Origin: Sulfurifustis variabilis
GTDB lineage: Bacteria > Pseudomonadota > Gammaproteobacteria > Acidiferrobacterales > Sulfurifustaceae
Direction of reading: 5' to 3'
Length of the DNA stretch: 64,000 nt
Assembly (NCBI RefSeq): GCF_002355415.1
Contig: NZ_AP014936.1
Span: 1,240,001-1,304,000, forward strand
In this document: positions 1 through 64,000 of the stretch, piece after piece
Layout of the letters: each line of letters opens with the position of its first letter
Position numbering within the stretch: the stretch's first letter is position 1
The notes under the pieces: generated by a model
Told to the model about the DNA's origin: nothing
The model's database searches: none
The model's input: the letters and a program-made list of their open reading frames with translations, nothing else
Translations under genes and position numbers: made by a program

Positions 1-847
1 CGCGCAGCTTCAGGCGCGTGAGCGGCGTCCTGAGATCGTGCGAGACGGCCGCGAGAAACTCCGCGCGCTCGCTCAGGAAACGCTGCAGCCGCTGCTGCAT
101 GGCGTTGAACGCCTGCGCCGCACGCCGCACCTCGACCGGGCCGGACTCCGGGAGCGGCGGGCGGTCGATGTCGCGCCCGAGCCCCTCGGCGGCCTTGCCC
201 AGCGTCGCGAGCGGGCGCGTGACCCACCGCACGGCGAGCAGCGCGAGCGCCACCACCGAGACCAGCAGCACGCCGAGCGTGAGCAGGAGCTTGTACGGCC
301 AGGCGAACGGCTCGCGCGCGAGCCCGTGCTCGAACGTCGCCCAAGTGCCGTCCGCAAGCGCCACCTGCGCGACGAACGCCACGCGATAGGATCGGGCGTC
401 CGGCCGCGCCCACCGGCGGTGCATGCCCTCGGGCGGCATGTGCTCGGGCGGGGGAGCGGCCCGCGCGGTTTGCAGCGGCACGCGCTCGACGATCGCCGCG
501 CGCACCGCGCGGTCCGGACCGAGCAGGCGCGTGAGCAGCGCCTGCATGCGCGGGGCGAGGCTAGTCTCGCCGGCCGGGAGCGGACCCGGCAGCTCCGTGA
601 CCGAGACGCGCAGCGGCTCCGCGTTCACCGCGCGCAGCGCGATGCCCCGCTGCGCCGGCTCGAGCGCGTCGAGCACCTGGACGATGCTCGCGATGCGACG
701 CACGGCGTGGAACCCGCCCGCCTCGTACAGGGCGACCGAGCGGTCGCGCAGCAGGATCGCCGCGCCGACGAGCTGCGCGATGAACAGGCCGGCCACGAGC
801 ACGAGCACCATGCGGCCGAACAGCGTGGACGGGAGCAGGCGCGTCAC
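1..847 (-). CDS. Sensor histidine kinase (partial, C-terminus outside window)
   Basis: This is the membrane sensor kinase partner of the response regulator just upstream. The first residues (VTRLLPSTLFGRMVLVLVAG) form an N-terminal membrane anchor. A HAMP-like linker follows, and then the H-box HDLRTPLTRLKLR, which holds the phospho-accepting His, runs to the window edge. The dimerisation domain is therefore cut and the ATPase domain is missing. The GTG start (845-847) overlaps the regulator stop in a GTGA arrangement, which implies translational coupling. The family autophosphorylates on His and passes the phosphate to its regulator. The stimulus is unknown, but the divergent Spy/CpxP-like gene suggests envelope stress. 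Confidence 0.88.
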   Translation of the reverse strand, partial: MTRLLPSTLFGRMVLVLVAGLFIAQLVGAAILLRDRSVALYEAGGFHAVRRIASIVQVLDALEPAQRGIALRAVNAEPLRVSVTELPGPLPAGETSLAPRMQALLTRLLGPDRAVRAAIVERVPLQTARAAPPPEHMPPEGMHRRWARPDARSYRVAFVAQVALADGTWATFEHGLAREPFAWPYKLLLTLGVLLVSVVALALLAVRWVTRPLATLGKAAEGLGRDIDRPPLPESGPVEVRRAAQAFNAMQQRLQRFLSERAEFLAAVSHDLRTPLTRLKLR

Positions 848-1560
848 GGTTCCGCCTCGACGGACGCCGCTAGCACGTAGCCTTCGCCGCGCACGGTCTT
901 GATGAGCGCCGGCTCCTGCCCGGTGTCGCGCAGGCGCTTGCGCAGGCGCCCGACCTGTACGTCGATCGCGCGGTCGAACGGCCCGGCCTCGCGCCCGCGC
1001 GTCAGGTCGAGGAGCTGGTCGCGGGAGAGCACGCGGTGCGGATGCGCGAGGAGGACGCGCAGCAGCCGGTACTCGCCGTTCGAGAGCGGCACGACGATGC
1101 CGTCGGCGGCCGTGAGCTGGCGCGCCGCGACGTCGAGCGTCCAGCCGGCGAAACGCAGGAGCCTCGCGTCGCGGAGCGCCTCGGGGAGCGTGCGCGTGCG
1201 GCGCAGCACGGCCTTGATGCGCGCGAGGAGCTCGCGCGGGCTGAAGGGCTTGGGCACGTAATCGTCGGCGCCCATCTCCAGGCCGACGATGCGGTCGGTC
1301 TCCTCGCCGCGCGCCGTGAGCATGATCACGGGCATGTTCGAGCGCGCCCGCAGGTCCCGGCAGAGCGTGAGCCCGTCCTCGCCGGGAAGCATGAGATCGA
1401 GGATCACGAGATCGTAGCGGCCCGCGCCGAGCGCCTCGCGCATGGCGCGCCCGTCCGCGACCGCCTCCGCGCGCAGGCCGTTGCGGCCCAGATAGTCGCG
1501 CAGGAGCGTGCGGATCTCCGCGTCGTCGTCGACGATGAGGATGCGTTCGGAACGTTCCAT
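844..1560 (-). CDS. OmpR/PhoB-family response regulator
   Basis: A 238-residue two-domain DNA-binding response regulator. The receiver domain has the acidic cluster DDDAE near residue 11, the phosphorylatable Asp in VILDLMLPG (about D55) and the conserved Lys in VPKPFSP. The C-terminal winged helix contains RLLRVLL, VGRLRKRL and KTVRGEGYVL. I chose the ATG at 1558-1560, which is preceded by AGAAGGGC, over an upstream in-frame start at 1614 that would overlap the repeat boxes. It is co-transcribed with the kinase and probably controls the divergent Spy-like gene. The architecture fits CpxR or a similar envelope regulator, but I cannot assign the exact orthologue. Confidence 0.9.
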   Translation of the reverse strand: MERSERILIVDDDAEIRTLLRDYLGRNGLRAEAVADGRAMREALGAGRYDLVILDLMLPGEDGLTLCRDLRARSNMPVIMLTARGEETDRIVGLEMGADDYVPKPFSPRELLARIKAVLRRTRTLPEALRDARLLRFAGWTLDVAARQLTAADGIVVPLSNGEYRLLRVLLAHPHRVLSRDQLLDLTRGREAGPFDRAIDVQVGRLRKRLRDTGQEPALIKTVRGEGYVLAASVEAEP

Positions 1561-1605
1561 GCCCTTCTTATACGCCTCGGCGCCGGGTGTTTCAGCGGCG
1601 GTCGT

Positions 1606-1648
1606 GTAACGCACTGTAACAAGCGCCGGCCGCGTTGCAATGCGTTAC
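1606..1648. promoter_or_regulatory. Paired response-regulator binding boxes
   Basis: The plus strand has GTAAC at 1606-1610 and again at 1616-1620, a direct repeat with 5-bp spacing. On the minus strand GTAAC (1648-1644) and GCAAC (1638-1634) repeat the same arrangement in the opposite orientation. OmpR/PhoB-family regulators, including CpxR (GTAAA-N5-GTAAA), bind tandem half-sites about one helical turn apart. The boxes lie between the regulator and the Spy-like gene, as expected for an autoregulated divergent operator. The binding assignment is inferred. Confidence 0.5.
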
Positions 1649-1730
1649 AAAAGCGCCGGGGCCTGACATTGACGGGTTACCGCGCGGTGGTGTGATGGGC
1701 CCGCTAACCCAGCAAGCCCAAGGAGGCATC

Positions 1731-2192
1731 ATGAAAACGTTGAGCAAGGCGGTTCTGGCCGCCATCGGTATTTCGCTCGCCGCGGCAGCGGCGGCCGGGC
1801 CGGGCGGCGGCTACGGCATGGGAATGGGACCCGGCGGCGGCAAGGGCGCCGCGTGTGCCCGGGCCGGCGGGGCCGACGTCGGCACGCGGCTCGAGACGCT
1901 GAAGTCGGAGCTCAAGCTCACACCGCAGCAGACCGGCGCGTGGGACGCGTTCGAGAAGGCGGTGCGCACGCAGTGGGAGACCATGGCGCAGGCACGCGGG
2001 CAGTTTCGCTCGATCGAGAACCCGAACGAGCGGATGGACGCGCACATCCAGTTCATGGAGCAGCGCGTGGAAGGGATGAAGGCCGTCGCCGCGGCCCGCA
2101 AGGAGCTGTACGACACGCTGACCCCGGAGCAGAAGGAAGTGGCGGATCGCTTCTGGCAGCACGGCGGTCGCGGCATGGGTCCGCGCGTCTGA
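1731..2192 (+). CDS. Spy/CpxP-like LTXXQ-motif periplasmic protein
   Basis: A 153-residue exported protein. It starts at the ATG after a strong AGGAGG (1721-1726). A signal peptide (MKTLSKAVLAAIGISLAAAA) is followed by a Gly-rich segment. The rest is helical and charged, with two LTXXQ-type motifs, LKLTPQQTGAW and LTPEQKEVADRFW. Spy/CpxP family proteins act as periplasmic chaperones or as inhibitors of the Cpx sensor. The divergent position next to a kinase/regulator pair, with shared repeat boxes, suggests it is a target and possibly a feedback modulator of that system. Confidence 0.8.
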   Translation: MKTLSKAVLAAIGISLAAAAAAGPGGGYGMGMGPGGGKGAACARAGGADVGTRLETLKSELKLTPQQTGAWDAFEKAVRTQWETMAQARGQFRSIENPNERMDAHIQFMEQRVEGMKAVAAARKELYDTLTPEQKEVADRFWQHGGRGMGPRV

Positions 2193-2466
2193 AGAAGCGC
2201 CGATCCAGCGGCTCTACTGCCATTGCGAGCGCAGCGAAGCAATCCGACACGACGTGTCGTCCTGAGGCGCCCTCCCGGGCGCCGAAGGATCGCTCGAGAT
2301 CCCTCGCTCTGTCCGGGATGACCGCTGCGCGGTCAGATTGCTAAAGTCCTCTCCTCGTCCTGTCCCTCTCCCCGGTTCGGGGAGAGGGAGTTCGTTCAAG
2401 CGAGTTCGAAGTGACAGGTGCGAAGTGAATGTGGCGCGCTGTGCGCGCCCGTCAACTTATCACCTG
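2193..2466. repeat. Intergenic palindromic repeat cluster
   Basis: There is no gene here. It contains ATTGCGAGCG-C-AGCGAAGCAATC (2221-2243 region), which recurs at 13558-13581 with one change. It also holds a CTCCCGGGCGCC-type palindrome and a CCCTCTCC...GGAGAGGG hairpin near 2362-2390. The two converging genes (Spy-like and greB) probably terminate in this segment. Confidence 0.6.
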
Positions 2467-2985
2467 TCACTTTTCACTCATCGCTGCCGTCTCATACCTC
2501 ACCCCCAGCACCGTATAGGTCATCCGGCCCTTCGGCAGGTCGACCGTCACCTCGTCGTCCACCGCCTTCTTGAGCAGCGCCCGCGCGAGCGGCGAGTCGA
2601 TGCTGATCCAGCCCCTGGCCGTGTCGAGCTCGTCCGGCCCGACGATCCGGTACTCCATTTCGTTTCCGTCGTCGTCCTCGAGGCGCACCCAGGCGCCGAA
2701 GAAGATCCGTGACGTGTCGGCCGGCGGCCGGTCGACCACGGTGAGTTGCTCCAGGCGCTTGCGCAGGAAGCGTACGCGCCGGTCGATCTCGCGCAGCTGC
2801 TTCTTGCCGTAGATGTACTCCGCGTTCTCGGAGCGGTCGCCGAGCGCGGCCGCGTCGGACACGGCCTGCGTGACCTGCGGGCGCTTCACGCGCCAGAGGT
2901 GATCGAGCTCCGCGCGCAGCCGCTCCGCGCCGGCCCGGGTGATGTACGCGGTGCTGCGCGGCTGGGGGAGTCGGTTTCTGCCCAT
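2467..2985 (-). CDS. greB: Transcription elongation factor GreB
   Basis: A 172-residue GreA/GreB-type cleavage factor. The N-terminal coiled coil contains [20 protein letters not shown], whose acidic tip stimulates RNA cleavage by stalled RNA polymerase. The C-terminal FKBP-like domain includes the [14 protein letters not shown] signature. The [18 protein letters not shown] stretch favours GreB over GreA. I took the ATG at 2983-2985; an in-frame TTG two codons upstream is possible. It stands alone, convergent with the Spy-like gene and divergent from the M20 amidohydrolase. Confidence 0.92.
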
Positions 2986-3097
2986 GCGCAAAAGATACCG
3001 AATGGGCGGGGGCGTTCACCAGCGGGATTTGTCGCACGTCAAGGCGCCGATCCGCGGGCTTTCTAGACTGCGACCATCGTCCCCGAGAACCGCCGCC

Positions 3098-4273
3098 ATG
3101 CAGACCGCCCGGAACGTCGACGCCGCCTACCCGCGCATGGTGGAGCTGCGGCGCGCGTTTCACCGGGAACCCGAGCTCGCGTTCGAGGAGGCGCGCACGG
3201 CGCGGGCGATCATGGCCGAGCTGGACCGGCTCGGCATCCCTCACGAGTATGGCGGCGTCGGCGGGGGTGTCGTCGGCCGGCTCGCCGGAGCCGCGACCGG
3301 GCCCACGGTGGCGCTTCGCGCCGAGATGGACGCGCTTCCGGGCAAGGAGACGACCGGACTGCCGTTCGCGTCCATCCACCCGGAGCGCGTCCACGCCTGC
3401 GGGCACGACGCCCACATGGCGATGGTGCTCGGCGCGGCAGCGCTTCTCGCCGCGGCGCCGCCGCCCGGCAAGGTGCTCTTCGTGTTCCAGCCCGCCGAGG
3501 AGCGCGGCGGAGGCTCGCGCGTCATCCTGCGCTCGGGCGCGCTCGTCGGCGCGCGCGCGATCTTCGGCGGGCACGTCACCCACCACTACCGGGTGGGCGA
3601 GATCATGGCGGTGCCGGGCGTGATCACCGCGCAGTCCGACCGCTTTCTCGTCAAGATCCAGGGCAAGGGCGGGCACGGGGCCCGGCCGCACGAGGCGGTG
3701 GACGCCGCGGTCGTGGCCGGCGTCCTCATCACGGCGATCCAGACGCTCGTCTCCCGCGAGATCAACCCGGTCTATCCGTCGGTCGTCACGATCGGGAAGG
3801 TGCAGGCGGGGACCGCCGCCAATGTGATTGCCGAGGAGGCGACCCTCGAGGGCACGATACGGACGACGCGCGCCGACGTGCGCGCCCACCTGCATCACGG
3901 CATGCAGCGCATGGGGCGCGCGATCGCCGATCTGCACAACGCGCGCGTTACCGTCCACATCACCGAGGGCTATCCGCCGGTGATGAACTCGCCGCGCGAA
4001 GCGGAGATCGCGCAGCGCGCGGCGCGTCGCGTGGTGGGTGAGGCGGGCCTCGCCGCCATGGACTACCCGAGCATGGGCGCCGAGGATTTCGCCTTCTACC
4101 TGCACGAGCTGCCCGGCTGCTACGTGCGCTTCGGCGCGCGCATCAAGGAAGACGAGTACATCCCGCTGCACAGCCCGGCGTTCGACGTGAACGAGGAGGT
4201 GCTCAAGGTGGGCGCGGCCTTCTTCGAGCAGGTGACGCGCGAGGCGCTGGCGGAGTACGCCCGGGGCGGCTGA
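3098..4273 (+). CDS. M20-family metal-dependent amidohydrolase
   Basis: A 391-residue peptidase M20D protein, the group containing hippurate hydrolases and N-acyl-amino acid amidohydrolases. Metal-site motifs visible are the Asp in LRAEMDALP, HACGHDAHMAMVLGAA, QPAEERGGGSR and the C-terminal GAEDFAFYL. The lid domain begins near GKGGHGARPHEAVDA. There is no signal peptide, so it is probably cytoplasmic. Its TGA overlaps the ATG of the next gene (TGATG), so the two are almost certainly one operon. The substrate cannot be read from the sequence. The neighbour, an amide-bond-forming ligase, suggests a shared amide or peptide metabolite. Confidence 0.87.
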   Translation: MQTARNVDAAYPRMVELRRAFHREPELAFEEARTARAIMAELDRLGIPHEYGGVGGGVVGRLAGAATGPTVALRAEMDALPGKETTGLPFASIHPERVHACGHDAHMAMVLGAAALLAAAPPPGKVLFVFQPAEERGGGSRVILRSGALVGARAIFGGHVTHHYRVGEIMAVPGVITAQSDRFLVKIQGKGGHGARPHEAVDAAVVAGVLITAIQTLVSREINPVYPSVVTIGKVQAGTAANVIAEEATLEGTIRTTRADVRAHLHHGMQRMGRAIADLHNARVTVHITEGYPPVMNSPREAEIAQRAARRVVGEAGLAAMDYPSMGAEDFAFYLHELPGCYVRFGARIKEDEYIPLHSPAFDVNEEVLKVGAAFFEQVTREALAEYARGG

Positions 4274-5400
4274 TGGAGTTCCGTCCCTCCAGCCCGGACA
4301 CGATCGGCATGGAGCTCGAGCTGCAGCTCCTCGATGCCGGCACACTCGACCTCGCCGACGGCATCCTTCCGCTCATGCGGCTCTACCCGAGCAGCGTGTA
4401 CGTCAAGCCGGAGGTCATCCAGAACACGGTCGAGATCGCGTCGAAGGTGTGCGGGGGCGTCGCGGAGCTCGAGGCGCACGTGCGGGACATCGCGGCCGGG
4501 CTGCGAACGCGCTGCGCCGGCCTCGGCATGCGGCTCTGCGGCGCCGGCTCGCATTCCTTCAGCGTGCGGCCGGGGCTCATCACACCGCAGCCGCGCTACC
4601 TCGCGATGGAGCGGCGCTACGGCCACCTGAGCCACGCGCAGATCACGTTTGCGACGCACGTGCACGTCGGTATGCGCTCGGGCGACGAGACCGTCTCGCT
4701 CATGCATCGCATGAAGCCTTATCTGCCGCTCCTGATCGCCGTCTCCGCGAGCTCGCCGTTCTGGCAGGGCCTCGACACCGGCTTCGCCTCGTACCGCCAT
4801 CGCATCCTCGCCGTCACCCGCAGCTACGGCGTGCCGCCCTCGTTCGTCCGCTGGGAGGACTTCTGCCGGTTCTTCGAGACGACGCGGCGCGCCGGCCTCT
4901 TCGGGAGCGTGCACGACATCCACTGGGATCTTCGGCCGCGGCCGCACATCGGGACGCTCGAGGTGCGCGCGATGGATGCGCAGGCGACGGTGGGGGAGGC
5001 CGCGGCGCTCGCCGCCTTCGTGCGCGCGCTCGTCGAAGGACTGCGGTCCGGCGAGCTGTCGGAAGCCGGGCTCCCCCAGCCGCTGCCCTGGTGGATCGAG
5101 AAGGAAAACCACTTCGCCGCCTCGCGCCTCGGCCTCGCGGCGCGCTACATCGCCGACGAGGCCGGCACCGTGCGCGACCTCGGCGAGGTCTGGCACGCGG
5201 TGTATGCCGCGCTCGTCCCGGTTGCCGCGCGACTCGGCGAGGGGGTATATCTCGAACGGCTGCGGGCGCAGATCGAAGCGGGACCGGGCTACGTCGCCCA
5301 GCGGCGCGAATACGAGCGTACCGCCTCGCTCAACGATGTCGTCGCCCGGCTCGTCGACCGGCTGGAGCGCGAACCGCGGGGCGAGGCAACGACAGCCTGA
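4273..5400 (+). CDS. YbdK-type carboxylate-amine ligase (GCS2 family)
   Basis: A 375-residue protein of the glutamate-cysteine ligase family 2 / YbdK fold. Supporting motifs are TIGMELELQLLD at the N-terminus (ATP/metal-binding Glu residues), HVHVGMRSGDE, the WDLRPRPHIGTLEVRAMD stretch and a C-terminal KENHFAASRLG. Family members form an ATP-dependent amide bond; E. coli YbdK has weak gamma-glutamylcysteine ligase activity. The start ATG overlaps the M20 stop, giving translational coupling to a hydrolase of amide bonds. The real substrate is unknown. Confidence 0.87.
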   Translation: MEFRPSSPDTIGMELELQLLDAGTLDLADGILPLMRLYPSSVYVKPEVIQNTVEIASKVCGGVAELEAHVRDIAAGLRTRCAGLGMRLCGAGSHSFSVRPGLITPQPRYLAMERRYGHLSHAQITFATHVHVGMRSGDETVSLMHRMKPYLPLLIAVSASSPFWQGLDTGFASYRHRILAVTRSYGVPPSFVRWEDFCRFFETTRRAGLFGSVHDIHWDLRPRPHIGTLEVRAMDAQATVGEAAALAAFVRALVEGLRSGELSEAGLPQPLPWWIEKENHFAASRLGLAARYIADEAGTVRDLGEVWHAVYAALVPVAARLGEGVYLERLRAQIEAGPGYVAQRREYERTASLNDVVARLVDRLEREPRGEATTA

Positions 5401-5634
5401 TGCGGATCGTTTTGCCACCGGGGTGAAGGCATCCAGTGGACTGTGCGCCCGGCAAGCGGGCAACCAGGGGTGGTTGCCCTGGGCCTTTCTGCGGAGCAGG
5501 AAGCGCAGCAGAAAAGGGGATAGGGTGAGGGACCGCCGCTCCCCCTCGCCCTGGCCCTCTCCCCCACGAGTGTGGGAGAGGGAACGGTTTATGTGGCGAG
5601 AGGAAACGCGCTCTGCAACGAGTTCCCGGTCGGC
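5401..5634. repeat. Intergenic spacer with CCCTCTCCC palindrome
   Basis: No gene is seen. A hairpin-forming member of the window's palindromic family lies near 5561-5583 (GCCCTCTCCC, ACGAGTGT, GGGAGAGGG). It sits between two convergent transcription units and may act as a terminator-like structure. It has no T tract. Confidence 0.5.
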
Positions 5635-7155
<1,521 letters not shown>

Positions 7156-7202
7156 GACTACCTCCGGCAAATGAAACGCCGCCGTGCACAAACGACGATC
7201 TG

Positions 7203-7292
7203 GTTCTCCCTCTCCCCTCGCGGGAGAGGGTGGAGAGGGGGCCATATTCTCACCCTCTCCCCAACCCCTCTCCCATCGAGGGAGAGGGGTAT
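7203..7292. repeat. Double CCCTCTCCC palindrome between livF and mmsA
   Basis: Two adjacent members of the palindromic family are visible: CCCTCTCCCCTCGCGGGAGA followed by GGG, then CCCCTCTCCCATCGAGGGAG followed by AGGGG. They separate livF from mmsA and could give a stable RNA hairpin, partial termination or 3'-end protection of the liv message. Confidence 0.6.
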
Positions 7293-7327
7293 GAAGCATC
7301 CGGATCATACGCCGGCTGGCAAGCGGG

Positions 7328-8032
7328 CTACAGGCCGAGGTACGCCTCCCGCACCTTCGAGTTCGCCAGCAGCTCCTTGCCCGTCCCCGACAGCACCACG
7401 TGCCCCGACTCGAGCACGTAGCCGCGGTGGGCGAGGTCGAGCGCGTGCTCGGTGTTCTGCTCGACGAGCAGCACCGTGACGCCGCGCTGGTTGATCTCCT
7501 CGATCACGCGGAACATCTCCTCGACCATGATCGGGGCGAGGCCGAGCGAGGGCTCGTCGAGCATCAGGATGTTCGGGCCGGCCATGAGCCCGCGGCCGAT
7601 CGCGACCATCTGCTGCTCGCCGCCCGACAGCGTTCCCGCGAGCTGGTCGGCGCGCTCGGCGAGGCGCGGGAAGATCTCGTACGCCTGCGCGAGCCGGCGC
7701 TCGCGGTGCGGGCGCGCGGCGCGCGCGTAGCCGCCGAGCAGCAGGTTTTCGCGCACCGTCATGTCGGGGAAGAGCTTGCGGCCCTCGGGCACGTGGACCA
7801 CGCCGAGCTCGACGATCTCCGGCGGCGTGAGCGTCTCCAGCCGGCGGTCGCCGAGGCGCATCGTTCCGCCCTGCGGTCGCAGCAGTCCCGAGATCGTCTT
7901 CAGCGTCGTGCTCTTGCCCGCGCCGTTCGCGCCGACGAGCGCGACGATCTCGTGCTCGCGCACCTCGAAGCTCACGTCCCAGAGCGCCTGGATCTTGCCG
8001 TAGGCGACTTCGAGGTGCTCAACCTCGAGCAT
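7328..8032 (-). CDS. livF: Branched-chain amino acid ABC transporter ATP-binding protein LivF
   Basis: A 234-residue ABC ATPase. It has Walker A GANGAGKSTT, signature LSGGEQQM, Walker B ILMLDEPSLGL and the switch His region in LLVEQNTEHAL. Size and the LVEQN motif fit LivF rather than LivG. The start overlaps the livG stop by 14 bp. It works with LivG to power the LivHM channel at the cytoplasmic membrane. Confidence 0.92.
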   Translation of the reverse strand: MLEVEHLEVAYGKIQALWDVSFEVREHEIVALVGANGAGKSTTLKTISGLLRPQGGTMRLGDRRLETLTPPEIVELGVVHVPEGRKLFPDMTVRENLLLGGYARAARPHRERRLAQAYEIFPRLAERADQLAGTLSGGEQQMVAIGRGLMAGPNILMLDEPSLGLAPIMVEEMFRVIEEINQRGVTVLLVEQNTEHALDLAHRGYVLESGHVVLSGTGKELLANSKVREAYLGL

Positions 8033-8750
8033 TGGCCACCCGCTTGCCGAAGTAGGCCGCGATCACGGCCGGGTCCTGCACGACCTCGGCCGGCGCGCCT
8101 TCCGCGATCTTCTCGCCCTGGTTCATCACGACCACGCGGTGCGAGATGCGCATGATCGCGCGCATGATGTGCTCGACGAGCACGACCGTGACGCCGCTTT
8201 CGCGGATGCGCTCGACCAGCTCGCACGCGCCGCCCACCTCGCGCGGGTTGAGCCCGCCCATGGGCTCGTCCAGCAGCAGGAGCTTCGGGCCGGTGGCGAG
8301 GGCGCGGGCGATCTCGAGCCGCTTCTGGTCGGCGAGGGTGAACTCGCCGGCCGGCACGTCGGCCTTGGCGGCGAGACCCACCTGCTCGAGCACCCGCATC
8401 GCCTCGTCCTCGGCCGCGCGGCGCGATCCGAGCCGGGCCATGCCGCCGAGCGCGGCGTTCTCGCGCGCGGAAAGATGGGGAAACGGCTTCACGATCTGGA
8501 AGGTGCGCGCAACGCCGCGCCGCGCGACGGCGTGGGGCTTCAAGCCGACGAGGCTCTCGCCGTCGAGCCGGACGTCGCCGCCGCTCGGCGGCAGGAAGCC
8601 GGTGACGAGGTTGAACACCGTGGTCTTGCCGGCGCCGTTCGGTCCGATGAGCCCGAGGATCTCGCCGGGCCGGACGGCGAACGACAGGTTCGCGACGGCC
8701 CGCAGGCCGCCGAAGTGCCGGCTGAGGTTCTCCACCTCAAGCAGCGCCAC
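8019..8750 (-). CDS. livG: Branched-chain amino acid ABC transporter ATP-binding protein LivG
   Basis: A 243-residue ABC ATPase. It has Walker A GPNGAGKTTVFNLVTGF, the LivG-type GVARTFQIVKPFPHLSAREN segment, LADQKRLEIARAL in the signature position, Walker B LLLLDEPMGGLNP and VLVEHIM. The signature is LADQK rather than the canonical LSGGQ, which is usual in LivG. It overlaps livM and livF by 14 bp at each end, so the four genes form one tightly coupled unit. Confidence 0.92.
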   Translation of the reverse strand: MALLEVENLSRHFGGLRAVANLSFAVRPGEILGLIGPNGAGKTTVFNLVTGFLPPSGGDVRLDGESLVGLKPHAVARRGVARTFQIVKPFPHLSARENAALGGMARLGSRRAAEDEAMRVLEQVGLAAKADVPAGEFTLADQKRLEIARALATGPKLLLLDEPMGGLNPREVGGACELVERIRESGVTVVLVEHIMRAIMRISHRVVVMNQGEKIAEGAPAEVVQDPAVIAAYFGKRVANARG

Positions 8751-9705
8751 GCGAGCCTCCCTTGCGGAAGCGCCCGTAGAGCCGGCGCGCGCGGCCCCAG
8801 ATGCCCTCCGGCATGAAACGGATCACGAGCATCATGAAGAGCCCGTAGAAGATCAGATGGCCCACGACGAAGCGCTCGCGGAAGGTCTCGGCCACGGTCG
8901 TGAGAAACACCGCGCCCACGATCGGGCCGACGACGGTGCCGAGCCCGCCCACGACGGCGATGAACACGGTCTCGATCGAGATCGCGATCGGAAACACCGC
9001 GTCCGGGTCGACGTAGCGGAAGTACATGCCGTAGAAGCCCCCGGCGAGGCCGGTGAAGAAGGCCGAGGCGGCGAGCGTCAGCGCCTTCGCCCGCGTCGTG
9101 TCGATGCCCACGGACTCGGCCGCGTCCTCGTCCTCGCGGATCGCGACGAGATAGGCCCCGAGCCGCCCGCGCATCATGTAGTGCGTCGCGAGCATTCCGC
9201 TCACGGCGAGGAGCGCGATGATGTAGAAGAACGGCTCCTTGCTCTCCCAGTCGACCGGCCGGCCGAGGAACGACACGTCCGGGAGCGTAGTGATGAGCAG
9301 GCCCACCGGGCCGGCCGTCAGGGTTTCCCAGTTGAGCGCGACCAGCCGCGTGATCTCGGCGACGGCCAGCGTCGAGAGCGCGAAGTACGGCCCGCGCAGG
9401 CGGAAGCAGAGATAGCCGATCGGGAGCGAGAAGAGCGCGGCGACCACGCCGCCGAGCGGAATCCCGTACCAGGGCGCGAGGCCGACCTTGAGGTAGAGGA
9501 TCATCGTGGTGTACGCGCCGACGCCGAAGAACGCGGCGTGGCCGAAGGACACCTGGCCCGCGTAGCCGCCGAGCAGGTTCCACGAGAGCCCCATCAGGGT
9601 CCACATCAGCACGATGATGGCGAGGTGCAGCAGGAACTGGTTGTCGGTGAGCCAGGGCAGCGCGAGCAGGAAGACGATCGCGACCCCGGCGGCGATGCGG
9701 TTCAT
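8737..9705 (-). CDS. livM: Branched-chain amino acid ABC transporter permease LivM
   Basis: A 322-residue inner membrane permease with several hydrophobic segments. The LivM-type motif GYAGQVSFGHAAFFGVGAY follows the first helices, and the conserved cytoplasmic loop is AIREDEDAAESVGIDTTRAK. The ATG (9703-9705) overlaps the livH stop in an ATGA arrangement. It forms the translocation channel with LivH. Confidence 0.92.
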   Translation of the reverse strand: MNRIAAGVAIVFLLALPWLTDNQFLLHLAIIVLMWTLMGLSWNLLGGYAGQVSFGHAAFFGVGAYTTMILYLKVGLAPWYGIPLGGVVAALFSLPIGYLCFRLRGPYFALSTLAVAEITRLVALNWETLTAGPVGLLITTLPDVSFLGRPVDWESKEPFFYIIALLAVSGMLATHYMMRGRLGAYLVAIREDEDAAESVGIDTTRAKALTLAASAFFTGLAGGFYGMYFRYVDPDAVFPIAISIETVFIAVVGGLGTVVGPIVGAVFLTTVAETFRERFVVGHLIFYGLFMMLVIRFMPEGIWGRARRLYGRFRKGGSRGAA

Positions 9706-10568
9706 GCCCGGCCCACGCCGAAGAGGCCCTGCGGCCGGAAGAGCAGCACGAGCAGGAAGATGATGAAGCCGATCGTGTCCTTGTAGGCGACCGACACGTA
9801 GACCGCGCCGAAGGACTCGACCAGCCCGAGGAGCAGCCCGCCGGCGATGGCGCCGGGCACCGAGCCGAGTCCGCCGAGCACGACGATCACGAACGACTTC
9901 ACGATCAGGATCTCGCCGACCGTCGGGTAGAGATAGAGCGAGGGCACGAGCAGCACGCCCGCGGCGCCGGCGAGCGCGGTGCCGAGGCCGAAGGTGATCA
10001 TCGAGATGCGGTTGACGTCGATGCCCATGAGCGCCGCGGCCTCCGGGCTCTGGCTGGTGGCGCGGATCGCGCGGCCGAGGTCGGTGCGCAGGAGGAACCC
10101 GTAGAGCCCCGCGGTGATGAGCGCCGCGAGGCCGAAGGCGATCGCGATCGGCACCGGGATCGAGATCCCGAAGGGCCGGAACGGCTCCAGCGCGTAGGGG
10201 AGGTTCACCGTGCGGTAGTCGCCGGTCCAGAGAAAGAGCGCGACGTTCGCGATCAGCAGCGACAGCCCCGCGGTGTAGAGCAGCGTGTTGAGCTCGCCCC
10301 CCGGCATGATGGGCCGGAGCAGGAAGCGGTAGACCAGCATGCCGCCGAGGAAGAGCAGCGGCACCCACAGCAGCCCGGACAGGAACGGATCGACGTTCCA
10401 CAGGCTGTGGGCCCAGAAGGCGCCGAACATCCCGAGCATCACCATGTCCCCGTGCGCGAGGTTGATGATGCGCATGACGCCGAAGATGATCGTGAGCCCC
10501 ACCGCCATCATGGCGTAGAGCGAGCCGGTCAGCAGCCCGCTGACCAGGCTTTGGATGGCGATCTCCAT
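9702..10568 (-). CDS. livH: Branched-chain amino acid ABC transporter permease LivH
   Basis: A 288-residue polytopic membrane protein. Family signatures are GVMRIINLAHGDMVMLGMF near residue 30, RATSQSPEAAALMGID in the EAA-like loop, and VLGGLGSVPGAIAGGLLLG. It is first of the four membrane and ATPase genes and lies 45 bp downstream of livK, with a hairpin in between. Confidence 0.92.
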   Translation of the reverse strand: MEIAIQSLVSGLLTGSLYAMMAVGLTIIFGVMRIINLAHGDMVMLGMFGAFWAHSLWNVDPFLSGLLWVPLLFLGGMLVYRFLLRPIMPGGELNTLLYTAGLSLLIANVALFLWTGDYRTVNLPYALEPFRPFGISIPVPIAIAFGLAALITAGLYGFLLRTDLGRAIRATSQSPEAAALMGIDVNRISMITFGLGTALAGAAGVLLVPSLYLYPTVGEILIVKSFVIVVLGGLGSVPGAIAGGLLLGLVESFGAVYVSVAYKDTIGFIIFLLVLLFRPQGLFGVGRA

Positions 10569-10576
10569 GCGAAAAC

Positions 10577-10601
10577 GCGCCCTCCCGTGGAGGGAGGGCG
10601 C
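10577..10601 (-). terminator. Intercistronic hairpin between livK and livH
   Basis: A perfect 10-bp stem (GCGCCCTCCC with GGGAGGGCGC) and 5-nt loop lie between the livK stop and the livH start. Read on the minus strand the hairpin is followed by GTTTTCGC, so termination would be partial at best. Such hairpins often raise the amount of binding protein relative to permease by attenuation or by protecting the upstream mRNA. Confidence 0.6.
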
Positions 10602-10613
10602 TTCTCCCTGTCG

Positions 10614-11843
10614 TTATTTCTTGGACGCCGGATCGGGGAAGACGACGTCCGTCTCGGCGTTGGCCTTCGGGTACACGTTCAGCAGCTTGCCCTTGCGCCA
10701 CTGCGCGAGCACGGAATGCTCAGGCGAGTTGACGTTCTGGTTGGTGTACGGGTCGCCCAGCGGGCCCTTGTAGTTGCCGAACTTCACCTTGCCGAACACC
10801 GTCTCCATGTCGGTCTTGAGCAGGGCCCGGCGGATCGCGTCGCGGTCCTTGGCGACGTCGCCGGTGAGCTTCGCGCGCTTCATCGCGTCGGCGATGATGT
10901 AGATCGCGGCGTAGCCCTCGACCTCGTGCTCCTTCGGATAGATGCCGTACTTCTTGTTGAACTTCTCGTAGAACGCCTTGACCTTGGGATCGTTCGGGTT
11001 GCCGGACCAGGCGGCCGAGGAGAACACGTTCTCGGACAGCGGCCCGAGCTGCTTCGCGAAGTCCTCGACGCCGAAACCGCCGCCGAAGCCCACGAACGCG
11101 CGCGGCTTCAGGCCCATCTCTTTCGCGTGGCGCGTCATCAGGATGGCGTCGGTCGTGGCGACGGCGACCATGAGCACGTAGTCCGGGTTGTTGCCGCGGA
11201 CCTTGGTCATGATCGGCTTGAAGTCGAGCGTGTTCACCGGGTACGCCTCGTCGTTCACGATGTTCACGTTTTTCGACTTGAGGAACGTCATCGCCGAGTT
11301 GGCGATGGTTTTCCCGAAGACCGTGTTGTCGTAGATGACGGCGGCCGACTTCGGCATCGCGCCCGGCGCCTCGGAGATGAACTTGTTGAACGCCTGGGGG
11401 TAGATCGAGCCGGTCGGGTTGTTGCGGAACACCCACTCGAAGCCCTTGGCGGTGATGATGTCGGCCGAGGGATGGTCGACGAGGTAGGGCGTCTTCAGGC
11501 GCTGCGCGATGGAAGCGATCTCGACCGCCTGGCCCGAGGCGCGCCCGCCGGTGAGGATCAGCACCTCGCGCTGCTGGATGAGGCGCTCGGCGACGGTGGC
11601 GGCGAGCGGGTTCTTGGCCTGGTGATCCTCGATGATGACCTCGATCTGCTTGCCGTTCACGCCGCCCGCGGCGTTGATCTCCTCGACGGCCATCGAGTAC
11701 GCCTTCTGGAACTTGTCCCCGAAGGGCGCGTCGGGCCCGGTCATGGGTTGGGGCGCGCCGATCTTGAGGGTCTGGGCGGCGGCGGTGCCCGTGATGAAGA
11801 AGAGGAAAGCAACCAAAGCGGCGATGCTGAAGCGTCTGTCCAT
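10614..11843 (-). CDS. livK: Periplasmic amino acid-binding protein LivK-like
   Basis: A 409-residue substrate-binding protein of the Leu/Ile/Val type. The start at ATG 11841-11843 is preceded by AGGAGA and gives a clear signal peptide (MDRRFSIAALVAFLFFITG, cleavage after TAAAQ). The mature part begins LKIGAPQPMTGPDAPFG, then AVEEINAAGGVNGKQIEV. It captures branched-chain or related amino acids for LivHMGF. It is first in the operon. Ligand specificity is inferred from context and could be broader, for instance amides or short-chain acids. Confidence 0.87.
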   Translation of the reverse strand: MDRRFSIAALVAFLFFITGTAAAQTLKIGAPQPMTGPDAPFGDKFQKAYSMAVEEINAAGGVNGKQIEVIIEDHQAKNPLAATVAERLIQQREVLILTGGRASGQAVEIASIAQRLKTPYLVDHPSADIITAKGFEWVFRNNPTGSIYPQAFNKFISEAPGAMPKSAAVIYDNTVFGKTIANSAMTFLKSKNVNIVNDEAYPVNTLDFKPIMTKVRGNNPDYVLMVAVATTDAILMTRHAKEMGLKPRAFVGFGGGFGVEDFAKQLGPLSENVFSSAAWSGNPNDPKVKAFYEKFNKKYGIYPKEHEVEGYAAIYIIADAMKRAKLTGDVAKDRDAIRRALLKTDMETVFGKVKFGNYKGPLGDPYTNQNVNSPEHSVLAQWRKGKLLNVYPKANAETDVVFPDPASKK

Positions 11844-11976
11844 GTCGTCTCCTGGCGGTCGTGACCCGCTATTATTAGTATGCGTATTCACGCTACGAGC
11901 GGTTCGCCGGGGTGTCAAGAAAACGCGTTTTCAGGAACCGCGAAAGACCCCGGCCGCCGCGCCCCTTTGACGAGAC

Positions 11977-12585
11977 ATGAATTTTCTCGCCCACATCTAC
12001 CTGTCGAACGGGACGCCGGAGTCGGTGCTCGGCGCGGTCCTCGGCGATTTCGTCAAGGGCCGCCTCCACGATCGGTTCACGCCCGGTGTGCGCGAGGCCA
12101 TCCGTATCCACCGGGCGATCGACTGCTACACCGACGCGCATCCGGTCGTGCGCGAGAGCCGGCGGCTCGTGAGCGGCCCGCGCCGGCGGTACGCGCCGAT
12201 CCTGATCGACCTTTTCTACGACCATCTCCTCGCGCGCGACTGGGAGAGGTACAGTGCAGTGCCGCTCGCCGATTTCACGCGCTCGGCGTACGCGGTGCTC
12301 GGCGCGCACGCGCACGCTTTCCCCGGGCCGTTCCAGCGCGTCGTGCCGCGCATGGCGGCGGAGGACTGGCTCTCCGCCTACCGCGAGCCGGAGGGCATCG
12401 AGCGCGCGCTCGCCGGCCTGTCGCGGCGCGCGCGCCGGGGCGCCCCGCTGATCGGCGGCGTCGAGGAGCTCACGCGCAACTACGCGGCGCTCGCGGACCA
12501 GTTCCGCGCGTTCTTCGCGGAGCTGCGCGGGCAGGTGGCCACGTGGAACCGCAATGATGAATGTTCAATGTTGAATGCTGAATAG
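11977..12585 (+). CDS. acpH: Acyl carrier protein phosphodiesterase AcpH
   Basis: A 202-residue AcpH/DUF479 protein that removes 4'-phosphopantetheine from acyl carrier protein. It has the N-terminal MNFLAHIYLS signature, the metal-site His/Asp residues in GDFVKGRL, RIHRAIDCYTDAHP, and LIDLFYDHLLARDW. It is divergent from livK across a 133-bp spacer. The spacer is less GC-rich near 11870-11890 (TATTATTAGTATGCG) and could hold the livK promoter. The last residues (NDECSMLNAE) may run past the ancestral end. Confidence 0.9.
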   Translation: MNFLAHIYLSNGTPESVLGAVLGDFVKGRLHDRFTPGVREAIRIHRAIDCYTDAHPVVRESRRLVSGPRRRYAPILIDLFYDHLLARDWERYSAVPLADFTRSAYAVLGAHAHAFPGPFQRVVPRMAAEDWLSAYREPEGIERALAGLSRRARRGAPLIGGVEELTRNYAALADQFRAFFAELRGQVATWNRNDECSMLNAE

Positions 12586-12630
12586 ACGAGCGCGCGAAGC
12601 GCACTTCAGTTCCTCGACAAGGAGGTCCCC

Positions 12631-12948
12631 ATGCCCGAGCAGATCACGAAGTATCCCGACACGACCCTGCAGGTGCTGAAAGGCGCGGGCGCGCGCTGCG
12701 GCGAAGGCGCGGACCAGAACATCCTCAAGCAGTGCCCGGCGGAACGGTTCTGCGCGCTGCCGACCGGCGAGATGTGCATCTACGGCGTGGCCGAGATCCC
12801 GCAGATGACGCAGGTGACGACGGCGGAGGTGGCGCAGGTCGTCTGCCCGCCGAACACGCTGCTTCCCGGCGGCGAACCCGTGGCCGCGGGGATCGCCCTC
12901 GCGGCGGGTCTGGTGGCGGGAGTTTCTTGGCGTCGAAGGCGGAGTTAG
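12631..12948 (+). CDS. Small cysteine-containing protein with C-terminal hydrophobic tail
   Basis: A 105-residue protein that I do not recognise. It follows a strong AAGGAGGT (12619-12626). Five Cys residues are spaced through the first 70 residues (ARCGEG, KQCPAE, RFCALP, EMCIYG, VVCPPN). A Gly/Ala-rich hydrophobic segment (GIALAAGLVAGVSW) ends in RRRRS, like a tail anchor with a positive cytoplasmic end. It lies 45 bp after acpH and could share its transcript. Confidence 0.65.
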   Translation: MPEQITKYPDTTLQVLKGAGARCGEGADQNILKQCPAERFCALPTGEMCIYGVAEIPQMTQVTTAEVAQVVCPPNTLLPGGEPVAAGIALAAGLVAGVSWRRRRS

Positions 12949-13648
12949 ATCGAAGAAGCGGGACGGGTGCCTGAGCCACCCGCGCATCCTCGACTCGAGA
13001 TCCGCGAACGCTCGGTTGGACCCCTCTCCCTGTCCCTCTCCCGCGAGGGGAGAGGGGACCAACAAACGGGCGTCACTCAAGAGTTCGTTGACTCTCCTCC
13101 CCTCGCTCGGTTGGACCCTCTCCCTGTCCCTCTCCCGCGAGGGGAGAGGGGACCAACGAGTGGGCGCCACTCAGGAGTTCATTGACTCTCCTCCCCCTCT
13201 TGCTCGAGGGGTGCGGGAGGGAACCAATACGCTGGCGCTAAGCAAGAATTCATTCACTTCCCCTCTCCCTCGATGGGAGAGGGGCAGGGGAGAGGGTGAT
13301 CGGTCGCGGCCAATGGTCATGAATTCTCCCCGGGTGAACCGATGTGAAACCGGTGGGCTTCTTCTACCGCCGGCGCCCCGGGTTCGGCCGTTTACTTGGA
13401 TCCGGTGTCTGCATTTCTCCCTCTCCCTTCATGGGAGAGGGCAGGGGGGGGAGGGCGAGAGGCGAAGCCCGCGCCGAGGTTTCGTGATCAGCGCTCCCGC
13501 TTCGATCACCACCCGCATCGCCACCGATCGTTGTCGCAGCGGAGCTCGCCGCGTGTCATTGCGAGCGTAGCGAAGCAATCTCGCAGTTCACGGATCGGGA
13601 TTGCTTCGTCGCCTGCGGACCCTCGCCACGACGGACCTCGGAAGGCGG
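12949..13648. repeat. 700-bp intergenic repeat region
   Basis: No gene is supported. A tandem array with a period of about 95 bp starts at 13010. GCTCGGTTGGA recurs at 13105, each copy carrying CTCTCCCGCGAGGGGAGAGG and ACTCAAGAGTTCGTTGACTC or its variant ACTCAGGAGTTCATTGACTC. A degenerate third copy ends near 13290. Another palindrome lies near 13420-13442. The element ATTGCGAGCG-T-AGCGAAGCAATC lies near 13559-13581. Short ORFs here translate only the repeats. Confidence 0.7.
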
Positions 13649-15202
13649 CTAATGCGCCGCCGGCGGCCGCGGGGCTTCGTCTTCCGCCGGCGCCACGGAC
13701 TCGGCCGTCTCCTTCAGGGACTGCTGCTCCAGCGGCGCGAGCGCCGGGCCCTCGATGACGGCGCCCTCCACGCTGAAGCGGCTGCCGTGGCAGGGGCAGT
13801 CCCAGCTCTTCTCGGCGTTGTTCCAGTGGACGATGCAGCCCATGTGCGTGCACACCGGCGAGACCGCGATGAAGCGCCGGTCGAAGTCGCGAAAGACGGC
13901 AAGGCGCTCGCCCTCGATCTCGAGCACGCGGCCCTCGCCCGTGCGGATCTCCTCGAACGCCTTCGGGTGCCGCTTCAGCCAGTCGCGCGCGAGGTCCATC
14001 GCGACCCCCGCGCTTTCCCGCATGAACCCCTTCGCCGACTTGATCGGCGTGAAGCGGCTCGCGTCGTAGAGGTCGCTCCAGCGGCTCTCCCGCCCCTGGA
14101 GGTCCTCGGCGATGATCGCCGCGGCGAGCGTCCCGTACACCAGCCCGTCGGCGCCGAACCCCGTGGCGATGTAAGTACGGTCGGCCCCGGAGCTGCGGCC
14201 GATGTACGGCAGGCCGTCGGCGGTGCGGTAGTTCTGCGCGGACCACCGATAGACCGAGCGCGCGACGTCGAAGCGCTCGCGCACGTGCTTGTCGAGCGCC
14301 TCGTAGCAAAGATCGGTGCGCTCCTCGTGCCCGACCTTGTGATGCCCGCCGATGGCAATGAGATACGACTCGTCGCCATCGCGGTAGGAGCGGATCGAGT
14401 GGCGCGTGCTGGTGTTCCAGTAGATGCCTTCCGGATACGAGCCGCTCTGCAGCCGCACGGCGACCCCATACTCGCGATACACCTCCATCGCGCTCTGCAC
14501 GGCGTAGATCCCCTTCGGTGTGTGGGTCGCGAGCACGATCCGGTGCGCCTGTACGGTGCCGGTCTCGGTCTGCACGAGGCCGCGCCCGTCGTCGATCGCC
14601 GTCGCGCGCGTGTTCTCGCAGATCCGGCACCCGTCCTCGGCGAGGTGCCGCGCGAGCGCGCGCACGTAGTTGAGCGGATGGAACTGCGCCTGCCCCTCGA
14701 TCACGAGAGCGCGGGCGACGGGGTAGGGCAGGGGAAGCGCGTCGACCAGGCGCGCGTTGAGGTCCGCCTGGATCGCCGCGCGGTGCTCCCGCTCGATGGC
14801 CTCGACCTGCGGGCGGTTCGGCTCGGAGGCGAACAGAAAGAAGGGGCGGCGGGCGAAGTCGCAGTCCAGTCCGTAGCGCCGGACCGTCTGCTCCACCAGG
14901 TCGATCGCCTCCATGCGCGAGTGCGCGACCGCGCGCATCACTTCGCGGTCCCATTTCTGTTCGATCGCGTGCAGGCGGCGGTCTACGGTCGCGTACAGAT
15001 TGCCGGTCGAGTGGCCGGTCGTGCCCATGCCGACGCCGCCGGCCTCGAGCACGACCACCTCGAGCCCCGAATCGGCGAGCAGCATGGCCGTCGTCAGGCC
15101 GGTGATGCCGGCGCCGACGATGGCCACGTCGACCTCGAGATCTTCGCGAAGCGCGGGAAAGCCCGCCGCGTGGGCCGTCCCGTGCCACAGGGATTCGTTC
15201 AT
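13649..15202 (-). CDS. FAD-dependent oxidoreductase with C-terminal Rieske [2Fe-2S] domain
   Basis: A 517-residue fusion. The N-terminal DAO-type flavoprotein domain begins with the dinucleotide motif VDVAIVGAGITGLTTAML (about residues 25-42) and has TGHSTGNLYATVD after it. The last 120 residues form a Rieske domain with both ligand motifs, CTHMGC and CPCHGSRF. This architecture matches the YhfW-like group of DadA-type oxidases. The start ATG follows GAAAGGA. There is no signal peptide, so it is probably cytoplasmic. The substrate, possibly an amine or amino acid, is unknown. Confidence 0.9.
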   Translation of the reverse strand: MNESLWHGTAHAAGFPALREDLEVDVAIVGAGITGLTTAMLLADSGLEVVVLEAGGVGMGTTGHSTGNLYATVDRRLHAIEQKWDREVMRAVAHSRMEAIDLVEQTVRRYGLDCDFARRPFFLFASEPNRPQVEAIEREHRAAIQADLNARLVDALPLPYPVARALVIEGQAQFHPLNYVRALARHLAEDGCRICENTRATAIDDGRGLVQTETGTVQAHRIVLATHTPKGIYAVQSAMEVYREYGVAVRLQSGSYPEGIYWNTSTRHSIRSYRDGDESYLIAIGGHHKVGHEERTDLCYEALDKHVRERFDVARSVYRWSAQNYRTADGLPYIGRSSGADRTYIATGFGADGLVYGTLAAAIIAEDLQGRESRWSDLYDASRFTPIKSAKGFMRESAGVAMDLARDWLKRHPKAFEEIRTGEGRVLEIEGERLAVFRDFDRRFIAVSPVCTHMGCIVHWNNAEKSWDCPCHGSRFSVEGAVIEGPALAPLEQQSLKETAESVAPAEDEAPRPPAAH

Positions 15203-15294
15203 GGCGCGTCCTTTCGCCGTACGGGTGGGACTCCGCTTCTCCGGGCTTGGTTCCGGAGGGCGGGGGACTCGCCGTGACGCGCGCTACCGCGGGA

Positions 15295-15639
15295 TCAGTC
15301 GCTCTCTTTCTTCGGCCGGCCGGGCGGGAGGTGGCCGGGAAAGGGAATGACGTCCTCCATCTTCCCGCTCAGCGAGACGATCTTCGCGGTGCCCTGTTTC
15401 TCCACTTCGTCGATGCGGATAACCGAGTGCAGCGGGACATGGCTCACGCTCACGCCCTCGAACTCGGCCTTCAGGCGCTCCTCGGACGGGTCGATCACGA
15501 CCGCCGACTTCTCGCCGAAGATGAATCCCTCGATCTGGACGAAGCCGTACAACTCGCCCTGGCTCACGCGCCGGGCGTAAACCTCGTAGACCTTGCCCTG
15601 ATTCACGAACACGACCTTGTAAATGCGCTTTTTTGCCAC
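15295..15639 (-). CDS. DUF1820 family protein
   Basis: A 114-residue protein from GTG 15637-15639. The start is taken because family members begin at KKRIYKV. An in-frame ATG at 15663 would add eight residues. Conserved features are RIYKVVFVNQGKVYEVYAR, GELYGFVQIEGFIFGE and the late ISFPGHLPP-like segment (here VIPFPGHLPP). The family is widespread in Gammaproteobacteria, cytoplasmic and of unknown function. It lies 92 bp upstream of the FAD-Rieske gene on the same strand. Confidence 0.8.
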   Translation of the reverse strand: MAKKRIYKVVFVNQGKVYEVYARRVSQGELYGFVQIEGFIFGEKSAVVIDPSEERLKAEFEGVSVSHVPLHSVIRIDEVEKQGTAKIVSLSGKMEDVIPFPGHLPPGRPKKESD

Positions 15640-15703
15640 GGTATTGCGCCTGACGGGTCTCATCGGAACAGCATAGCGCGTTTGGGGGCGATGCGTCGCA
15701 AAT

Positions 15704-17335
15704 CTAAGGGAGGGTCTCCACCACGAAGTGCGTGACGCGCGGGGGCTCCGTCCCCTGGTGGAACGAGCGCGCCTTGTCGAGGACGGCGCGGTCGGTGACG
15801 GTCACGCGCTCGTGCTGGCGCAGGTGCTCGATCCACGACTCGACCACGAAGGTCTCCGTGTAGCGCGCCGGATCGGCGACGTCGGCCAGCAGGCCCCAGC
15901 TGATCGCCCCGTCGCGCCTCCGGATGCGCTGAACCCGCTTCATGACGCGCCGGAAGTGCCGCAGCCGTTCGGGATCGATGAGGTATTCCACCGTGACGAC
16001 CACCGGACCGTGCTCGGGCGGAACCGCCTTGACCACGGTCGGCGCCGGCCAGTGCACCGAGGGCGATAGGTCGAGCGCCTCGCCGCTGTGCAGGTGCAGC
16101 CGCCGCGTGAAATAGAGGCCGATCAGCGCGCCCACCGCCGAGATCGTGAGCGCGATCGGGATGCCGGACAGCACCGCGACGTAGCCCCAGAGCGCACTGC
16201 CCGCCGTCATGCCGCCGAAGAAGACCAGGATCGAGACGGACAGCGCGCGCCCGCGCACCCAGCCCGGCACGAGGGCGAGGATGCTCGCGTTGAAGGTCGA
16301 CAGCAGCGTGAGCCATGCGCCGCCGGCGAAGAAGACGATGAGGTCGGCAAGCGCGATGAACGGCACCCACGCGAGCAGCAGGAGCGCCACCGCGAACACC
16401 GCCTCGCCGAGGGTGACGAGCTGCTGCGCCGTGAGCTTCGCCCGCAGGCGCGGGAGCAGGGCCGCCGCGCTGACGGCGCCCACGCCGAAGAAGCCGAGCA
16501 GCACGCCGTACCCGGCCGGGCCGCGGCCGAACTCGAAGCGCGCGATGGCGGGCAGGAGCGCGAGCAGCGCGCTCGCGAACACGGTGAACAGCGCGGAGCG
16601 CGCGAGGACGGCGAGGACGGCCGGGGAGTGGCGGACGTAGCGCAGCCCGGCGCGCATCGCGCCCCACATGCGCTCCGCGGGCAGCACGCTCGGCTGCGGC
16701 GTGCGGCGCCAGCCGTACAGCACGAGGATCACGCCGAAGAAGGAGACGGCGTTGAGCGCGAAGGTCGCGGCCGGGCCCATCGCCGCGATCAGGAGTCCGC
16801 CGACCGCCGGGCCGATCGAGCGCGCGAGGTTGATCGAGACGCTGTTGAGCGCGATGGCGGAGGGGAGCTGCTCGCGCGGCACGAGCTCGGCGACGATCGA
16901 CTGCCACGCCGGAGCGTTGAGCGCCGTGCCGAGCGCGAGGGCGAAGGTCAGCCCGAGCAGCCAGCCGGGCGTCATGAGGTCGGCGAACGCGAAGACGGCG
17001 AGGGCCGCCGCGGCGGCGAGCATCCACGACTGCGTGAAGAGGAGCAGCCGCCGGCTGTCCAGGACGTCGGCGAGCGCGCCGGCCGGCAGCGCCAGCAGGA
17101 ACATCGGCGCGGCGCTCGCCGCGCGCACCAGCGCGACCATGGCCGGCGAGGGCGCGAGCGAGGTCATGAGCCAGGCCGCGCCCACGTCCTGGATCCAGGT
17201 CCCCATGTTCGAGCCGAGGGTGGCGAGCCAGAGCGCGCGAAACAGCGGCACGCGCAGGGGCGCGAGGGCCGGCGCGTGGGACGACGCGCTGTGCGAAGGG
17301 GCGGACACGAGATGGTCAGGCAGCTTGCCGATCAA
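15704..17335 (-). CDS. MFS_3-type exporter with C-terminal soluble domain
   Basis: A 543-residue major facilitator of the MFS_3 (transmembrane secretion effector, EntS-like) type. The first 400 residues hold many hydrophobic helices, beginning at FRALWLATLGSNMGTWIQDVGAAWLM. The last 120 residues are hydrophilic. They resemble an alpha/beta-barrel monooxygenase-like domain (VVVTVEYLIDPERLRHFRRVM, ESWIEHLRQHERVTVTDR, HFVVETLP). This extended form is common in the family. Transport of siderophores or small hydrophobic compounds is the usual role, but the substrate is not predictable here. Confidence 0.87.
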   Translation of the reverse strand: MIGKLPDHLVSAPSHSASSHAPALAPLRVPLFRALWLATLGSNMGTWIQDVGAAWLMTSLAPSPAMVALVRAASAAPMFLLALPAGALADVLDSRRLLLFTQSWMLAAAAALAVFAFADLMTPGWLLGLTFALALGTALNAPAWQSIVAELVPREQLPSAIALNSVSINLARSIGPAVGGLLIAAMGPAATFALNAVSFFGVILVLYGWRRTPQPSVLPAERMWGAMRAGLRYVRHSPAVLAVLARSALFTVFASALLALLPAIARFEFGRGPAGYGVLLGFFGVGAVSAAALLPRLRAKLTAQQLVTLGEAVFAVALLLLAWVPFIALADLIVFFAGGAWLTLLSTFNASILALVPGWVRGRALSVSILVFFGGMTAGSALWGYVAVLSGIPIALTISAVGALIGLYFTRRLHLHSGEALDLSPSVHWPAPTVVKAVPPEHGPVVVTVEYLIDPERLRHFRRVMKRVQRIRRRDGAISWGLLADVADPARYTETFVVESWIEHLRQHERVTVTDRAVLDKARSFHQGTEPPRVTHFVVETLP

Positions 17336-17389
17336 AGCGGTAACGATAACAGAATGTCCGCCGCCTCCGGCCGGTGAGGGATTTCCGCG

Positions 17390-19576
17390 CTACTTCCAGA
17401 TCCGGACGATGTTGTCGTCGCCGGCCGCCGCGAGGAGCTTCCCGTCGGCGGTCGCCGCGAACGCCCGCAGGCCGCCACCGGCGGTGGCGTCGCCCGCGGG
17501 CTCGCCGGTGTCCACGTTCCAGACGTGGATCGCGCCGTCGTCGCTCGCGGCGAGGAGCCAGAGGCCGTCCCGGCTGAAGCTGAGGTGCTCGACGGGCGAG
17601 GACCCGGCGATGTGGACGCGCCCCGGCGCGTCGTCCTGCGCCGTCCAGAACCGCACCGTGCCGTCCTTTGCGCCGACCGCGAGCAGCCGGCCGTCCGGCG
17701 TAAAGGCCATCGCCGTGACCGGCTTCTCGTGCACGCGGCGATACGAGACGAGCACGCCGTCGGCCACGTCCCACGCGGCGATCCCGCCCGCGTCGTCGCC
17801 GGCGAGGAGCAGGCGCTCGTCGGGCGAGAAGGCGAGCAGGCGCGGCCGGCTCTTGCCGCTCGCGAGCTCGTGCAGCCGGCGGCGCTGCGACAGCTCCCAG
17901 ACCGCGAGCTGCCCGTTGTCCTCGGCGGCGGCGAGCAGGCGGCCGGCCGCGGAGACGGCGATCACCGCCACGCGGTCGTCCGGCTCGCCGGGCAGCAGCC
18001 CGTCGCGGTTGCCGAGCGGATCGAAGACGGCGATGCCGCTGCCGCGGTCCGCGGCGGCCAGCCACTGGCTGCTCGGGAACACGCCGAGCGCGCCCGGGCC
18101 GTGGGCGACGGCCGGCAGGGTCGTGCGCACGGCGCCCGTCTGCACGTCCCACAGCTGCACGAGCCCGGCGTCGCTCGCCGTCGCGAGTACCAGACCGTGC
18201 TGGAGAAAGCCGATTGCGTGCAGCGGCTCGCCCGGCACGGCGATCTCGATCGCCGGCGGCTCGCCGAGGGGGAACGGCGGCCGCAACATTTCCGGCGCGA
18301 CGACGGGCTCGGCCGGAGCCGGCGCGGCGCGGGGCGCCGCGGCGACCGTCGTCGGCTTCGGCAGCGGCTTCACGCCGAACACCTTCTCGTCGATCCAGTC
18401 CCCGGCGTCGCGCACGCGGGCGACCGCCTCGATCCTTGTCTGTTCAATCCAGTCATACAGCTCGGCTTCGGTCATTCGGCCGAGGTTGATCAATGTCATC
18501 GGCGTGATGATCGCGAACGTCGCCGCCACGACGGTCAGCGCGATCAGCCGCTCGAGCAGCGGGCGCGAGGGCCGGCGCGATTTCTTTTCCTCGACGGGCG
18601 CCGAAAGCACCGCGCCGATGTAGCCGGTGCCCGCGCGGAACACCGCGTCCGGCCGGCGCTTGCCGACCTGCGCCATGTCCTTGCCCATCAGTCCCTGCTG
18701 GAGCACGAACGCCGAGCCGGGCCGCTCCGGCGCCGCGAGCTTGAGCGCGGCGTCGACGCACTGGCGGATGTGCGTCGCGTAGAACGGCCGCTCGAACGCG
18801 GTCGCCGGACGCAGCGCATCGGCGTGCGTGCGCGCGAGGGTATGATGGCGCTCGAGCGCGTCGACCGGACCCTTGCCCGTCATGCAGCGGTAGAGCGCCG
18901 CGCCGATGCCGTAGACGTCCGACCACGGCCCGACCTCGCCGTGCCCCGGATACTGCTCGAGCGCGCAGTACCCCGGCGTCAGTGTGATCTTCTGGCTCGC
19001 CTCCCCGCGCATCTGCCTCGAGGAGCCGAAGTCGATCAGCATCGGTTGCTCGTTCGCGCGCAGGTAAATGTTGTCCGGCTTGATGTCGAGGTGCAGCAGC
19101 CCCGCCTCGTGCACGGCTTCGAGCCCGCTCAGGACCGGCAGGAAGACGCGGAGCAGCGACGCCTCGTCGAGCACGCCGCCGTGCTGGGCGAGATACGACG
19201 AGAGCGTCTGCCCCTCCTCGTACTCCATGATGGTGTAGGCCGTGCCGTTCGCCTCGAGGAAGCGCAGCACGCGCACGATATGCGGATGCTTGAACTTCGC
19301 GAGCGCCTGGGCCTCCTTGAGGAACTCCGTGAGGCCCCAGCGGTAGTTCTCCAGATCCGCCCCCGGCCCCGGCACGATCGTCGATTTCTCGGTCCGGACC
19401 GCGTAGACCTGCGGGAAGTACTCCTTGATCGCGACCTGCGCCCCGAGCCGCGTGTCCCGCGCCCGGTACGTGATCCCGAAGCCCCCCTGACCCAGCACCG
19501 CCTCGATCGCGTACTCCCCCAGCCGATACCCGACCGGCAGGGCGGCGGAGGCGCTCTTATTAGATGGGGCGGGCAT
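17390..19576 (-). CDS. Membrane-anchored Ser/Thr protein kinase with C-terminal WD40 repeats
   Basis: A 728-residue protein. The kinase domain has G-loop LGQGGFGITYRA (28-39), the Lys in VAIKEY (K51), catalytic loop HLDIKPDN (162-169) and DFG (182-184). The loop is HLD rather than HRD, so it is a non-RD kinase. A single transmembrane segment follows (IALTVVAATFAIITPM, about 350). A Pro/Ala linker follows, and then about six WD40-like blades (VQLWDV, LAVWEL, IAAWDV, VRFWTA, IHVWNV, VRIWK) fill the C-terminus, probably in the periplasm. An extracytoplasmic sensor linked to a cytoplasmic kinase is a reasonable inference. Confidence 0.88.
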   Translation of the reverse strand: MPAPSNKSASAALPVGYRLGEYAIEAVLGQGGFGITYRARDTRLGAQVAIKEYFPQVYAVRTEKSTIVPGPGADLENYRWGLTEFLKEAQALAKFKHPHIVRVLRFLEANGTAYTIMEYEEGQTLSSYLAQHGGVLDEASLLRVFLPVLSGLEAVHEAGLLHLDIKPDNIYLRANEQPMLIDFGSSRQMRGEASQKITLTPGYCALEQYPGHGEVGPWSDVYGIGAALYRCMTGKGPVDALERHHTLARTHADALRPATAFERPFYATHIRQCVDAALKLAAPERPGSAFVLQQGLMGKDMAQVGKRRPDAVFRAGTGYIGAVLSAPVEEKKSRRPSRPLLERLIALTVVAATFAIITPMTLINLGRMTEAELYDWIEQTRIEAVARVRDAGDWIDEKVFGVKPLPKPTTVAAAPRAAPAPAEPVVAPEMLRPPFPLGEPPAIEIAVPGEPLHAIGFLQHGLVLATASDAGLVQLWDVQTGAVRTTLPAVAHGPGALGVFPSSQWLAAADRGSGIAVFDPLGNRDGLLPGEPDDRVAVIAVSAAGRLLAAAEDNGQLAVWELSQRRRLHELASGKSRPRLLAFSPDERLLLAGDDAGGIAAWDVADGVLVSYRRVHEKPVTAMAFTPDGRLLAVGAKDGTVRFWTAQDDAPGRVHIAGSSPVEHLSFSRDGLWLLAASDDGAIHVWNVDTGEPAGDATAGGGLRAFAATADGKLLAAAGDDNIVRIWK

Positions 19577-19755
19577 GCAGAGGGGCGGATCCGTAAGTAG
19601 TTGTTACTTATTTCCCTTTAAAACTAGATGTCGGGACCCGCGGGCGCAAGGCGGAGGCGTTCCGCGGGAGATCGCGAGATCGGGAGGTGGGGAGAGGGAT
19701 CAGAGGACCGCGCGGCCGGTCGGACCGCGCGAGAAAGGGGCGCGGCTCTGCTCCT

Positions 19756-19977
19756 CTAGTAATGCGGCGGTGGCTTCTCGTCGGACCGGTCGGCCACGAG
19801 CGAAGGCGCGACCGCGCGCAGTTGGACCTTGAGAGCTTCTACCTCGCGGATGAGCCGGTCGATTTCGTCCCGCAGCTCGGTGACGACCCCGTTCAGCGTC
19901 TCGATCGTCTGCTCCTGAAACGCGACTTTCATCTCGAGTTCGGTGACGCGGGCTTCGAAATCTGGTTTGTCGCTCAT
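19756..19977 (-). CDS. slyX: SlyX family protein
   Basis: A 73-residue SlyX homologue. The coiled coil shows the family pattern RVTELEMKVAFQEQTIETLN and the C-terminus ends in KPPPHY, close to the usual PPPHY tail. It is cytoplasmic, with no known biochemical role. Upstream begins the accessory island. The 179-bp gap to the kinase gene shows nothing beyond a probable kinase promoter (TTAAAACTAGATG region, less GC-rich). Confidence 0.9.
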   Translation of the reverse strand: MSDKPDFEARVTELEMKVAFQEQTIETLNGVVTELRDEIDRLIREVEALKVQLRAVAPSLVADRSDEKPPPHY

Positions 19978-20204
19978 ATCGGCTCACATGTGGAACAGTC
20001 GGTGCAGGCGCCCTCTGCCAAAGAACGGCCTGCCCGATGGCATGGCGGTCACTAATGCTAGCAGCCAGAGTATCCAGGAATCTGGGTATGGTCAGGCGCT
20101 GCTTGACGCGCGGGAGTTGCCACGATCCCGCGCTGCCGTATTAAATGACCCTGCCCGAAAAGAGGGAAACAGGCGGCCGCCGTCGAACGCGGTCTCCAGG
20201 CTCC

Positions 20205-20226
20205 GGGGGGGGGGGGGGGGGGGGGG
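20205..20226. repeat. 22-nt poly-G homopolymer
   Basis: Twenty-two consecutive G residues end 4 nt before the ATG of the frameshifted ORF at 20231. G tracts next to a start codon are classic slipped-strand sites for phase variation. A tract this long can also be an assembly artefact. Confidence 0.8.
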
Positions 20227-20230
20227 ATAT

Positions 20231-20585
20231 ATGGATGTGCTGAAGACGCTAGTGCCAAGCCGCCCCGGGACTCACCGCTACCAGCGTCAGTGCGGCGACC
20301 GCCTGGTTGCTGTGCGCTACCGCCACGACTCGCGCACGAGGCGCCGCCTGACCACGGTTGAGCTGATCGTCGACGAGGTTCCCTTCGCGCGGCGCTCAGA
20401 AAGAGAAAAAACGATTTCCGCACCCGAACCGACACGTCTACGTGCGTGTCCGCTTTGAGGAGCAGGACCTGCGCCAGCAAGTTAAAGCCGCCGGCGGTCG
20501 ATGGATCAAGGAGGTCAAACTCTGGCAGTTACCGCACACTACGGCCGTACGCCTCGGTCTGAAGCACCGAATTCAGGAGCGCTGA
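20231..20585 (+). pseudogene. Frameshifted small conserved protein
   Basis: Frame 1 encodes MDVLKTLVPSRPGTHRYQR, then VAVRYRHDSRTRRRLTTVEL, IVDEVPFARRSERE, and runs out of frame at an A6 run (20406-20411). Frame 2 then continues with RFPHPNRHVYVRVRFEEQDL, RQQVKAAGGRWIKEVKLWQL, GLKHRIQER, stop at 20583-20585. Both halves look coding. Their order matches small proteins I recall from proteobacterial accessory regions, of unknown function. Removal of one A would restore a 117-residue protein. The break is either a sequencing error or a real null allele. The poly-G tract lies just before the start. Confidence 0.65.
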
Positions 20586-20718
20586 TCCATGTCCATGTGT
20601 AGCCACAACTTGCCATTGATAGGCATTACTTCTTACATACAGCCATCGCTGTCCACCAACGGACATGCGGTCTACTTCTAGTTATGTTTCTCACATCGAG
20701 CCCTGTTGAGAGCCAAGA

Positions 20719-21410
20719 ATGAAGTGCTGGATATGCGGAGATATCGCAAAGACAGGCGAGCACCTGCTGAAGTCGTCTGATTTACGTAGTCACTACGGAA
20801 AGGTAGCGCCAGCAAAACCGATTTACTTTCACACGAAAGACAAAAGAAATTCGCCCCTTCTTAGCGTAAAGGACAAACGTCTGGTATGTCGTGCAAAGAT
20901 TTGTGCGAAGTGCAACAACGATCGAACACAACCTTATGATAGAGCTTGGGAAGCCTTCTCAGGTTACGTTAGAAACAACTGGTGTGCCATAACAAAGAGA
21001 GGCAAGATCGATCTCTCTAAGATTTTCCCGGGGTCATCAAGACAACAGGCACTTAACGTTCATCTTTATTTTGTAAAGCTGTTTGGCTGTCGCATTGTTG
21101 AGAATGGTGTGCCAATTGACATTGCGAAGTTCTCAGATGCCTTGCTAAAGGCAACACCACATGACGAGGTGTACTTAATGGTCTCTGAAACTCCACCCAC
21201 CGCCCACCATAAAATTGCTGCCCTAACCGAAATACATGCACGTAATACTGGGTCTGTCACTCAAAAAAAGCAGCATGGATCTACACGGTTGGTCCATTGT
21301 CAATGAAGGTCGGTTACCTCTCGAAAAACACCGGTGAGATGCCTTGGCCAAATTCATGGCACCCGAGCGAGCCAGGAAAGATTCTTAAGATCACGAAGCT
21401 TAAATATTGA
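20719..21410 (+). CDS. HNH-like zinc-ribbon protein, frameshifted at an A_AAA_AAG heptamer
   Basis: The zero frame runs 20719-21306 (195 residues). It has CWICGD near the N-terminus and CAKCNNDRTQ at about residue 62, a paired CXXC arrangement typical of HNH-type nucleases. The sequence is much AT-richer than its surroundings. At 21263-21270 the codons read CAA AAA AAG, containing the slippery heptamer A_AAA_AAG. A -1 shift there gives a longer, better-looking tail (AAWIYTVGPLSMKVGYLSKN, then EMPWPNSWHPSEPGKILKIT) ending at 21410, only 26 bp before the attC site. The full product would be 230 residues. It is most likely an integron cassette gene, either decayed or using programmed frameshifting. 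Confidence 0.6.
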
Positions 21411-21436
21411 CCGTGCGAAATGAGATACATCGAGAA

Positions 21437-21526
21437 ACCTAACTCTTTGCTCCTGCCGACGCCCGGGACAGCGCGCCATGTTTCCTGTTGTGTCCGTGGC
21501 GGGCGCGGCAGAGCAAAACGTTAGGT
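21437..21526 (+). other. Integron attC recombination site (attC1)
   Basis: A 90-bp imperfect palindrome. The left simple site is ACCTAAC (21437-21443, RYYYAAC) and the right is GTTAGGT (21520-21526, GTTRRRY). The inner arms TTTGCTC-C-TGCCG-A-CGCCC and GGGCGCGGCAGAGCAAA pair with two extrahelical bases, the hallmark that lets an integrase choose the strand. The apical part pairs GGACA with TGTCC. It sits right after the HNH-like gene and 3 nt before the next ATG, as cassettes do. Confidence 0.85.
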
Positions 21527-21529
21527 GTC

Positions 21530-22111
21530 ATGAATAGCGCGATCACTTGGCTCCAATCTGCACCGCCAGGCGCGATCACGCTGCTCACCGCGATTATTGG
21601 CGCACTTGTGGCGGTACTTGTGGTTGTTCTCACTCAATGGATCCTCGGGCGCCGAGCCAGGACAGAACTCCTTACCTCCAAGCTCGAGGAGCTGTACCTG
21701 CTGCTTAATCAAGCGTCTTCCGAAAACGTCGATCGCTACGAGAAGCTGGTGGTACACCTATATCGCGCACCTGAGGAAACAAAGCCGCTGCCGCTGGACC
21801 GTTCGACGTATTCGCTCGATCTCCACAAGAAAATCATCATGTACGTGCAGCTCTACTTCCCTCACCTAAAGCCAACGCACGTTCGAATGTTCCAGAGCAA
21901 CAGCGCAATTACCGACATCCTTTACCGCGCCGGCACTGGAGAAAAGCCGACCGAGTCTGAAATTCACGCAGCATTCGGCTCCTACGGTGATTACCTCCGC
22001 AATATGGAAGACGAGATCATTCAAAACCGCGCCATTCTAGTGAAAGATGCAGTCCTGCCTCGGCGGTATAAGGTTTCAGACATCCACGTTCCGATGCCTG
22101 CGCAACGATGA
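21530..22111 (+). CDS. Cassette-encoded membrane-anchored protein of unknown function
   Basis: A 193-residue protein whose ATG lies 3 nt after the attC1 core, with no ribosome binding site, as is common for cassette genes. One N-terminal transmembrane segment (ITLLTAIIGALVAVLVVVLT) is followed by a cytoplasmic helical domain with Glu/Leu-rich stretches (LTSKLEELYLLLNQASSENV, LHKKIIMYVQLYFPHLKPTH). I do not recognise the family. Codon use and GC are lower than in the housekeeping genes. A weak inverted repeat follows its stop (22113-22190) and could be a decayed attC. Confidence 0.75.
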   Translation: MNSAITWLQSAPPGAITLLTAIIGALVAVLVVVLTQWILGRRARTELLTSKLEELYLLLNQASSENVDRYEKLVVHLYRAPEETKPLPLDRSTYSLDLHKKIIMYVQLYFPHLKPTHVRMFQSNSAITDILYRAGTGEKPTESEIHAAFGSYGDYLRNMEDEIIQNRAILVKDAVLPRRYKVSDIHVPMPAQR

Positions 22112-22186
22112 CACGTAACTACGCGTTCGTGAGCGAATATGGGTCGGAGTGATTAAAAAATAGTCAGCCCCGCGAACGTTCCCGCG

Positions 22187-22435
22187 TTAGCTCTTTGCTA
22201 GTCCCACGTAGACGCCGGCTGCAGCGAGCATCACGAACCATATCACCGACCACTCCGGTATCGATAGCGAGAGAAAACGCCACGTCACGCTAGCGCAATC
22301 GCCGGCCGCCTCGAACATGCTCGGCCACCACTGGGCGAGGGGCAGGGCGTTCAGGAGCTTTTCCTCGGGGCTAATGGCCATGCTGCACCCGCCCGGTTTG
22401 GCGAAAATAATGATCGATTCCTGCCGGATCGCCAC
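22187..22435 (-). pseudogene. Truncated diverged copy of dsbB 3' half
   Basis: This segment aligns without gaps to the 3' end of the intact dsbB (22191-22435 with 24162-24406, 245 bp). Identity is about 85-90% by eye. It encodes IRQESIIIFAKPGGCSMAIS, EEKLLNALPLAQWWPSMFEA, SVIWFVMLAAAGVYVGLAKS and a stop. It retains the second Cys pair but lacks the N-terminal half with the CPLC quinone-linked motif, so it cannot be functional. Homology stops abruptly at 22435. The divergence argues against a recent tandem duplication. Confidence 0.85.
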
Positions 22436-22544
22436 AACCGGAAAAAAGGTGACGGATTTATTTTGCGAGACTTTTGACCGACACTCATGCCTTATCGACT
22501 GGGCATGTGACGACATTTCGCGAGAGACACAAGGAGGTGTTCTT

Positions 22545-23015
22545 ATGGTTAGCACTTTCCGAATTTCCGCATTGCTCCTATCGGGATTGTTCAGCGCACT
22601 TGCTTTGGCAGAGGCACAGTCGCAGGAGCGCGCATTCGCGCTCACTCCCGATGACCCCGCGCTTAAGTGGGGATCATGTCCGGAGTTCATGCCGAAGGGA
22701 TGCGAAATCGCGGTCCTGAACGGGGATCCTTCGCAGCCAAACGCAGACATATTCTTCAAAGTGCCCGGAGGCTCCGCGATTTCCCGCCACTGGCACACCT
22801 CTCCCGAGCGCATGGTTCTGGTGTCCGGAGAGCTTGGGGTGACGTACGACGAGCAGGAAACGGCAATTTTGAAGCCCGGCATGTATGCGTATGGGCCGGC
22901 AAAGCTACCGCACAAAGCCTACTGTGCCGAAGGCGCGCCGTGCGTGCTCTTCATTGCGTTCGAATCGCCCGTCGACGCGGTCCCAACGGAGAGCGCGGCC
23001 AAGTCGTCGCAGTGA
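22545..23015 (+). CDS. Secreted cupin-domain protein
   Basis: A 156-residue protein after AAGGAGGT (22531-22538). A signal peptide (MVSTFRISALLLSGLFSALA, cleavage near ALAEAQ) precedes a single cupin barrel. The barrel has the metal-binding motif SRHWHTSPERMVLVSGELGV and the second motif KPGMYAYGPAKLPHKAYC. Three Cys residues in the mature part (SCPEF, KGCEI, AYCAEGAPCV) could form disulfides in the periplasm, which is notable next to dsbB. Enzymatic role unknown. Confidence 0.8.
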   Translation: MVSTFRISALLLSGLFSALALAEAQSQERAFALTPDDPALKWGSCPEFMPKGCEIAVLNGDPSQPNADIFFKVPGGSAISRHWHTSPERMVLVSGELGVTYDEQETAILKPGMYAYGPAKLPHKAYCAEGAPCVLFIAFESPVDAVPTESAAKSSQ

Positions 23016-23222
23016 TTAGGTCGCGGCTTCGAGGATCGCGCCGCTCAACCAGCGAAGCCAGTCGAACGATGGCGAGGCTGTCGCTGACCTCTGGTGAGAT
23101 TCCTCCTCTCCTAGTGGCAGGGGCAGGGAGAGCGCGAGTCGGTTTGCACGTCGCGACATGACGTGAGCGACCGTTCTGTTTTTGATGTTGTGCTCACGGC
23201 TCAAGCGATAGGAATCGCTTCG

Positions 23223-23627
23223 ATGATCGATCCCCTTGAGAAAAGAAGAACCGGTCGGATTGCCTCCGCGGTCGCTCTCGGGGTGGTGTTCCCGCTGTTG
23301 GTGTTGGCGATGCTGTGGCCCGACGTCGGGCTCATCACGGTGCTACTGGTTGCGACAGCGGGCGCGCTGCTTGCCTTTCTCGCGGACTCGAAGCTTCACA
23401 CGCTCAGTCCCAGGGAAGAGATGATCGGGCGCGAAGGCGTGGTCGCGTACCTGTTCCGGCGGGACGCTAACGGTGTATATCTCGGCAATGTGCAGATCGG
23501 CACGGAAAGCTGGACAGCAAGAACCACGCCGTCGAATGCACCGAGGTTGACCGCCGGCCGGAAAGTGCGGGTAACGGGTATCGACGGTCTCGTGCTGGAG
23601 GTGGAGCCGCTCGACAAACGCGAGTGA
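23223..23627 (+). CDS. NfeD-like membrane protein
   Basis: A 134-residue protein. Two hydrophobic segments (ASAVALGVVFPLLVLAML and ITVLLVATAGALLAFLA) are followed by an OB-fold domain (MIGREGVVAYLF, YLGNVQIGTESWTAR, AGRKVRVTGIDGLVLEVEPL) typical of NfeD C-termini. I chose ATG 23223, which has AGGA nine bases upstream. A GTG at 23163 would add 20 residues that do not look like protein. NfeD proteins usually partner with stomatin-like proteins, none of which is nearby. Confidence 0.75.
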   Translation: MIDPLEKRRTGRIASAVALGVVFPLLVLAMLWPDVGLITVLLVATAGALLAFLADSKLHTLSPREEMIGREGVVAYLFRRDANGVYLGNVQIGTESWTARTTPSNAPRLTAGRKVRVTGIDGLVLEVEPLDKRE

Positions 23628-23744
23628 GCGTACGCGCGTACTGAACGAGTCGCACAGACCAAGGGGGTCAGAGTCGTTGAAAGGTTCCGGCGCCGCGGTC
23701 GATAATCGCGCGAAACAGAACCGGCCAGCGCCTTGAACCCTCTC

Positions 23745-24116
23745 ATGGTAAACGTTAAGGCAGCGTCGCTTGACGTCACAACAGGATCGCCGAGTAAGCA
23801 CGCGCGGATACTTGCCGTCGTCCGGCGAATCCCAAGGGGACGCGTCGCCACATACGGCCAGATTGCAGGACTCGCGGGGCTCCCTGGCCACGCCCGTCTC
23901 GTCGGTTACGCACTTCATAGTCTGCCCGAGGGCAGCACAACGCCATGGCACCGAGTTATCAACGCACGGGGCTGCATCAGCCCCCGCTCGGATGGGTCGG
24001 GTCATGACCGCCTTCAGCGAGTCCTGCTCGAGCGCGAGTCCGTGCGGTTCAGTGACGAGGGTGTGGTATCCCTCAAATGCTTTCAGTGGCGTCCCAAGAC
24101 CCGCAGCATTTTTTGA
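23745..24116 (+). CDS. Alkyltransferase-like protein (ATL)
   Basis: A 123-residue homologue of the DNA-binding domain of O6-alkylguanine-DNA alkyltransferase. It contains IPRGRVATYGQIAGLAGLPG and the ARLVGYALHSLP helix. The active-site motif reads PWHRV instead of PCHRV, so the alkyl-accepting Cys is Trp. That substitution defines ATL proteins, which bind O6-alkylguanine and hand the lesion to nucleotide excision repair. A TTG at 23733 is an alternative start. It lies in the accessory island. Confidence 0.85.
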   Translation: MVNVKAASLDVTTGSPSKHARILAVVRRIPRGRVATYGQIAGLAGLPGHARLVGYALHSLPEGSTTPWHRVINARGCISPRSDGSGHDRLQRVLLERESVRFSDEGVVSLKCFQWRPKTRSIF

Positions 24117-24151
24117 ACTGGCCTTTTGAAGTTAAACAATCCGGGGCAGAT

Positions 24152-24646
24152 TTATTTTTGGCTCTTTGCTACCCCCGCGTAGACGCCCGCTCCCGCGAGT
24201 ATCACGAACCAGATCAGCGACCACTCGGGTATCGATAGCGAGATAAAGGTCCAGGTCACGCTCGCGCAATCGCCGGCCGCCTCGAACATGCTCGGCCACC
24301 ACTGCGCGAGCGGCAGGGCATTCAGGAGCTTTTCCTCGGGGCTGATCGCCATGCTGCACCCTCCCGGTTTGGCATGAATGATGATCCACTCCTGCCGAAT
24401 CGCCACGGCAGCGCCAACGACGGCAAAGGCGACAATCAGGGCCGAGTAGAGGCGCGCCGCCGCGCGGCCGGGAGGGGTGTGGATGAAGCCGACGAGTGCC
24501 ACGAGACCGACCAGCCAGTAGGCAATCCGCTGGCCGACGCACAAGGGGCAGGGGGCGAGGTTTTCGACTTCCTGAAGGTACAGCGCTCCCGCGAGCAGGC
24601 CCGCGCAGACGAACAGGATCGCAAGGAAGAGGTGCCGGCGGTTCAT
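24152..24646 (-). CDS. dsbB: Disulfide bond formation protein DsbB
   Basis: A 164-residue inner membrane protein with four hydrophobic segments. It re-oxidises DsbA using quinones. It has the first redox pair in CPLCVGQRIAYW and the second pair in GGCSM and AGDCASVTW. The start ATG at 24644-24646 gives the usual MNRRHLFLAI N-terminus. It is opposite in orientation to the surrounding island genes. Its 3' 245 bp are matched by the diverged fragment about 2 kb away, so the segment between them could have been gained with a foreign dsbB end. Confidence 0.92.
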   Translation of the reverse strand: MNRRHLFLAILFVCAGLLAGALYLQEVENLAPCPLCVGQRIAYWLVGLVALVGFIHTPPGRAAARLYSALIVAFAVVGAAVAIRQEWIIIHAKPGGCSMAISPEEKLLNALPLAQWWPSMFEAAGDCASVTWTFISLSIPEWSLIWFVILAGAGVYAGVAKSQK

Positions 24647-24737
24647 CTCGGGAACGCATCTTATCTTCCCTTGGGCAGGACATACACCATCGCGAAAGCG
24701 CTCCTCTCGCGTGCTACGCTTCTTCAATACGAGCGCG

Positions 24738-24824
24738 TTGTAAATCGTCGATGATGCCGGCGCCGGGGACAGCGCAGCGGTTCCTGTTGTCGCGGTCGCG
24801 GCGCGGCACAACAATACGTTAGGC
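24738..24824 (+). other. Partly decayed integron attC site (attC2)
   Basis: The right simple site GTTAGGC (24818-24824) and inner arms TGCCG-G-CGCC and GGCGCGGCA are intact. The apical region shares GGGACAGCGC and TTCCTGTTGT with attC1, so the two sites belong to one family. The left arm expected as GCCTAAC is not present; the bases at 24737-24741 (GTTGT) pair only partly. The site therefore looks truncated by a rearrangement upstream of dsbB. Confidence 0.6.
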
Positions 24825-24900
24825 CGCCGAGCCGAGCGGGATTGACGAGATCCCCAGGAGCTGTGTCACACCGCGTAAGCCAACGAACCAGGAGGGTTGT

Positions 24901-25695
24901 ATGGGAAGCGCGACAGTCCAGGGTCAGCTATGGGGCGCGCGTGCCCAGGACTGGGCTGCGTACACGGAGCAGGTTTCATTGCCGCTCTTCGGGGCGGTGC
25001 TCGATGCAGCTCGCGTCACCCCCCGCACGCGCCTGCTCGATGCTGGATGCGGCGCGGGTCTGCCGGCACTGCTGGCCAGCCTCCGCGGGGCCCAGGTCGC
25101 CGCGCTCGATGCCTCGGCGGCGCTGCTCGCCATCGTGCGGCAACGTGTCCCCGCGGCCGACGTGCGCGAGGGCGATCTGGAGGGTCTGCCGTTCGACGAC
25201 GGCACGTTCGACGCGGTTACCGCCGTGAACAGTCTCTTCTATGCCGCAGACATGGATGCCGCGATGCGCGAGCTCGTCCGCGTACTGCGGCCTGGCGGTC
25301 GCGTTGTGGTGACTGCCTGGGGCCCGCCCGAGCGCTGCCAGTTTCTCGCCGCCGTGATGCCGGCCCTGGGACCGCTCATGCCGCCCCCGCCGCCCGGTGC
25401 CTCCCCGCCCCATCCCGGGGCGTTGTCGCAACCCGGCGCATTGGCCGCCGTCCTGAAGCGGGCGGGGCTGCGCGTGGTGCAGGAGGGCGAGGTCACCTGT
25501 CCCTTCGTCTTCCCGAATACCGAGACATCGTGGCGCGCAAATGCGAGCGCTGGAGTCAACCAGGCGGCCATCGCGCATCGCGGAGAGGCGGCCGTGCGCG
25601 CTGTCTACGCGGATGCCGACCGCGCCCACACGCGCCCTGACGGGAGCATCCGATACGAGAACGTGTTTCTTTGGGTCGCGGGCGAAAGGCCGTAA
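24901..25695 (+). CDS. Class I SAM-dependent methyltransferase
   Basis: A 264-residue UbiE/COQ5-like methyltransferase. It has motif I TRLLDAGCGAGLPALLA, the acidic strand end in VAALDASAALL, motif II-like DDGTFDAVTAVNSLFY, and LVRVLRPGGRVVVTAW. The start follows AGGAGGG. It lies 77 bp after the attC2 core, so it may be a captured cassette gene. No second attC follows it. The acceptor is unknown; a Pro-rich loop (LMPPPPPGASPP) sits in the cap region. Confidence 0.82.
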   Translation: MGSATVQGQLWGARAQDWAAYTEQVSLPLFGAVLDAARVTPRTRLLDAGCGAGLPALLASLRGAQVAALDASAALLAIVRQRVPAADVREGDLEGLPFDDGTFDAVTAVNSLFYAADMDAAMRELVRVLRPGGRVVVTAWGPPERCQFLAAVMPALGPLMPPPPPGASPPHPGALSQPGALAAVLKRAGLRVVQEGEVTCPFVFPNTETSWRANASAGVNQAAIAHRGEAAVRAVYADADRAHTRPDGSIRYENVFLWVAGERP

Positions 25696-25738
25696 CGTGG
25701 CCCGCGCCCGCCTGAGGCGGCGCTATACCTGAACGAAC

Positions 25739-26182
25739 ATGAGCAAGAAGAACGTCAAAAGGCTGTTCGCTCTCTTACTGTTGGTGCTGTCTATGCCTAT
25801 CACTGCTGCGGAATACAAATCTGGACAGGTGTGGAAGTACAAGACGCGGCCAGGAGAGGAAAGCTCCTTGGTCTATATCGTTAAAGTGGATAGCGAAAAA
25901 GGGTACGGAAACATCTACCACATCTACGTCGACGGGCTGAGAATCCGAAACTCGAAGATCAAGGGCGGCGTTCAGTCGCAGCTTCCTCATGCGCCGGTCG
26001 ACGAAAAGACGTTGAACGACAGTGTGACAACGTTGCTGCGAGAAAGCGGTCCCATGCCTGATATTTCGGAAGGCTACAGGGCTTGGAGGGAACCCTTCGA
26101 CGCTGGAACTGCAGGCGTATTCAATATTCCTGTCGCCAGGATTGTTGACCTCATTGAGGACGTGGTGAGTAAAGCTCAATGA
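25739..26182 (+). CDS. Exported protein of unknown function
   Basis: A 147-residue protein with a signal peptide (MSKKNVKRLFALLLLVLSMP, cleavage near ITAAEY). The mature part contains GQVWKYKTRPGEESSLVYIV, YHIYVDGLRIRNSKIKGGVQ and ends IPVARIVDLIEDVVSKAQ. I do not recognise the family. It is 43 bp downstream of the methyltransferase, and a YCII-like gene follows. Confidence 0.68.
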   Translation: MSKKNVKRLFALLLLVLSMPITAAEYKSGQVWKYKTRPGEESSLVYIVKVDSEKGYGNIYHIYVDGLRIRNSKIKGGVQSQLPHAPVDEKTLNDSVTTLLRESGPMPDISEGYRAWREPFDAGTAGVFNIPVARIVDLIEDVVSKAQ

Positions 26183-26211
26183 GTCGAGGCGGAGCCAGAG
26201 GAGCGAAACCC

Positions 26212-26568
26212 ATGAAGCGATTTCTCGCCATCTACATCGGCACGGAGGCCGCGCTCGAGAGGGCGCAGTGGAAGGAGCTGGACGAGGAGAAGCGCGAGGC
26301 ATTGGTGGCTTCGGGCATCAAGGCGTGGATGGAATGGGGCACGGCCAACGCGGCCGCCATCGTCGATCAGGGGAGCCCTCTGGGGAAGACCAAGCGCGCG
26401 TCGGCGCAGGGAGTCACGGATATCAGGAACAGCGTGACGGGCTACGTGATCGTTCACGCCGAGTCTCACGAAGCGGCTGCGAAGCTGTTCGAGAATCACC
26501 CGCACTTCACGATCTTCCCGGGCGACTCGGTGGAGATCATGGAGTGTCTGCCGCTGCCGCGGCGGTGA
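26212..26568 (+). CDS. YCII-related domain protein
   Basis: A 118-residue protein beginning MKRFLAIYIGT after GAGGAG. The fold is the dimeric alpha/beta barrel of YCII-like proteins: an N-terminal strand, a helix of DEEKREALVASGIKAWMEWG, then NSVTGYVIVHAESHEAAAKL, FENHPHFTIFPGDSVEIMEC. Function in this subgroup is unknown. It could be co-transcribed with the flanking genes. Confidence 0.75.
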   Translation: MKRFLAIYIGTEAALERAQWKELDEEKREALVASGIKAWMEWGTANAAAIVDQGSPLGKTKRASAQGVTDIRNSVTGYVIVHAESHEAAAKLFENHPHFTIFPGDSVEIMECLPLPRR

Positions 26569-26600
26569 CGCCTGAAGCGGTCACGCAGGCAACCGTTCAT

Positions 26601-27077
26601 ATGCTGAAAGCCAGATTGCTGAGCCGTGAGGCGCGGGTGCTCTATTTGATCGCCGCGCTCCTGGGCGCGTGGTTCGGGTACCTGCCTATTCGGTACAACC
26701 TGCTCATGGAGAAGGCGGTCAGGCTGCATGGCGAGGCGGAGGAGTTCGAACGAAGAGGACGGCTGCAAGACGCCTATCACCGATACGCGGCTCTCTGCGA
26801 GGGCATCGGTATCGATCGATCGGATGTGCCGTCGGGAGCTTGCCAGGGCGAAGAACGGATCCGCAAGACTCTCACGAAATCCCGAGCCGAGATCGAGAAG
26901 GCGCTCGATCGGCACTTCGAGACGGCCGGCAGCTATCCCGACTCGTTAAACGAAGTAAGGCCCGCCTTGTCCGGGTCGACGTTGGCTGTTGTCGACGGGT
27001 TCCGCTACGAGAAGCGGGAAGATGGAAGAATGCATCTCAGCGATGGGCTGATTGTCCACCGTTTCACGTTGAGATGA
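26601..27077 (+). CDS. Bitopic membrane protein of unknown function
   Basis: A 158-residue protein. A transmembrane segment near the N-terminus (VLYLIAALLGAWFGYLPI) precedes a charged helix (EKAVRLHGEAEEFERRGRLQ) that resembles a single TPR-like repeat. The C-terminus (HFETAGSYPDSLNEVRPALS, VDGFRYEKREDGRMHLSDG) recalls the globular part of type II secretion pseudopilins. The start was taken at ATG 26601, downstream of the YCII gene. Confidence 0.65.
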   Translation: MLKARLLSREARVLYLIAALLGAWFGYLPIRYNLLMEKAVRLHGEAEEFERRGRLQDAYHRYAALCEGIGIDRSDVPSGACQGEERIRKTLTKSRAEIEKALDRHFETAGSYPDSLNEVRPALSGSTLAVVDGFRYEKREDGRMHLSDGLIVHRFTLR

Positions 27078-27173
27078 GCTAACCCCGGGCTACGTTGCGG
27101 GAAAAAAGACCGGGAAATACAGTCGGTCGAGGAGTAGAATCGGGCCCAATTCAACACATCGGTGGGCAGCGAC

Positions 27174-27326
27174 ATGGCCAAGCCTAACTATCAGTTCGCG
27201 AAGCGGCAGAAGGAACTAGCCAAGAAAAAGAAGCAAGAAGAGAAGCAGAAACGCAGGTCGGCGAAAAATGAAAGTGAACGTGCGGGGAGCCCGGAACCGT
27301 CCCCGACCGACCCCGGCCAAAAGTGA
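27174..27326 (+). CDS. Small Lys-rich protein
   Basis: A 50-residue ORF starting MAKPNYQFAKRQKELAKKKK and ending PEPSPTDPGQK. This N-terminus resembles small basic proteins I recall from many proteobacteria, of unknown role. Codon use is consistent with coding, and overlapping minus-strand frames look like shadows. It lies between the island and the AraC gene. There is no clear ribosome binding site; GTGGGCAGCG precedes the start. Confidence 0.6.
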   Translation: MAKPNYQFAKRQKELAKKKKQEEKQKRRSAKNESERAGSPEPSPTDPGQK

Positions 27327-27429
27327 GGGGTTGGCGCTCGAGTTTCCCTGTTTCCGCGTTCGGTCCGCAGTGAGCCAGGAAAGAGACAGAAGCGGACGGA
27401 TTTTTTCGACAAGCCGCCGGTGTGGCGCG

Positions 27430-28509
27430 CTACTCGGCCCCCGTGCCCAGATGCGCCGTCGAGGCTGCTCCCGCATCCTCTTCTGAGGCCCCGCTCAGTT
27501 CTCCCTGCATTCGCCGCCAGGTCGCCGGCGGTGTTCCCACGAGTCGTTTGAACGCGCGCGCGAACGCGGCTTCCGAGTCGTAGCCGACCTCGAGCGCGAT
27601 CGCCGCCACGCTCGACTGGGTGTCGCGCAGCAGGCGCGACGCGAGCTGCATGCGCCAGTTGGTGAGGTACTGCATGGGCGGCTGGCCGATCAGCTCGACG
27701 AAGCGTTCGTGCAGCGCGGAGCGCGAGAGACCGACCTGTTTGCCCAGCTCGTCGATCGTCCACGGCTCGGACGGCTTCTCGTGCATGAGCGCCATGGCGC
27801 GGCCGACGAAGCGGTCGCGCAGCGCCGCGAGCCAGCCGGTCGATTGTTCCGGCATGCTGTCGGCGTGGCGGCGGACGGCGTCGACGAACATCATCTCGCT
27901 CAGGCGCTCGAGCAGCGCTTCGCTGCCGGGGCGCCGGCTCGTGCTCTCCGTCGCCGCCAGGCGCACGAACTGCTCGCTCCATGCGTCGCCCCGGTCCCCG
28001 GACAGATGCAGGAGTCTCGGCAGCGTCGCGATCAACGGATTGAACGGCCGCATGTCGCAGCCGATGAAACCGCAGACGAGCTTCGTGGACGCGTCATCGT
28101 CCGACGCGGCCTGGTTGCCGGTGCGCGGGATCACCTGCGGCTGCCCGTCGCTGTCGTAAGTGACGAGGAACGGCCGGTAGTGGTGCTTCATCTCGTAATA
28201 GGCGCTGGTGTACGGGTTGGCGCGCATGCCGGGCGCGTAGGACATCACGTGCGGATCGCCCTGGGGCAGCATGATGATGTCGCCCCGACGGAGCTTGAGC
28301 GGCGACTGGCCGACGATGGCCGCCCAGCATTCGCCTTCGGTCACGACGTGATACTCGATGACGTGGTCGGCGCCGGGCAGAACGGCGCCCGCGATCTCCC
28401 GCGAGGGCGGCGCCTCGGCGGCCCACTTGCCGCGGCAGGAGACATAGAAGAACAGGGCGCTCCGCAGCCGGACGCTGCGCAGGACGTCGGAAAGCGTGTC
28501 GTGGCTCAT
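27430..28509 (-). CDS. AraC-family regulator with cupin N-terminal domain
   Basis: A 359-residue transcription factor. The N-terminal cupin_6-type effector domain begins MSHDTLSDVLRSVRLRSALF and includes VVTEGECWA and RRGDIIMLPQGDPHVM. The C-terminal double helix-turn-helix has WTIDELGKQVGLSRSALHER and SVAAIALEVGYDSEAAFARA. It is divergent from a methyltransferase gene over about 220 bp that includes a palindromic repeat. Regulators of this class often control the divergent gene. The start is ATG 28507-28509. Confidence 0.88.
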   Translation of the reverse strand: MSHDTLSDVLRSVRLRSALFFYVSCRGKWAAEAPPSREIAGAVLPGADHVIEYHVVTEGECWAAIVGQSPLKLRRGDIIMLPQGDPHVMSYAPGMRANPYTSAYYEMKHHYRPFLVTYDSDGQPQVIPRTGNQAASDDDASTKLVCGFIGCDMRPFNPLIATLPRLLHLSGDRGDAWSEQFVRLAATESTSRRPGSEALLERLSEMMFVDAVRRHADSMPEQSTGWLAALRDRFVGRAMALMHEKPSEPWTIDELGKQVGLSRSALHERFVELIGQPPMQYLTNWRMQLASRLLRDTQSSVAAIALEVGYDSEAAFARAFKRLVGTPPATWRRMQGELSGASEEDAGAASTAHLGTGAE

Positions 28510-28542
28510 GGGACGGAGCTCGGTTGGTCGTGCCAGTTTCCC

Positions 28543-28583
28543 CCTCTCCCCCGGCCCTCTCCCGCGAGGGGAGAGGGGAGGGA
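28543..28583. repeat. CCCTCTCCC palindrome in divergent intergenic region
   Basis: A member of the palindromic family, GCCCTCTCCCGCGAGGGGAG followed by AGGGG, lies between the divergent araC-type and methyltransferase genes. It could affect expression of either gene, but nothing shows that directly. Confidence 0.55.
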
Positions 28584-28733
28584 GACGAGGTCTCCTGCAG
28601 CCGGTTATCGCGAACCCGCTGTCGAAACGACATTGCCGGACGGTCGAGCAAATCCCGAGGACTCCGGGTGAAGCACCGATGGGCCCGGCCCGGAACAATG
28701 GAGCCTCCTCAAACCAGCCACCAGGAGGTCGCC

Positions 28734-29582
28734 ATGTCAGTCACTCAGGAGACGCTGAAACCTATCGTCGCACCGAATCCGCCCGATTTCCAAGCCATCA
28801 AGGCCAAGCAGCAGGCCACGTGGGCCAGCGGCGACTATGCCGTGATCGGGACCCGGCTCCAGATCGTGGGGGAGCTGCTCGCCGAGGCGGCGGACGTCCG
28901 CGCCGGCGAGCGGGTGCTGGACGTGGCGGCGGGCAACGGGAACGCGACGCTGGCCGCGGCGCGCCGGTTCGCCGAGGTCACGTCCACGGACTATGTCGAG
29001 GCATTGCTGGCGAAGGCGTCGGCTCGGGCGAGCGCGGACGGACTGAACGCGACGTTCAAGGTTGCCGACGCCGAGGCGCTGCCGTTCGACGACGGGAGCT
29101 TCGACGTCGTGCTGTCCACGTTCGGCGCCATGTTCACGCCGGACCACCGCAAGACGGCCGCGGAGATGCTCCGCGTGGTGCGCCGCGGGGGACGCATCGG
29201 CCTCGCGAACTGGACGCCGGAGGGGTTCATCGGCCAGCTGTTCAAGGTGATCGGCAAGCACGTGCCGCCGCCGGCCGGGCTGCAGCCGCCGGGACTGTGG
29301 GGCACGGAGCCGCACATCGTGCAGCTGTTCGGCCAGGACGCTTCCGACATCCGAAGCGAGCGGCGGTTTTACCACTTCCGCTACAAGTCGCCCGCGCACT
29401 GGATCGACGTCTTCCGCAACTACTACGGCCCGACCCACAAGGCCTTCGGTGCGCTCGACGCGTCCGGCCAGAGCAAGCTCCGGGGCGACATCACCGAGCT
29501 GCTCGAACGCCTGAACGTCGGCGGCCCGAACTCGCTGGTCATCCCCGGCGAGTACCTGGAAGTGGTGATCGTGAAGCACTGA
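28734..29582 (+). CDS. SAM-dependent methyltransferase
   Basis: A 282-residue class I methyltransferase starting after AGGAGG (28723-28728). It has motif I RVLDVAAGNGNATLAAARRF, EALPFDDGSFDVVLSTFGAM, and MLRVVRRGGRIGLANWTPEG. It resembles the UbiE-like methyltransferases that sit beside AraC regulators. Substrate unknown. The divergent cupin-AraC regulator probably controls it. Confidence 0.85.
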   Translation: MSVTQETLKPIVAPNPPDFQAIKAKQQATWASGDYAVIGTRLQIVGELLAEAADVRAGERVLDVAAGNGNATLAAARRFAEVTSTDYVEALLAKASARASADGLNATFKVADAEALPFDDGSFDVVLSTFGAMFTPDHRKTAAEMLRVVRRGGRIGLANWTPEGFIGQLFKVIGKHVPPPAGLQPPGLWGTEPHIVQLFGQDASDIRSERRFYHFRYKSPAHWIDVFRNYYGPTHKAFGALDASGQSKLRGDITELLERLNVGGPNSLVIPGEYLEVVIVKH

Positions 29583-29901
29583 AAGGTGTCAACCCACCGT
29601 TGCAGGGCAGGCACGGATGCGCTTCGCGCGCGTCCGTGCCGTTACTTTGGCATACCGAATCGGTCGCTCATACCGTAGTCGCCTACGGAAATTTCGGCTG
29701 AGGCTGTTCGAATCCGAGCTAATGCCGGTCGGCGCAGGGTGCCAGACAAGCCGCCCGCGCGGGAGCGATAACGGCGAAGGAAGTAGTGACTTCCGGCGCG
29801 GCGCCGTGCTAGCTTCCTTTCCGTTTGAAGTACTACCGCGCCAGTCCTGCCTCCCGGGCAGGGACTCGGCGCGGAGCTAACAATAACTACGGGGAGGACT
29901 C
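29583..29901. other. Intergenic region without recognisable gene
   Basis: About 320 bp. The region is locally less GC-rich (TTACTTTGGCATACCGAATC) and contains an inverted GTAGTGACTTCC/GAAGTACTAC motif. GGGGAGG precedes the next gene. It probably holds the promoter of the two exported-protein genes. I see no ORF worth calling. Confidence 0.5.
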
Positions 29902-30618
29902 ATGAACGTCCGTGCCGCACTCGTCGTTTCCGCGATCTTCCTGGCTTCCTGTGCTTCCGTTCCGCCGCAAGAACCGATCGAGCTGACCGATACCGCCATC
30001 GACGCGAAGAGCGGGCGCGTCGGCGTGGCGATGACGCCGCTGCCGAAGATCGACACCCAGTTCCCCGGCGCCGGCTGCCTGCTGTGCATGGCCACCGCGT
30101 CGGCGGTCAATTCCGCGCTCACCGCGCACACGCAGAAGCTCCCGTACGAGGATCTCCCTCAACTGAAGAGCGCCGTGGCGGACCTGCTGCGCAAGAAAGG
30201 CACCGAGGCGGTGGTGATCCCGGACGAGATCAAGATCGACGGGCTCGCCGATTTCGCCACGCCGGGACCGAACGTCGCCCGGAAGGATTTCTCGCCGCTC
30301 AAGGAAAAATACCGGGTCGACAAGCTGGTCATGATCCAAATCAACTCGATCGGCATCTGGCGCAACTACTCCGCTTACATCGCCACGAGCGACCCGAAAG
30401 CGGTGCTGAACGGCGTCGGCTACATGGTGAACCTCAATACCAACACCTACGAGTGGTACCTGCCGGTCAGCATCACGAAGAGCGCCGACGGCGCCTGGGA
30501 TGAGCCGCCGAATTTCCCCGGGCTCACCAACGCGTACTTCCAGGCGCTGGAGATCGGGAAGGATCGGTTCCTCGAGCCGTTCAGCAAGACGTCGACCGCT
30601 GCGGCCGGCACGCGCTAG
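29902..30618 (+). CDS. Putative lipoprotein, DUF799-like
   Basis: A 238-residue protein. The lipobox is FLASC at residues 14-18, giving a lipidated Cys18. The mature part contains CLLCMATASAVNSALTAHTQ, LPQLKSAVADLLRKKGTEAV and the VMIQINSIGIWRNYSAYIAT stretch, and resembles DUF799-type lipoproteins. It is translated after GGGGAGG and lies 29 bp upstream of another exported-protein gene, probably in one operon. Role unknown. Confidence 0.72.
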   Translation: MNVRAALVVSAIFLASCASVPPQEPIELTDTAIDAKSGRVGVAMTPLPKIDTQFPGAGCLLCMATASAVNSALTAHTQKLPYEDLPQLKSAVADLLRKKGTEAVVIPDEIKIDGLADFATPGPNVARKDFSPLKEKYRVDKLVMIQINSIGIWRNYSAYIATSDPKAVLNGVGYMVNLNTNTYEWYLPVSITKSADGAWDEPPNFPGLTNAYFQALEIGKDRFLEPFSKTSTAAAGTR

Positions 30619-30647
30619 TGCGCCGCCTTCTCGATGAGGGTGCCGAT

Positions 30648-31571
30648 ATGAAACTCCCCGGCCCGAGAACCGTGTGCCGTACCGCGACCGCCCTCGCGGT
30701 CATGGCCGTCGCCTCGTCCGCGATGGCGGCGGACGTCGACAACCGACCGCTGACGATCGCGAAGGACACGAGCTGGCACTTGCGGCTGCCGAAGGACGAG
30801 AAGGTGGCCTACAAGGGCATGGTGAGTTACGACGCCGCAGGCGTGAACAGCGCGCAGATTCTGTATCCCGCGCCCAACGCGCTCGGGTTCCTCGCGGCGG
30901 TCTTCACGCACGGCGCCATCGTCGAATCGCAGAAGAAGAGCGAGAAGGAAAGGCTGCAGCAGGAGGCCGACAAGGTGCTGGCTCCCTTCGAGGCGATCCT
31001 CAACGACTACCGCCACCGGGAGCTGATGCAGAGGGCGATCGAAAAAATGGGGGCGGGCGAGAAGATGCGCCTCGTGCCGGCCGACGACGCGGGCGGGGAA
31101 TGGGTGGTGGTGAGCATCCCGTCCTTCACGATGATGCAGGACCAGAGCGCGATCATCCTCGAGAACGCGGTCGCGCTCTTTCCGCCCGATTCGAAGGAGC
31201 CCGCGTACCGGAACGCCGTCCGGGTGGTGTCGCGCACGCAGGAAGGCGCGGATCTCACGGCGTTCTGGAGCGCGAACGGCGGCGTGAAGCTGAAGGAAGA
31301 GAGCGCCGGCCTGCTGGCGCACTCCCTGGAGATCGCGATGGCGGACGCCGCCACGGCGCCGGACGTGCTGGGGCCGCAGAAGACGTTCCGCTTCCGCGAA
31401 GGCCGGGAGGAGAGGATCGAACGGGCGAACCTCGTGAACGAACGCTGCGACCGGATGATCATCAAGACGCTCCGCGGCTGGCTGATGTCCGTCCCCGCGC
31501 GCGCGTCGAGCGCGGCGTCGGCCGACGATTCGTGCCGTGCCGCCGCGGACAACGCGAAGCCGGCCGGCTGA
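30648..31571 (+). CDS. Exported protein of unknown function
   Basis: A 307-residue protein with an N-terminal signal peptide (TATALAVMAVASSAMAADVD). I do not recognise the fold. It contains KDTSWHLRLPKDEKVAYKGM, QKKSEKERLQQEADKVLAPF and a C-terminal Ala-rich tail with an isolated Cys. It follows the lipoprotein gene closely. The pair may form a periplasmic/outer membrane unit, but nothing in the sequence gives the function. Confidence 0.68.
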   Translation: MKLPGPRTVCRTATALAVMAVASSAMAADVDNRPLTIAKDTSWHLRLPKDEKVAYKGMVSYDAAGVNSAQILYPAPNALGFLAAVFTHGAIVESQKKSEKERLQQEADKVLAPFEAILNDYRHRELMQRAIEKMGAGEKMRLVPADDAGGEWVVVSIPSFTMMQDQSAIILENAVALFPPDSKEPAYRNAVRVVSRTQEGADLTAFWSANGGVKLKEESAGLLAHSLEIAMADAATAPDVLGPQKTFRFREGREERIERANLVNERCDRMIIKTLRGWLMSVPARASSAASADDSCRAAADNAKPAG

Positions 31572-31709
31572 GGCGACGTCATGCCGTCCGCGCAAGCGCT
31601 GACGGTGGATTTGGTGCGGGGAAACGGGCAGCCGGAAGGAGTCAGCTTGCGGGCGCCATGAGGCCCGCCTCACTATCGCCGGCAATCAAAAATAACAGAA
31701 GGGGGGACC

Positions 31710-34208
31710 ATGCCAACGGCATGTGCGCGCGTTCTGCTTGCGTTCGTTTTCTGCGTTTCCGCATTTCCCGGTTTGAGTCACGCGATCGAAGCCTCCGGCT
31801 CCGCGGGTCGAGGAGAGCCGCAGCGTGGCCATCGCTTCCATGAGCAACGCCTGCTCGTCAAGTTCCGCGCCGCGGTGACGCCCGAGCAGGCCGACGCGGC
31901 GGCGAGCGCCGCCGGCGCCGCCGAATCCCGCGCCTTCAGGCGCCCGCGCCGGCTGGCCGCGGCCCCGGTCGACCGGTGGCGGGTGCTACGCCTGCGTTCG
32001 GCGACGGACCTGGCGCGCGTGCGCGCGGCGCTCCTCCGGAACCCGCACGTGGAGCGCGTCGAGTACGACTACCTCGTGAGCGCCGCGCTGACGCCGAACG
32101 ACCCTCGCCTCGGCGAGCTGTGGGGCCTGCACAATATCGGCCAGACCGCCGGCACCGTCGACGGAGACATCGACGCGCCGGAGGCGTGGGACCTGCAGAC
32201 GGGCAGCGAATCGATCGTGGTCGCGGTGATCGACACCGGCGTCGACTACAACCACCCCGACCTCGCCGCCAACATCTGGACGAACCCGGGCGAAATCCCG
32301 GGCAACGGCGTCGACGACGACGGCAACGGCTACGTCGACGACGTCCACGGCTACGACTTTTTCGGCGACGATGCCGATCCCCTCGACGATCACGGACACG
32401 GCACCCACGTGGCCGGGACGATCGCCGCCGTCGGCGACAACGGGGTCGGCGTCGCCGGCGTCAACTGGCGCGCCCGCGTCATGGCCGTGAAGTTCCTGAA
32501 CAGCAGCGGCAGCGGAAGCACGAGCGATGCCATCGGCGGCATCCTCTACGCCGCCGACATGGGCGCCCGGGTGACGAACAACTCCTGGGGCGGCGGGGCG
32601 TTCAGCCAGGCGCTCCAGGACGCGATCGTGACGGCGAACAACGCGGGCATCCTGTTCATCGCCGCCGCCGGCAACTCCGGCCTGAACAACGACGTCTCGC
32701 CGAGTTATCCCGCGAATTACGCGGTCCCGAACGTCGTCGCGGTCGCCGCCACGGATCACAACGACGCGCTCGCCGGCTTCTCCAACTACGGTGCCAACAC
32801 CGTGCATCTCGCCGCGCCCGGCGTCGACATCCTGTCGAGCGTTCCCGCGATCGGCCATCCCTGCTGTTCGGATCCCTCGGGCTACAAGCGGCTGAACGGC
32901 ACGTCCATGGCCACGCCGCACGTGGCCGGCGCCGCCGCGCTGTTGTTCGCGCAGTTTCCCGGCAAGGGACACCTGCAGGTCAGGGATCGCATGCTGGGCG
33001 CGGTGGACGAAAAGGGCACGTTGAACGGCCGGACGATCACCGGCGGCCGACTGAACGTCTTCAATGCCCTCGAGGACGATACGACGGCGCCCGGCGCGGT
33101 CGTCGATCTCGCGACCACCGAAGCCGGCACCGGTTCGGTGCGGTTGAGCTGGACGGCGTCGGGCGACGACGGGTGGCAGGGAAGCGCGGCTGCGTACGAG
33201 CTGCGCTACTCGACCTCACCGATCGACGAAAGCAACTTCCTCTCGGGGCAGCCGGTCCCCGGTACGCCCAAACCGGCCGCCGCCGGTACTCCCGAGTCGT
33301 TCCTGGTGACCGGGCTCGAGGGGTCGACCGGCTACTACTTCGCGCTAAAGGTCATCGACAACGTCGGCAACGCGAGCCCGCTGTCGAACGTCGCGCAGGC
33401 GACCACCCAGCCCGTCGCCGTCCTGTACTCGGACGACATGGAGTCCGGAGCCGGAGACTGGACCGTTGCCGGCAGCGACGGCCTGGGCGGCCCGGCGCTG
33501 TGGCACGTGACCGGTCACCGTTTCAGCTCCCCGAGCCACGCGCTCTACTACGGGCGCGCCGACACGCTCACCTTCAACACCGGAACGCGCAACTACGGTT
33601 CGGTGACCTCGCCGCCGATCGACCTCTCGGCGTCCACCGGCAGCGCTCTGCGCTTCACCCACTACCTCCAGACGGAGAACTTCGCGCCGTTCGACAGTGC
33701 GCGGGTGCAGGTATCGGCCGACGGCGGCGCCACCTGGACGGATCTGTACGTGACGAGCGTCGGCACGAACGGGATGGAGCGGCGCGACCTGGACCTCTCC
33801 GCGTACGACGGCGCCACGATCCGGTTGCGCTTCAGCTTCGATACGGTCGACGCCGCCTTCAACTCGTTCGAGGGCTGGGTCATCGACGACGTCGTGGTGA
33901 CCGGATCGATGCCGCCGCAGGCGCCGGTCGCGGACGCCGGTGCGAACCGGGCCGTACCGCAGCGCACGCTGGTCACGCTGGATGGCAGCGCCTCGTACGA
34001 CCCGGACGGCCAGATCGTGCAATACGCCTGGCAGCAGGTTTACGGCATTCCCGTGACGCTGTGGCTGGCCAATACCGCCAACCCGAAGTTCATCGCGCCC
34101 CGCTACAGGGCGACGGGCCCGAACATCCTCGCCTTCAGGCTGGTCGTCCACGACAACGACGGCCAGCCTTCGCCCGGCGACGTCGTTTACATCGTCGTCA
34201 CGCAGTGA
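31710..34208 (+). CDS. Secreted subtilisin-like serine protease with FnIII and PKD-like domains
   Basis: An 832-residue extracellular peptidase S8. A signal peptide (VLLAFVFCVSAFPGLSHA) and a propeptide of roughly 100 residues precede the catalytic domain. The triad is Asp in AVIDTGVDYNHPDLA (D175), His in DHGHGTHVAGT (H230) and Ser in NGTSMATPHVAGAAALL (S399). A Ca-binding-like DDDGNGYVDDVHGYDFFGDD insert lies between the first two. After the protease come a fibronectin III domain, a jelly-roll domain (GDWTVAGSDGLGGPALWHVT) and a PKD-like C-terminus (VTLDGSASYDPDGQIVQYAW). A nutrient-acquisition role is likely. Confidence 0.9.
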   Translation: MPTACARVLLAFVFCVSAFPGLSHAIEASGSAGRGEPQRGHRFHEQRLLVKFRAAVTPEQADAAASAAGAAESRAFRRPRRLAAAPVDRWRVLRLRSATDLARVRAALLRNPHVERVEYDYLVSAALTPNDPRLGELWGLHNIGQTAGTVDGDIDAPEAWDLQTGSESIVVAVIDTGVDYNHPDLAANIWTNPGEIPGNGVDDDGNGYVDDVHGYDFFGDDADPLDDHGHGTHVAGTIAAVGDNGVGVAGVNWRARVMAVKFLNSSGSGSTSDAIGGILYAADMGARVTNNSWGGGAFSQALQDAIVTANNAGILFIAAAGNSGLNNDVSPSYPANYAVPNVVAVAATDHNDALAGFSNYGANTVHLAAPGVDILSSVPAIGHPCCSDPSGYKRLNGTSMATPHVAGAAALLFAQFPGKGHLQVRDRMLGAVDEKGTLNGRTITGGRLNVFNALEDDTTAPGAVVDLATTEAGTGSVRLSWTASGDDGWQGSAAAYELRYSTSPIDESNFLSGQPVPGTPKPAAAGTPESFLVTGLEGSTGYYFALKVIDNVGNASPLSNVAQATTQPVAVLYSDDMESGAGDWTVAGSDGLGGPALWHVTGHRFSSPSHALYYGRADTLTFNTGTRNYGSVTSPPIDLSASTGSALRFTHYLQTENFAPFDSARVQVSADGGATWTDLYVTSVGTNGMERRDLDLSAYDGATIRLRFSFDTVDAAFNSFEGWVIDDVVVTGSMPPQAPVADAGANRAVPQRTLVTLDGSASYDPDGQIVQYAWQQVYGIPVTLWLANTANPKFIAPRYRATGPNILAFRLVVHDNDGQPSPGDVVYIVVTQ

Positions 34209-34220
34209 CGCCTAAAACCG

Positions 34221-34244
34221 AAAGGCCGGCATAGGCCGGCCTTT
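34221..34244. terminator. Bidirectional hairpin terminator
   Basis: A perfect 10-bp stem AAAGGCCGGC (34221-34230) with GCCGGCCTTT (34235-34244) and loop ATAG. The A- and T-rich stem ends serve both directions. It lies between the convergent protease and metH genes. Confidence 0.85.
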
Positions 34245-34270
34245 CCGTTGCTGCCGCGATACGAGCTCGA

Positions 34271-37996
<3,726 letters not shown>

Positions 37997-38074
37997 GGTG
38001 GTCGTGTCGTTCAAGTGCGTCCGAGTGTACCGAAAAGCGCCGGGCAAATCCCGGCAACGCCGGCGCGGAAAGCA

Positions 38075-38101
38075 CAACGGCCGGGACATGCCCGGCCGTT
38101 G
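38075..38101 (-). terminator. Hairpin terminator downstream of the SOR-like gene
   Basis: A stem of 11 bp (CAACGGCCGGG with CCCGGCCGTTG) and 5-nt loop, 24 bp beyond the stop at 38125. On the minus strand it is followed by TGCTTTCC, a weak T tract. It separates this gene from metH. Confidence 0.75.
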
Positions 38102-38124
38102 GGTACACGCTTGCGAAGTGCGTG

Positions 38125-38586
38125 TTAGCCGTTCGCGGCCTTGGCGTACTTCGCCTTGGCATCCCGGGCGGCCTTGGCCTCCGCCGCGGAATACGCCTTG
38201 CCCGACCACAGCATGGTGTAGGCCAGCTCCTCGTTGCCGTTCTCGCAGAGCTCGAGTACCTGCTTGAAGAGCGGCTGGAAGGTGTCGCTGCGGTGCGAGG
38301 CCTCGTGCTCCTCGAAGCTCCGCCAGAAGGTGACGATCAGGGCCTCCTTGTCCTTGAGCGGGCTCTGTACCGCCTGCCCGACGGTCGACCCTTCGTTGGA
38401 GATGTTGCCGCTGTTCAGCGCGACGAAGCCGCCGATGAAGCCCGTGTCCGAGTGGTACGTCTTGACGTTCTCGCAAAGGACGGCGACGCGCTCCTGGAGA
38501 TCGTCCACCGTGTACTCGGGCCGCAGGATCACGCGGTTGATCGTCACGATGCCATCGCTGGGAAAACCGGGGATTAGGGTGCTCAT
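38125..38586 (-). CDS. Dimeric alpha/beta-barrel protein resembling sulfur oxygenase reductase core
   Basis: A 153-residue protein. Cys38 (VLCENV) precedes [12 protein letters not shown]. The segment [18 protein letters not shown] holds an HEXXH-spaced pair (His94, His98), and Glu119/Glu120 follow. In sulfur oxygenase reductases the active-site Cys, two His and Glu have similar order and spacing (C31, H86, H90, E114). The ordinary antibiotic-monooxygenase-like fold is the conservative call. Length is about half of a true SOR. The C-terminus is Lys/Ala-rich ([20 protein letters not shown]). The start follows GGAG. Confidence 0.6.
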
Positions 38587-38781
38587 GGATGCCTCCGCGT
38601 CTAAGTCGCTGTTTCGATAAATCCCTTAAGTTCGAAGGGGATAGTGCATTAGTAAAAAATTATATGCTCATAGAATGAGAACACAATACCCGACTGCACG
38701 AATCAGGTATATGGGTCCGTTAGAAGGGGTTTAAAGCAAGAGCCGGGCCAAGCGGCTTTTACCCGGAAAGGCAGCGAGGGT
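38587..38781. other. AT-rich promoter region
   Basis: A 195-bp spacer between two minus-strand genes. It is much AT-richer than its surroundings (TAGTAAAAAATTATATGCTC). It most likely carries the promoter of the SOR-like gene and the terminator of the ATP-grasp gene (AGCCGGGCCAAGCGGCTTTT region). No ORF is seen. Confidence 0.45.
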
Positions 38782-39807
38782 TCATTCCGGCTCGGCGAGC
38801 CGCTGACTGGCGAGACCCAGGCCGAGGATGCGCTGGATGAGCTGTTCGTACGTCATCCCGGCCCGGATGGCGGACTCGGCGCACTCGTCGTCGGTCGCGA
38901 TCGCCGGGTTCGGGTTGGCCTCGATGATGTAGATGCGGTCTTCGGCGGTGAGCCGGAGGTCGAACCGCGCATAGCCGGTCAGGTCGAGGATCCGGTAGGC
39001 GCGCTTGCAGAGCCGGGCGATGCGTTCGGTCATGCCGTTCGGCAGGTTCCGCGCGAACTGGTAGCCGATACCCCATCGGGCACGGTACTCGTCGTCCCAC
39101 TTCACCTTATACGTCGCCATGCGCGGCCCGTCGGCGACCTTGTCGAACACGAGCTCGCGGATGGGCAGCACCTCGAGACGCGCGTTGCCGAGGACGGTGA
39201 CGTAAAGCTCCCGCCCGTCGATGTACTGTTCGGCGATCACCGCGCCGCGCGTGCGCTGGTGCAGCAGGTGCACCCGCTCCTTGAGCTGCGCCTCGTTCTC
39301 GACGTAGGAGGCCTGCGCGATCCCGACCGACCCTTCCTCGATCGCCGATTTGACGATCATGGGGAAGGGCAGCCGCGGCAGTCGGCCGAGCTTGCGGTTC
39401 GGCGGGAACTCCATGAATTCCGGCACCGCGATCCGGTGGTAGGACAGCAGCTTCTTCGAGAGCCCCTTGTCGCGACCGAGCAGAAGCCCGCGCGGGTTGC
39501 AGCCGGTATAGGGCAGGTTGAGCATCTCGAGGTAGCTCACGACGTAGTAATCGAGCGCGCTGTTGCCGGCGAAGTCCTCCAGCAGGTTGAAGGCGATGTG
39601 CGGCTTCCACTCCTCGACCGTCTTGCGGATCGGCGCGAGATCGTCATACACGCCGACCACCTGCACCTCGTGCCCGAGCGCGAGCAGCGCCTGCTTCACG
39701 TCGAACTCGGTGCGGTACTTGGCGATGCGGGGATCGTTGCGGGCCTTGAGATCGTCCGGCGGCACCAGCGTGTAGTGCACCAGCATCAGCACGCGCAGCT
39801 TTTTCAT
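38782..39807 (-). CDS. ATP-grasp enzyme, D-Ala-D-Ala ligase-like
   Basis: A 341-residue ATP-grasp protein. The N-terminus (LRVLMLVHYTLVPPDDL) is Rossmann-like. ATP-site motifs include PFPMIVKSAIEEGSVGIAQA, AVIAEQYIDGRELYVTVLGN, and the Mg-binding RFDLRLTAEDRIYIIEANPN followed by PAIATDD. It forms carboxylate-amine bonds in its family. The substrate is unknown and true D-Ala ligase activity is unlikely. The ATG overlaps the stop of the metallopeptidase gene (ATGA), so the two are co-translated. Confidence 0.85.
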   Translation of the reverse strand: MKKLRVLMLVHYTLVPPDDLKARNDPRIAKYRTEFDVKQALLALGHEVQVVGVYDDLAPIRKTVEEWKPHIAFNLLEDFAGNSALDYYVVSYLEMLNLPYTGCNPRGLLLGRDKGLSKKLLSYHRIAVPEFMEFPPNRKLGRLPRLPFPMIVKSAIEEGSVGIAQASYVENEAQLKERVHLLHQRTRGAVIAEQYIDGRELYVTVLGNARLEVLPIRELVFDKVADGPRMATYKVKWDDEYRARWGIGYQFARNLPNGMTERIARLCKRAYRILDLTGYARFDLRLTAEDRIYIIEANPNPAIATDDECAESAIRAGMTYEQLIQRILGLGLASQRLAEPE

Positions 39808-41342
39808 AACGAGACCCGGAAGCCCCCCGTGTGCAGCTTGTTCATGACGATGGTGGTGAGGCAGGCCGAGACTTCCGGCCGCATCTCGCTCTCCTCCCGC
39901 GGCACGCGCAGCCTCAGCGCGTCGCAGCGCTCGATCATGGCCTTGAGCACCTCGTTGATGCGGTAATGGTATTCGGAGGTCCAGCGCGTGACCACGTCCA
40001 GGATCTCGCGGCGGTGCCGCCGCAGGTAGTGCGACGCGGCCTCCTTGTGCCTGTGCTCTTCGGCGTCGGAGAAGAGGCGCCGGAGATCCCGGTCGAGAAA
40101 TTCCGGCTGATCGCGTCCGTAGCGCTTTTGCTTGTCCGCGTAGTACGCGCGGAGCGTCATCGTGAGTGAGCGCAGCGGCAGGATCTCGTTGCGGTTGCGC
40201 AGGCGCGGACGCCGGCCGCGGATCTCGCGCATCAGGCGGTCGACGTACTCGAGCTTCTTGAGCGCGGGCCAGCCCTTGTAGCGTCGGCGCCAGTCGGAGC
40301 CGGGCTTGAGCCACACGGCGAACGTCTCCGCCCAGTCCTCGTGCGGGTGCGCCTGTGCGTACCAGTTCTCCAAATGGATCACGTAGCGCTTGCTGTACGG
40401 ACGCGGCAGATAGGTGTCGGGGTACTTGATGCTCGACCTGCCGAAGTGGCGCTGCCAGTCGCGCCGGCGGTTCAGCTGGTAGGCGTTGAGCAGCGCGTGC
40501 CCGGCCTCGTGTCGCAGGAGCATCAGGCATTCGGCTCGGCTGCCGCCGTCGATCGCCACCATCTGCTCGCGCTCGAGGCGTTTCAGGCGCGGATGCGCGA
40601 GGTAGAACGGAATGGCGATGCCCGGGACGCCGTCGGGGCTGAACCATTCGTCGGACAGCCAGAAGTGCGGCCGGAAGAACTCGAACTCGCGGCGCTTGAG
40701 CTCGCGGTAGAGCGCGCGGATGTGGCCGGCGAGCTCGGTGCCTTCGATCTTGAGCGGCAGATCGGCGATGCGGAGGTCGAAGAGCTTTTCGGTCGGCAGG
40801 TCGTACCACCGGCGGGGAGCGCGGCGGATCACCGTGCGGCTGCGAACCCGCCGACGGCGCGATGTTCTCTTTCTGATCTTCCTTGCGCGACCGCGTGCCG
40901 GCACCCGGAGGCGCCGCCGGCCCGATGTCTTCTGCCGTTTCCGGCGCTTCGCTTTTGTCTTCGAGCGCCCGCGCGCGCCGCGGGCGCGTACCGGGCGGCG
41001 CTTGCGCGACGTCTTCTTTCGAGTCCGGCGCCTGGTTTTTTTCTTCGGGCGGCGGCTTCGGAGACGCGAACGGGAGTGCCGCCTGCGCGATCTCTTTCGG
41101 GTCGTCCGCTTCTTTCCCTTCCGGAGACGCCGGGCCTTGCGAGCCGCCTGCTTCCGGGTGCGACTGCTCTTTCTCTTTGCGCGGCGGCCTCCGGTGCGTG
41201 CGCGGCGGCGATTCCGCGATGCGCTTTTCCGTGGCCGGCGCTTCGCTTTCCCCGCCGCGCGGCGGCGCGCGCCCCGAACCCCGGCCGGGCGGCGCTTGAG
41301 TGCGGATTTCTTTCGATTGCGGCGTTTTGTTTTTCTTTTCAC
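39804..41342 (-). CDS. Putative zinc metallopeptidase (Mx-type) with Arg/Lys-rich N-terminal extension
   Basis: A 512-residue protein from GTG 41340-41342, 17 bp after the TraB-like gene. Residues 1-178 are almost only Arg, Lys, Ser, Thr, Ala and Gly (RRKRQKTSGRRRLRVPARGR). This is a histone-like, probably disordered, polycation. The conserved domain starts at RRWYDLP. It has SDEWFSPDGVPGIAIPFYLA, the zinc motif HEAGH (278-282) and HPHEDWAETFAVWLKPGSDW with a likely third Glu ligand. It is translationally coupled to an ATP-grasp gene. The real start could be further in, which would shorten the extension. Confidence 0.75.
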   Translation of the reverse strand: MKRKTKRRNRKKSALKRRPAGVRGARRRAAGKAKRRPRKSASRNRRRARTGGRRAKRKSSRTRKQAARKARRLRKGKKRTTRKRSRRRHSRSRLRSRRPKKKTRRRTRKKTSRKRRPVRARGARGRSKTKAKRRKRQKTSGRRRLRVPARGRARKIRKRTSRRRRVRSRTVIRRAPRRWYDLPTEKLFDLRIADLPLKIEGTELAGHIRALYRELKRREFEFFRPHFWLSDEWFSPDGVPGIAIPFYLAHPRLKRLEREQMVAIDGGSRAECLMLLRHEAGHALLNAYQLNRRRDWQRHFGRSSIKYPDTYLPRPYSKRYVIHLENWYAQAHPHEDWAETFAVWLKPGSDWRRRYKGWPALKKLEYVDRLMREIRGRRPRLRNRNEILPLRSLTMTLRAYYADKQKRYGRDQPEFLDRDLRRLFSDAEEHRHKEAASHYLRRHRREILDVVTRWTSEYHYRINEVLKAMIERCDALRLRVPREESEMRPEVSACLTTIVMNKLHTGGFRVSL

Positions 41343-41359
41343 TCGGCGCCCGGGTCGTG

Positions 41360-42280
41360 TCAGTAGACGGCGGTCAGCCGGTAGCCCCGGCGGGCGAGGA
41401 GGGCGAGCAGCCCGTCGGGGCCGGGAAGGTGCGCGGCGCCCACGGCGATGAAGGCGTTTCCTTCGGCGAGTCGCGCCTCCATGCGCTCGGCCATCCGGCG
41501 GTTGCGGTCGTCGAGCAGGCGCTGCATGAGGGTATTGTAAAGGCGGGCATCCTCGGGCCGATACTTCTCCACGGTCGCCATCAGCTGGCCCAGGTCTCGG
41601 GCGAGCCAGGCCCGCGTGAGCGCCTCGAGCTGGGCCTCGGCCTCCCGTTGGGCCTTGACGGTCTCGCGCAGCAGGGTGACCTGGTCCTCGGTCGCCAGCT
41701 CGTCGAAAACGGCGAGCTGTTCCTGCATGCTCTCCAGGCCGTGCACCGGCTTGCCCGCGAGGGTGGCCTGGAGCTGAAGGGACAGGTCGAGGAACATGCC
41801 GCCCCGGTTCGGCGGGGCGGACAGGGTCATCAGGACCACCCAGGGTTTCTGCTTCTCGAGCCCCTGCTCGGGCAGTCCGCGGGCCGCGAGGGCCTCGCGG
41901 ATCTCGCCGTAGAGCGCGTCGCCGGTGATCTGCCGCAGGGTCTGCCCTTCGCCGAGAAACATCGTCTCTGCCATGGCGACGAGCGCCGATCCGTCGGTCA
42001 CCATCTCCATGGTGAAGCTCCCGGAGCGGTCGAAGGCCTGTTTCACGGGCGCGGGCAGTGAGACGACCCGCGGGTCGCTGCTGTGGATGGTGCCGAAAAG
42101 GTGGCTCGGCGGTCGCCCTGGCGATTCGATGCGCCAGAGGAGGCCGCGCGTGTATCGGCTCCCGTCGTCGTGCGCCGCCACGGCGGGCGCGCTGTCCGCA
42201 AGAGCGGGAAAAGCGATCCACCCGGCGATCAGGGTCAGGACGATCAGCAGCGGGTGGGGCGATTTCGGTCTGGCGCGCAT
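41360..42280 (-). CDS. TraB/GumN family protein
   Basis: A 306-residue exported protein of the TraB/GumN (tiki-like) family, possible metal-dependent proteases. A signal peptide (LLIVLTLIAGWIAFPALADS) precedes LLWRIESPGRPPSHLFGTIH, with the first GX2H motif, and the late AFIAVGAAHLPGPDGLLALL with the second. The middle is helical. It is the first gene of a minus-strand group with the metallopeptidase and ATP-grasp gene 17 bp apart. Confidence 0.88.
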   Translation of the reverse strand: MRARPKSPHPLLIVLTLIAGWIAFPALADSAPAVAAHDDGSRYTRGLLWRIESPGRPPSHLFGTIHSSDPRVVSLPAPVKQAFDRSGSFTMEMVTDGSALVAMAETMFLGEGQTLRQITGDALYGEIREALAARGLPEQGLEKQKPWVVLMTLSAPPNRGGMFLDLSLQLQATLAGKPVHGLESMQEQLAVFDELATEDQVTLLRETVKAQREAEAQLEALTRAWLARDLGQLMATVEKYRPEDARLYNTLMQRLLDDRNRRMAERMEARLAEGNAFIAVGAAHLPGPDGLLALLARRGYRLTAVY

Positions 42281-42330
42281 GGCGGGCCTCTACGGGGATC
42301 CTTTACGATTATAGGAAGCGGAGCGAATCC

Positions 42331-43164
42331 ATGCGGCCGGAAAGAAAAAGAACACGAAATGCTCTGCTGGCCATGGCTGCCGTGCTCCCCCTTTACGCGG
42401 AAGCGGCCGAGCGTCCCCTGTGGGAGATCGGCGCCGGCGCCGGCGTGCTCAGTATTCCCGACTACCGGGGCGCGGACGAGCGCACGACCTACCTCCTGCC
42501 GCTTCCGTACCTGCAATACCGCGGCGAGTACTTGCGCATCGACCGGGAGGGGGTGCAGGGACTGCTGTTCCGCACGGATCGGCTTCGCCTGAAGCTCAGC
42601 GTCGCCGCCGCGCCGCCGGCGAAGAGCGGGAACGGCGCGCGCGACGGGATGCCGGACCTCGATCCCGCCTTCGAGATCGGTCCCGCGCTGGAGGTCAAGC
42701 TGTTCGAGAACGATGCCCGCGATACCGCGCTCACGCTGAACTTCCCGTTGCGCGCGGTGCTCGTGACGGACCTGAGCCACGTGGACGGCGCGGGCTGGGT
42801 ATTCTCGCCGTATCTCCAATACGAGACGCCGGTCGGTCGGGACTGGTCGCTCGATGTCTCGTTCGGCCCCATGCTCGCGAGCGAGGCCTACCACGACTAC
42901 TACTACGAGGTCGCGCCGGAGTTCGCCACGCCGCAGCGCCGGGTCTACGACGCCGACGCCGGCTACAGCGGCAGCCGCGTTACCGTTTCGCTCTCGAAGC
43001 GCTTCCCGCGTTTCTGGGTCGGGGCGTTCGCGAGGTATGATAATCTTTCAGGCGCGACGTTCGCCGACAGCCCGCTGGTTCGTACCGAACATGCGTTCAT
43101 GGCGGGTGTCGGCGTGGCCTGGATCCTCGCCCAGTCGGAAGCCACCGTAGAATCACGACGCTGA
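42331..43164 (+). CDS. mipA: MipA/OmpV family outer membrane protein
   Basis: A 277-residue beta-barrel of the MipA/OmpV type. A signal sequence (TRNALLAMAAVLPLYAEA) is followed by alternating strands. Recognisable features are GAGAGVLSIPDYRGADERTT, LLPLPYLQYRGEYLRIDREG and the C-terminal strand AFMAGVGVAWIL. Homologues interact with murein hydrolases or respond to stress and antibiotics. It is divergent from the TraB-like gene across 50 bp. Confidence 0.85.
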   Translation: MRPERKRTRNALLAMAAVLPLYAEAAERPLWEIGAGAGVLSIPDYRGADERTTYLLPLPYLQYRGEYLRIDREGVQGLLFRTDRLRLKLSVAAAPPAKSGNGARDGMPDLDPAFEIGPALEVKLFENDARDTALTLNFPLRAVLVTDLSHVDGAGWVFSPYLQYETPVGRDWSLDVSFGPMLASEAYHDYYYEVAPEFATPQRRVYDADAGYSGSRVTVSLSKRFPRFWVGAFARYDNLSGATFADSPLVRTEHAFMAGVGVAWILAQSEATVESRR

Positions 43165-43181
43165 CTCGAGCACGAGATGAC

Positions 43182-43499
43182 ATGATGTATGCCCCGACCT
43201 CGGTCGATGAGTGCCTCGACCTGATCGATCAGGCGATCTTCGAGATCGACGACGTGCCGATGTGCGCCGCCGACGAAGGCGACGAGGACTGGGAATTCTC
43301 CGATCTCCTGCCGCTGTACCAGCAACTCGTCGGCGAGCTCGAGCGCCTGCACGAGGCGGTGCGAAGCGGTCAGCACGCGTATGCGACGGGCGCCGATCTG
43401 CCGTTCATGGCCGTCGTGCGACGCCACCGGGAGCGCATCCCGTTCAGCAACCTCTTCGAGGCGCTGAACCGCACGCACCTCTCGCGCATCAGGGAGTAG
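43182..43499 (+). CDS. Small protein upstream of aroC
   Basis: A 105-residue acidic, helical protein ([40 protein letters not shown]). I do not recognise a domain. Its stop is 2 bp before the aroC GTG, so they are co-transcribed and coupled. Confidence 0.7.
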
Positions 43500-43501
43500 C
43501 G

Positions 43502-44611
43502 GTGTCCGGCAACACCATCGGCAGGCTCTACACGGTCACGAGCTGCGGCGAGAGCCACGGGCCGGCGTACGCCTGCATCGTCGACGGCTGTCCGCCCGGC
43601 ATGGCGCTGTCCGCGGCCGACATCCAGCCCGAGCTCGACCGGCGCAAGCCCGGCAAATCGCGCCACGTCACGCAGCGGCGCGAGGCGGATGAGGTCGAGA
43701 TCCTGTCCGGCGTATTCGAAGGCCGCACCACCGGGACACCGATAGGGCTCCTCATCCGGAACACCGACCAGCGCTCGCACGACTACTCGAAGATCATGGA
43801 CCGGTTCCGCCCGGGCCACGCCGATTACACGTACCAGCAGAAGTACGGGCTGCGCGACTACCGCGGCGGCGGGCGGGCGTCCGCGCGCGAGACGACCTTG
43901 CGGGTCGCTGCCGGGGCGATCGCCAAGAAGTACCTGCGCGAGCGCTACGGCGTCGCGATCCGCGGCTACCTCGCCCAGCTCGGGCCGATTCCGCTCACGC
44001 TCAGGGACTGGGACGAAGTGGAGCGCAACGCGTTCTTCTGCCCGGACCCGTCGAAGGTGGCGGAGCTCGAGAGCTACATGGACGCGCTCCGCAAGGAAGG
44101 CAACTCCGTCGGCGCGCGCGTCAACGTGGTCGCCTCCAACGTGCCGGTCGGACTCGGCGAGCCGGTGTACGACCGCCTGGATGCCGATATCGCTTTCGCC
44201 ATGATGAGCATCAACGCGGTCAAGGGCGTCGAGATCGGCGCCGGCTTCGCGGCCGTGGCGCAGAAGGGCACCGAGCACCGCGACGAGATCACGCCGGAAG
44301 GGTTTCTCAGCAATCACGCGGGCGGCATCCTCGGCGGCATCTCGACCGGACAGGATGTCGTCGTCTCGATCGCGCTGAAGCCCACCTCGAGCATCCGCCT
44401 GCCCGGGCGCACGATCGACACGGCGGGCGCGCCGGTCGAGGTGGTGACGACCGGCCGCCACGACCCCTGCGTCGGTATCCGCGCGACGCCCATCGCGGAG
44501 GCGATGCTCGCGATCGTCCTCATGGACCACGTGCTGCGCCACCGCGCGCAGAACCTCGACGTCACATCGCCCACGCCCGCCGTCCCCGGCCGCGCGCCGG
44601 ATTCGCGCTGA
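43502..44611 (+). CDS. aroC: Chorismate synthase
   Basis: A 369-residue enzyme making chorismate from EPSP with reduced FMN. It has [20 protein letters not shown] at the N-terminus, [40 protein letters not shown], and the [20 protein letters not shown] and RHDPCVGIR signatures. The start is GTG immediately after the small upstream gene. Normal length. Confidence 0.96.
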
Positions 44612-44634
44612 GCCCGCCGGCTGTCAAAAGCCCG

Positions 44635-45768
44635 ATGCCGTACTGGCGGCTGTCGGGGTTCTACTTCTTTTATTTCGCGACCCTCGGCACGCTCGTGCCG
44701 TACTGGGGGCTTTATCTCCAGTCGATCGGCTTCACGCCGGTCGCGATCGGACAACTCATGGCGCTGCTCGCGCTGACGCGGATCGTGGCGCCGAACATCT
44801 GGGGCTGGGTGGCCGATCACCGCGAACGGCGCATGCAGGTCGTGCGGCTCGCGTCGTTCCTGACGGTGGTCGCCTTCTCGGGCGCGTTCCTCGGCGCGGG
44901 CTTCTGGTGGATCGCGCTCGTGATGCTCGCCTTCAGCTTCTTCTGGAACGCGTCGCTGCCGCTCCTCGAGGTGACGACAATGAACCACGTGGGCCGGGAG
45001 CCGGGCGCCTACGGGCGCGTACGGCTCTGGGGCTCGATCGGTTTCATCGTCGCCGTGCTGGTGCTCGGCCTCGTCGTCGATGCGCACGGCCCGTGGTGGG
45101 TGCTGCCGGCGCTCGTCACGCTCATGCTCGGCATCTGGACGTTCAGCCTGTCGTTACCGGAGTCCCGCGCGCGCCACGACGTCGCGGCGCCCGGCCCCCT
45201 GCGCAAGGCGCTGCTGCGCACCGACGTCGCGGCGTTTCTGCTCGCGTGCCTGCTGATGGCCATGAGCCATGGACCGTACTACACGTTCTACTCGATCTAC
45301 CTCGAGGGCCACGGCTACAGCAAGACGCTGATCGGTCAGCTCTGGGCCTTCGGCGTCGTGTGCGAGATCCTCGTGTTTCTCGCCATGCAGCACGTCATGC
45401 GGCGGGTCGCGTTGCGGGAGGTGCTGCTCGTGAGCTTCGTGCTTGCCGCCATCCGCTGGCTGCTCATCGGTTTCTATCCCGATCGGCTGGCCGTGCTCGT
45501 GCTTGCGCAGGCGCTGCACGCCGCGACCTTCGGATCGTTCCACGCGGCGGCGATCCAGATGGTCCACCGTTTCTTCACCGGCCGGCACCAGAACCGGGGA
45601 CAGGCGATCTACGGGAGCGCGAGCTTCGGAATCGGCGGGGCGCTCGGCAGCTTCTACAGCGGCTATGCGTGGAGCACGCTCGGCCCGAGCGCGACGTATC
45701 TCATCGCCGCCGCTATCGCGGCCGCGGCGTTCGGCGTGGCCTACGCGGGCCTCAGGCCCAGGACTTGA
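44635..45768 (+). CDS. MFS_1-like transporter
   Basis: A 377-residue 12-helix permease of the MFS_1_like (HcaT/LacY-related) group. The N-terminus is MPYWRLSGFYFFYFATLGTL, and the first loop carries GWVADHRERRMQVVRL. Substrate unknown. It follows aroC after 23 bp and probably shares its transcript. Its 3' end overlaps the convergent gene by 17 bp. Confidence 0.87.
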   Translation: MPYWRLSGFYFFYFATLGTLVPYWGLYLQSIGFTPVAIGQLMALLALTRIVAPNIWGWVADHRERRMQVVRLASFLTVVAFSGAFLGAGFWWIALVMLAFSFFWNASLPLLEVTTMNHVGREPGAYGRVRLWGSIGFIVAVLVLGLVVDAHGPWWVLPALVTLMLGIWTFSLSLPESRARHDVAAPGPLRKALLRTDVAAFLLACLLMAMSHGPYYTFYSIYLEGHGYSKTLIGQLWAFGVVCEILVFLAMQHVMRRVALREVLLVSFVLAAIRWLLIGFYPDRLAVLVLAQALHAATFGSFHAAAIQMVHRFFTGRHQNRGQAIYGSASFGIGGALGSFYSGYAWSTLGPSATYLIAAAIAAAAFGVAYAGLRPRT

Positions 45769-46165
45769 TCCGGCGGTTCGCGCGAAACGGCGCGAAGGAG
45801 ATGATCTGCGCGGTGGGGCGTGCGGGGGCGGGCGTGCGCGGCGGCGCGCTGTCGCCGAAGACGGCAGCGAGTGCGGCGCAGAGCTCCTCGATCAGCCGAT
45901 AGAGGTCGATGTCGGTGCGATCCGATTGAAGCACCTGCAGACGAATGGGAGCGACGGCTTCGAGCGTCGCGTCGCGGGCGACGGGATCGGTGAGACGACG
46001 GCAGCCGTTCGCGACGAACATCGACTGCGCGAGCCGCATGACCAGCTCGTGATGCAGCGGGCTGCACTCGAACAGGTCTTTCAGGCTTTTCGCCGCGGGG
46101 TTCAGCGGAAACTGATGGTAGCCGAGGCGCGCCTCGAGTTTCCGCAACAGCTCGATGAAGGTCAT
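45752..46165 (-). CDS. Protein of unknown function downstream of LysR gene
   Basis: A 137-residue protein whose ATG overlaps the LysR stop (ATGA at 46162-46165). It is helical and soluble (MTFIELLRKLEARLGYHQFP, HHELVMRLAQSMFVANGCRR), with a Pro-rich C-terminal linker. I see no known domain. Its stop codon region overlaps the end of the MFS gene on the other strand. Confidence 0.7.
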   Translation of the reverse strand: MTFIELLRKLEARLGYHQFPLNPAAKSLKDLFECSPLHHELVMRLAQSMFVANGCRRLTDPVARDATLEAVAPIRLQVLQSDRTDIDLYRLIEELCAALAAVFGDSAPPRTPAPARPTAQIISFAPFRANRRIKSWA

Positions 46166-47031
46166 GCCGCTTCCCGAATCATCCGGATCATCGCCTGTCC
46201 GGCGTTCGACACCGTTCGCGTTGCGTGCGTCACGATGCCGAGCTCACGCCGAATCCTTACTTGTTTAATCTGGACCACTTTGAGGTCGTCGTCAATCATG
46301 GTGCGCGGCAGCGCGCTCCAGCCCAGACCGATGACGGCGAGCATCTTGAGCACTTCCAGGTAGTTCGTCGTCATGCCGACGCGCATGCGCGTGCGCAGGC
46401 TGCCGAGCGCGTCGAGGATGATACCGCGCGTGTACGTGCCCGGGCCGGGGAGGATCGCCGGGTAATCGAGCAGGGCTTTCGCGCTCGCGTCGCGCAGCCG
46501 GGCGAGCGGGTGCGACGGCGCAACCACGATCTCGAGCGGGTCGTCCCAGATTCGCTCGGCCTTGAGCTGCGGGATCGGTCCGGCGGGGAGCGTGACGACC
46601 GCGAGCTCGATCTCGCCGCGCAGGACCGCGGCGCACGCGGCCTCGGAATCCATGAAGCGCAGATCGAGCCGCACTTCCGGGTAGCGCTCGTGGAAGCGCT
46701 TGAGCGTCTCCGGGATCCGGTGCAGGCCGATGTGATGACTGGTGGCGAGCGAGAGCTCGCCGCCGATCTCGCCCGCCAGATTGGCGAGCGAGCGCCGGGC
46801 GTCTTCGATCTCGTTGAGGATGACGCGGGCGCGCGCAAGCAGCGCCTGCCCGGCCGGGGTGAGCTGCACCCGCCGCCCGATCCGATCGAACAGCCGCGTG
46901 CCCAGCTCCCCCTCGAGCGCCGCGATGCGCTTGCTGATCGCGGGCTGGCTGAGAAAAATCCGCTCGGCGGCGGCCGAGAATGAGCCCGTTTCGGCGGCGG
47001 CCCGGAAGGCCTGGAGGGCGGCGATGTCCAT
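46162..47031 (-). CDS. LysR-family transcriptional regulator
   Basis: A 289-residue LysR protein. The helix-turn-helix is in FRAAAETGSFSAAAERIFLS and QPAISKRIAALEGELGTRLF. The effector domain includes RFHERYPEVRLDLRFMDSEA and IELAVVTLPAGP. The similarity is to CysB/CbbR-type regulators. ATG 47029-47031 was chosen because an upstream GTG at 47049 would overlap the palindrome at 47044-47057. It is divergent from leuC, so it may regulate the leucine genes (LeuO-like role). Confidence 0.85.
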   Translation of the reverse strand: MDIAALQAFRAAAETGSFSAAAERIFLSQPAISKRIAALEGELGTRLFDRIGRRVQLTPAGQALLARARVILNEIEDARRSLANLAGEIGGELSLATSHHIGLHRIPETLKRFHERYPEVRLDLRFMDSEAACAAVLRGEIELAVVTLPAGPIPQLKAERIWDDPLEIVVAPSHPLARLRDASAKALLDYPAILPGPGTYTRGIILDALGSLRTRMRVGMTTNYLEVLKMLAVIGLGWSALPRTMIDDDLKVVQIKQVRIRRELGIVTHATRTVSNAGQAMIRMIREAA

Positions 47032-47043
47032 GACGAATGAGAA

Positions 47044-47057
47044 TATCACACATGATA
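47044..47057. promoter_or_regulatory. Inverted repeat, possible LysR operator
   Basis: TATCA-CACA-TGATA is a perfect 5-bp inverted repeat with 4-bp spacer in the LysR/leuC divergent gap. AT content is high here. It suits a dimeric regulator site, possibly the LysR protein's own. Confidence 0.45.
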
Positions 47058-47103
47058 AATATGAATTTGAGTTATTTAGGGGAGGTGCCTAAGCTAGCGA
47101 CCC

Positions 47104-48512
47104 ATGGCCGGTAAGACCCTTTACGACAAGCTCTGGGATGCCCACGTCGTTCGGCGCAACGAGGACGGGACGTGTCTCCTCTATATCGATCGCCACCTCG
47201 TCCATGAGGTGACCAGCCCGCAGGCGTTCGAGGGGTTGCGCCTCGCCGGCCGCCGGCCCTGGCGCCTGGATGCCAATCTCGCCACCGCCGATCACAACGT
47301 CCCGACGACCGACCGGCGCCGCGGCATCAGCGACGCCGTCTCGCGCCTGCAGGTCGAGACGCTCGACGAGAACTGCCGGTCCTTCGGCATTACCGAGTTC
47401 GGCATGAACGATGCGCGCCAGGGCATCGTGCACGTGATCGGACCGGAGCAGGGCGCGACGCTCCCCGGCATGACGGTCGTGTGCGGCGACTCGCACACCT
47501 CCACGCACGGCGCGTTCGCGGCGCTCGCCTTCGGCATCGGCACCTCCGAGGTGGAGCACGTGCTGGCGACGCAGTGCCTCCTCCTCCGGAAGTCGAAGAG
47601 CATGCGCGTGCGCGTCGAGGGCGCGCTCGGCGCCGGCGTGACCGCGAAGGACGTCGTGCTCGCCATCATCGGACGCATCGGCACGGCGGGCGGCACCGGT
47701 CACGCCATCGAGTTCGCCGGATCGGCGATCCGCGGCCTGTCGATGGAAGGGCGCATGACGGTCTGCAACATGGCGATCGAGGCGGGCGCGCGCGCCGGGA
47801 TGGTCGCGGTGGACGAGAGGACGATCGAGTACGTGCGCGGCCGGCCTTTCGCGCCGAAGGGCGCGCTGTGGGAGCGCGCGGTCGCGGCGTGGCGCGAGCT
47901 GCGCAGCGACGACGACGCGGCCTTCGACAGGGAGGTCGTGATCGAAGCGCGCGAGATCGAGCCGCAAGTCACCTGGGGCACCTCGCCCGAGATGGTGGCG
48001 CCGGTCGGCGCCCGGGTGCCCGACCCGGCGCGCGAGCGCGACGCGACGCGGCGCGGCGGCATCGAGAGCGCGCTCCGTTACATGGATCTCGCGCCCGGCA
48101 CGCCGATCAAGGACATACGGATCGACAAGGTGTTCATCGGTTCGTGCACCAACTCCCGCATCGAGGACCTGCGCGCGGCGGCCGCCGTGGTGAAGGGCCG
48201 GCGCGTCGCGGGCAGCGTCAAGCTGGCGCTGGTCGTGCCGGGGTCCGGACCGGTCAAACGCCAGGCCGAGGCCGAGGGCCTCGACCGGATTTTCACCGAG
48301 GCCGGTTTCGAATGGCGCGAGCCCGGCTGCTCGATGTGCCTGGCCATGAACGCCGATCGGCTCGAGCCCGGCGAGCGCTGCGCATCGACGTCGAACCGCA
48401 ATTTCGAGGGGCGGCAGGGGGCGGGCGGCCGCACGCACCTCGTGAGCCCCGCCATGGCAGCCGCTGCGGCGATCGCGGGGCATTTCGTGGACGTGAGAGA
48501 ACTGCAACTTCA

Positions 48513-48516
<4 letters not shown>
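47104..48516 (+). CDS. leuC: 3-isopropylmalate dehydratase large subunit
   Basis: A 470-residue aconitase-family enzyme in leucine synthesis. The [4Fe-4S] cluster Cys residues lie in [14 protein letters not shown] and [11 protein letters not shown]. It also shows [20 protein letters not shown] and [28 protein letters not shown] precedes the start. It begins the leuCDB-asd-fimV group. Confidence 0.96.
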
Positions 48517-50283
<1,767 letters not shown>

Positions 50284-50314
50284 CATGCCCGGCGGACGGG
50301 CAGGGGCGAGGACA

Positions 50315-51427
50315 ATGATGCGGGTAGGGTTGGTCGGCTGGCGCGGTATGGTGGGCTCCGTGCTGATGGGGCGCATGCAGCAGGAGCGGGACTTCGATCT
50401 CGTCGATCCGGTGTTCTTCACCACTTCGCAGGTGGGCGGCAAGGGACCGGCGATCGGCAAGGACGTGCCGCCGCTGAAGGACGCGAAAAGCATCGACGAC
50501 CTCAAGCGCATGGACGCCGTCATTTCCTGCCAGGGCGGCGATTACACGGGCGAAATTTATCCGAAGCTGCGCGCGGCCGGCTGGAACGGTTACTGGATCG
50601 ACGCGGCATCGGCGCTGCGAATGGCTCCGGACTCGGTGATCATCCTCGATCCGGTGAACCTCGACGTCATCCGGGACGCGCTCGGCCGCGGCGTGAAGAA
50701 CTACATCGGCGGCAACTGCACGGTGTCGCTCATGCTGATGGCGCTCGGCGGCCTGTTCCAGCGCGGCCTCGTCGAATGGATGACCGCGATGACGTACCAG
50801 GCGGCGTCGGGTGCCGGAGCCCAGAACATGCGCGAGCTGCTGAAGCAGATGGGCGCCGCGCACGCGTCCGTGAAGCCGCTGCTCGACGACCCCGCCTCGG
50901 CGATTCTCGACATCGATCGAAAGCTCGCCGACACCATGCGCTCGAGCGGCTTCCCGACCGAGCATTTCGGCGTACCGCTCGCGGGCAGCCTGATCCCGTG
51001 GATCGACAAGGACCTCGGCAACGGTCAGTCGCGCGAGGAATGGAAGGGCATGGCCGAGACGAACAAGATCCTCGGGCGCGAGGCGAACCCGATCCCCGTC
51101 GACGGGGTGTGCGTGCGGGTGGGCGCCATGCGCTGCCACAGCCAGGCGCTCACGATCAAGCTCACGCAGGACGTTCCGCTGGACGAGATCCGCATGATGC
51201 TCGCGACGGCGAACGACTGGGTGAAGGTGATTCCGAACGAGCGCGAGGAGAGCATGCGTGAGCTTACGCCGACCGCGGTGACCGGGACGCTTTCCGTCCC
51301 GATCGGTCGGCTGCGCAAGCTGCCCATGGGCGGCCAGTATCTCGCTGCCTTCACCGTCGGCGACCAGCTCCTCTGGGGTGCGGCCGAGCCGTTGCGCCGC
51401 ATGCTTCGCATCCTGCTCGAGCACTGA
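50315..51427 (+). CDS. asd: Aspartate-semialdehyde dehydrogenase
   Basis: A 370-residue enzyme of the gammaproteobacterial asd type. The NADP motif is [18 protein letters not shown]. The catalytic Cys is in [20 protein letters not shown]. The C-terminal region has [25 protein letters not shown] precedes the ATG pair (50315 and 50318; either is possible). It feeds lysine, threonine and methionine synthesis and follows leuB as in related genomes. Confidence 0.95.
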
Positions 51428-51650
51428 CGATCGCTTTGCCGGTTCCGCACCGGCCGCCGTCCCGAGCGGGCGGCGGACGACCCCCATTGCCCTCGCGATT
51501 TGATGCGCCGCCGGCGGAGAACTATAGGAAAGGAGAGCGGGCGACCCCTGCGGCCGGACACCCCTCGGTCGGGTATCCGGTTCGACTATTTATGGTGAAA
51601 TCGGAGGGAACACAAGTCCTTGTGAAAGGGTTTCGCTGAACTATAGTTAG

Positions 51651-51679
51651 TTGAGATTTGTAAAGGGCCTTACTATTAT
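51651..51679 (+). promoter_or_regulatory. Sigma70-type promoter for fimV
   Basis: TTGAGA (51651-51656), 17-bp spacer, TATTAT (51674-51679), in the AT-rich 278-bp gap between asd and fimV. A GC-rich hairpin near 51456-51478 after asd may terminate the upstream transcript. This gives fimV its own promoter. Confidence 0.6.
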
Positions 51680-51705
51680 ACCGGCATAACTCCCAGCCCC
51701 TGAAA

Positions 51706-54700
51706 GTGAATAAGGACACTCCCAGTCAGCCCGTCCAGGGTGCGTGTGTGCGCAGAGTGAGGAGGCTGACCGCCCGGTACATGCTGGGTGCACTCCTTGC
51801 CCTGTGTCCGCTCGCCGGTCATGCCTTGGGGCTCGGGAAGCTCAAGGTCCACTCCGCGCTACACGAACCCCTGAACGGAGAGATCGAGTTCACCTCGATC
51901 ACCGACTCCGAGCTCAAAGGGCTGAACGCGACGCTCGCCTCCCGGGCCGACTTCGCCATCGCGGGTGCCGAGCGGCTGCCTTTCCACGCCAACATCCGGT
52001 TCGAGGTGGTCCGTCGTCCCGACGGCCGTTACTTCCTCGAGCTCAAGACCGATCAGCCGATCGAAGAGCCTTTCGTGCATCTGCTCGTCCAGGTGCAATG
52101 GGCAGGCGGCCGTCTGGTGCGCGAATACACCGCCCTGATCGACCCGCCGCGGTACCTGGCCTCGACCCCGTCCGGCATCGAGGTCCCGCGAGTCGCACCC
52201 ACGGCGCCCGCGCCGGAGGTCGAGACGGTGCCTCCCCCTGTCGCGGACGCCGAACCCCCGTTGGCCGTCGAGCCGCCGACAACCGAGCCCATGACGGAGC
52301 CGCAGCCCGTCGGCGACGCGCCCGCGCCGGAGACATCGATGTCGGATGACACGCTCGGTCCCGACACCGCTTCGGCAGTCGGCATTTCGCCGGAGACGGG
52401 CTGGCCGGAAGACGACGCGCCTCCGACGGTCGAGGCGCTTGCCCCGGCGGAGCGGGACATGGCGGCGAGCACCTTGCCCGAGTGGGCCAACGCCTCCGAG
52501 TACACGGTCAAGCGCGGCGACACGCTCTGGGCGATCGCGGAACGCATGCGCGCGGACCAGGGCCTCACGCTCGAACAGGTGATGGTCGCGATCTTCAAGA
52601 ACAACAAGTCGGCTTTCTTCGGCAACAACCTCAACAATCTGCGCGCCGGCAAGATCCTGAAGCTTCCCGAGCGCGACGCGGTCGAGGCGACCGCGCCGGC
52701 GCAGGCCCGCAAGGAATTTCGCGCGCAGTACGACGTCTGGCAGGAGTACAAGCTCAAGCTCGCCGCGCAGAGCGGCACGCTCAAGGTGGCGGACGCCGCC
52801 CCGGCAGCGACGCCCGTGGAGCAGGCCGCCCCGAAGGTCGAGCCGGAGGCCACGCCGCCCAAGGCACCGGAGCCGGCCGAAAAGGCGCAGCCTCAGCAAC
52901 CGGACGAGTTGCTGAAGATCGTGCGCAGCACGCTCGAGTCCGAAAAGCCGGGCGCCGATCAGGCGGCCGCGCAGGGCGAATCCGCGGTCGACGCCGCAAA
53001 GCGCGAGCAGGCGGCGCTTGCCGAGCGGGTCACCACTCTCGAGGAATCGCTCGAGTCCAGGCAGATGGAGAACCGGGAACTGGCCGAGAAAGTGGGCCAG
53101 GTGCGCACGCAGCTGAAGAACGAGAAGCGGCTGCTCGAGCTCGAAAATCAGCAGCTCGCGCAGGCGCAGGCTCAGGCCCAGGCCAAGCCGGCGGAAGCGA
53201 AGCCGGCAGAGGAACCGAAGGCCGAGGCCAGACCGGACGTCGAGCCCAAGCCCGAGTCCGCCGTCGAGCCGAAACCGCAACCGGCTGCCGCGCCCAAGGC
53301 GGACGCGAAGCCGCAGCCGCGCGCCGTCAAGCCTCGCGCGCCGAAGAAACCCGCATCCGCGTCCCCGCCCCCCGAAGACAAAGGCTTTTTCGCGACGCTG
53401 CTCGACGATCTCGTGAACGGCGGAATGCTGCCCATCATCGGCGGCGTCGTCGTGCTCGCGGGCGGCGTGATCCTGCTCATGTACATGCGCCGCCGGCAGC
53501 GCTCGATCGCCGAGTTCGAGGAGAGCATCCTCGCCTCAGACGCCATCGCGCCCGATTCGAGCGTGACGACCGGCAATACGTCCGGCCAGTCGATCACGAC
53601 GGGCGACACGTCGTTCCTGAGCGATTTCAGCCAGGGGAGCATGGGGCACGTACAGACCGACGACGTCGACCCGGTCGCGGAAGCCGAGGTCTATCTGGCG
53701 TATGGCCGGGACGAGACCGCCGAGGAGATCCTGAAGGAAGCGATCGTCAAGAACCCGAACCGGCAGGAGCTCAAGCTCAAGCTGCTCGAGATCTATCACC
53801 AGCGCAGCGACGTGGGTGCCTTCGAGACCCTCGCCGAGGAGCTCTATGCGGCGCTGGGCGGGCCGGGCGGCAAGGTGTGGGAAAAGGTCGAGGAAATGGG
53901 GCGCCGCCTCAGCCCGAACAACCCCATGTTTCAGGGCGGCGCCGGCGCGACGGCGCGCCGCGCGACCGACAGTCCACGCGAGGAGGTGGGCGACTCCGTC
54001 GCGGCGGCAGGCATGGCGACGACCGCGTTCGCCGCGGCGGCGACCGATGCCGAATCCGCCACTCGCGCCGAGTCCTCGCCCACCATCGACTTCGACTTCG
54101 ACGCGGGCAGCCCGGCACCCAAGCAGGCCGAGGCGGAGGAGCCGGCGTTCGATATCAATTTCGACCTCGAGGAGGCAAAGACGGGTACCGACGACGCGGG
54201 CCTGACGTTCGCCGGTTCGTCCCCTGCGACGAGCGAGGATACGGGGCTGGAGGGCCTGGACCTCGGGCAGCCCGCGGAGCACGTCATCGATTTCGAGCAG
54301 GCAAAGGCCGAGCCGAATGCAGAACCATCGGGCGGGGGCGAGATCAGCTTCGACCTGCCCGGTGAGGAAAAGACCGCAGGAGACGATCTGAGCCTCGATA
54401 TGGCGACGGAGGAGACGGGGGCCGAGGGCTCAATCCGTTTCGAGCCCACGCCCGAGGGTGGTGAGGGGGAGATCCAGTGGGAGCTCGACTCCACGGAGAC
54501 AGCCGCCCCGGCCGCCGACGTGCCGGTCAACGGCGCGGACAGCGGCGGCGAACCGCAGTGGGACGAGACCGCAACGAAGCTCGACCTCGCGCGCGCCTAC
54601 ATCGACATGGGCGACGGCGACGGAGCGCGCAGTATCCTCGAGGAAGTGATGGCCGAGGGCAACGAGCAGCAGAAGAAGCAGGCCGCCGACCTCGTAAGCC

Positions 54701-54711
54701 AGATCGGTTAG
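51706..54711 (+). CDS. fimV: Pilus-assembly / polarity protein FimV
   Basis: A 1001-residue inner membrane hub protein. A signal sequence (YMLGALLALCPLAGHALGLG) precedes the periplasmic FimV N-domain (KLKVHSALHEPLNGEIEFTS). A LysM peptidoglycan-binding motif (YTVKRGDTLWAIAERM) follows, then a coiled coil and a Lys/Pro/Ala linker. A transmembrane helix (MLPIIGGVVVLAGGVILLMY) leads to an acidic cytoplasmic region with a TPR-like part (YGRDETAEEILKEAIVKNPN). The C-terminal FimV domain (DLARAYIDMGDGDGARSILE) completes the typical layout. The start is GTG 51706. FimV positions type IV pili and polar proteins. Confidence 0.92.
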   Translation: MNKDTPSQPVQGACVRRVRRLTARYMLGALLALCPLAGHALGLGKLKVHSALHEPLNGEIEFTSITDSELKGLNATLASRADFAIAGAERLPFHANIRFEVVRRPDGRYFLELKTDQPIEEPFVHLLVQVQWAGGRLVREYTALIDPPRYLASTPSGIEVPRVAPTAPAPEVETVPPPVADAEPPLAVEPPTTEPMTEPQPVGDAPAPETSMSDDTLGPDTASAVGISPETGWPEDDAPPTVEALAPAERDMAASTLPEWANASEYTVKRGDTLWAIAERMRADQGLTLEQVMVAIFKNNKSAFFGNNLNNLRAGKILKLPERDAVEATAPAQARKEFRAQYDVWQEYKLKLAAQSGTLKVADAAPAATPVEQAAPKVEPEATPPKAPEPAEKAQPQQPDELLKIVRSTLESEKPGADQAAAQGESAVDAAKREQAALAERVTTLEESLESRQMENRELAEKVGQVRTQLKNEKRLLELENQQLAQAQAQAQAKPAEAKPAEEPKAEARPDVEPKPESAVEPKPQPAAAPKADAKPQPRAVKPRAPKKPASASPPPEDKGFFATLLDDLVNGGMLPIIGGVVVLAGGVILLMYMRRRQRSIAEFEESILASDAIAPDSSVTTGNTSGQSITTGDTSFLSDFSQGSMGHVQTDDVDPVAEAEVYLAYGRDETAEEILKEAIVKNPNRQELKLKLLEIYHQRSDVGAFETLAEELYAALGGPGGKVWEKVEEMGRRLSPNNPMFQGGAGATARRATDSPREEVGDSVAAAGMATTAFAAAATDAESATRAESSPTIDFDFDAGSPAPKQAEAEEPAFDINFDLEEAKTGTDDAGLTFAGSSPATSEDTGLEGLDLGQPAEHVIDFEQAKAEPNAEPSGGGEISFDLPGEEKTAGDDLSLDMATEETGAEGSIRFEPTPEGGEGEIQWELDSTETAAPAADVPVNGADSGGEPQWDETATKLDLARAYIDMGDGDGARSILEEVMAEGNEQQKKQAADLVSQIG

Positions 54712-54754
54712 TCCGCCGAGACAGCCTGCGAGCGGCGTTGCCGTCCAGGCCGAT

Positions 54755-55426
54755 CTAGAAGCGCCGTCCGAAGTAGATCCCGGCCCCGCCGTATAAACCC
54801 GATCGCGCGACCAGTCCTGCGTAGCCGTCGCCGTCGAGCGTCACCTCGACGCCGCCCAGCGCGCCCGAGCGGTCGTCGACCGAAAGATCGCGCGTCTCCG
54901 TGACCGCTCCGCGGGCGCGCTGATCGCCGTCCAGGTCGCCGTAGTTGAATCCCGCATAGAACCGGGCCGCACCCGGCACGGCGACCGCGATGCCGGTCTC
55001 CGCGTAATACACGTTCCAGCTGAGCGTCACGTCCTGCAGGTCGTTCGCGTCGTCGGTCCGTTCGTAGAGATAGCTGGCGCCGGCGAAGAACGAGAAGCTG
55101 GATGACAACGGCGCGTCGAAGTCGATCGAAACCCCCGCATGGTAGCCGTCGAGCTGCTCGCCGGCGGTGAGCGGCTCGCCGGTCTGCGTGAGATAGCTGT
55201 ACCCCCCCAGCAGGCCGAGCCGGACGTGCTTTCCGTAACGCTCCCGCCAGTGGACGCCGATGCGCTTCAGCGTCGTGTCGATCCGGTCGCTACCTCGCGC
55301 GAGGTCGAAGTCGTGCTGTGTGAACGCAAGGGTAAAGTCCGTCGGCCGCTCCAGTCCGTAAGGCCGGGCGTCCTCGGCGAACGCCGGCGCTGCGCACAGA
55401 CACGCGAGCCAGAACCAGCGGATCAT
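54755..55426 (-). CDS. Outer membrane beta-barrel protein of unknown function
   Basis: A 223-residue exported protein. A signal peptide (MIRWFWLACLCAAPAFAEDA) is followed by alternating hydrophobic strands (KHVRLGLLGGYSYLTQTGEP, SFSFFAGASYLYERT, RFYAGFNYGDLDGDQRARGA). It ends in ...GAGIYFGRRF, with a C-terminal Phe as in outer membrane proteins. Its ATG overlaps the folA stop (ATGA), an odd pairing with a cytoplasmic enzyme. Confidence 0.75.
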   Translation of the reverse strand: MIRWFWLACLCAAPAFAEDARPYGLERPTDFTLAFTQHDFDLARGSDRIDTTLKRIGVHWRERYGKHVRLGLLGGYSYLTQTGEPLTAGEQLDGYHAGVSIDFDAPLSSSFSFFAGASYLYERTDDANDLQDVTLSWNVYYAETGIAVAVPGAARFYAGFNYGDLDGDQRARGAVTETRDLSVDDRSGALGGVEVTLDGDGYAGLVARSGLYGGAGIYFGRRF

Positions 55427-55935
55427 GGGCCGCGCCGCCGATCGAGCGTCACGAAACTGAAGGCGTAGGCGTGGTGCGCGTCGGCCTCGTGATGCACACG
55501 CTCGATCTCGTGCCAGGCAGCGACGTCGAATTCCGGAAAGCGCGTGTCGCCATCGACGCCGGCATGCACGCGCGTGAGGTAGAGCCGGTCGGCGCGCTCG
55601 AGGGTCTGCGCGTAGAGGTCGCCGCCCCCGATGACGAAGATCTCTTCGGCGCCGTCCGCCTGGGCGAACGCCTGTTCGAGCGAGTGCACGACGCGGCAGC
55701 CGGACGCAGCCGCGTACCCGGCCTGGCGTGTGACGACGATGTTCAGGCGGTCGGGGAGCGGTCGGCCGAGCGACTCGTAGTTCCGACGCCCCATGATGAC
55801 GGGATGTCCGACCGTGAGGCGACGGAAGTGCTTGAGGTCGTCCGGCAGGTGCCAGGGGAGACGATTGTCCCGTCCTATCACGCCGTTCTCGGCGAGCGCG
55901 ACGATGATGGAGATGCGTGGACGGGGGCGTTCCAA
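55423..55935 (-). CDS. folA: Dihydrofolate reductase
   Basis: A 170-residue enzyme. It shows ISIIVALAENGVIGRDNRLP, WHLPDDLKHFRRLTVGHPVI, MGRRNYESLGRPLPDRLNIV and IFVIGGGDLYAQTL. It regenerates the dihydrofolate made by ThyA, encoded 15 bp upstream. Confidence 0.95.
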   Translation of the reverse strand: MERPRPRISIIVALAENGVIGRDNRLPWHLPDDLKHFRRLTVGHPVIMGRRNYESLGRPLPDRLNIVVTRQAGYAAASGCRVVHSLEQAFAQADGAEEIFVIGGGDLYAQTLERADRLYLTRVHAGVDGDTRFPEFDVAAWHEIERVHHEADAHHAYAFSFVTLDRRRGP

Positions 55936-55950
55936 TCGCGCTCCCTCTCG

Positions 55951-56745
55951 TCAAACGGCGACCGGTGCCTTGATCGCGGGGTGCGGGTCGTAGTTCATGA
56001 GCTCGAAATCGTCGTGCACGAAATCGAACACCGAGGCGCGGTCGGGATTCAGCCGCATGGCCGGAAGGGGTCGAGGCGCGCGCGTGAGCTGGAGCCGCGC
56101 CTGTTCGAGGTGGTTCGCGTAGAGATGCGCATCCCCGAGCGTGTGGACGAAGTCGCCTGGGCGAAGGCCGGTGACTTGCGCCACCATCAGCGTCAGCAAC
56201 GCGTAGGAGGCGATGTTGAACGGCACGCCGAGGAAGATGTCGGCGCTGCGCTGATACAGCTGGCAGGACAGCCGTCCCTGCGCCACGTAGAACTGGAAGA
56301 GCGTGTGGCAGGGCGGAAGCTTCATGCGCTCGACGTCGGAGACATTCCAGGCGCTGACGATCAGCCGGCGCGAGTCCGGATCCCGCCGGATGCGGTCGAC
56401 GACATCGGCGATCTGGTCGATGTGTCGGCCGTCCGGAGTCGGCCACGAGCGCCACTGGTAGCCATAGATAGGCCCGAGCTCACCGTTCTCGTCGGCCCAC
56501 TCGTCCCAGATCGAAACCCCGTTCTCCTTCAGATAGCGGATATTGGTGTCGCCGCGCAGGAACCAGAGGAGCTCATGGATGATAGAACGCAGGTGCAGCT
56601 TCTTGGTGGTGACCAGCGGGAAGCCGGCCGCGAGGTCGAACCGCATCTGGTGGCCGAAAAGGGAGAGGGTGCCGGTGCCGGTACGGTCGCTCTTGCGCAC
56701 TCCGCGCTCGAGTACCTGGCGGAGAAGATCGAGATACTGCTGCAT
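55951..56745 (-). CDS. thyA: Thymidylate synthase
   Basis: A 264-residue enzyme. The catalytic Cys lies in [12 protein letters not shown], followed by [20 protein letters not shown]. The N-terminus is [15 protein letters not shown] and the phosphate-binding Arg is in DRTGTGTLS. It is in an operon with folA. Confidence 0.96.
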
Positions 56746-56879
56746 GCGCGTTCGGGGCCGACGAGTGGTAGGACAGGCTTCTGGGCAGCGGCCGGGATTT
56801 GTTTAATATTGAGGTCGCCGCGACATTGCGGCCTAGTATATCCGGTGAGGCCGCGAGGCGCAGCCGGGCCGAAGAAGAA

Positions 56880-57509
56880 ATGGAAAAATATCTGTTCATG
56901 CGGGGGGTCCTGAAGCGGCTTGCCGAAGACCGCTTCCTGTGCCGCGGCGTGGCGATCGGCCTGAAGGTGGGCGCCGCCATGATCGTCCTCTTCAGCCTCA
57001 CGACTTTCTTCTCGGCCGGTCGCCTGATCTTCGATCTCTCGGCTAACGGAATCCCGGGCGGGGTGCTGTTCGAGGTCTTCTACGTGCTGGCCGTCTACGC
57101 CGCCGCCCATACCCTGCTGTTGCGTTCCCAGGACGCTGACGCCGTCAGATCCGGCGAGTTCGTCGCCCTGCGGCTGGCCCCGGTCGTCATCCGCGGGCTG
57201 GCGGAAGCGTATGCGGCCTTCGTCGCGCTGGTCGCGATCGGTGGGGGGCTGTTCGTCTGGTTCACCAATCTCGGCGTCGAAAAGGTCCTGGATCCCGTGA
57301 CTCGCTCTTTCTTTCCGACCGTCCGGGAGAACCCGAGCTTCATGGGCGGGATCGAGTTCATGGTGAGCGGCGTCGTGACGGCATTTGCGGTCCTGCTGGT
57401 CGCCTACGTCCTCGCAGAGGCGCTGCAGTTCGCCACGCGCTCGCTCCGCCCCGCCGAGGCGGTACGTAATGGCGCGGAGGATCGCCTGCGCGCCCGCTTC
57501 GGCTCCTGA
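56880..57509 (+). CDS. YqhA-like / UPF0114-type membrane protein
   Basis: A 209-residue protein with four hydrophobic segments (AIGLKVGAAMIVLFSLTTFF, VLFEVFYVLAVYAAAHTLLL, AYAAFVALVAIGGGLFVWFT, VSGVVTAFAVLLVAYVLAEA). It resembles the UPF0114/YqhA group, of unknown function. It is divergent from thyA. An upstream ATG at 56799 gives a poor N-terminus. Confidence 0.6.
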   Translation: MEKYLFMRGVLKRLAEDRFLCRGVAIGLKVGAAMIVLFSLTTFFSAGRLIFDLSANGIPGGVLFEVFYVLAVYAAAHTLLLRSQDADAVRSGEFVALRLAPVVIRGLAEAYAAFVALVAIGGGLFVWFTNLGVEKVLDPVTRSFFPTVRENPSFMGGIEFMVSGVVTAFAVLLVAYVLAEALQFATRSLRPAEAVRNGAEDRLRARFGS

Positions 57510-57515
57510 CACCCC

Positions 57516-58202
57516 TCAGCGCGCGAACAGCCGTACCCGCCGGTACTTGAAGAAGGGGATCAGCGCCATCCCCGCGATAAAACCTCCGATGTGCGCCCCG
57601 AAGGCGACGCCTCCCTCGCCCGCAGGGGCCAGGGCCGAGCTCACGAGCTGCAGCACGAACCACAGGCCGAGCACCAACATGGCGGGTAGGTGCACGAGCC
57701 GCGAAAAGAATCCGAGCGGGATCAGGACGAGGACGTGCGCGCGGGGGTAGAGCAGCAGATAGGCGCCGAGCACCCCCGAGATCGCACCGCTTGCTCCGAT
57801 CATGGGAACCGTCGAATCGGGGTCCGGGAACGCCTGCACCAGAGCCGCCGCCACGCCGCAGACGAGATAGAAAACGACGAACCGCACGTGGCCCATGGCG
57901 TCCTCGATGTTGTTGCCGAAGATCCAGAGGTAGAGCATGTTGCCGAGCAGGTGCATGATGCTGCCGTGCAGGAACATGGACGTGAATACCGTCATCGCGG
58001 GCGGTACGAGATGCAGCTCCGGGGGAAGACTTTCGTAACCGAAGAGCGTCGCGGGTATCACGCCCAGGCTGACGACCGCGGCCTGAAAGCCGCGTTGACC
58101 GAGCGAGATCTGCCAGAGAAAGATCGCGGAACACGCGACGATGAACGTCACCGTCACGAACGGCGTGATGCGGGTGGGGACGTCATCGCGCAGGGGAATC
58201 AT
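57516..58202 (-). CDS. Rhomboid-family intramembrane serine protease
   Basis: A 228-residue polytopic protein. The catalytic Ser is in GASGAISGVLGAYLLLYPRA, the His in FGAHIGGFIAGMALIPFFKY, and the HxxxN motif in FLHGSIMHLLGNMLYLWIFG. It cleaves transmembrane substrates in the lipid bilayer. Its start overlaps the mtfA stop (ATGA). Confidence 0.9.
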   Translation of the reverse strand: MIPLRDDVPTRITPFVTVTFIVACSAIFLWQISLGQRGFQAAVVSLGVIPATLFGYESLPPELHLVPPAMTVFTSMFLHGSIMHLLGNMLYLWIFGNNIEDAMGHVRFVVFYLVCGVAAALVQAFPDPDSTVPMIGASGAISGVLGAYLLLYPRAHVLVLIPLGFFSRLVHLPAMLVLGLWFVLQLVSSALAPAGEGGVAFGAHIGGFIAGMALIPFFKYRRVRLFAR

Positions 58203-58969
58203 CCGACGTCTCCGAGCAGTGCGTACGTGTCGAGGCGATAGAAGCGGGCAAGCTGGGCGTACACGTCGGGGAAATCGTCTCGGATCAGACCCGGCGCCGT
58301 GAAGAACGTCTCGCTCGCCACGGCGAAGAACTCGGCCGGATCGCTCGCGCCATACGGGTCGAGGCCCGTTTCGTCGTCCTGCTCGACCTGCTCGCCGAAC
58401 CGTTCATACGCTTTCGTGAACACGTCACTCCAGGCCCGTGCCGACATGCCGGCATGCAGGGGAGGAAAGCCGTCGGCGGGTCCGTTGAGGACGTCCAGCT
58501 TGTGCGCGCATTCGTGAATCACGAGGTCCCGGTCTATCGATTCCGATTCTTCCTCGATCGCCGCCCAGGACAGCACCATGGGTCCCTGTGACAGCGACTG
58601 CCCGCAAAGATCGCGCGTCTCTCGATGCACGACCCCGGCCTCGTCCATGTACTCGTCGTGAACGCGAAAGTCGCCGGGATAAACCACTATATCCGACCAC
58701 CCGGCATAGAAGTCGAGCCCGAGATGCAGCACCGGCAGACAGGCCTTCGCGGCGACCACGGCCCGTACGGAAGCGTCGATCTCGAATCCGGCCGTTCCCT
58801 CGAAGCGTTTGGAAGCCAGGAACTGCCCGGCGAGCTCACGCAGCCGACGCCGCTCCCGGTCGGGCAAGGCCTGCGCGCAGGGGGTACGCGCGAGCGCCTC
58901 GGCCCAATCGCCGTCGGCCACGTGTATCCGTCGGCGTCGAAGCCGTTTGTACCACGACCGCAGTGACAC
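58199..58969 (-). CDS. mtfA: Zinc-dependent peptidase MtfA
   Basis: A 256-residue soluble metallopeptidase. The zinc motif HECAHKLDVLNG matches the HEXXH of MtfA, followed by the late DPYGASDPAEFFAVASETFF. In E. coli MtfA binds the glucose repressor Mlc and controls ptsG. GTG 58967-58969 was chosen because the upstream in-frame codons are not protein-like. It lies next to pgi, which fits a carbon-metabolism role. Confidence 0.87.
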   Translation of the reverse strand: MSLRSWYKRLRRRRIHVADGDWAEALARTPCAQALPDRERRRLRELAGQFLASKRFEGTAGFEIDASVRAVVAAKACLPVLHLGLDFYAGWSDIVVYPGDFRVHDEYMDEAGVVHRETRDLCGQSLSQGPMVLSWAAIEEESESIDRDLVIHECAHKLDVLNGPADGFPPLHAGMSARAWSDVFTKAYERFGEQVEQDDETGLDPYGASDPAEFFAVASETFFTAPGLIRDDFPDVYAQLARFYRLDTYALLGDVG

Positions 58970-58994
58970 GGATGTCCGGCTCAATGCCGGTAGT

Positions 58995-60365
58995 CTAGGG
59001 ACCTTTCGCTTCCCCGCGCAAATGCGCGATCGCCAGGCGCTTGCCGCTCTCCACGGCCGGCTGGTCGAGCGGATCGATGCCATACAGCAGCCCGGCATAG
59101 ATCGTCGCGCGCTGGTAGAGATCGATGAGCTGACCCAGCACGTGCGCATCGAGTTGCGGGAGGGTGATCGTGAGATTGGGGTGACCGTAGTCGGTGATCA
59201 CCTGTCGAGTGGCCCGGAACTCGGCGTCGAGCACGTCGTGCAGCGCACGGCCGTCGAGGAAGGGGAAGGCCGCGCGGCTGGCGTCGTCGAGCGGAACGTC
59301 GATGCGGTGCGCCCAGGCATCGAGAGCGATGAAAGCGAACATCAGGTCTCGGGGCGATTCCAGGTACATCTGGAGCTGGCTGTGCTGGTCCACGGCCCCC
59401 AGGGCGGGCACCGGAAGCGTCCCGGCCGGCGTTCCGTCGGCGCGACGCTTGCCGAGCGATTCGGCCCAGAGCTGACGATACCAGTCGCCGAAGAGGCGCA
59501 GGCTGTGGATGTAGGGCATCAGAACCGAAACCCGCTTGTTCCGGCGGGTGTGCAGCAGGAAGTACAAGGCCGCCATCTCGAGCGCCGGGTTGGTCCCGGC
59601 CTGGGGCGCATCGCAGCGCGCGGCCGATGCCGTCGCGCCTTCCAGCAACCCCCGGATGTCGACCCCTGCCGCGGCGAGCGGCAGCAGCCCGACGGCGGTC
59701 AGCACGGAGTAACGTCCACCCACGCGGGGGGGTACGGGCAGGGCGGCGAGGCCTTCATCGCGGGCGAGCGCACGCAGCCAGCCCTGCTGCGGATCGGTGA
59801 CGATCCACTGATGGTCGCGGGCAGACGGTCCGCGCGTTCGCCTCAGCCAGTCGCGCAGGACGAGGTACTGCACGGCGGTCTCAACGGTGCCACCCGACTT
59901 GCTGATGGCGACCACCGCGGTGCGCGCGGAATCGAGGCGCGCGAGCAGGTCATGCAGGAAGTCCGGATCGATGTTGTCGAGAAAGTGAAGCCGCGGCGTG
60001 TCCGGCTTCCGGTCTCCGTGGGCGAGCGCCTGCAATACGGCCATCGCGCCCAGGTTCGAGCCGCCGATGCCGATCACGACCACGTCCGCAAAGGCGCGCA
60101 AGCGGGCGGCCTCCGCCTCGATCGCAGTCAGCGATTTCGGCAGCTCTTCGTGCAGGTTGAGGGAGGCGTACTCGGCGTCGAGGCCGCCCTGGCGGCGGCG
60201 TGTCACAAGCTCGTGGACGCGGGCGAGCTCGCCGGCAAGACCGTCCAGTTCCGCACGCGGCAGGCCGCCGGCGCCGACGGCCCCGGTGTACATCGCCGAG
60301 GTGTCTATGCGCAGCGCCTTCCCGGAGAGTGGCGCCGGACTTTTGTTCTTGTGTTCCGTGTGCAT
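58995..60365 (-). CDS. pgi: Glucose-6-phosphate isomerase
   Basis: A 456-residue enzyme of the shorter Pgi class; E. coli Pgi is about 550. It has VVVIGIGGSNLGAMAVLQAL, VVAISKSGGTVETAVQYLVL, and ALGAVDQHSQLQMYLESPRD. It interconverts glucose 6-phosphate and fructose 6-phosphate. The start is ATG 60363-60365. Confidence 0.93.
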   Translation of the reverse strand: MHTEHKNKSPAPLSGKALRIDTSAMYTGAVGAGGLPRAELDGLAGELARVHELVTRRRQGGLDAEYASLNLHEELPKSLTAIEAEAARLRAFADVVVIGIGGSNLGAMAVLQALAHGDRKPDTPRLHFLDNIDPDFLHDLLARLDSARTAVVAISKSGGTVETAVQYLVLRDWLRRTRGPSARDHQWIVTDPQQGWLRALARDEGLAALPVPPRVGGRYSVLTAVGLLPLAAAGVDIRGLLEGATASAARCDAPQAGTNPALEMAALYFLLHTRRNKRVSVLMPYIHSLRLFGDWYRQLWAESLGKRRADGTPAGTLPVPALGAVDQHSQLQMYLESPRDLMFAFIALDAWAHRIDVPLDDASRAAFPFLDGRALHDVLDAEFRATRQVITDYGHPNLTITLPQLDAHVLGQLIDLYQRATIYAGLLYGIDPLDQPAVESGKRLAIAHLRGEAKGP

Positions 60366-60419
60366 GAACGCGAGCGGGGCGGAAAACGATACCGCGCGGC
60401 TATGTTAGCACAGGGCGGA

Positions 60420-61274
60420 TCAGCGCCCGGCGTGTTCGGCGGCTTCGAGGGTATTCGACAGGAGCGTGGCGACCGTCATGGGGCCGACCCCGCCCGGCAC
60501 GGGGGTGATCCAGGACGCGCGTGCACGCGCGCGCTCGAACTCGACGTCGCCGCTGAACTTTCCGTCCGGCATGCGGTTGATGCCGATGTCGACGACGATC
60601 GCGCCCGGTCTGATCCAATCCCCCTTGACGAGGCCGGGTCGCCCCACGGCGACGACGAGCACTTCCGCGCGTCCCACGTGTTCGGCGAGGTTCCGGGTCG
60701 CGCTGTGGCAGACGGTGACCGTGCAGCCGGCGAGGAGCAGTTCGAGGGCCATGGGGCGGCCCACATGATTCGAGGCGCCGACCACGACTGCGTGCTTGCC
60801 GCGGAGCGGCATGCCGGTGCTCTCGAGCAGCCGCATGACACCCCAGGGCGTGCAGGGACGAAGCCGCGGCTTGCGGAGCACCAGGCGACCCATGTTGCAG
60901 GCGTGGAAGCCGTCGACATCCTTGGCGGGATCGATCCGTTCGATTACCGCGTCGGCGCTGATCTGCGGCGGCAGGGGCAGCTGAACGAGGATTCCGTCGA
61001 CATCGCCGCGGCCGTTGAGTTCGTCGACGAGCGCGAGCAGGTCGCGCTCGCTCGTGCTGGACGGGAGATCGTAGGAGAACGAAAGCATGCCGACCTCGTC
61101 GCAGGCCCGACGCTTGTTACGCACGTAGACCTCGGAGGCGGGATCCCGGCCGACGAGGATCACCGCGAGGCCGGGTGCGCGCCGGCCGGCTGCGAGGCGC
61201 GCTTCGACCCGCGCCTTGATGCCGGTTCGAAGGGCAGCGGCAATGCGCTTTCCGTCGATCACGTGCGCGCTCAA
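60420..61274 (-). CDS. folD: Methylenetetrahydrofolate dehydrogenase / cyclohydrolase
   Basis: A 284-residue bifunctional one-carbon enzyme. It shows [20 protein letters not shown] with the catalytic Lys region, [46 protein letters not shown] and the [20 protein letters not shown] signature. From TTG 61272-61274 the N-terminus ([11 protein letters not shown]) lines up with the family. An in-frame ATG at 61313 would add 13 residues. Confidence 0.93.
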
Positions 61275-61349
61275 GATGGGAAGTCCCCGCTCAAAGGGCA
61301 CGCATGATCGCATGCACGCCGGGAGCCGCCAAGCACGCGGTCGGGCTCG

Positions 61350-61378
61350 TTGACGCTCTCAGGGGCCGTGCGTATAGT
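61350..61378 (+). promoter_or_regulatory. Sigma70 promoter for tRNA cluster
   Basis: TTGACG (61350-61355), 17-bp spacer, TATAGT (61373-61378). The next bases (TCCGCGCTCGCC) form a GC-rich discriminator typical of stringently controlled stable-RNA promoters. It lies 144 bp upstream of tRNA-Pro. Confidence 0.75.
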
Positions 61379-61522
61379 TCCGCGCTCGCCGCCGGGGAGC
61401 GGCGAGCCGGCCGGTAGGTCACCGAGCCGGGTTCGAGCAATCAACCGAGCAGCCCGGCGACGCCGGTGACATTGGGTCGGTCGCGACGGGCGCAGCACCA
61501 CCCGGGCCGGTAACGGCCCCGA

Positions 61523-61599
<77 letters not shown>

Positions 61600-61640
61600 T
61601 CTTGCAAGCCGTGGGCGCCTGGTCGACGATTCGTCTGCAG

Positions 61641-61717
61641 GCGCCCGTAGCTCAAGCGGATAGAGCACCAGCCTTCTAAGCTGGGGGTTACAGGTTCGAT
61701 TCCTGTCGGGCGCGCCA
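61641..61717 (+). tRNA. tRNA-Arg (TCT)
   Basis: A 77-nt cloverleaf, GCGCCCGTAGCTCAAGCGGA at the 5' end, anticodon TCT in CTTCTAA, T-loop GTTCGATTC, encoded CCA. Reads AGA/AGG. Confidence 0.97.
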
Positions 61718-61813
61718 GTCCAGCCGTTCCGGGGCAAGGGCGAGCAGCCGGCCCGCCGTTTTGGTGGACGCTCGGCGGCGATACAGGCGTACGTTATAAT
61801 GTCGCCGCAAATG

Positions 61814-61890
61814 GTGAGCGTAGCTCAGTTGGTTAGAGTCCCGGATTGTGATTCCGGTTGTCGTGGGTTCGAGTCCCATCGCTCACCCCA
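61814..61890 (+). tRNA. tRNA-His (GTG)
   Basis: A 77-nt cloverleaf with anticodon GTG in TTGTGAT, T-loop GTTCGAGTC, encoded CCA. The G at 61813 would be the G-1 identity base, pairing with discriminator C. Confidence 0.97.
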
Positions 61891-61963
61891 GTCGTGTCCC
61901 TCCGGGAGGATGCGGCGCTGAGGCCGCACCACCGCGTTTCGTTCTACGCCTCCTCAGCAGCAC

Positions 61964-62039
<76 letters not shown>

Positions 62040-62135
62040 TTTTCCCGCTACCCGGTTACGGGGCCCCCACGGGGCCTCGCCCTCGTGTCCCCACCGTTCG
62101 GCCGCAATCGTGATCTAATAAGGAAGCGGGCGCGG

Positions 62136-62220
62136 GCGAATGTGGCGGAACTGGTAGACGCGCTGGACTTAGGATCCAGTGGGGAAACCCATGGGAGTTC
62201 GAGTCTCCCCATTCGCACCA
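62136..62220 (+). tRNA. tRNA-Leu (TAG)
   Basis: An 85-nt class II tRNA with a long variable arm (TGGGGAAACCCA). Anticodon TAG in CTTAGGA, T-loop GTTCGAGTC, encoded CCA. It is the last tRNA before tig. Confidence 0.97.
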
Positions 62221-62298
62221 ATCCTTGGCCGGCTGGGGTCAAAACGGTAGGATCGGCCGGAATACGGGCAGCAAAAGCATAAGCGAGAGAAAGCAGAG

Positions 62299-63609
62299 AT
62301 GCAGGTATCCGTCGAAAGCATTGGGACCCTGGGGAGGCGTCTTACGGTGGCCGTCCCGGCCGAGCAGTTCGAGCAGGCCTTCGCCGAGCGGCTCAACCGC
62401 CTGTCGCGGCAGGTGAAGCTTCCCGGATTTCGTCCGGGCAAGGTGCCGACGAAAGTGGTAGAGGCGCGGTATGGGGGCAAGCTGCTCGAGGAGGTAGCGG
62501 GCGACCTGATCGAGACCACGCTCCGCGAGGCGATCGGGACGCAGGGGCTCAAGCTCGCCGGTGGCACGCGAATCCGTCACAAGCCGCTCGCCCGGGGCCA
62601 GAGTTTCGAGTACACGGCGGAGTTCGAGGTATTCCCCGAGGTTCGCAAGCTGGATCTGGCGGGGGTCGAGATCGAGCGGCCGAGCGTCGGCATCGCCGAC
62701 GAGGACGTGGAGCGGACGATCGAGACGCTGCGTCAGCAGCGCGTGACCTGGAACCCGACCGACCGGGCGGCGCAGCGTGGCGACCGGTTGATGATCGACT
62801 TTGTGGGGCGCCTGGACGGCGCCGAGGTGGAGGGTGCGAAGGGTCAGAATGCGACCGTCGTGCTGGGGAGCGGGACCTTCGTCTCGGGCCTCGAAGACGG
62901 ACTCATCGGCGCCAAGACGGGGGAAAGCCGGGAAGTCCCGGTCGCGTTTCCGAGCGACTATCGGCACGCTCCGCTGGCCGGCAAGACGGTGCAGTTCGAG
63001 GTCAAGGTGAACGAAGTCGCGGAACCCGTACCGCCCGCCGTGGACGAGGAGTTCGCGAAGGCGCTGGGCGTCCAGGACGGCGGCGTCGAGAAGCTGCGCG
63101 CCGAGGTGAAAGCGAATCTCGAGCGTGAAGCGGCCGGGCGCGTGCGAGCGGTGCTGCGCCGCAACGTCATGCAGGCACTGTTGCGGGCGAACCCGATGGA
63201 GACACCCGCAAGCCTGGTCGCCGCAGAAATCGACCGGATGAAACGCATCGCCGAGGCCATGCGCGGCGCCGGCACTCCGCCGGTTGCGGAAGGTGCCGAC
63301 GACGAGCTTTATCGTAAGCGGGCGACGGTACGCGTGGCGCTCGGGCTGATTCTGGCGGAGATCGTTCGCGCGCGCGGGATCAAGCCCGATCCCGCCCGGG
63401 TACGGGCCCGGGTGCAGGAGATGGCCCAGGATTACGATGCGCCGGAGAAGTTCGTGGAGTGGTACTACGCGGACCCCGAGCGCCTCGGCGAAATCGAGTC
63501 GACGGTGATGGAGGAACGGGTGGTGGAGGAGCTGTTGGCGACCGCACAGGTGCGCGACGCACCGGCGGGTTTCCAGGAGCTTCTGAAGATGGACGTTTCG
63601 ATCGATTAG
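62299..63609 (+). CDS. tig: Trigger factor
   Basis: A 436-residue ribosome-associated chaperone. The N-domain has the ribosome-binding signature [17 protein letters not shown]. The FKBP-type isomerase domain covers [20 protein letters not shown], and the C-terminal arms follow ([20 protein letters not shown]). It is immediately upstream of clpP, the usual tig-clpP-clpX order. Confidence 0.96.
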
Positions 63610-63625
63610 AGGTGCATATTCCAGC

Positions 63626-64000
63626 ATGAGCATGAACGAATTGCGGTACGGCGGCGCCCAGGAGGCGCAGGCGCTCGGTCTGATTCCCATGGTGATCGAG
63701 ACCACGGGGCGGGGCGAACGGGCTTACGACATCTACTCGCGCATGCTCAAGGAGCGCGTGGTGTTCCTGGTGGGTCCGGTCGAGGACCACATGGCGAATC
63801 TCGTTGTGGCGCAGCTGCTTTTCCTCGAGTCGGAGAATCCCGACAAGGACATTCATCTGTACATCAACTCGCCCGGCGGCGCGGTAAACGCCGGCCTCGC
63901 CATCTACGACACCATGCAGTTCATCAAGCCTGACGTCTCCACGGTGTGCATCGGCCAGGCGGCGAGCATGGGCGCGCTGCTGCTCGCGGGCGGCACGAAG
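63626..64000 (+). CDS. clpP: ATP-dependent Clp protease proteolytic subunit (partial)
   Basis: The first 125 residues of ClpP; the end is outside the window. It shows [20 protein letters not shown], the [12 protein letters not shown] strand, [20 protein letters not shown], and the catalytic Ser in [14 protein letters not shown]. It forms the tetradecameric protease that partners ClpX or ClpA. Confidence 0.95.

Follow-up and report, generated by a model that had tools for sequence, protein, structure and literature searches.

Combinations of a ligase with a peptidase are known from several themes, such as (i) the N-acetylglutaminylglutamine (NAGGN) osmolyte system; (ii) glutathionylspermidine synthetase/amidase; and (iii) VanA/VanX. 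Other systems of this kind have been described at the level of operons, families or fused proteins. In the operon made up of Anbu, circularly permuted ATP-grasp, alpha-E and transglutaminase genes, a peptidase and an ATP-grasp enzyme are predicted to take part in peptide synthesis, going by the part of the source that deals with them (PMC5666114). Among the graspetides, the ATP-grasp branches 7 and 8 are linked to peptidases and, in the passages that treat these two branches, the precursor gene is given as not found (PMC8939145). In cyanophycin synthetase CphA1, a zinc peptidase activity works together with the ligase activity: the N-domain cleaves the polymer and so provides primers for the ligase sites (PMC9262961).

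The locus described here, from Sulfurifustis variabilis, consists of a putative zinc peptidase gene followed by a gene for a Ddl-like ATP-grasp ligase, and this module is set apart from the above themes both by its enzyme families and by having two genes only. The Anbu operon, as it appears in the cited part of its description, has another type of ATP-grasp enzyme, another peptidase fold and more genes; PF14403 (CP_ATPgrasp_2) has 0 matches in the organism's own genome. Unlike the graspetide synthetases, the ligase of the module matches Ddl models best, and no graspetide model occurs among the 25 listed of the 39 NCBIfam matches. In CphA1, both activities are fused into a single polypeptide and the peptidase motif is inverted (HxxEH), whereas the module is made of two proteins and its peptidase has HExxH. 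No description of this peptidase-ligase pair was found in the literature searched, whose scope did not extend to the survey of amidoligases that Iyer and colleagues published in 2009 (Mol. BioSyst. 5:1636), the likeliest source of a previous mention.

Organization of the locus

The window (i.e., the whole stretch of 64,000 nucleotides that was analysed) carries on its minus strand a row of three genes, namely TraB/GumN, peptidase and ATP-grasp ligase, with the following features:

38782..39807, minus strand: ORF of the predicted ATP-grasp ligase, a Ddl-like carboxylate-amine ligase of 341 aa with an ATG start (PF07478, Ddl-fold model, invariant ATP/Mg positions)
39804-41342, minus strand: whole peptidase ORF, GTG start
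39807..40826, minus strand: predicted zinc peptidase domain of 340 aa, with HEAGH (residues 106-110) and HPHEDWAE (residues 160-167) (PF15887, E=8e-8)
40827..41342, minus strand: clade-specific tail of 172 aa, rich in Arg/Lys, at the N-terminus of the peptidase ORF (residue composition; distribution among homologous ORFs)
39804..39807, minus strand: ATGA, shared by the stop codon of the peptidase and the start codon of the ligase (ORF coordinates)
41360..42280, minus strand: TraB/GumN family protein, upstream of the peptidase (PF01963)
38686..38710, minus strand: weak terminator-like hairpin, downstream of the ligase (consensus scan)

The four bases ATGA are common to the stop of the peptidase and the start of the ligase and, together with the ORF coordinates, they bear out the initial annotation, which had placed two genes overlapping by 4 bp at this site. 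In Pfam, the ligase matches PF07478 (Dala_Dala_lig_C) with E=1.4e-29; the peptidase matches PF15887 (Peptidase_Mx) with E=1.6e-7, over 70 residues; and the upstream gene matches PF01963 (TraB_PrgY_gumN) with E=2.3e-66. Past the TraB stop, the peptidase has its first plausible start codon in the GTG at 41342 and, since the reading frame is open further upstream of this GTG, the exact start was placed from the end of TraB.

A consensus scan of the region gave 4 terminator-like hairpins versus 2.4 expected in shuffles, so that the one at 38686..38710 is a possible, though weak, candidate for the end of the operon. In the window, TraB/GumN is perhaps on the same transcript as the pair.

Conservation of the gene pair

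The homologue search was carried out with the peptidase alone as query and, thus, the ligase was not selected for. A total of 85 loci was examined: (i) the best 80 of 90 confirmed peptidase relatives from a search of a genome collection; and (ii) 5 further loci from 299 genomes of the same phylum. In the latter, 10 of the 299 genomes matched, of which 1 corresponds to the window itself and 4 are short; among the short ones, G086 and G138 are canonical PF15887 proteins. One of the loci, L060, comes from a planctomycete chromosome.

In 81 of the 85 peptidase loci, the gene that follows directly downstream, in the same orientation, is that of the ligase. Of the four loci without it, three are cut by a contig end (L091, L023 and L048). 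The contig of L091 stops inside the peptidase, and those of L023 and L048 end 382 and 274 bases past it; because the peptidase-ligase spacings are 259 and 231 in L022 and L052, whose N-termini are similar to those of L023 and L048, the DNA that remains in the latter two is too short to judge the absence of the ligase. The fourth locus, L090, is a true orphan, in which the peptidase lacks a ligase at the expected place.

Spacing was counted for the 70 pairs in which the ligase alignment starts at residue 1: it is -4 in 50 pairs, 123 in 7, 2 in 4, 13 in 3, and takes other values in 6. The 4-base overlap is therefore more frequent than expected by chance, given the 50 of 70 homologous pairs that have it. 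Besides, the protein distances of peptidase and ligase are correlated over 75 pairs (r=0.84; the top value of 2000 permutations was 0.23). The tree of 75 peptidases covers ten phyla according to the record titles, mostly from metagenome-assembled genomes, and the Pseudomonadota appear in three separate parts of it, a scatter that suggests, but does not prove, transfer of the pair as a unit. That a two-gene unit has been kept over ten phyla amid changing surroundings argues well for a biochemical function complete in itself.

A similar picture was obtained at closer range. Within one genus, that of G035, which is probably Bradyrhizobium-like to judge by the position of G035 next to L047 in the peptidase tree, 29 of 60 genomes have both genes and 31 have neither: in profile searches, the peptidase scored >500 bits in 29 genomes and the ligase scored >500 bits in the same 29, where the two genes are adjacent, versus 22-39 bits for the short peptidase matches and at most 165 bits for other ligases. 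In the class of the window, 16 of 369 genomes carry the peptidase (E<=1e-20), and 14 of these 16 have a ligase of >480 bits, the next-best ligase of any genome reaching 183 bits. In the other two (G390 and G654), the contig stops less than 260 bases away from the peptidase, in the direction in which the ligase is expected. No ligase of the module's clade without the peptidase was found in the 369 class genomes; this search, like that of the 60 genus genomes, scored the top-ranked candidates of each genome, so that distant ligases may escape it. Since 29 of the 60 species of the genus have the pair and the rest lack it, the product can be sought by comparing close relatives.

A chance neighbourhood is rejected by the pairing in 81 of the 85 loci along with the joint presence and absence in genus and class, and a functional coupling of peptidase and ligase is strongly supported. 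The initial annotation had proposed precisely such a coupling of an amide-bond breaker with an amide-bond maker, to be abandoned if the two did not co-occur in other genomes; they do, and the coupling was not refuted.

Neighbouring genes

No third conserved gene emerged from an all-against-all comparison of the flanking ORFs of at least 80 aa in the 85 loci, viewed for the 25 largest families. Outside the pair, these families are common to at most 9 of the 85 loci, and the shared ones appear to be a generic family of ABC ATPases or else neighbours restricted to particular lineages. Likewise, among ORFs of at least 90 aa in 10 genus and 8 class genomes (14 largest families), only the pair and its internal shadow ORFs were present in all. 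Neither of these two sets (at least 80 aa in 85 loci; at least 90 aa in 18 genomes) has a conserved third ORF that could act as a precursor peptide gene beside the ligase; a very short one, under 80 or 90 aa, could still be placed beside the pair. The survey of neighbourhoods that had been suggested for ATP-grasp partners and small peptides thus yielded a conserved partner (81/85), but no conserved small peptide gene in these size ranges.

TraB/GumN, which had been noted as preceding the pair, is found beside the pair in only 2 of the 85 loci (L014 and L018; some loci have little upstream DNA), and it was discarded as a conserved third member. Other candidates were also set aside: (i) plasmid or phage carriage, with no match in either collection; (ii) a function in defence, as the three proteins match 0 PADLOC families at E<=0.01; and (iii) gene calls based on a codon-usage score as a means of finding a third operon gene, which were too patchy (no downstream gene was called in 35 of 81 loci).

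The ligase

The AlphaFold2 model of the ligase (pLDDT 90.2) has the Ddl fold, with Z 32.4 and rmsd 2.7 over 311 residues aligned to 1ehi_A. All 76 aligned ligases match PF07478 in Pfam (21 of them also match RimK), short sequences having been dropped from this alignment (L033, L034, L038, L054, L068 and L083). Against the NCBIfam Ddl models, on the other hand, the ligase of the window reaches at best 124.8 bits, below the cut-off of 243.

Positions were mapped by alignment with the organism's own canonical Ddl, the compared enzymes being 19-27% identical; DdlB numbering and residue roles, located through motifs, are those that we take to apply. None of the 76 ligases varies at the equivalents of DdlB K97, K144, E187, K215, R255, D257, E270 and N272, eight positions that presumably bind ATP/Mg. 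The equivalent of E180 varies (Q in 34, E in 34), and the position just before it holds an invariant Glu (E193). The equivalents of S281 and L282, which we assume to be the positions that bind the second D-Ala, are E/D in 70 of 76 and D/E in 76 of 76 ligases, respectively. In addition, the equivalent of S150 is A/G in 69 of 76 and that of Y216 is W in 63 of 76, while that of E15 is not conserved among the 76.

Consequently, the module ligase resembles Ddl (PF07478) in its fold and its ATP/Mg residues (with the E180 position shifted by one) and differs from it in the D-Ala-binding positions, two of which are acidic, in belonging to a separate clade and in having a peptidase as partner. The ATP chemistry appears to be kept and the amino acid sites changed. 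Because the second-D-Ala positions are acidic (70/76 and 76/76), the ligase is probably not a D-Ala-D-Ala ligase; its acceptor site may have been altered towards a non-carboxylate, perhaps cationic, partner. Apart from the module ligase, the organism encodes a canonical Ddl, which bears the GMTGHSL motif and whose gene is adjoined by a reading frame that is presumably murB-like.

Regarding relatives, tandem same-strand ligase matches, with lower scores than the ligases of the module, occur in ten class genomes. Two such loci were read (L140 and L142), and in them the tandem ligase pair is flanked on one side by a lysine 2,3-aminomutase gene and on the other by a gene in which a histone-deacetylase-type domain is fused to acetyltransferase domains. 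In a ligase tree of 23 rows, which includes 18 module ligases as a chosen subset of the 76, the module ligases form one clade (99/98), apart from Ddl, and their sister is the second ligase of the aminomutase-linked pairs (91/86, i.e., moderate support, with long branches). As these sister ligases adjoin lysine 2,3-aminomutase, lysine-derived substrates are a reasonable guess for the module ligase.

The peptidase

Judging from its motifs, the peptidase would be a zinc enzyme of the HExxH...E type with its catalytic residues kept, the roles of individual residues being assigned by analogy with known families. H106, E107, H110, H160, E163, D164 and E167 are invariant in the 84 aligned peptidases (L074, with a split reading frame, and L091, which is cut, were dropped). 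All 84 match PF15887 at E<=0.01; other Pfam matches among them are PF15890 (7) and PF04298 (1). The peptidase of the window scores 31.5-32.4 bits against PF15887, above the Pfam gathering score of 27, and covers model positions 90-164 of 236 (residues 104-173), not most of the model; it has no other Pfam match at E<=10.

Canonical PF15887 members share the HExxH and HPxED(W/F)AE motifs with the module peptidase, but they score 265-372 bits, as opposed to the partial match of 32 bits (residues 104-173) of the window's protein. In 5 of the 21 genomes examined for this, their genes lie at most 5 kb from one for a circularly permuted ATP-grasp enzyme, and such a gene is present anywhere in 20 of the 21 canonical-PF15887 genomes vs 84 of 150 sampled genomes. 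When the canonical loci L093 and L094 were read gene by gene (ORFs of at least 200 aa), no ATP-grasp enzyme was recognised alongside. Given the 5 of 21 canonical genomes with a circularly permuted ATP-grasp gene this close, the PF15887 family has come together with ATP-grasp ligases on more than one occasion.

The predicted structure of the peptidase domain has a pLDDT of 87.8. Foldseek gave no match with it at E<=0.001 (best E 0.17). In VIA, residues 27-205 align with the protease domain of anthrax lethal factor (4dv8; Z 10.4, rmsd 2.9, 132 aligned) and with a Pro-Pro endopeptidase (PPEP, 9g3t_B; Z 8.5, rmsd 3.5, 131 aligned). A search of the peptidase profile against solved structures returned weak matches only (a naphthalenediimide binding protein, best E 0.0045; 4l7a, E 0.083), which were set aside. 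The likeness of the predicted core to lethal factor and PPEP is of moderate weight and has no bearing on toxicity. Actually, in contrast to these lethal-factor-like peptidases, the module peptidase has no such Pfam match, has a ligase as partner and shows no export signal by eye.

Possible functions

The reading preferred here, which is held tentatively and at rather less than even confidence, is that of a stand-alone two-enzyme ligase/peptidase module with one intracellular peptide-like substrate and a cationic acceptor, the pair setting the level of a conjugate. Both enzymes would act on one common intracellular peptide or peptide-like molecule. The ligase would activate a carboxylate as acyl-phosphate with ATP and would then couple it with an acceptor amine of cationic character, be it lysine, beta-lysine, arginine, a polyamine or a basic peptide. 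As for the peptidase, it would either expose the carboxylate end for ligation or remove the conjugate again and, in this way, the pair would set the amount of conjugate present. The common substrate, the cationic acceptor and the preparation or removal of the bond by the peptidase are what we infer from the two proteins and their pairing; the conservation of the pair is compatible with enzymes that oppose or follow each other. Peptide tagging is, then, one plausible reading among several.

Rather unlikely, although still to be reckoned with, is that free amino acids are joined by the ligase into a compound resembling a di- or tripeptide (an osmolyte, a storage compound or a signal), with the peptidase as its dedicated hydrolase. 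The NAGGN osmolyte system, which has an M42 peptidase, is a model for this, and Ddl-fold enzymes usually join free amino acids. The occurrence of the nearest ligases with lysine 2,3-aminomutase, acetyltransferase and deacetylase-type domains suggests small lysine-derived compounds, and no acceptor protein gene is conserved nearby. However, a 340-residue peptidase with an endopeptidase-like core (lethal factor, Pro-Pro endopeptidases) fits a longer peptide better than a dipeptide, and the pair has no additional conserved family next to it. This last point also counts against a role in the cell wall similar to that of VanA plus VanX, in which the ligase would make an altered D-Ala-D-X ending and the peptidase would destroy the normal dipeptide. 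The operon does combine the kinds of enzymes known from Van, namely a relative of Ddl and a zinc peptidase, but acids replace the second-D-Ala positions of Ddl, the genome keeps its own canonical Ddl, and the window's peptidase matches PF15887 and no VanX-type (M15) model, all of which makes this role extremely improbable. Very improbable, too, is mere co-transcription of two housekeeping genes that are neighbours by accident and have no substrate in common: the biochemical link between the enzymes is itself deduced, and L090 keeps the peptidase alone, but the pair is kept over ten phyla while the flanking genes change, and it is present or absent jointly within one genus.

More difficult to separate from the preferred conjugate module is an irreversible order of events, in which the peptidase cleaves proteins or a peptide and the ligase extends or caps the new C-terminus, without reversal. 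The fold neighbours of the peptidase are endopeptidases, and the same order is proposed, in the passages on two other peptidase-linked ATP-grasp groups for which the precursor gene was not found, by PMC8939145. The N-domain of CphA1, whose cleavage of the polymer supplies primers, offers a comparable case (PMC9262961). Still, the fold matches are modest (Foldseek best E 0.17) and nothing in the sequence separates such an order from reversal; we consider it unlikely. The fully reversible counterpart, a minimal two-gene writer/eraser spread over some ten phyla, in which peptides or the termini of proteins would be given a cationic group akin to lysine or a polyamine by the ligase (perhaps beta-lysine, to go by its nearest relatives) and the peptidase would edit this group or take it off again, is a more specific proposal and a quite doubtful one. 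A product that proved to be a new peptide conjugate would extend the known modifications of peptides or proteins in bacteria by a new kind, and one that proved to be a metabolite would mean a new specificity for a ligase of a fold as well studied as that of Ddl.

The Arg/Lys-rich tail

Counted from the GTG at 41342, the tail of the peptidase has 172 residues, of which 67 are Arg and 30 are Lys, with 0 Asp/Glu. A long Arg/Lys tail is found in 3 of 102 homologous ORFs, i.e., those of the window, L018 and L017 (the 102 include the window, and some genomes are counted twice); a few relatives among these ORFs have short basic stubs at the N-terminus. The polycationic tail had been put forward as a possible substrate of the two enzymes but, being long in only 3 of 102 ORFs, it was ruled out as a general one. 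A tandem-repeat origin of the tail was likewise discarded, the search having given only one short 9-base array. From the initial proposal of a maturation or modification system acting on a peptide or on the tail, what remains is the coupling of the two enzymes, with peptide tagging as one plausible reading, and what falls away is the tail as general substrate and TraB as conserved partner. Tail and TraB are local add-ons outside the core of the module, and the tail of the window's peptidase would serve for local targeting to nucleic acid or another polyanion.

Peptidase tail and neighbouring genes

The window's peptidase carries an Arg/Lys-rich, acid-free N-terminal tail which recalls bacterial histone-like tails. 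Such a tail here sits on an enzyme, and long versions of it are shared only by two close relatives (L017 and L018).

Window 40827-41342: Arg/Lys-rich N-terminal tail of the peptidase, 172 residues
Window 38125-38586: small ORF downstream of the ligase, 153 aa
L090 5716-6990: peptidase without an adjoining ligase

The small ORF matched SOR and ABM models, in all cases below threshold. Among the 85 peptidase loci, L090 holds the sole clear family member that lacks an adjoining ligase; a groEL-like gene is located upstream of it.

Related associations with ATP-grasp genes

In 5 of 21 genomes (G102, G050, G143, G028 and G095), a circularly permuted ATP-grasp gene lies 1-5 kb from a canonical PF15887 peptidase gene.

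A different cluster is encoded at two loci:

L140 5799-11557: lysine 2,3-aminomutase and tandem ligase cluster (genome G368)
L142 4101-9786: the same type of cluster (genome G706)

In both, a lysine 2,3-aminomutase is encoded together with a tandem pair of Ddl-like ATP-grasp ligases and with a histone-deacetylase/acetyltransferase fusion protein. A literature search on this aminomutase/tandem ligase cluster found no description of it; its product may be a beta-lysine conjugate. Tandem ligase matches occur in 10 of the 369 sampled genomes; the cluster was read in two of these ten.
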